Both the position numbers and the translations under genes were made by a program. From IMG/VR virus record IMGVR_UViG_3300035701_007809, positions 1 through 21,909 of that record: a stretch of DNA of 21,909 bases. One strand, written 5' to 3'. Numbering within the stretch: position 1 is the stretch's first letter; each line of letters starts with the position of its first letter. Source of the stretch: a virus. Positions 1 to 21,909 of this stretch are shown here, in pieces. The notes below the pieces were generated by a model. That model was not told the DNA's origin, made no database searches, and saw only the letters and a program-made list of their open reading frames with translations.

Positions 1-1
1 C

Positions 2-274
2 GGACTCAAGTTTGGGATTCTCGCCATCATCGAGGCATATAGGCAGGACATAAAGATCGTCACCGACAACCCATACGTCTTCGGCTCGTTCGCGATGGTC
101 GACGGCAAGTGGAAGACGAAGGCGGAATCCAACAAGGAGCTCCTTGAAGAGGTCCGCAAGATGTTCTCCGCCTGCAAGGGTACTGAGGTGTCGTACGAGC
201 CGTCCGACGCGAATCTTACCCGACTGCGAGACACCATCAAGAAGCTTGGTAGGGAGCGACTCGCGAAAGCATAA
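2..274 (+). CDS. RNase H-fold-like protein, C-terminal fragment
   Basis: The reading frame is open from the window edge to TAA at 272-274, giving the last 90 residues of a protein whose start lies outside. The order of elements resembles the second half of RNase HI. A helix ILAIIEAY is followed by a strand ending in Thr-Asp-Asn, then a Tyr-Val pair, a Trp-Lys segment, Asn-Lys-Glu-Leu-Leu (compare Asn-Arg-Asp-Leu-Trp of RNase HI), and a last helix with an Asp and basic residues. The position that would hold the second catalytic acid (AEL in RNase HI) reads Gly here, and the Val-Lys-Gly-His loop is absent. Activity is therefore doubtful even if the fold is right. It ends four bases before the next start, so it is probably in one operon with the dnaE piece. 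The family call is my inference from motif order; a different small nuclease-like protein is possible. Confidence 0.4.
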   Translation, partial: GLKFGILAIIEAYRQDIKIVTDNPYVFGSFAMVDGKWKTKAESNKELLEEVRKMFSACKGTEVSYEPSDANLTRLRDTIKKLGRERLAKA

Positions 275-278
275 ACCG

Positions 279-665
279 ATGAGCCAATGGCAACACCTGG
301 CAGAGACGGTACTAAAAAGGACAGAAACGCTGCCCTCTGAGTATCAGACGCGTCTCAAGTTTGAACTCAAGGAGATCGACAAGCAAGGGGCCAACGATTA
401 CTGGCTCGGCGTTATCAGATCCGGCAAGAAGTTCGACACGAACCCGAACGGCCTCGTCCTCCCTTTCGTCCTCGGCATTACCCCAGTCGATCCCATCAAG
501 GCGCAGAGCAATTTTGTCATAGACAATACGGGAGAACCCGGCGAAATCGCGGAGATAACCCTAGATAGCGGGGAGACAGTCTCAGTACCTGTACAGGCTT
601 TTGTAAGGTCAAAAAGCGGGCCTATTCTGGTCAAAGACCTTCAAATTGGCGACGAGCTTGTATAG
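279..665 (+). CDS. dnaE: N-terminal piece of DnaE palm with intein-N-like tail
   Basis: This 128-residue product matches the start of the polymerase palm of bacterial Pol III alpha. Residues 18-43 (Leu-Pro-Ser-Glu-Tyr-x-x-Arg-Leu...Asp-Tyr-Trp-Leu) and 65-75 (LGITPVDPIKA) align with the regions either side of the nucleotide-binding loop. The PHP domain that normally precedes the palm is missing. The normally invariant GPGRGSAAGS-type loop reads FDTNPNGLVLPF, so the Gly-Ser motif is lost. From about residue 90 the chain stops looking like DnaE and looks like intein block B: TLDSGETV, then GPILVKDL and IGDELV, ending at TAG as N-inteins of split inteins do. The block A cysteine segment is absent and the usual Thr-x-x-His reads Val-Pro-Val-Gln. 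ATG 279 is used because it follows the preceding stop closely; the frame extends further upstream, but there it overlaps the previous gene. It may be a broken gene rather than a working half. Confidence 0.6.
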   Translation: MSQWQHLAETVLKRTETLPSEYQTRLKFELKEIDKQGANDYWLGVIRSGKKFDTNPNGLVLPFVLGITPVDPIKAQSNFVIDNTGEPGEIAEITLDSGETVSVPVQAFVRSKSGPILVKDLQIGDELV

Positions 666-1616
666 ATAAAGATGTCTCAAGTCCCTCTCCGTAACTACCC
701 CAAAATTGTATCTATGCTTTTTGCACCAACGTCTTATGCATGGTAATTTGCGCAAAGTTGATTCCCACATACAGTTCCCGCGTACATCGAGGTTATTAGG
801 CCTTTTACTAGAGATGTATTTATGATACTTCACCTCTAATACCAATTGGCCATTGACTATTACATCCGGAACATATGCAAAACCGTTATCCAACTCTATG
901 ATAAACGGTTCATATTTTAATTCGTGCACGTCTGGCATCTTACAAAGCATCCTAATAACATGAGATTCAAGCTGTGATCTGACGCAGAAATTTCCAAGTC
1001 TGGTAGCAATCTTCATTCTGCCAGGTGACGTCTTCACATGATTTTGAGCACACTTTCTCGATAAGTAAAGCCTATAATCGCCATACTTTCTATTTAGCGT
1101 CTCAATGCGACACTTGTTCGATGCTGGATTCTGAATGGAATAGCGAACGCCATAACGCGAGAGATGTGTGTTCTCAACCTTTGATTTTACGCTATCGATG
1201 CCCATTATGTTCTTCACACCCAAACTGCGACGAATTGATCGCTGGTATCTTAAAAATCCGCTTCGGCTCTGCATATAATGTTTCGCACCGTAGCGTGCCT
1301 TGAATGTTTGCCTTCTCCGTTCGTCAATCTGCTTATAAACAAGATTCTTTCCCTTGTGTAAGCCGAACCGTTTCACAGCGCGCATTATGGATGATGTGCC
1401 GCAGCCGATGGACTCAGCAATTTGCCATAATGACATGTTCTTAGCGAGATACACGTATTTCAAACGTGCGCGAGTCATAGAATGCAAACTCGATGTGGAT
1501 TTTGTGCCCATATAGGATATCTTTGATGAGAATCACGTCCATAAAAATCATTCAGGGGAAGATCCGGAAGGTCTCCTGTGGTGCTTACAATGTTAGTGGG
1601 GTTATAGTCCTTCCGC
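522..1616. mobile_element. Probable split-intein/homing-endonuclease insertion in dnaE (limits approximate)
   Basis: Between the DnaE-like residues ...DPIKAQSNF (ending near 515) and the linker ...HRIEYHADLPDI (starting near 1620) lie an intein-N-like tail, a reverse-strand PD-(D/E)XK endonuclease gene and an intein-C-like head. This is the order reported for fractured phage genes, in which a split intein is interrupted by a free-standing endonuclease gene. The inserted endonuclease part is AT-richer than the flanks. No terminal repeats were seen, as expected for an intein-type element. The limits are set from protein similarity only and could be wrong by tens of bases. Confidence 0.5.
609..1511 (-). 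CDS. PD-(D/E)XK homing-endonuclease-like protein
   Basis: The product has 300 residues and is read from the reverse strand. Residues 13-52 form a helix-turn-helix of the kind found in phage homing endonucleases (MSLWQIAESIGCGTSSIMRA). Residues 68-145 carry repeated Arg-Tyr-Gly and Lys-Tyr-Gly segments with interspersed basic residues, typical of DNA-contacting linkers in such enzymes. The nuclease core is at 177-230: VRSQLE gives the helical Glu182, YVPDVIV gives Asp216, and LVLEVK gives Glu226 and Lys228. The gene lies between the two pieces of dnaE, opposite in strand, as in fractured genes with free-standing endonucleases. It overlaps the intein-like tail by 57 bases. Its DNA is visibly AT-richer than its neighbours (about 42% GC in line 1081-1140 against 57% in line 9241-9300), supporting separate origin. 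Start could instead be Met12 at 1478. The nuclease call is strong; homing is inferred from context. Confidence 0.8.
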   Translation of the reverse strand: MGTKSTSSLHSMTRARLKYVYLAKNMSLWQIAESIGCGTSSIMRAVKRFGLHKGKNLVYKQIDERRRQTFKARYGAKHYMQSRSGFLRYQRSIRRSLGVKNIMGIDSVKSKVENTHLSRYGVRYSIQNPASNKCRIETLNRKYGDYRLYLSRKCAQNHVKTSPGRMKIATRLGNFCVRSQLESHVIRMLCKMPDVHELKYEPFIIELDNGFAYVPDVIVNGQLVLEVKYHKYISSKRPNNLDVRGNCMWESTLRKLPCIRRWCKKHRYNFGVVTERDLRHLYLYKLVANLKVFDQNRPAF

Positions 1617-1669
1617 ACATCGGAATCCCACACCGCATTGAGTACCACGCCGACCTTCCGGATATATAG
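1526..1669 (+). CDS. Intein-C-like segment joined to DnaE linker (47 codons)
   Basis: A short ORF begins at ATG 1526 behind an AGGA motif at a workable distance, 14 bases from the divergent endonuclease start. Residues 1-28 resemble the C-terminal half of a split intein. Residues 3-11 (ITSIKIIQG) and 18-26 (AYNVSGVIV) align with the block F region of split inteins such as IMPDH-1 (YNVRGTVV). The conserved terminal His-Asn at the splice site is replaced by Leu-Pro, and the block F His is not present. The last residues, Arg-Ile-Glu...Asp-Leu-Pro-Asp-Ile, are DnaE sequence leading into the catalytic Asp-x-Asp motif. The frame then stops at TAG 1667-1669, two bases out of phase with the rest of dnaE. 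This is a likely remnant or natural half-intein; the small size and weak matches limit certainty. Confidence 0.45.
   Translation: MRITSIKIIQGKIRKVSCGAYNVSGVIVLPHIGIPHRIEYHADLPDI
1661..1669 (+). other. Frame break at TA repeat before the DnaE Asp-Val-Asp motif
   Basis: The linker frame reads Leu-Pro-Asp-Ile and then TAG. The large dnaE frame reads Ile-Asp-Val-Asp-Leu just beyond but has no start codon upstream of Met 1681. The bases GGATATATAGATG contain one TA unit too many. Removing it would give Leu-Pro-Asp-Ile-Asp-Val-Asp-Leu, exactly the expected polymerase motif. Possible explanations are a slippage mutation, an assembly or sequencing error, or a +2 re-pairing of the Ile tRNA from ATA 1664 to ATA 1666. 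Confidence 0.6.
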
Positions 1670-1680
1670 ATGTCGACCTG

Positions 1681-3792
1681 ATGCCCATCGCGCGCCCGTA
1701 CATTAAGCAATACGCCATCAAGAAGTACGGCGCTGAGAACGTCTGCAGCGTCGGTCTATGGCAGACTTACAACCCGAAGCTCGCACTTATAGATGCGGCA
1801 CGGGCGCTCGGATCGGATACACACGAGATTTCCGACATCACCAAGGAGCTTCCGAACGAATTCGATGAAATGTCGCTTGAAGATGCTACCAAGGAATTCG
1901 ACGACTTCGCTGCATACGCCATGGCCAACAAGCATATCGTGGACATGGCTTACCGGATCGTCGGCCGCGTAAAGACCGCTGGCGTCCATGCCGGAGGCTT
2001 AATCATATCCAGCGTCCCCATCCGGCAGCACATTCCGCTGATGAAGATGCGCGACGAATGGGTCTCCGCCTGGACTGAAGGGAAAAGCACGCAGCTCTCA
2101 AAGTTCGGCTTCGTCAAGTTCGACATGTTGGGTCTCAAGAACGTCCAGTACATGTGGAATGCCAAAAAGCTCATCAAGATGAACCGCGACGTCAGTGTAG
2201 ACCTGGAATCGATACCGCTTGATGACGGGCCGTCTCTCAAGATGGCATCCGACCTCAAGACGGACAGCATCTTCCAGTTCGAAACGGATATCTCCAAGAG
2301 CATCTTGGCGAAGGGCGGAGTCAAGACTTTCAACGACCTCCTGATTTACACGTCCCTTGGTCGTCCCGGCCCGATGCCGCTAATCGACACGTACATCAAG
2401 CGCCGCGACGACAAGTCTCAGTCCTGGCGCAACGAAATACACCCGAAGATGGTCCAGATCCTGGAGGACACGTACGGGATCATCGTGTTCCAGGAGCAGC
2501 TCCAGAAGGTCTGGATGGACATCTGCGGGTTCACGTTCGCGGAATCAGAAGACGCTCGCAAGATCATAGCCAAGAAGTGGCAGGACAAGCTCCCGGCGCT
2601 CGGGCAGAAGGTCGTCATGGGAGCTGAGAGTACGCTGGGAGGCAAGAAGGCGGAAGAATTGTGGGAATCTATGGTCACGTTCGGCCGATATGCTTTCAAC
2701 CTGGCACATGGAACCGCCTATACTCTCATAGCCTATAGGACGCTCTGGCTCAAGGCCCATTACCCTACGGAATGGTGGGCCGCCGTCATGTCTGACTGTC
2801 ACCGCGAGCGCCTCGTCCGCTATATAGGCATCGCAAAGTCCGAGGGCGTCGAATTCGGCGTGCTGGATTGCTGTATACTCACGGAGAGCTTCACCGTCTC
2901 CGGCGACAAGGTCCTTCCAGGCCTCAATTCCATCAAAGGCATTGGCCAGTCGGCGAGGGACTTGGCCAAGAACAATAGACAGTATAAGGACATAGACGAG
3001 TTTATCGAGGTTAACGGAAAGGGCCGCGTCATCCTGGAGCGCCTCATCAAGCTCGGAGCCTTCGACAGAATCCACCCGAACAGGAAAGCGATCTGGCTGT
3101 GGTACCTCTTCAAGTACCAAAAGGAGAGGGAAACCAAGGAAATCGTGAGCAAGGCCTTTGCCTGGCCCGAGAATAAGATAACAGTGAAGAGGCAGGAACT
3201 GATAGCTGAATTCAGGAAGCTACATCCGAAGCGGAGTATCATACCACCCAAGATCGCGAACTGGTCCCCGAAGGTGGAACCGACGCTCAACGAGTTCCTA
3301 GAAAAGTTTAAGGACGACCGGTTTATGAACCGGGAAATCCTTCAGTTTGAGAAGGCCCACCTAGGATTCTATTGGACGTCACCGATGGGGCAGTTCAACC
3401 ACAGAGGCAACACGATAGCCAGCGCTAAGATATCCGGTACGCTGGAATGCGTTGTCGAGGACGTAAAGACCAAGAAGTCTGAAAAGTCCGGTAATGAGTA
3501 CGTACGCATGACGGTCACGGACGGCATCGAGACGGCCACGGTACTTGTCTGGGGCGATGACCTAGCCGATCAGTCGAATGCAGATGCCCTGGCTATTGGG
3601 AACGGAATCTTCATCAAGGTGAACTGGACAGACAAGTATCGCAGCTTCAACATCGCTTCGGGATCTGTAATCATCCCGCTCCGAAGGAAGTCCGACTCTG
3701 AGGAGCTACAGGAGCAGGAAGAACAGGAAGCGCAGGAAGAAAACCTAGAAGAAGTTGAGCCCAAGGAGACGTCAGATGCTCCTGCTCAGTAA
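1681..3792 (+). CDS. dnaE: DNA polymerase III alpha subunit, C-terminal part
   Basis: The product has 703 residues and is the bulk of a C-family replicative polymerase, copying the phage genome. It opens at the helix after the first two catalytic aspartates (RPYIKQYAIKKYG). It continues through GVHAGGLIIS (101-110), FVKFDMLGLKN holding the third catalytic Asp148, DSIFQFETD, GRPGPM, and the fingers region TYGIIVFQEQ. It then has FNLAHGTAYTLIAYRTLWLK, a helix-hairpin-helix segment (GLNSIKGIG) and an OB-fold near 575-650. The tail is very acidic and Glu/Gln-rich. ATG 1681 is the only start in frame. Asp-Val-Asp is encoded just upstream in this same frame, so translation from 1681 would omit two of three metal ligands. 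The stop overlaps the next gene. The domain match is unambiguous; whether an active enzyme is made depends on the frame break and on the separate N-terminal piece. Confidence 0.93.
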   Translation: MPIARPYIKQYAIKKYGAENVCSVGLWQTYNPKLALIDAARALGSDTHEISDITKELPNEFDEMSLEDATKEFDDFAAYAMANKHIVDMAYRIVGRVKTAGVHAGGLIISSVPIRQHIPLMKMRDEWVSAWTEGKSTQLSKFGFVKFDMLGLKNVQYMWNAKKLIKMNRDVSVDLESIPLDDGPSLKMASDLKTDSIFQFETDISKSILAKGGVKTFNDLLIYTSLGRPGPMPLIDTYIKRRDDKSQSWRNEIHPKMVQILEDTYGIIVFQEQLQKVWMDICGFTFAESEDARKIIAKKWQDKLPALGQKVVMGAESTLGGKKAEELWESMVTFGRYAFNLAHGTAYTLIAYRTLWLKAHYPTEWWAAVMSDCHRERLVRYIGIAKSEGVEFGVLDCCILTESFTVSGDKVLPGLNSIKGIGQSARDLAKNNRQYKDIDEFIEVNGKGRVILERLIKLGAFDRIHPNRKAIWLWYLFKYQKERETKEIVSKAFAWPENKITVKRQELIAEFRKLHPKRSIIPPKIANWSPKVEPTLNEFLEKFKDDRFMNREILQFEKAHLGFYWTSPMGQFNHRGNTIASAKISGTLECVVEDVKTKKSEKSGNEYVRMTVTDGIETATVLVWGDDLADQSNADALAIGNGIFIKVNWTDKYRSFNIASGSVIIPLRRKSDSEELQEQEEQEAQEENLEEVEPKETSDAPAQ

Positions 3793-4012
3793 CGACGGCA
3801 TCGTCTGCGATAAGTGCGGAAAGGAATTCAAGCGGAAGTTCGTTTATTATTCTGCGGAGTTCACGAAAGTGGGCGTGGACGCTGATGTCAAGAAGGCGGG
3901 CCCCGTCGACGTCGACAAGAAGTATCTCAACCTCGACATCTGTGAGGGGTGCTACGAGGGTCTGAAGGAAGCTTGTCTTGCCGTCATCAAAAGCAGGGAA
4001 AAGAAACCATGA
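3776..4012 (+). CDS. Small zinc-ribbon-like protein
   Basis: The product has 78 residues. ATG 3776 is preferred over the in-frame ATG at 3755 because AAGGAGACGTCAG places a strong ribosome site just before it; it overlaps the end of dnaE by 17 bases. Cys-Asp-Lys-Cys near the N terminus and Cys-Glu-Gly-Cys near the C terminus form a likely four-cysteine zinc site around a beta-rich middle. The stop TGA overlaps the next ATG, so the two are probably translationally coupled. No enzymatic motif is seen. A nucleic-acid or protein contact role is possible but not shown. Confidence 0.75.
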   Translation: MLLLSNDGIVCDKCGKEFKRKFVYYSAEFTKVGVDADVKKAGPVDVDKKYLNLDICEGCYEGLKEACLAVIKSREKKP

Positions 4013-4446
4013 GCGAACAGGACCTTCTCAATGTGACAATCGGCGACGAGGAGACGCAGGCTAGACCCGTCGAGTTCGATGAGGCTGGTCTGGCTATAAT
4101 GTTTCACACGACGTGCCCGAAGTGCTCACAACTTATCGAGATCCCAAGGGTACACAAGTTCTCTTGCCAGAGTTGTGGCGTCCTGGGCTCAACGCCATTC
4201 GTACCAGTAGTAGTGCCGATCCCCAAACGTCTCATGACAGACGTCCCAGAAACGACGTCAACTGCGACTAACATTTCTGTCGTAGACGGTGCCGTCGTTA
4301 TTCGGATGCCTGACAAGAACGTAATCGAGCAGGTTGTGCAGCAGGGTCCGATCATCGACCCCATCGTCGCTGGCACATTCTCGAAGGCGCTTATTGATTA
4401 TTCAGTCAGACCCTTGTTGCAACCCGGCTACAACCTACCCACGTAA
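4009..4446 (+). CDS. Zinc-ribbon-containing hypothetical protein
   Basis: The product has 145 residues and starts at the ATGA overlap with the preceding gene. Residues about 36-56 hold Cys-Pro-Lys-Cys and Cys-Gln-Ser-Cys-Gly, a treble-clef or rubredoxin-type zinc ribbon. The rest is Val/Thr/Pro-rich with a hydrophobic stretch of prolines and valines after the ribbon (PFVPVVVPIP) and no recognisable catalytic motif. The second of a run of small zinc-ribbon genes downstream of dnaE. I do not recognise the family; position suggests a replication- or transcription-accessory role, which is only inference. Confidence 0.7.
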   Translation: MSEQDLLNVTIGDEETQARPVEFDEAGLAIMFHTTCPKCSQLIEIPRVHKFSCQSCGVLGSTPFVPVVVPIPKRLMTDVPETTSTATNISVVDGAVVIRMPDKNVIEQVVQQGPIIDPIVAGTFSKALIDYSVRPLLQPGYNLPT

Positions 4447-4450
4447 TAAA

Positions 4451-5380
4451 ATGCAAAGGGTTATTCTTGGAAGTGGACTCATAGGGCTTCTGGCTAAGGA
4501 AGTTTACGAGGATAGCTGCATCATCCCGTTCGGCAAGTCAAGGTACTTCGGATTCGCCCCTCCTCTGTCAGATGACTTCATCACCTGTTCCCCGTCCATA
4601 GACGCGTTCATGGCTGACAAGTTCGGCTGTAGGACACCGATCGCCTTCAAGCGTGTCATGTCCCTCAGTGGCATGCTACATCCCATCACGAAGGACGCTA
4701 CAGGCAGCGTCGTCATGGGCGAGTATCTATCCAGGATCTATGGCCAGGCGCCACCCCCATATGCCACAGACCTCGTGAAGGGAGATTCGTTCATCCATGC
4801 CATGTCTGCTCAGGACATTTACAAGCGGCTCATTCAGAAGAGAATCGATGAGATAAAGTCATCTACTGAAAAGTTTGGTAGCGTCGTTTCGATCTCGCCG
4901 AATATGATCAAGTGCGACCGTGGAGAGATCCCGTTCGAGAGTGCCATATCAACGATCCCACTCAATACGCTACTGAAACTCGTTGGGAAGCAGATACCGC
5001 TGAAAGCCAGAAGCATAGACTATTACTACATCAGGACGACGTCGCTCGATTTTGAAGGCGCCAACCAAGTCCTGGTCGCCGATCCGTTCATCGACTTCTT
5101 CAAGGTGAACAAGCTAGGGCTTTATGATTATGTCTTCTATTGCCTGAAGCCGATCCCGAATCCATATCCATACTTCGGCGCATTCATTAAGAGGTTCGAA
5201 CTAGCTGCGCAGACGTGTATCGACATGGCCATTCCGATCCCCTGCGAGAACGGGATGCCTCCGGGTATCTCCTGGCTCAAGGACGAATATGGCATCGACT
5301 GCGTTGGTAGTAATGCTCAATGGGATGACTTTATGGATGTGAGTTCATGCATCAAGAAACTGTTGGGTCTGACTGGATAG
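4451..5380 (+). CDS. FAD/NAD(P)-binding flavoprotein, amine-oxidase/UGM-like
   Basis: The product has 309 residues. It begins with a Rossmann dinucleotide-binding strand-loop-helix, VILGSGLIGLLAKEVY (residues 4-19), where Gly-x-Gly-x-x-Gly would bind FAD. Near residue 176 the segment SAISTIPLNTLLKLVG matches the 'visTiPl' strand typical of UDP-galactopyranose mutase, protoporphyrinogen oxidase and amine-oxidase relatives. At 309 residues it is short for these families. It starts five bases after the previous stop, without a clear ribosome site. The next gene is a uracil-DNA glycosylase. Phages encode flavoproteins for nucleotide hypermodification and for sugar metabolism; nothing in the sequence decides between these. 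The cofactor call is fairly safe; the substrate is unknown. Confidence 0.65.
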   Translation: MQRVILGSGLIGLLAKEVYEDSCIIPFGKSRYFGFAPPLSDDFITCSPSIDAFMADKFGCRTPIAFKRVMSLSGMLHPITKDATGSVVMGEYLSRIYGQAPPPYATDLVKGDSFIHAMSAQDIYKRLIQKRIDEIKSSTEKFGSVVSISPNMIKCDRGEIPFESAISTIPLNTLLKLVGKQIPLKARSIDYYYIRTTSLDFEGANQVLVADPFIDFFKVNKLGLYDYVFYCLKPIPNPYPYFGAFIKRFELAAQTCIDMAIPIPCENGMPPGISWLKDEYGIDCVGSNAQWDDFMDVSSCIKKLLGLTG

Positions 5381-5397
5381 GTCCTGAGGAGGGCTTC

Positions 5398-6039
5398 TTG
5401 TTCACACTCCCAACAAACAAGCCGCGACATCAGATGACCCTGAAGGAGAAGAAGGCTGAGCAGATCAGCCGCCTTCATGACGTCTGCCTCGTCTGTACCA
5501 TGTGTCCGCTTGGTCGGGAGATGCACAGGGACGGGTTCCGTCAGTTCGACCCGCACGTCTTCAGCAACATGCGGGACGCGAAGATCATGGTGGTCGGTCA
5601 GAACCCGGGCGTGAACGAATGCATGAAGGGAGAGCCGTTCGTCGGAGACGCCGGCGCGAACTTCGACGACGCTCTGACCTCCAATGGTCTGATTCGCGAC
5701 AGGTTCTATATCACTAACACGGTCCACTGCCACACGCAGGATAACCGCGCGCCGACTCCGGACGAGATCAAGGCCTGCTCGAACTTCATCGCGATGGAAG
5801 TGAGAATCCTTGAGCCGGTCTTCATCATAACCCTCGGCAGCGTCTCGTTCCTCAGACTGTGCCCGAACGACGACTACACAACGTCGCTGGGAAGCTTCAA
5901 GAAGTCGGTATTCGGCATCAACGTCATGCCGATCTACCACCCGTCGCCCAGGAACCTGTCGGACGAGCACAGGAGGGCGCGATTCCTATCAGACATGAAG
6001 AATATGTGCGAGCTCGTCAGGAGGCTTGACAAGAAATGA
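5398..6039 (+). CDS. udg: Uracil-DNA glycosylase, family 4-like with [4Fe-4S] site
   Basis: The product has 213 residues and removes uracil from DNA to begin base-excision repair. Motif A is VGQNPGVNE followed by GEPFVGDAG; YITNTVHCHT and NRAPTPDE follow; motif B is HPSPRNL. Cysteines at 33 and 36 (or 30 and 33), plus 111 and 127, spaced 16 apart, fit the iron-sulphur cluster of family 4 enzymes. Family 4 usually has a Glu in motif A (GEAPG), whereas this has Gln, as in the GQDPY of family 1. TTG 5398 is chosen because GAGGAGG lies five bases before it and just after the previous stop. The alternative ATG 5347 would overlap the upstream gene and lacks such a site. The downstream gene starts at an ATGA overlap. 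Confidence 0.85.
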   Translation: MFTLPTNKPRHQMTLKEKKAEQISRLHDVCLVCTMCPLGREMHRDGFRQFDPHVFSNMRDAKIMVVGQNPGVNECMKGEPFVGDAGANFDDALTSNGLIRDRFYITNTVHCHTQDNRAPTPDEIKACSNFIAMEVRILEPVFIITLGSVSFLRLCPNDDYTTSLGSFKKSVFGINVMPIYHPSPRNLSDEHRRARFLSDMKNMCELVRRLDKK

Positions 6040-6239
6040 CTAAGAAATGTCCCAAATGCGGATCAACCGTCAGTGTTCAAAGGGATGACGGCAATATGGA
6101 CATGCACGAGTATTACTTCTCCTGTTGCAAAAAGCACTTCTGGGAAAGTCTGAGACCTCGCGGGTGGTGGGAGGAAGTAGTAGGCGGGGATCTGATACCC
6201 GTGGAGAAACGTCATGCGGAAGAAGGCAAGATGGCGTAG
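6036..6239 (+). CDS. Small zinc-ribbon protein
   Basis: The product has 67 residues, starting at the ATGA overlap with the glycosylase gene. The N terminus is a Cys-Pro-Lys-Cys-Gly zinc knuckle, with a second Cys-Cys pair near residue 30, followed by a Trp-rich segment (WWEEVVGG). Coupling to the glycosylase suggests co-expression. The 3' end overlaps the end of the convergent reverse-strand gene by 28 bases. Function is not recognised. Confidence 0.7.
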   Translation: MTKKCPKCGSTVSVQRDDGNMDMHEYYFSCCKKHFWESLRPRGWWEEVVGGDLIPVEKRHAEEGKMA

Positions 6240-6550
6240 CCCTTCTTGGACTTTACGAGCTTCTCACCCCTCGCCTCGACGTGCTTCCTGAGCTTGCCGA
6301 CGAGTGTGCTTGCAAAGCAGGGTCCGAAAATCTCCATAAGCTCGTGGGTCTGAAGGCAAGCTTCCGCGGATTTCAGTGCAGTACATAAGTTATCAAGCTT
6401 CGACGCGGGATATTTGTCGTCCTTTTTAGCTGGTCTGGATCCGATGAGTTCGGCGATACGCTTTCTGAGCTCCGGGCTTATGCTATTTAGCCCGTGACAG
6501 GAGCTTCTAACGAATGAATCGTCTAGGATCAGAACTGGAAACGGGCGCAT
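6212..6550 (-). CDS. Winged-helix-like small protein
   Basis: The product has 112 residues and fills a 325-base gap between forward genes. The last 60 residues follow the pattern of an OmpR/PhoB winged helix. A helix (KLDNLCTALKSAEACL) and a second helix (THELMEIF) precede a recognition-type helix (STLVGKLRKHVEAR), followed by a wing ending in Lys-Lys-Gly-Tyr-Ala-Ile (compare Gly-x-Gly-Tyr-x-Leu of PhoB). It is basic overall, fitting DNA binding. No receiver domain is present. ATG 6550 and ATG 6577 are both possible and neither has a good ribosome site; the shorter is given because the longer would overlap the start of the next forward gene. A transcriptional regulator is a reasonable guess, not a demonstration. 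Confidence 0.55.
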   Translation of the reverse strand: MRPFPVLILDDSFVRSSCHGLNSISPELRKRIAELIGSRPAKKDDKYPASKLDNLCTALKSAEACLQTHELMEIFGPCFASTLVGKLRKHVEARGEKLVKSKKGYAILPSSA

Positions 6551-6564
6551 AGGAGTGAAATACC

Positions 6565-7278
6565 ATGGCAGATGCATGTCTCTACTGCAACAAGCAAGAA
6601 GATCTGAAGGTCCACATGACCGTAGACATTGACGGCGTACAGGTTTCCGTCGTTATGTGCGAGACACACCAGAACAACACAAACATGTCGGCTATCAAGA
6701 AGGCGTACCAGAAGAAGCTCAAGGCTATCGAGAAGGTCAAGGAAATGGCCAAGCTGCTTGGCCTCAACGTTGATGAGATCAAGAAAGCGCCTGCGCCGCA
6801 GGCTGCGACGGCATCTGTAGCGGCGCAACCGCAAGCCGTTATGCAGCGGCAAGAGATTCAGAAGTCTACAGCGGACACAACGGCAGTTGCTGTGCCTAGG
6901 TCCGCAACGGCGAACGTCCCTGACGATGTAGAGGCCCCGAGAGGTGCTTCCTATGCAATAGACGGCAAGGCGCCCAAGGTATTCAAAAAGAAAGAAGCCA
7001 CCTTCGAGAGGTCGTCGGACGGCATGCCCATCAGGGTCCCAGAAAGGATCGTTAGCGAGGCTGGGACGACCAACATCGCTGTCATACAGGGTGAGGGCGA
7101 CCAGCAACTGCAGAGACGCCTGAAGGACCTCAAGGCTGCGCTTGATAGGGATCCCAACGCACACATCTTCGGGCGTGACGGATATACAATAACGGATTGT
7201 ACGTTCTGTAGTGGAACGGGGCGTGCCAAGATCGGCGACCAGCTGTGTCCGAAGTGCAAGGGGAAGGGTTGCGTCTAG
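6565..7278 (+). CDS. Protein with N-terminal zinc finger and C-terminal DnaJ-type zinc motif
   Basis: The product has 237 residues. ATG 6565 follows AGGAGTG at good spacing. Residues 5-35 hold Cys-Leu-Tyr-Cys and Cys-x-x-His, a likely zinc finger. Residues 43-75 form a Lys/Ala-rich helix with coiled-coil character. The middle (75-150) is Ala/Gln/Thr-rich and probably disordered. The last 27 residues hold CTFCSGTG and CPKCKGKG, the paired CxxCxGxG units of the DnaJ central zinc domain, without a J domain. Such modules bind unfolded proteins or scaffold zinc. It ends in a four-base overlap with a convergent gene. Role unknown. Confidence 0.75.
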   Translation: MADACLYCNKQEDLKVHMTVDIDGVQVSVVMCETHQNNTNMSAIKKAYQKKLKAIEKVKEMAKLLGLNVDEIKKAPAPQAATASVAAQPQAVMQRQEIQKSTADTTAVAVPRSATANVPDDVEAPRGASYAIDGKAPKVFKKKEATFERSSDGMPIRVPERIVSEAGTTNIAVIQGEGDQQLQRRLKDLKAALDRDPNAHIFGRDGYTITDCTFCSGTGRAKIGDQLCPKCKGKGCV

Positions 7279-7595
7279 AGCTGTGCGCGGCCCTTCCTCT
7301 GGTGTGGACCGTAGCGTCTCGGGCCTTTCCGCGGCGGCCCCGCATCGCCACCAGCCACGTCTCCGCCCAGCGAGATTCCCTGCCCTATCTTGCCTTGCGT
7401 AGCGCCCAGAGGTGCGTTGAAGAAGACGCGGTGGCGAGGCTTGAGCGGCGTGTCCTGGTTCCCGGAGCGGATCGGCTGCATCCTTTTACTAGCTGTCGAT
7501 GACCGAGCCGGGTCCTGCATCTTCTTGAAGTAGCGCAGACCCATGCCCTGCATGATGTCTTCGGGTTCGGCGGATTCCAGGCTGACGAGCTTCAC
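7275..7595 (-). CDS. Hypothetical basic protein
   Basis: The product has 106 residues and is read from the reverse strand, starting at an ATGA overlap with the end of the 335-residue gene, so the two form a coupled pair. The N-terminal 30 residues are acidic to neutral and helical in pattern. The C-terminal half is Gly/Pro/Arg-rich and strongly basic (GPPRKGPRRYGPHQRKGR), probably disordered and possibly binding nucleic acid or the capsid interior. No known family recognised. Not a shadow of a forward gene: no forward gene occupies this interval. Confidence 0.6.
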   Translation of the reverse strand: MKLVSLESAEPEDIMQGMGLRYFKKMQDPARSSTASKRMQPIRSGNQDTPLKPRHRVFFNAPLGATQGKIGQGISLGGDVAGGDAGPPRKGPRRYGPHQRKGRAQL

Positions 7596-8599
7596 GCTTC
7601 AGGCCCCATCTCAGCCGCGATTTCTCCCGGCTCTCGAGCAATGTGACCGCTTACGTTCCATTTCTCAGCACCCGGCACGGGCTCATGACCAGGGATATAC
7701 GGGTGCTGCCCCATGAAGTCCTTAATAATCTCGCCATAGGGCTTGCTCGTCAGGTCGAATTCCTTGTCGTCCGGGTCGTATATCTTGCCGACCTTGGGGT
7801 TCGACATGGCGATCTTTTTGTCACCATCGAGGAAGAGATAAAGCGGACCATATTCAAGGTACAACTTAGCGTATTTTGGATCTTGTAGGTCCCACTTCGT
7901 CCCCTTGCTGTGCTTGACAACGTCATCGACGTCAGTCAGCTTGATCACGGACAATCCGGAGGTTTCTGTGCCGCTGATAGACGTCTTTTTCCCCGGAACT
8001 AGTTTCTCGGGTCTGGATGGTTCCATTTCGCCAAGCTCTGGGAGCGGTATATCCTCGCTAACAACGTCCACATCTCTCTCGCGAATTGTGCTCTCTTCAA
8101 TCTTGGCAAACGGCTCGCTGCCACGGGTCACCGGCTGAGGCGCTGGGCCGCCGCCGGTCCAGGGTGGCTCCTGGGACATCTTGTGCTTGTCGGCATTCGT
8201 CGTGACGTCGACGAGCTCCTCAAGCCTCGGGTTCCAGCCGGCATCCCTCTCGCCCTTGACCTCCTTGAGGACCTTGTCGAGGCTCTTGAGAGCGAGCTCG
8301 CGATCTTCCTTGGGAATTCCCATGGAGCGGAGCTCTGCGTCCAGGGCGATCTTGAACGACGGATCGTCGACGTATTTGTAGGAATGGACCTTGTAGAAAG
8401 CAGCCGACAACGAATCTGAGAACTTGCTCTCAGAAATCGCCAACTGGTACATATCATCGACGCTTTCCCACTGATATTGGAAGAAATGCGACGATTCCCG
8501 CTTCTCGTGAGGCGGCTTGTGATAGCTGAGCCCCAGCTTTGCGTCTTGCTGGAGCATGTTCTTGACGGCCTCTGAGAGAAGCTTTTCGTCGCTATTCAT
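7592..8599 (-). CDS. Hypothetical protein, possibly structural
   Basis: The product has 335 residues. ATG 8599 is preferred over longer in-frame starts because GGAG lies six bases before it and because the longer forms would run under the forward gene at 8643. The N-terminal 120 residues are helical and charged. The middle (140-215) is Pro/Glu-rich. The C-terminal part (about 235-300) contains a compact segment, YLEYGPLYLFLDGDKK, then NPKVGKIYDPDDKEFD, a beta-hairpin pattern I have seen described for phage proteins but cannot name with confidence. It is divergent from the forward replication genes and coupled to a small basic protein. Function unknown. Confidence 0.65.
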   Translation of the reverse strand: MNSDEKLLSEAVKNMLQQDAKLGLSYHKPPHEKRESSHFFQYQWESVDDMYQLAISESKFSDSLSAAFYKVHSYKYVDDPSFKIALDAELRSMGIPKEDRELALKSLDKVLKEVKGERDAGWNPRLEELVDVTTNADKHKMSQEPPWTGGGPAPQPVTRGSEPFAKIEESTIRERDVDVVSEDIPLPELGEMEPSRPEKLVPGKKTSISGTETSGLSVIKLTDVDDVVKHSKGTKWDLQDPKYAKLYLEYGPLYLFLDGDKKIAMSNPKVGKIYDPDDKEFDLTSKPYGEIIKDFMGQHPYIPGHEPVPGAEKWNVSGHIAREPGEIAAEMGPEA

Positions 8600-8642
8600 A
8601 TCAGTCTCCATGAAATGATCTGCCCATATCTTTGAGGAACAC

Positions 8643-8903
8643 ATGACAAGGCAATTCATGCTGCGGCAGTTTGATGTGGTACAGCTCACGAAGGTGGACA
8701 ACGTGAAGTATTTATCTGGGCCCAAGGGAAGATCCGCGACGCCCAAGGGAAACTGGACAGTCATAGGGTTCATAGAGAACGATGTTGTAATCGAAAGGGA
8801 TAACACCGTCGTCAGGATGCCGGCGAACGACGTCGTGCGCATTGCAGCCTATGACATCCAGACTGTTATGGATGCCGTCAAGCGGGCCAAACCGAAGTTC
8901 TAA
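8643..8903 (+). CDS. Small beta-rich (SH3-like) hypothetical protein
   Basis: The product has 86 residues; GAGGAAC precedes ATG 8643. The sequence alternates hydrophobic and polar residues in strands (FDVVQLTKV, NWTVIGFIENDVVIE, TVVRMPANDVVRIA), as in small SH3-like or KOW-type barrels, and ends in a helix with basic residues. It lies 25 bases upstream of recA and is probably co-transcribed. A similar barrel-like small protein sits between recA and the helicase. No function can be assigned. Confidence 0.75.
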   Translation: MTRQFMLRQFDVVQLTKVDNVKYLSGPKGRSATPKGNWTVIGFIENDVVIERDNTVVRMPANDVVRIAAYDIQTVMDAVKRAKPKF

Positions 8904-8928
8904 GTATCTAACAGGCCATGGAGGGACT

Positions 8929-10068
8929 ATGACTAAGGAAGACGAAAAGAAGCCCGTCAAGCCGGAGCCTGTCAAGCCGGATGTCAAGCCGGATACCAAG
9001 CCGGAGCTCATCAAGCCGGAGCCTGTCAAGGAGCTGAAGAAGGACGCAGGAGAGGAACTGCTCAAGGCGGCATGGAACGAGGTCGACAAGAAGTTCGGCA
9101 AGGGCTCCGTCATGCACGGGAAGAGTATCGTGCAGGACGTGCAGGTCATTCCTACCGGATCCATCCGACTCGATATTGCGCTCGGCGTTGGGGGCCTTCC
9201 GCGCGGCAGGATCGTGGAGATCTTCGGGCAGGAATCCTCAGGCAAGACGACTCTCCTGCTTGAAATCATCAAGAACGTACAACGGGTCGGTGGTCGCGGC
9301 ATGCTTATCGACGCCGAGCATGCCGTTGATGCGGATTATGCCTCAAGGGTCGGCGTCAACATCGACAAGCTTTATCTCAGCCAGCCGGACAGCGGTGAAC
9401 AGGCGCTCGAAATCGTGGAGACGTTCTGCAAGACGAACGCCCTCGACATCATTGCCGTCGACTCTGTTGCCGGCCTCGTGCCGAAGGCGGAACTCGAAGG
9501 TGATATCGGCGACCAGGTCATCGGCGCATTGTCAAGGCTCATGTCCCAGAGCTTGCGGCGACTGGCTAGCGTCGTAAGCAAGTCGAAGACGTGCCTCGTG
9601 TTCACAAACCAGATCCGTGAGAAAATTGGGGTCATGTTCGGCAACCCGGAGACGACACCCGGAGGACGCGCTCTCAAGTTCCATTCGTCTGTCCGCTTAG
9701 AGATCCGACGCGTCCAGACGATCAAGCACGGGGATGTCGCAATTGGAAACCTGGTCAGGGCGACAGTCCAGAAGAACAAGGTTGCACCGCCGTTCAGGAA
9801 GGCAGAATTTGAGATCATCTTCGGTAAGGGCATCCGCGGTGCCAAGTGCCTCCTGAACCTCGGTGAACAGTGCAAGCTTATTGATAGATCAGGCACCTGG
9901 TTCTCGATCAAGGGCAAGAAAATCGGGAATGGCGAAGACCAGGCCGTGGAATGGCTCGAGAGGAGTCCGCTGGTCGCGGCGGAAATCGACACAGCGATCA
10001 GGCGTATGTTCCTCAACAAGGATATTATCGTGGAGAAGCAGGCTGACGACGAGCCACAAGAGGTCTGA
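8929..10068 (+). CDS. recA: RecA recombinase with Lys-Pro-rich N-terminal extension
   Basis: The product has 379 residues: an ATP-dependent strand-exchange protein acting on ssDNA in recombination, repair and recombination-dependent replication. The Walker A motif GQESSGKT is at 100-107, DIIAVDSVAGLVP holds Walker B, and TNQIREKIGVMFGNPET with GGRALKF forms loop L2 and the following strand. This is a bacterial-type RecA rather than a T4 UvsX. GGAGGGACT precedes ATG 8929. Residues 8-34 are an unusual run of Lys-Pro-x units before the core, whose first helix (ELLKAAWNEVDKKFGKGSVM) is normal. The acidic RecA C-terminal tail is reduced to about ten residues. Neighbours are helicase, SSB and a UvsY-like candidate, consistent with a phage recombination module. 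Confidence 0.96.
   Translation: MTKEDEKKPVKPEPVKPDVKPDTKPELIKPEPVKELKKDAGEELLKAAWNEVDKKFGKGSVMHGKSIVQDVQVIPTGSIRLDIALGVGGLPRGRIVEIFGQESSGKTTLLLEIIKNVQRVGGRGMLIDAEHAVDADYASRVGVNIDKLYLSQPDSGEQALEIVETFCKTNALDIIAVDSVAGLVPKAELEGDIGDQVIGALSRLMSQSLRRLASVVSKSKTCLVFTNQIREKIGVMFGNPETTPGGRALKFHSSVRLEIRRVQTIKHGDVAIGNLVRATVQKNKVAPPFRKAEFEIIFGKGIRGAKCLLNLGEQCKLIDRSGTWFSIKGKKIGNGEDQAVEWLERSPLVAAEIDTAIRRMFLNKDIIVEKQADDEPQEV
8950..9030 (+). repeat. In-gene Lys-Pro repeat region of recA
   Basis: Repeats of AAGCCGGAG/AAGCCGGAT with GTCAAG units encode Lys-Pro-Glu/Asp-Pro-Val-type units at the RecA N terminus. The near-identical nine-base units suggest growth by slippage or recombination. Expected to be a flexible tail. 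Confidence 0.8.
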
Positions 10069-10077
10069 TCCTGGCCA

Positions 10078-10102
10078 TCCGGGTCTCAAAGATAATCCCG
10101 GA
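10078..10102 (+). other. Short inverted repeat after recA
   Basis: TCCGGG and CCCGGA form a perfect six-base stem around a 13-base loop in the 51-base gap between recA and the next gene. There is no T-run, so it is not a convincing intrinsic terminator; it may be chance or an mRNA structure that separates the two messages. Confidence 0.3.
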
Positions 10103-10119
10103 CAGTCGAGGATCAGTCA

Positions 10120-10461
10120 ATGGCAAACACGGCTCCGACATACCAGGTCGATGATCTGATCTACCTCAGGTCGTCCGCTCAGATTGGATTCCTGGAATCG
10201 TACCGGATAAGTCAGATCGTCCAACGGAACAAGAACGAGTATCTCTACAAGATCGACGTCGTGAGGAAGGCACCCCTGGAACAGGCCGTCGGAGATAGAA
10301 TCAACCTCAAGAGTCCTGCAACGATGGTATTTAGTGAGGACGAGCTGCTGACGTACTGCGATGCACAGACTCTAGTCGTCTACTTCCTGGAACGCCGCCT
10401 GGCCCAGGAACGTGCAAGGCTTATAGCGCGGTGCCCAACCGGTAGCGAGGGAAGCGGGTAA
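10120..10461 (+). CDS. Hypothetical protein between recA and helicase
   Basis: The product has 113 residues; GAGG lies about eight bases before ATG 10120. The first 80 residues are beta-rich (YQVDDLIYLRS, YRISQIVQRN, YLYKIDVV), like a small barrel. A helix follows (VVYFLERRLAQERARLIA). The TAA stop shares its last base with the helicase ATG (TAATG), so the two are probably translationally coupled. This position is where a helicase-loading or mediator protein could sit, but no gp59- or DnaC-like motif is visible. Confidence 0.7.
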   Translation: MANTAPTYQVDDLIYLRSSAQIGFLESYRISQIVQRNKNEYLYKIDVVRKAPLEQAVGDRINLKSPATMVFSEDELLTYCDAQTLVVYFLERRLAQERARLIARCPTGSEGSG

Positions 10462-11876
10462 TGGTCCAGAACATTCACGAGGCGGAAGGACGAACGTTCG
10501 GCGAAAATGAAGAACTTGCCATCATCTCACTAGCGTTTGATATTCCAGAGTTCTTCAGTTCGGTCGTTCCCTATCTCAAGCCGGAACATTTCAAGTGCCT
10601 TCCGGCGAAGTTCGTCTTCGCCATAGTTCAGAAGCTCATCGAGAAGCACAGGACGATTCCGACACGCGGCATCGTCAAGGACATCGCGCTCCGCAACCTC
10701 ACGACGGACGACGACTATGAGCCCGTACTTGAGCTCATAGGGCGGACTTCCGACCCAAGGGAAGTCCCGTCCGTCAAAAAGGTCGTAATCGACTTCGCGA
10801 AGCAGCGGGCGTTCAGTCAGCTCTATACGAAGGACGTCATGGAGGCCGTCGGAAGAGGCGATTACGTCAAGGTCGAAGAGGTCATCGAGGATGCCAAGAA
10901 GATCACGGACGTCAGCCGTGCCGGGATCTGGTTCTTTGAGCGCATCAACGACATCTTCGCGGACGAAGCAGAAATCAAGTACACATCCGGCTTCCCCAAG
11001 CTCGACAGGCTGATTAATGACGGCGGCCCGACGAAGGGCGACGTCTTTATCTGGATGGCTCCCACGAACGTCGGCAAGACATTCATGTTATGTAACACGG
11101 GCGAGGCGAATGTCAGGGCCGGTAAGAACGTGTTGCATATCTCGCTCGAAGGAGACATCCGCAAGACGCAGATCCGGTACGCCGGCGCGTTCACGAACAT
11201 TCCTGTCGTGACGAGGATGCACCGCGAGGCGAACCGCATCGCGATCGAATCCGTACTCCATCGTTGTTCGGCTCATTACGATGCGGAGCTCGTCCTCTAC
11301 AAGTTCCCCGCGGACGAGATTGACATCAACGTCATCCACCAGATTATCGACTTCCTGCGCAGGAACAAGGGGTTCAACCCGGAAGTCGTAATAGTCGATT
11401 ACCTGGAGCTGATGGTCTCGCGCAACAAGTTCTATAATAGGGATGACTATACCAGACAGAAGGCAGTTGCCACGGAGATCTGCAACCTGGCCGACAAGGA
11501 AGCTGTCACCATCTTCAGTGCCACGCAGACGAACAGATATGGATTGTCCGAGGAAGAAAACAATAGTGGTAATAAGAAGGGCCACAACAATGCCGACAAG
11601 GGTGCTCGCGTCGTGGATCTCGATAAGATTGCTGAATCGTTCGGCAAGACAATGCCCGTGCACTACATCGTCAGCATAAACCAGACAAAGAACGAATACG
11701 AAGTGGGGTACAATAAAGATAGGACCGAGAACGTCGCTGCCAGGGCGAGGCTGTTCATCGCCAAGAATAGGAACGGTCCCAAGGGAGAACAGGTTCCGAT
11801 CCGGATGAATCACATAACCATGAAGGCCCTCCAGGAGGAGCCAGCCGTCAACATCACGACGGTGGGCGGCAACTAA
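10461..11876 (+). CDS. dnaB: Replicative DNA helicase, DnaB/gp41-like
   Basis: The product has 471 residues: a hexameric 5'-3' helicase that unwinds the fork and would contact the primase. Residues 1-110 resemble the DnaB N-terminal helical domain. The RecA-fold motor begins near 170 with YTSGFPKLDRL. Walker A is APTNVGKT (200-207), the catalytic Glu is in ISLEGD (Glu230), Walker B is VVIVDYLEL (Asp313), and the sensor SATQTNR is at 353-359. The Asn-Val-Gly-Lys-Thr form of Walker A recalls T4 gp41. A typical DnaB also begins its motor with TGxxxLD; here it is SGFPKLD. Coupled to the genes on both sides through TAATG overlaps. A primase is not seen in the window. Confidence 0.93.
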   Translation: MVQNIHEAEGRTFGENEELAIISLAFDIPEFFSSVVPYLKPEHFKCLPAKFVFAIVQKLIEKHRTIPTRGIVKDIALRNLTTDDDYEPVLELIGRTSDPREVPSVKKVVIDFAKQRAFSQLYTKDVMEAVGRGDYVKVEEVIEDAKKITDVSRAGIWFFERINDIFADEAEIKYTSGFPKLDRLINDGGPTKGDVFIWMAPTNVGKTFMLCNTGEANVRAGKNVLHISLEGDIRKTQIRYAGAFTNIPVVTRMHREANRIAIESVLHRCSAHYDAELVLYKFPADEIDINVIHQIIDFLRRNKGFNPEVVIVDYLELMVSRNKFYNRDDYTRQKAVATEICNLADKEAVTIFSATQTNRYGLSEEENNSGNKKGHNNADKGARVVDLDKIAESFGKTMPVHYIVSINQTKNEYEVGYNKDRTENVAARARLFIAKNRNGPKGEQVPIRMNHITMKALQEEPAVNITTVGGN

Positions 11877-12232
11877 TGCCAACCTACAACTATCTCTGCG
11901 AACACCACAAGACTGCAGATGGAGGGGATTTCGTCTTCGAAGTCAACCACGGCATGAGAGAGAAGCCGGAGGTCCTGTGTCCGCAGTGTAACAAGCCCTG
12001 CGAGAGGACCTGGCTGGGGATGACATTCCAATTCTATTTCCCAGGCAACGGGATGGTCAGAGACAAGGCTGGTGCGAGACGGGACATGAACCTCCACCAC
12101 CTCACTCGGAATGACCCCTACGCATACATGCGACAGAAGGGCGAAAGGCGCGATCTCATGGATAAGCTGCGTCGGGCCGGAAAGCACCAGACGAACGCAA
12201 AGACGATTGCGACGCATGGGATCAAAAAGTAG
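11876..12232 (+). CDS. FmdB-like zinc-ribbon protein
   Basis: The product has 118 residues starting at a TAATG overlap with the helicase. The N-terminal MPTYNYLCEHH followed by Cys-Pro-Gln-Cys about 30 residues later is the pattern of FmdB/CxxC-type regulatory zinc ribbons, with the first Cys-x-x-Cys altered to Cys-x-x-His. The C-terminal half is basic and helical (RQKGERRDLMDKLRRAGK). FmdB-like proteins are common in phages without settled function. A role with the helicase or with late transcription is possible but unproven. Confidence 0.7.
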   Translation: MPTYNYLCEHHKTADGGDFVFEVNHGMREKPEVLCPQCNKPCERTWLGMTFQFYFPGNGMVRDKAGARRDMNLHHLTRNDPYAYMRQKGERRDLMDKLRRAGKHQTNAKTIATHGIKK

Positions 12233-12244
12233 TATCTCACCTTC

Positions 12245-13414
12245 GTGAAGCATGCCTTCGTAATGTACGATTATTCCCGCGAACGGAACCCCAAGCCACT
12301 CATGGCCGCATTCCTGGGAGATTCCGGCGTCAGCTTCTATCCGATGTTCCTCCATGGGAAGAACCTACTTGAGGTCTACAAGAACATAGACGCGTGCCGT
12401 AACGAATTCGCAGGAAGCAAGCTGCCACTCGTCCTCGTGAACGACTTCAAAGCCTACCTCGATTTCATAGATCCTAACGAGACAACTATCTTCAACGCCT
12501 ACGACTATAGCCTGAACAAGCAACCAAGATATGGCAAATTAGAGGAGTTAGACGCCAAGAAAATCTGCGCGAAGGCGCTCCTAAGCATCAAGGACGTCGC
12601 GCCCGAGAAATGGATGCGGATCCTTGCCCGCGCATCCGTCGTCTACCACTTCATACAGAAGCGCGGCGTCATGAACGGACACTTGCGCGTTCACCCAATC
12701 TATCTGCTCAACACCGTTAGCGGAAGGTCCAAGTCGGTCGGGTTCAACGTACAGGGGACTGATGACAGCTATGACATAAAGCCGGTCTCCGAAGAACGGA
12801 ACCTCATGGTCCACATCGACTGGGTTGCGGCAGATATGAGGGCCGCTCAGATTCTAAGTAGGGATGAGTTCCTTGCAGAGTCATTCAAGAAGTCCGATCC
12901 ATACGCCGTCATGGCTGGCACGAATAGCGGCCTGACGAGGGATGACTGTAAGGGCATGATGATCCGCGCCCTATATGACATGGACGTCGACAACCCAGCC
13001 CTGCAATTCTATCCGCAGCTCCATCAATGGATCGGAACAGAGCGTGACAAGATTAAGTCCGTTGGCTTTACGGAATCCGCACTCGGCCGCCGATTCATGC
13101 TCAAGAGCGGCGGAGACGAGCTCCATAACATGCGCAGCGTATTTAACGCGGCGATCCAGGGGACTGTGGTACATGCCATGCAGTGCGCCCTATGGAAGCT
13201 CCACGAGGGGATGCCGGATGACATCATGACGGAGATGCACGACGCCATAACGTTGTCCGCAGATAGATATACGCTCAAGACGGCAATAGAGGCAGGCATT
13301 GAGACTATGCTCCACCCGTTCAGTGGCATCTTGGACGATAACCCCGCGTTTCCGCTACGAGTATACGTCGGCAGGAAATGGCGCAACTGGAAGCTCCTGA
13401 AGGAAGTCCGATGA
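12245..13414 (+). CDS. polA: Family A DNA polymerase domain, short and divergent
   Basis: The product has 389 residues and is a template-directed DNA polymerase of the Pol I palm type. TVSGRSKSVGFNVQGT (158-172) matches the thumb/palm TxxGRxSSxxPNLQ element. Motif A is HIDWVAADMRAAQILSRD with Asp192. The O helix TRDDCKGMMIRALYDM keeps Arg232, Lys236 and Tyr244 at the Pol I spacing, with Ile240 at the Phe762 position. GRRFML and NAAIQGTVVHAM precede motif C, EMHDAITL, with His332 and Asp333 but Ala334 where Pol I has Glu. There is no recognisable 3'-5' exonuclease, and the protein is much shorter than the T7 or E. coli enzymes. Start is GTG 12245; no strong ribosome site. ATGA overlap joins it to the next gene. 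Which of the two polymerases replicates the genome cannot be decided here. Confidence 0.88.
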   Translation: MKHAFVMYDYSRERNPKPLMAAFLGDSGVSFYPMFLHGKNLLEVYKNIDACRNEFAGSKLPLVLVNDFKAYLDFIDPNETTIFNAYDYSLNKQPRYGKLEELDAKKICAKALLSIKDVAPEKWMRILARASVVYHFIQKRGVMNGHLRVHPIYLLNTVSGRSKSVGFNVQGTDDSYDIKPVSEERNLMVHIDWVAADMRAAQILSRDEFLAESFKKSDPYAVMAGTNSGLTRDDCKGMMIRALYDMDVDNPALQFYPQLHQWIGTERDKIKSVGFTESALGRRFMLKSGGDELHNMRSVFNAAIQGTVVHAMQCALWKLHEGMPDDIMTEMHDAITLSADRYTLKTAIEAGIETMLHPFSGILDDNPAFPLRVYVGRKWRNWKLLKEVR

Positions 13415-13911
13415 CCGAGTCACATAATAAGTGGTTCGACGCCAACATTGAAGATGACGTGGCCAAGGCCGTCATCCGCGTCCAGATCAAGCTGGCAGAT
13501 GGTACTACCTTTACTCGGGACTTCCGCCCCGACGTTGACATAAACTACGACGCCCTCGAAGACCAGCTGGCGACCATCCCGAGCACCTACGCCTATTGGG
13601 CAATGGTCATGAGCGAGCAGAAGATGATTGTTGGAATGCTGGAGCGAAAATCGAAGCATCGCAGGTCCGTCGTCGCCAAGACCATCATAGACACGGCGAA
13701 GGCAAGTGGAATATCCCTCCGCGGCACTGATATTAAGGAACTAATCGAGTCAGACCCCACTCTCGAGCAGATAGAGGCTGAACTCCTCATCGCACAGAGG
13801 TCTGCCGGGAAGCTCTGGAACATAGTAGAAGCCCTGAGGATGAAGTCAGAGAGCCTAAGGTCTCTGGCAGGATTCAAGAAGCAGGAGATGAGGGACACTC
13901 AGGATGTCTGA
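13411..13911 (+). CDS. UvsY-like recombination mediator candidate
   Basis: The product has 166 residues, starting at an ATGA overlap with the polymerase behind AAGGAAG. An N-terminal beta segment (to about 45) precedes INYDALEDQLATIPSTYAYW, then a long charged helix, a linker, and a second helix with DPTLEQIEAELLIAQRSA and NIVEALRMKSESL. T4 UvsY has the same layout: Asp-Ile-x-Tyr-x-x-Leu-x-Asp near the start, a Ser-x-Glu helix, and a late helix with Leu-x-x-Val-Val-x-x-x-x-x-x-Arg. UvsY loads recombinase on SSB-coated ssDNA; this gene sits directly before SSB in an operon with recA. Similarity is by layout and a few residues, so an unrelated coiled-coil protein remains possible. Confidence 0.5.
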   Translation: MTESHNKWFDANIEDDVAKAVIRVQIKLADGTTFTRDFRPDVDINYDALEDQLATIPSTYAYWAMVMSEQKMIVGMLERKSKHRRSVVAKTIIDTAKASGISLRGTDIKELIESDPTLEQIEAELLIAQRSAGKLWNIVEALRMKSESLRSLAGFKKQEMRDTQDV

Positions 13912-13918
13912 CGTATTT

Positions 13919-13926
13919 TATAAATT
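13919..13926 (+). promoter_or_regulatory. Candidate T4-late-type promoter box before ssb
   Basis: TATAAATT matches the T4 late -10 box TATAAATA in seven of eight bases and lies in a short AT-rich gap 31 bases before the SSB start, in otherwise GC-rich DNA. No -35 box was found at 17 bases upstream, which fits a late-type promoter. Weak evidence from one short motif. Confidence 0.3.
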
Positions 13927-13957
13927 GCTACCAAAAGGCACCATTAGGAGAGACGCG

Positions 13958-15058
13958 ATGTCCATTATTCCTCCGGATGAAGACATCCAGAAGATCCGCA
14001 AGCGGATGCTCGAAAAGAAGGGATCCGGCGCGAAGGACCCCAACGAGTTCCGCTTCCCGAAGGTGAGCGCGAACGAAAAGGTTACCATCCGGTTCCGCAT
14101 CATGCCCCCTACTGAGAGCATGAGCGGACTCTGGTTCTACGTGAACGGGGCGCACTTCATCAACAGCAAGAAGCTGGAATGCCCCCGCATCCACGAGAAC
14201 GAGGAGTGCCCGCTCTGCGCACTCGGTTTCGACCTGATGCAGGACATGGACAAGGCGAAGCGGAGCGAGATCGCGAGGAATTATCTCTCGCGGAAGTACT
14301 ACGCCGTCAACCTCTACTTCCCGCCCTACAAGGACACGCCGGAGGATCTCCGCGGCAAGGTCATGTGGTGCAACCTCTCGCAGACGCTGTACGACAAGTG
14401 CGAGGAGTGTATCATGGCGGATGGGCCGGGTGACGGCGACGATCCGCATGCGTTCGGCAACTTCTTCAGCATCAAGGAAGGGTACGTCTTCCAGGTCACC
14501 ATCAAGCCGAAGGGGACCGGGAAGCAGACCTATAACGACTACGGCGAATCGAAGTTCCTCGTAGCCACGAAAGGTCCGCTCAACAAGGACCCCGCCAAGA
14601 TCAAGGAGATCCTCGACAAGCGGCATGACGTGGCGACGAAGTTCGCCAAGCGCGACATCAAGCTGCTCGACACAGAGGTCGCTCGCATCCTCAAGCGCGA
14701 CGGCGGTGGCGGTGATGAAGCTGGTTTCACCGAGACCGTCAGCGCGTCGAGCAAGACAGAGGAAGCGCCGGTCGAGGTCGAGGAGCCACCGGCGACATCC
14801 GCGAAACCGGCACTGGCTAAGCCCGCTCCAGCGAAGCCTGCCCCGGCTGCTGCGAAGCCCGTACCGGCGAAGCCCGCTCCAGCGAAGCCCGCACCGGCCA
14901 AGCCGGCAGAAGAGGTGCCTGAGGAGGTCGAAGAGACGCCGACCGAGGCAGCACCTACTGAAGAGGTCGCAGCCGATGCCCCCGCTGAGGGTAACGCCGT
15001 CAGCGACGAGGAGCTCAAGAGCCTTCTCGACGAGATCAAGAAGACACCCCAGTCGTAA
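13958..15058 (+). CDS. ssb: gp32-like single-stranded DNA-binding protein
   Basis: The product has 366 residues, coating ssDNA at forks and recombination intermediates. ATG 13958 is chosen over an in-frame ATG at 13904 because AGGAGA lies seven bases before it. The OB-fold core has a T4 gp32-type zinc site: Cys75, His79, Cys84 and Cys87 within LECPRIHENEECPLC, then the aromatic-rich RNYLSRKYYAVNLYF of the DNA groove. Residues about 265-340 form a Glu-rich then Ala-Lys-Pro repeat linker. The last residues, SDEELKSLLDEIKKTP, are an acidic amphipathic tip as used to recruit replication partners. Followed by a terminator; it follows the UvsY-like gene. Confidence 0.88.
   Translation: MSIIPPDEDIQKIRKRMLEKKGSGAKDPNEFRFPKVSANEKVTIRFRIMPPTESMSGLWFYVNGAHFINSKKLECPRIHENEECPLCALGFDLMQDMDKAKRSEIARNYLSRKYYAVNLYFPPYKDTPEDLRGKVMWCNLSQTLYDKCEECIMADGPGDGDDPHAFGNFFSIKEGYVFQVTIKPKGTGKQTYNDYGESKFLVATKGPLNKDPAKIKEILDKRHDVATKFAKRDIKLLDTEVARILKRDGGGGDEAGFTETVSASSKTEEAPVEVEEPPATSAKPALAKPAPAKPAPAAAKPVPAKPAPAKPAPAKPAEEVPEEVEETPTEAAPTEEVAADAPAEGNAVSDEELKSLLDEIKKTPQS
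14801..14909 (+). repeat. In-gene Ala-Lys-Pro-Ala-Pro repeats of ssb
   Basis: Units of GCGAAGCCCGCTCCA and close variants repeat about seven times and encode Ala-Lys-Pro-Ala-Pro. Expected to form a rigid, unfolded linker between the OB core and the acidic tip. The near-identical units should make length unstable between relatives. Confidence 0.85.
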
Positions 15059-15061
15059 CAG

Positions 15062-15095
15062 GAGCGGGCGCGGCCGGAAACTGCCGCGCCCGTTT
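15062..15095 (+). terminator. Hairpin terminator after ssb
   Basis: GGGCGCGGC (15066-15074) and GCCGCGCCC (15083-15091) form a perfect nine-base GC stem around an eight-base loop; flanking C/G, G/T and A/T pairs extend it. The T-tract is short (GTTTCGT), so termination may be partial or may need help. It lies immediately after the ssb stop. Confidence 0.7.
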
Positions 15096-15098
15096 CGT

Positions 15099-15935
15099 AT
15101 GAAGCACATGTTAATAGACGGCAAGAACTCATTGTATAGGGCGCTGTTCGCTGGCGCAGCGGATAAGAAGTTTCAAGCATCCGGCCAGCATCCTTTCATT
15201 ATCTTCACGCACTTCGCACACTATTATTACGACTTGTATAGGCCCAACGAGATTCACGTATTCTGGGACGACAAACAGAAGGATCTCTGGCGCAAGAAGA
15301 CATATCCAGCCTACAAGGATGGTAGAGTTGACAGATCTGAGAAGCATGGTTTCAACGTTGAAGACGCCATGCAGAATATCGAGGACGTGGCGAAAGCTAT
15401 CATCCCGGAAATGGGGATGCGGATGTACTCGAAGGACATGATGGAGGCAGATGATCTCATCTATGCCTTCGTACAGACTCTCGCACCGGACGACAAGGCG
15501 ATCATCGTATCAAGCGATGGCGATTTCATACAGCTCGAAAGCGGGAACGTAAAGATCTTCAACCCCATGGGGAAATCGAAGCGATATAAATACCCAGTCC
15601 TCATGAAGTGTCTCATGGGAGACAAATCGGACAACATTCCAGGTTATCGTGGTATCGGCCCCAAGAAGGCAGAGAAGCTATGTGAGGACTCCGACGCCCT
15701 GTTCAAGTTCATCAAGGCTCAGCCCCAGACCCTAATCACCAACAGGCAGCTTATTGACATGTCGAAATGCCCCTGGGCCGAACAGAACATCGAATATGTC
15801 AAATTAGCACACCGTCGCAAAGTTCATTTCGACCAGGCCGCCCTAGAGGAGATAGCCATCCGGATGAAGGTTAGGGGGCTTGTTGCCGGTATGCATAGGT
15901 ACATCCTGCCATTCAAAAATCTTGTACCGAAGTAA
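15099..15935 (+). CDS. 5'-3' exonuclease/flap endonuclease (T4 RNase H-like)
   Basis: The product has 278 residues; the enzyme removes RNA primers and 5' flaps. Metal ligands are Asp7 in LIDGKN, Glu116, Asp118 and Asp119 in MEADDLIY, Asp140 and Asp142 in SSDGDFIQL, and Asp175 and Asp178 in MGDKSDNIPG. HVFWDDKQKDLWRKK matches the conserved segment of this family. IPGYRGIGPKKAEKL is the helix-three-turn-helix DNA clamp. The start at 15099 sits just after the ssb terminator, with a second Met three codons in; neither has a strong ribosome site. Length and motifs are those of a stand-alone phage FEN, complementing a polymerase that lacks this domain. Confidence 0.93.
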   Translation: MKHMLIDGKNSLYRALFAGAADKKFQASGQHPFIIFTHFAHYYYDLYRPNEIHVFWDDKQKDLWRKKTYPAYKDGRVDRSEKHGFNVEDAMQNIEDVAKAIIPEMGMRMYSKDMMEADDLIYAFVQTLAPDDKAIIVSSDGDFIQLESGNVKIFNPMGKSKRYKYPVLMKCLMGDKSDNIPGYRGIGPKKAEKLCEDSDALFKFIKAQPQTLITNRQLIDMSKCPWAEQNIEYVKLAHRRKVHFDQAALEEIAIRMKVRGLVAGMHRYILPFKNLVPK

Positions 15936-15946
15936 GGAGCACATAA

Positions 15947-16189
15947 ATGGCAGTCCACGTTGCTAGGATAGGAATAGTACCCATCTCGCAAATCGGCACC
16001 GTCGTCGACAAGAGGACGGCCACGACCGGGGAGATGATGACCGCGAGCTCGGAACAGCGCGTCCTGGTAGATGACGCTATCCCCAACACAGCGGGTAACC
16101 CGACCATCAAGACGTATATCGAAGCGGAAGATGTCGGCGGTTATAAACTGGCCCATCTCGATCAGACTTACGTGATCACCCAGACGTAG
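15947..16189 (+). CDS. Hypothetical protein, 80 residues
   Basis: AAGGAG lies eight bases before ATG 15947, so expression is well supported. The product is beta-rich, with Thr/Ile/Val alternation, and has no recognisable motif. It lies 11 bases after the exonuclease stop. Function unknown. Confidence 0.7.
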   Translation: MAVHVARIGIVPISQIGTVVDKRTATTGEMMTASSEQRVLVDDAIPNTAGNPTIKTYIEAEDVGGYKLAHLDQTYVITQT

Positions 16190-16214
16190 CGATCACCTCA
16201 TCCTCTTCGAGAAC

Positions 16215-16247
16215 ACCGTACCATGTGGAGAAATCCCGTGGTGCGGT
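16215..16247 (+). other. Hairpin with GAAA tetraloop in an intergenic gap
   Basis: ACCGTACCA (16215-16223) pairs with TGGTGCGGT (16239-16247) over nine positions, one being G-U in RNA. Inside the 15-base loop, GGA and TCC pair around GAAA, a GNRA tetraloop. It lies in the 85-base gap before the PD-(D/E)XK nuclease gene. No T-run follows, so it is more likely an mRNA leader structure or a processing site than a terminator. Confidence 0.45.
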
Positions 16248-16274
16248 CGTATCTCTCGATGTATATAAGGTTAT

Positions 16275-16856
16275 ATGAGCGACGCCTGGAAAAAAGCGGA
16301 ACGCAAGGTAGCGAAGCGGCTCAGTGCCTGGGCCTGCAAGGACGAGAACGCCCTGAGGCGGATGCCCCTCCAGGGAAGGATGATGGAGGAGTACCTCGGG
16401 GACATCATCGTCAACGAGACGGCTTCGGAAGACGTCAGGAAAGACGCAGCCGAATTCATGAAGCTGGTCATGATCGACGTGAAGCGGCGCGTGGGTGCGA
16501 CCAAGACCGGCTGGCACTTCGAACAGCTCCTGACAGCGCCGAAGCATCAAATCATTAAATGGTGGAACAAGCTCGAGAGCGCCGCAAAGAAGTACAACAA
16601 GGCCGCTCTCATGATCCTGACGAAGGGCGACGGCAGATGGTTTATTATCCTGGATCACGAACTGTACAGGAAGATAACATACCGCTTGTGCAATCAAGAG
16701 CACTCAAAAGTCCCGCAATTTCTGGGGATTCATCTAGCAAAAAATGACTTAGTGGCATGTGAATTCCAGGAGTTTCTGGAAATCGTGCCTGCAACAGTAT
16801 TGAAGGAAACCATATGCCCTGCGGCGCCTGCGGTAAAAAGCATCAACAGTACGTGA
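16275..16856 (+). CDS. PD-(D/E)XK endonuclease, Holliday-junction-resolvase-like
   Basis: The product has 193 residues. The catalytic set is readable: Glu9 in the first helix (WKKAERKVAKRL), Asp43 in YLGDIIV, and Asp68 with Lys70 in MIDVKRR, the PD-(D/E)XK signature with Asp for Glu. A Trp-rich region follows (WHFEQLL, IIKWWNKL) and strands ALMILTKGDGRWFIIL, as in phage resolvase-like nucleases. ATAAGG precedes ATG 16275. In a replication-recombination cluster it could resolve branched DNA before packaging or act on recombination intermediates; target specificity is not visible. The 3' end overlaps the next gene by 43 bases. Confidence 0.7.
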   Translation: MSDAWKKAERKVAKRLSAWACKDENALRRMPLQGRMMEEYLGDIIVNETASEDVRKDAAEFMKLVMIDVKRRVGATKTGWHFEQLLTAPKHQIIKWWNKLESAAKKYNKAALMILTKGDGRWFIILDHELYRKITYRLCNQEHSKVPQFLGIHLAKNDLVACEFQEFLEIVPATVLKETICPAAPAVKSINST

Positions 16857-17020
16857 CGGGAGCAGGCCCTACTCAGAGGACGATTCCGGTCCATATGGTT
16901 CATCGGTGTCCCAAGTGCAGCTGGCCCATGAGGCGAGCGCACAGATATGACCAGGTCAAGAGGGTCGTGCAGCTTACTCTCATTTGTACCAACACAAAAT
17001 GCAGATTCATACAATCCTAA
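16814..17020 (+). CDS. Small zinc-ribbon protein
   Basis: The product has 68 residues, starting inside the end of the nuclease gene behind GAAGGAAA. Cys-Gly-Ala-Cys-Gly at the N terminus, Cys-Pro-Lys-Cys in the middle and Cys-x-x-x-x-Cys at the end give up to six cysteines, enough for one zinc ribbon and part of another. Basic overall. The strong ribosome site and cysteine pattern argue that this overlapping gene is real. Function unknown. Confidence 0.65.
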   Translation: MPCGACGKKHQQYVTGAGPTQRTIPVHMVHRCPKCSWPMRRAHRYDQVKRVVQLTLICTNTKCRFIQS

Positions 17021-17511
17021 TTTGGGTGGCTGCCGCGATCGCTGCAGAGGCAGCCACAGAAATCGTAGTAGAGTCAAGCCTCTTCTTACCAGTCAGATCA
17101 AAGGCGGCAAGATATAGCAGTTTCTTCGGCGAACTGTTCTCGTGTGGATATTGCTTCTCCGTCTGGGTCAGCGCAAGCATTGCTTGGGTACTCCCGGGAA
17201 GTATCTTAATGGGAGAGACCATCGCCGTAGTCGTCGCGAACGTTCTGATCAAGACACTAATCATCCACAGAGCGTCCAATGTCTTTCATGGGTTCATCAT
17301 CCGCGTCTGTAATAGGCCGCCGAAGGAGCATGTCATAACGATTTTGAGGAATGAAAGTCATGGCGAAACAGGAACGAGTGAAGCTAATAGAAAAGGTCAA
17401 GGTGACCAACAAGGCGGAACTGGAATCGGCCCTGAAACCCTTCTTACCAGGAAGCAAGAGCCTGATCCGGGAATCTCTCCTGGAGGGGTTCAACATAGTC
17501 AAGAATCGTAA
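16999..17511 (+). CDS. DUF1360-like membrane protein with overprinted tail
   Basis: The product has 170 residues. A first hydrophobic helix (ILIWVAAAIAAEAA) is followed by GELFSCGYCFSVWVSASIAWVL, the Cys-x-x-Cys-aromatic transmembrane segment typical of DUF1360 proteins, and a third hydrophobic segment (IAVVVANVLIKTLII). Up to about residue 115 it looks like a complete member of that family. The remaining 50-odd residues are Gly/Gln-rich, unlike a membrane protein, and are read out of frame through the next gene. A single T fewer in ATTTTGAGG (17341-17349) would stop the frame there. ATG 16999 has no clear ribosome site; TTG 16984 is an alternative. Probably an inner-membrane protein. Confidence 0.65.
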   Translation: MQIHTILIWVAAAIAAEAATEIVVESSLFLPVRSKAARYSSFFGELFSCGYCFSVWVSASIAWVLPGSILMGETIAVVVANVLIKTLIIHRASNVFHGFIIRVCNRPPKEHVITILRNESHGETGTSEANRKGQGDQQGGTGIGPETLLTRKQEPDPGISPGGVQHSQES

Positions 17512-17692
17512 GGAATACAACGAGAAAGCAGGGCGCAACTTCGATCCAGATACGATGCTTTGTTGGGTTGACAAGCTCATCGATCAGCGCCTCGCCGGCA
17601 AGCGGCGCGGACTCTCCATCGCCTGGGAGTTAAGCGACGGTAAGTTCAAGTTCGACCCGTGGACAGGCGAGCTGCTGAGCTCGGGAGGATGA
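17360..17692 (+). CDS. Hypothetical soluble protein, 110 residues
   Basis: Met 17360 is preferred over ATG 17351, which directly abuts the GAGGA ribosome site. The product is Lys/Glu-rich and helical in its first half (RVKLIEKVKV, ESALKPFL), with a Trp-containing C-terminal half (SIAWELSDGKFKFDPWTGE). No catalytic motif. Its first 150 bases are also read in another frame by the upstream membrane protein. Followed closely by the next gene. Confidence 0.7.
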   Translation: MAKQERVKLIEKVKVTNKAELESALKPFLPGSKSLIRESLLEGFNIVKNRKEYNEKAGRNFDPDTMLCWVDKLIDQRLAGKRRGLSIAWELSDGKFKFDPWTGELLSSGG

Positions 17693-17693
17693 C

Positions 17694-18014
17694 ATGACAG
17701 TTGCTAACATGCTGAAGAACGTCCAGGTTGATCTGGCGCAGTATGCACCCATCAACACATGGAAGCCGGGCGTCGGCGATGTCATCATCTGGCACGGATT
17801 CTTCACGCATTGGTTTGGTATTGTCAGCCAGATCCAACCAGACGGTAGCGTCTGCGTCATAACTTCAGGCCTCCCGCTTACACTGTTCACGATGAATCAG
17901 GATACAATGAAGAAGTTTGTAAAGACCGTCCACTTTACCAGAATTCACGCGTCACGCGGAGGCGAATGGGCCGTAGCCCAGACTAGCGGCGGCACCACAA
18001 CATGGTACGTATGA
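17694..18014 (+). CDS. Hypothetical protein, 106 residues, beta-rich
   Basis: GGGAGG precedes ATG 17694 at good spacing. GVGDVIIWHGFFTHWFGIVSQ followed by strands (SVCVITSGLPLTLFTM) suggests a small beta barrel of the SH3 or KOW type. Its last codons contain the start of the next gene (ATGA at 18011). No function recognised. Confidence 0.72.
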   Translation: MTVANMLKNVQVDLAQYAPINTWKPGVGDVIIWHGFFTHWFGIVSQIQPDGSVCVITSGLPLTLFTMNQDTMKKFVKTVHFTRIHASRGGEWAVAQTSGGTTTWYV

Positions 18015-18529
18015 CACAAACCCCAGAAGTTCTGCCCTACCCGGTGATCCAGCCTTACAAGAAGGTCCCTGCTATCAAGGGACAGCTCTGTTATTTCATC
18101 CGGCCGTATCCGATGGAAGGCATAGCCATCGTCATCTTCACGACAGCTGGTAAATTCTTCGTCAAGGCTGGAACGTTCGGCGGCAAGTTACTTGACGTGG
18201 CGAAGCTCAAGAAGGGCTCGACAGAGTCCATCATATTCGCCACGATTGTCCCGAAAATCATTCCCATCATGCGATATGTCAGAATCCCCCAGGCGGAATA
18301 CTATTTTAGCGACGGAAAGCTCGTCGACGTAAGGTTGTCCGAGAGTAAATTCATCGGCCCGGGGATGCTCAAGGACATTTTCAACAAGATGGTTCCAACC
18401 CAGGAAATCCTAAAGATAGCACAGGTCACGGACACGGAGATCGTCGGTGCATCAGCCATTCTGAAGCCATCTACGTACAAAGTTATGGAGGTAGAAGACA
18501 AAGTTGCTCCGCTTTACTGCAAGACATGA
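18011..18529 (+). CDS. Hypothetical protein, 172 residues
   Basis: ATG 18011 overlaps the preceding stop as ATGA; ATG 18002 is an in-frame alternative. Hydrophobic strands (AIVIFTTAGKFFVKAG, SIIFATIVPKIIPIM) alternate with charged turns, giving a beta-rich globular protein with no recognised motif and no clear membrane segment. The stop overlaps the next small gene. Function unknown. Confidence 0.7.
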   Translation: MTQTPEVLPYPVIQPYKKVPAIKGQLCYFIRPYPMEGIAIVIFTTAGKFFVKAGTFGGKLLDVAKLKKGSTESIIFATIVPKIIPIMRYVRIPQAEYYFSDGKLVDVRLSESKFIGPGMLKDIFNKMVPTQEILKIAQVTDTEIVGASAILKPSTYKVMEVEDKVAPLYCKT

Positions 18530-18654
18530 AGCTCAAAAGCCTCTATACGAGCATTGCCGGCGTTAACATCATGAGGCCATTGCCCATATTCGGTGAGACG
18601 GTAGACAGTCCTAAGCGCGCCAAGAAGAGGAAGCGCGCCAATAAGCGTAGATAG
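18526..18654 (+). CDS. Very basic 42-residue protein
   Basis: A short frame opens at an ATGA overlap with the preceding gene and ends at TAG 18652-18654, five bases before the glycosyltransferase start. The first half is mixed (SLYTSIAGVNIMRPL). The C terminus is a Lys/Arg cluster (PKRAKKRKRANKRR), suited to binding nucleic acid. The tight spacing on both sides supports a real gene. Too short for family assignment. Confidence 0.6.
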   Translation: MKLKSLYTSIAGVNIMRPLPIFGETVDSPKRAKKRKRANKRR

Positions 18655-18658
18655 TTTC

Positions 18659-20593
18659 ATGCAGCTTATTGAATTCGTCAACCCCAATCCACACAGTGTT
18701 CACCTCGTAGGTCCGGACAAGAGGGTCGTGGTCATAGGTGGTCGCAGGAAAGCCGTCTTGCAGGATTGGTTCTCCAGATACGCACCAGCCCTCATAAGAC
18801 CGGTTAGACCCATCAACACACCACAGACAGTCAATCATCAGTCGGTTCCACAGATAATCACTCGGCAGCAACCAACGAAACTCAAGCCTTCAACGGAACA
18901 GCGTCGTATCGAAGTGCGACGGATACCGCCGCGCAATCCTGTCCAGCCTCGTGTGATCCAGGTGCCGAGATCCGTTGCGGTTACGGTAAAGAGTCAACTG
19001 ACGGGTAGGAAGCAAATTATTGGCCACACAAGGCTGACAAACGATCACGCGACAAAGTTCTTCAGGTCCATCCTGCCGCTTAGCCGCACCTGTATGTCAA
19101 ACGATGTCGGTATCGGCATCCTAAGCTTCAATCGCCTTCACTGTATCCAGCGCCTTCTCGATTCCATCTTCAAGTTTACGAACCTACAGCAGACGACTAT
19201 ATTCGTCAGCGATGAATCTACGGACGCCAGCGTCAAGGCATGGCTCAGGACTGTCGACTGGATCGTACTGTTGGATAACGCAGAAAGACTCGGAGTCGCG
19301 GGGAACGCCAACAGGCTCATGCAATGTCTTGAGAGGTTCAAGCACAAGGTCCTTCTTAATGATGACGTGGAGATCGTGGCTCGTGGCTGGGAGACAGCGT
19401 ATTCCAAAGCCATAACCGACACTGGATATCATCATTTCTGTTACAGGCAGATCGGCGTTTATGGAGCGTCGCCGCACGACCATGCGGAGAACAAGGTGGG
19501 ACATTCGCTGGTAAAGACCATTCGCGAGAAGCCGCACGGCGCAGTCATGGCATTCGACGACACCGCGTTCAAGAAGGTTGGCTTTTTTGACGAGTCCATG
19601 GGCTTCTACGGAATGGAGCATGTTGACTGGTCAAACAGAGTATCTCTTTCCGGAATCCAACCGCCAGGATACCACGACGTCGCAGGGTCTGATGGGTACT
19701 TCAAGATCCACAGCGAACAATCCGCTATGGAGGATAGGGGTCAGCACTTCCTGAAATCGCGTGAACAGTTTAACCAGTTCAAGGACAACAAGGCGCGCAT
19801 CTTCATAGACAAGTCACAAAAGGCAACCATACCCGGAGTCAGCTGCATTATCCCATGTCGGGGTTCTGATAGGATTAGGTCCATCAACGCCGTCGTCGCA
19901 TGCGTTAAGGCACAGGATTTCCCTGTCATAGAGATCATCGTCGCAGAGGAGGATGACGCGGAACGGATCAGAACCGACCAACTCGCCGTCAAAGTATTCG
20001 TCAAATGCAAGCCGGGACTAGCATTTAATAAGGCTGCCGCCTTCAACAAAGCAGCCGCAACAACGAAGCACGACACCCTGCTTCTCCAAGATGCGGATAT
20101 AATCTATCATCGCGGATACCTTAAGAAGATACGAAGCATCCTGGCCCAGTATGACGCTTGCCACGTCGGCAAGGACGTCATCTACATGGATGAGACGAGC
20201 ACAGCAGCCATTGGAAACACCCTTCTTATCGGTGGCGAGATGCAATCCAGTAGCGTCGTAGGATATTTCGAAGGCGGATCACTCGCGTGTTCGAAGAAGG
20301 CATTCTTTTCCTGCGGTGGGTTTCTTGAGGGATTTGTGGGCTACGGATGCGAAGACTGCGACTTCTTCGAGAGACTCAAAGTGACTACGAAATTCAATGA
20401 CGAGCGTACGGAAACCTTTATTCATCTCAATCATGGGCGCACGCAGGGATGGAAAGAGTGCCATAGTAGGAATAAGACGTTGCATGCATCCCTTCGTAGC
20501 CGCTTCGGCATTCCAGACCTCGTCAAGCACTGCATTGGCCGACTGAGAAATGATGGTTACGCCGACATCTTGGACGCACTACAAATCAAATGA
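18659..20593 (+). CDS. Two-domain GT-A glycosyltransferase with N-terminal extension
   Basis: The product has 644 residues. Residues 1-45 carry NPNPHSVHLVGPDKR, a small beta module seen at the start of some phage proteins; 46-140 are Pro/Gln/Arg-rich and probably unfolded. The first GT2-type domain (about 150-365) begins GIGILSFNR and has the metal-binding LLNDDVEI and a GMEHVDW acceptor-side motif. The second (about 392-600) begins VSCIIPCRGS, has LLLQDADIIY as its DxD, and GYGCEDCDFFERL, the motif of N-acetylhexosaminyl/galactosyl C-terminal domains. Each domain would use a nucleotide sugar. Acceptor unknown: modified DNA bases, virion glycans or host surface are options. Coupled to a second transferase by ATGA. 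Confidence 0.85.
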   Translation: MQLIEFVNPNPHSVHLVGPDKRVVVIGGRRKAVLQDWFSRYAPALIRPVRPINTPQTVNHQSVPQIITRQQPTKLKPSTEQRRIEVRRIPPRNPVQPRVIQVPRSVAVTVKSQLTGRKQIIGHTRLTNDHATKFFRSILPLSRTCMSNDVGIGILSFNRLHCIQRLLDSIFKFTNLQQTTIFVSDESTDASVKAWLRTVDWIVLLDNAERLGVAGNANRLMQCLERFKHKVLLNDDVEIVARGWETAYSKAITDTGYHHFCYRQIGVYGASPHDHAENKVGHSLVKTIREKPHGAVMAFDDTAFKKVGFFDESMGFYGMEHVDWSNRVSLSGIQPPGYHDVAGSDGYFKIHSEQSAMEDRGQHFLKSREQFNQFKDNKARIFIDKSQKATIPGVSCIIPCRGSDRIRSINAVVACVKAQDFPVIEIIVAEEDDAERIRTDQLAVKVFVKCKPGLAFNKAAAFNKAAATTKHDTLLLQDADIIYHRGYLKKIRSILAQYDACHVGKDVIYMDETSTAAIGNTLLIGGEMQSSSVVGYFEGGSLACSKKAFFSCGGFLEGFVGYGCEDCDFFERLKVTTKFNDERTETFIHLNHGRTQGWKECHSRNKTLHASLRSRFGIPDLVKHCIGRLRNDGYADILDALQIK

Positions 20594-21588
20594 GAATCCT
20601 AACGACACATAGACCTGGCGGAGCCTGGGCGTACATCACGGATGGATGGCTCAATGCCTTCAAGGCTGCCAACATACAATGTGCGCGGTGGGATGGGAAG
20701 CCCGAGTCCTGGAACTCATTCGACCCCGATTTTTACATCGGGTGTTCCGGGCACAGGCAACCCATTCCCGTGCAGCGTCGTGCGAAGGTGGCAATACACG
20801 TCAATCCATATGGGTCAGCTAGTATCCCAGGGATTGATGAGTCGAAGGACGCCATAGCCTGGACCAAAACCCAACGCCCGGATGTCGTCTTCGGGTATGG
20901 GCACGCCAGCGACGCGGCTTATTGGGACAAGTGGGCCAGAGAATTATGTCCCTGGATCCCTATGCCCACGGCAGGCGATTCGACGGTCTTCGGCCTGCAC
21001 GGCGGAGGACGGGACATAGATGTGGGATACGTCGGCGGAAGATGGCCCTATAAAGCCAAGAACATCGACGCTTACTTGTTACCGGTCTTCCGGACGGTCA
21101 AGAGCGTTGTTTATGGCTGGGGCGGCTGGCCAGCTGGCGTCTCGCAGGGGCCTATCGATGAACCGAAGGTACCAGAATTCCTATCCAAGTGCAAGATTTG
21201 TCCCTGCATCGCGGAGCCACACACGACGCAATATGGCATCGACGTTCCGGAACGCGTGTTCAAGGTGACCCTATCCGGCGCACTGGCGATCCACGACCCG
21301 GTTCGCGGGCTCGAGAGATATATTCCATCCATCCAAATGGCGAAGGACCCAATGGATTTCCTGAGCCTCATCGGGAAATGGCTGGCGGCGAGCGAGGCCG
21401 AAAGGCAGGCAATGGCTTTCCGCCAGAGGCAAGAAGTCTTGGATGCGCACACTTACTTCCACAGGCTGGCGGGATTGCTGACTCAGGTGGGGTTCAAGTC
21501 AGAAGCATACATAATGCTTTACACCGCCGACTGCTTCAGGACTATGTGCGCGACGGGGTTTCAGGAGATGCTGGCGCGTCTTGCTTAA
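20590..21588 (+). CDS. GT-B glycosyltransferase, CgeB-like
   Basis: The product has 332 residues, starting at an ATGA overlap with the two-domain transferase. The N-terminal half has short Rossmann-like strands (RILTTHRPGGAW, PDFYIGCSG, PDVVFGYGH). The C-terminal half has VGYVGGRWPYK, VPERVFKVTLSGALAIHDP and HTYFHRLAGLL, the pattern of CgeB and related GT-B C-terminal domains, where a basic residue and the Gly-Ala loop hold the nucleotide sugar. The acceptor is unknown; coupling suggests it acts on the same glycan as its neighbour. The 3' end overlaps a convergent gene by 47 bases. Confidence 0.72.
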   Translation: MRILTTHRPGGAWAYITDGWLNAFKAANIQCARWDGKPESWNSFDPDFYIGCSGHRQPIPVQRRAKVAIHVNPYGSASIPGIDESKDAIAWTKTQRPDVVFGYGHASDAAYWDKWARELCPWIPMPTAGDSTVFGLHGGGRDIDVGYVGGRWPYKAKNIDAYLLPVFRTVKSVVYGWGGWPAGVSQGPIDEPKVPEFLSKCKICPCIAEPHTTQYGIDVPERVFKVTLSGALAIHDPVRGLERYIPSIQMAKDPMDFLSLIGKWLAASEAERQAMAFRQRQEVLDAHTYFHRLAGLLTQVGFKSEAYIMLYTADCFRTMCATGFQEMLARLA

Positions 21589-21904
21589 CGTCGCTGCGCG
21601 ATAATACCTTCTCAGCGATCTTCTTCAAATCCTCGGCCGGCACTTGCTCAAGCTTCACGCCTTCATCCAGGAATATAACGTCTGTCTTTGGCTTCCCTAT
21701 GTTATCAAGGCATTGCTTCATTTGCATCCCAGCAGCCTTCATCCAGAACTTGACGTGCGCCGGGCTTAGTCTGTTCCTGAAGCTCTTGGGTATGCGCACG
21801 ATGAGCAAGTCGCCGTCGTTCGGAGTGATCTTGGATATTTCGCTCTTCAGTAGGACCTTGGCGACTTCTGGTGTGGGTTCATTATTAACGATAGGAGGCT
21901 GCAT
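21542..21904 (-). CDS. Hypothetical protein, 120 residues
   Basis: Read from the reverse strand, with ATG at 21904 five bases from the window edge, so the start may lie further out. The core (DGDLLIVRIPKSFRN ... VIFLDEGVKLEQVPAEDL) has the strand-helix-strand pattern of small phage proteins in which a hydrophobic strand, a helix and a second strand ending in Leu-Asp precede an acidic helix. The C terminus is Pro/Ser-rich and disordered. No forward gene occupies 21589-21909. Function unknown. Confidence 0.6.
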   Translation of the reverse strand: MQPPIVNNEPTPEVAKVLLKSEISKITPNDGDLLIVRIPKSFRNRLSPAHVKFWMKAAGMQMKQCLDNIGKPKTDVIFLDEGVKLEQVPAEDLKKIAEKVLSRSDVKQDAPASPETPSRT

Positions 21905-21909
21905 TTTCA

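Follow-up and report, generated by a model that had tools for sequence, protein, structure and literature searches.

Organization of the DnaE locus

The stretch of viral DNA analyzed here (the window; 21,909 nucleotides, IMG/VR record IMGVR_UViG_3300035701_007809) carries a DnaE polymerase gene whose two halves, split between ITPVDPIK and LPDIDVDL, are separated by a nuclease gene on the reverse strand. On the plus strand, the N-half begins with a piece of the DnaE palm (279-500; Pfam DNA_pol3_alpha, E = 6e-4, residues 8-76), and its gene start is the same as in the uninterrupted relatives L018 and L160-L180. The N-piece as a whole (279-665) is without a PHP domain and without the GRGS motif, both of which lie on a separate upstream gene in relatives from the clade. 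The C-half (1669-3792, plus strand) supplies the catalytic DVD, the fingers and the C-terminal part; from 1681 to 3792 it matches the Pfam palm (E = 1.4e-23) and DNA_pol3_finger (E = 1.8e-35) profiles, stays open over 703 codons, is 42-43% identical to L018/L019 and shows bacterial-type DnaE features (PDxDxD palm motif, third Asp, fingers). Residues D1, D3 and D152 are invariant in the DnaE alignment. The broken ends of both halves are short Hint (intein) fragments; the FERFL-type segment lies on one side of them and the PDxDxD catalytic motif on the other.

The nuclease gene (609-1511, minus strand) encodes DUF7487 repeats (E = 1.1e-8, above the Pfam cut-off) and a putative TnsA-like PD-(D/E)XK domain, the match to the TnsA N-terminal domain (E = 5e-5) scoring 24.2 bits and thus falling just under the cut-off of 26.5. 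An AlphaFold model calculated without an alignment was too poor for comparison (pLDDT 37), and the search for close relatives of this nuclease returned only one weak, unusable match. An earlier note, made from the letters of the sequence, had described a DnaE gene broken beside its catalytic aspartates with a nuclease gene between the halves, and the Pfam matches for N-piece, C-half and nuclease confirm this arrangement. Relatives with an uninterrupted dnaE at the same codons, which the note had named as a check, were also found (e.g., L180, ‘DPIDRGIPHKVEYHPDFPDIDIDF’), and the insertion is therefore real. Fracture and tails are common to dozens of related phages; a search of phage records for whole-DNA relatives of the window found none, and Rfam at its gathering threshold found neither a group I intron nor any other known intron in the window. 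The same window also contains, at 12245-13414, a fragmentary family A polymerase-like gene.

Intein-like ends of the two halves

The tail of the N-half (residues encoded by 501-662, with the stop codon ending at 665; plus strand), which the 3′ end of the nuclease gene overlaps, is shared with the sister locus L164, and the head of the C-half (1526-1621, plus strand), which opens a reading frame at the ATG at 1526, is 59% identical to the L164 head in the alignment. Both are intein-like over the regions of block B (tail) and block F (head) only. A profile of the tail matches intein structures over residues ~75-120 (best 5o9j, E = 8e-4), bearing out the earlier claim of an intein-like tail ending at 665, and PF14890 (Intein_splicing) was matched by 7 of 27 tails, below its cut-off (best E = 2e-4). 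VIA rows for the model of the gut phage tail are inteins or Hedgehog Hint domains, with a best Z of only 4.6; every Foldseek E-value for the tail model exceeded 0.1, so that structure serves only as supporting evidence. The window shares the head pattern M[KR]IT.I with the heads of the gut phages and with that of L083, a true IntC. Profile and structure comparisons now support an intein origin of the DnaE ends.

The residues that splicing requires are a different matter. Block A is absent from the tail, with ~35 residues missing and no conserved nucleophile (Cys/Ser/Ala at position 1); the TxxH of block B reads PxxA in the window and L164, and DxxA in the gut tails; and the terminal His-Asn before Cys/Ser/Thr is absent from the heads of the window, L164 and the gut phages, though present in the L083 control. 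Splicing is unexpected for these reasons, and we read tail and head from their sequences as splicing-dead intein relics. The split intein proposed in the earlier note thus holds for the derivation of the ends but not for function: the Hint profile comparison that it suggested returned a match in the block B region, without the blocks and residues required for splicing. Five fractured loci (L002, L009, L152, L164, L201) keep their tails with no endonuclease between the halves, from which we infer that the tails persist as the ends of two polypeptides, probably as docking tails.

A frame break inside the catalytic motif and an adjacent stem

Behind the head, native DnaE resumes in the head frame with GIPHRIEYHADLPDI (1622-1666), matching the empty-site relatives L180, L162 and L160. 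The earlier note had the head joined to the rest of DnaE, and the native codons do follow it, but not in frame with what comes after: the frame changes within the catalytic motif (CTT CCG GAT ATA TAG ATG), where the ATA at 1664-1666 is the final sense codon ahead of an in-frame TAG (1667-1669) inside PDIDVDL, and DnaE is picked up again at 1669, as DVDLMPIARP, in a frame offset by two bases from that of the head. A second, identical ATA at 1666-1668 (+2) is the proposed landing codon for a ribosome taking off from the first, and would restore LPDIDVDL exactly. A perfect 12-bp inverted repeat precedes this junction, its 5′ arm (ATCCGGAAGGTC) at 1562-1573 and its 3′ arm (GACCTTCCGGAT) at 1652-1663, abutting the take-off codon; the RNA of 1540-1690 folds with −58.4 kcal/mol (z = −5.0, 0 of 200 shuffles). 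Nothing in the earlier note mentions the frame break, the stem or the hop signal at 1562-1669. In the window's resumed frame there is no ATG, GTG or TTG ahead of the catalytic Asp codons, the first in-frame start codon being the ATG at 1681, 3′ of the DVDL codons. As the gap is merely a TA dinucleotide within ATATATA, and a search for a second record of the junction found none, a mutation or assembly error would be possible for the window taken alone.

The same layout in related phages

Eight lineages show one layout, consisting of a stem, a codon, a stop, 2-9 extra bases, a similar codon and the exact catalytic motif. The parallels to the window are L164/L165 (GAC TAGT GAC), L189 (GAC TAAG GAC), L201 (GAC TAGC GAT), L152 (GAC TAAACT GAT), L134 (GTC TGACG GTA), the group L105 (CCG TAAG TCG), L106 (CCA TAAGG TCG) and L108 (CCG TAAGG TCG), and the group L129/L130 (CCG TAAC TCG) and L015 (CCG TAAG GCG). 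The stop stands directly 3′ of the take-off codon in the window and, as TAA, TAG or TGA, in 12/12 other loci, and a hop would restore the exact motif at every listed junction. Take-off and landing codons match at two or more of three bases in 8/8 lineages (p = 3.6e-7), with only 1/3 in the individual locus L106. Stems measure 12, 7, 10, 10, 7, 7, 12 and 10 bp in the eight lineages, against a mean of 5.4 and a maximum of 8 in 136 intact DnaE loci (p = 4.4e-7), a comparison that used an 8-nt placement window picked after the first cases had been seen, and in which 5/136 intact controls have an 8-bp stem, longer than in three of the eight hop lineages. In the gut hop heads 9/9 positions are paired, compared with 3-7 of 9 in intact relatives; by fold, the L164 stem alone is unexceptional (z = −1.4), and the intact control L120 also folds well (z = −3.4). 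A control scan of genome contigs for the pattern GAC-TARN-GAY gave 13 matches, 0 of them in dnaE. L156 was discarded as a hop locus, being a chance match to the first hop pattern in an unrelated gene.

Movement of these elements is evident in two near-identical pairs of gut phages, L129 vs. L124 (flanks 93% identical) and L105 vs. L102 (flanks 96-99% identical), in which HNH gene, head, stem, stop and landing codon are exchanged as a single cassette whose right edge coincides exactly with the end of the landing codon. A comparison of filled with empty sites on almost the same background is thus available for the gut HNH form only, with none for the window. HNH neighbors are enriched at hop loci but not exclusive to them (5/6 hop vs. 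7/45 intact loci, p = 0.002), and the hop state requires 10 changes on the DnaE tree.

A proposed explanation and its alternatives

We suggest, with a probability of about 0.65, that homing cassettes carrying ribosome hops of the T4 gene 60 type sit in the active-site codons of a DnaE gene in pieces. An intein would once have occupied the fracture site and since decayed, leaving two unspliced DnaE chains that would assemble non-covalently, aided by the relic tails, and the C-half would be made by a programmed hop. Once ATA occupies the P site and TAG the A site, the upstream stem would refold and move the mRNA, the peptidyl-tRNA would re-pair with the second ATA, two bases further along, and translation would continue with GAT GTC GAC (DVD), giving LPDIDVDL. 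The scar may make the polymerase's most conserved codons useless as a nuclease target and so protect the genome that carries the element, a role also proposed for T4 gene 60/mobA; in the gut phages, the whole set from HNH gene to landing codon travels as one cassette. With slightly less confidence, though still favoring it, we propose that hopping is part of a widespread mobile system. In it, DnaE cassettes that bring along a stem, a stop and a landing codon would leave a tiny scar in the catalytic codons and be gained or swapped time and again, dead intein remnants meanwhile holding the polymerase together.

The frame break could be explained differently. If dnaE had been killed by nuclease invasion and a 2-bp indel, the family A polymerase could replicate the genome, and both the dinucleotide gap in a TA run and the presence of that gene fit such a loss; we nevertheless consider it unlikely, since the C-half is still open throughout, the arrangement is kept in other lineages under strong purifying selection (dN/dS 0.017 at dS 1.3 for the C-halves of L105 vs. 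L106), and stems with matched codons would not be a product of decay. Likewise improbable is an ordinary programmed frameshift (+1 or −1) or readthrough of the stop, by which one to three residues would be inserted ahead of DxD. A stem with a stop codon is a usual setting of a shift, and +1 would open the frame in L105, L129, L164, L189 and L201, but the required shifts vary (+1, +2/−1, 0) even between the near-identical cassettes of L105 and L106, whose gaps are one base apart, and since the extra bases number 2, 7, 8 or 9, no single frameshift rule fits; residues would moreover be added inside an invariant motif that a hop would restore exactly each time. A recoded stop codon was ruled out, as the length of most gaps is not divisible by three.

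There is little room for a functional split intein, accompanied by a homing endonuclease, that would trans-splice the halves into one polymerase. Tail and head are intein-like, L189 has a fuller intein at this very site (with Cys1 and His-Asn-Ser), and true split DnaE inteins occur in phages (L083, at another site); against this, the tail starts too late to include block A, TxxH and the terminal His-Asn are lost as described above, and trans-splicing would leave the break at 1667 unmended. Hardly credible is termination-reinitiation, with the head as a separate peptide and the C-half started independently: a stop directly precedes the C-half frame and an ATG follows at 1681, but the resumed frame of the window has no earlier start, the L106 C-half ORF opens only at a GTG 3′ of the motif, and the product would be without two of the three catalytic Asp residues.

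If the hop reading is correct, these loci are naturally occurring short hops that vary in gap, codon and stem, so that the rules of bypassing could be tested by comparing them, and programmed ribosome hopping would be no mere T4 curiosity. The loci would also illustrate the survival of mobile DNA within the active-site codons of a polymerase gene, and the decay of inteins to assembly tags that no longer splice. The beginning of a C-half of this kind would be overlooked by gene callers, or the C-half labeled as broken.

Comparison with known systems

Among phage genes, those for gp41, NrdA, NrdJ and IMPDH are known in fractured form, with split inteins and free-standing endonucleases, and the window resembles them in its broken gene, intein-derived ends and nuclease between the halves. 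It differs in that its ends are without all splicing residues and in its second break with the proposed hop. In Aeromonas phage Aeh1 (NrdA in pieces) and phage 25 (split gp43), chains assemble unspliced after endonuclease insertion (PMC2988022). Assembly of two chains without splicing is likewise what we propose here. We know of no intein-derived ends and no hop in those two cases.

T4 gene 60 and yeast mitochondria provide the established cases of programmed bypassing, and a Streptomyces phage provides a candidate (PMC5009743). In T4 gene 39/mobA/gene 60, as here, a homing endonuclease splits the gene of a replication enzyme, and the 50-nt coding gap that is bypassed has been proposed as protection against the nuclease (PMC5009743, PMC3014915). 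The predicted bypass in the window shares with gene 60 a coding gap in the downstream piece whose first codon, immediately following the take-off codon, is a stop, an upstream stem and landing on a matching codon. It differs in affecting a C-family DNA polymerase at its catalytic codons, in its 2-9 extra bases, in its spread over at least eight lineages and in the intein relics at the DnaE ends; and, compared with mobA, the nuclease is HNH, DUF7487/TnsA-like or absent, and antisense in the window. In the synthetic stop-hops of Weiss (1987), as summarized in PMC5009743, matched codons flank a stop and 9 nt yield one amino acid; the hops proposed here would span 5-12 nt and be natural, stem-associated and mobile.

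Interruption of DnaE

The window, a complete IMG/VR record of 21,909 bases, encodes a DnaE palm segment with a terminal tail (279-665; Pfam-type domain match), a reverse-strand ORF (609-1511) with profile matches to DUF7487 and, just under the cut-off, a TnsA-like nuclease domain, and a C-half with palm and fingers (1681-3792; profile match). In the closest uninterrupted relatives, about 35-50% identical, a single gene spans the site (e.g., phage loci L160, L162 and L180 with 'DPIDRGIPHKVEYHPDFPDIDIDF'), which places the insertion between ITPVDPIK and GIPHRIEYHADLPDI. The tail (501-662) and the head opening the C-half (1526-1621) are absent there and, on this comparison, are not ordinary polymerase sequence. 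An earlier note had claimed a DnaE interrupted by a reverse-strand nuclease gene and proposed a search for uninterrupted relatives; the domain matches and the relatives found bear out an interruption by a putative nuclease gene.

Fracture at this point is widespread: DnaE is broken here in Cellulophaga phages phi13:1 and phiST, Tenacibaculum phage Larrie, Bacteroides phage BS-TP1 and the majority of 58 IMG/VR loci. Tails take the form '..(Y/F).LTL.(D/N)GK...' and end in 'EGDeI', heads start with M(K/R)I or MKV, and between the halves lie, depending on the locus, nothing, a Dda-like helicase gene, a methyltransferase gene or HNH genes.

Relatives in the clade of the window carry PHP domain and GRGS motif on a gene of their own upstream, ending in FDRFLSPSRGG or similar (L164:736-2085; L018, L019, L160-L180, L191), and at the start of the following gene the palm segment recurs as a degenerate second copy, so the window polymerase may comprise three chains. 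Near the fracture site, an insert carrying a LAGLIDADG gene breaks DnaE of L064 after LLFER (L064:3990-4950); it is a possible group I intron with no match in Rfam. The window also carries, beside DnaE in one phage, a short family A DNA polymerase-like ORF (12245-13414, 389 aa), as well as RecA, DnaB, gp32-like, 5'-3' exonuclease and uracil glycosylase genes.

Intein Relics

The earlier note's split-intein-like element is upheld in part: tail and head are intein-like, but the tails and heads compared with them lack block A, TxxH and the terminal His-Asn as they do. The tail profile matches solved inteins, every time near chain residues 75-120 (best E 8e-4); PF14890 recognises 7 of 27 tails, below its cut-off, and heads are alignable to the true IntC of L083. 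In the AlphaFold model of the gut phage tail, confidence is concentrated in the tail itself (pLDDT about 80). The model's structural hits, once realigned, belong to inteins and Hedgehog Hint domains, at low Z (best 4.6). At the same site, L189 holds an intein-like insert retaining Cys1 and His-Asn-Ser, a sign that the fracture arose from an intein. Judged by these marks, the tails and heads are relics of inteins, not inteins.

In L189 (1281-2990), the DUF7487 nuclease gene lies between the block F and block G parts of the intein, a split position that we know of from nowhere else, and the proposed hop signal follows a few codons past His-Asn. DnaE of phage locus L083 (780-6974) has a true split intein at GRG/C...HN/S, its halves enclosing a D12-class adenine methyltransferase gene and an unassigned ORF, possibly a small restriction-modification pair instead of a homing nuclease. 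Upstream of 4001, L188 carries further DnaE intein-like sequence at a different site, ending VLVHN/C and followed by GYVIADKP.

Frame Break and Proposed Ribosome Hop

The earlier note had the head joined to the rest of DnaE, which does not hold in frame: read in the head frame, ...HADLPDI runs into a TAG stop (1667), and the polymerase frame resumes at 1669 (DVDLMPIARP) with no start codon ahead of it. A perfect 12-bp stem (1562-1573/1652-1663) ends three bases before the stop; the RNA around it has a predicted folding energy of -58.4 kcal/mol (z -5.0), and a stem of this length occurred once among 2,170 sampled window positions. We infer that the ribosome would hop over the stop, leaving the codon just ahead of it for a similar one downstream and restoring PDxDxD, that the DnaE halves would dock without splicing, and that the scar at the catalytic codons would protect against the nuclease. 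For the window alone we put the hop at a probability of about 0.6, because no more than two bases, within a TA run, make up the gap; the hop is best supported for the whole set of loci.

Relatives show this kind of frame break at 12 further loci (L105, L106, L108, L152, L164, L165, L189, L201, L129, L130, L015, L134). In all 12, a stem ends 1-6 bases upstream of a stop codon within PDxDxD, and a jump from the preceding codon to a similar one a few bases downstream would recreate the canonical motif without adding or removing residues. Stems in eight lineages are longer than those at 136 intact DnaE loci (p 4.4e-7), and take-off and landing codons match at at least two of three bases in 8/8 lineages, exactly in three (p 3.6e-7 and 2e-4). 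Codon-aligned gut phage heads are paired at 9/9 positions in hop forms vs 3-7/9 in intact forms, with compensatory changes separating L105 from L106 and one cassette family from the other. L105 and L106, whose gaps differ in length by one base, give a dN/dS of 0.017 over 690 codons downstream; the C-half beyond the break is under purifying selection. A tree of 62 C-halves requires the hop state to change 10 times, as dictated by branches with good support. Of 13 matches in a viral pattern scan, four were dnaE loci (two again the L164/L165 contigs); 84,980 bacterial and archaeal genomes also gave 13, none in dnaE.

L201 has a second strong hairpin right behind the first, holding the stop and landing codon (4739-4800; the adjacent stems, z -8.9), and in L164 (3725-3780) the final bases of the N-half, including the stop codon, are tandemly repeated immediately after (CTTAAGATTGGTGATGAGATCTGA).

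Cassette Mobility and Comparison with T4

Between L129 and L124, 93% identical on either flank, 645 bases with a second HNH gene and a different head, stem, stop and landing codon replace 103 bases of L124; L105 and L102 (flanks 96-99%) differ in the same way, and in both pairs homology returns immediately past the landing codon. These swaps indicate that nuclease gene and hop signal move jointly in gut phages. HNH neighbours are enriched near hop loci, not exclusive to them. By analogy, joint mobility may extend to the window, whose nuclease differs in type from the gut HNH enzymes and is antisense.

A search confined to openly accessible papers, which leaves priority uncertain, returned no report of a phage split-intein DnaE relic or of bypassing in dnaE. 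T4 gene 39/mobA/gene 60 combines endonuclease insertion, a split gene and, in gene 60, a stop-initiated coding gap proposed to be protective, with an upstream stem as motor (PMC5009743, PMC3014915). The DnaE loci would share this logic of insertion, split gene, coding gap, stem and protection; they differ from gene 60 in the gene affected, in a gap that is very short and set at catalytic codons, in how many lineages share the arrangement and in their intein relics.
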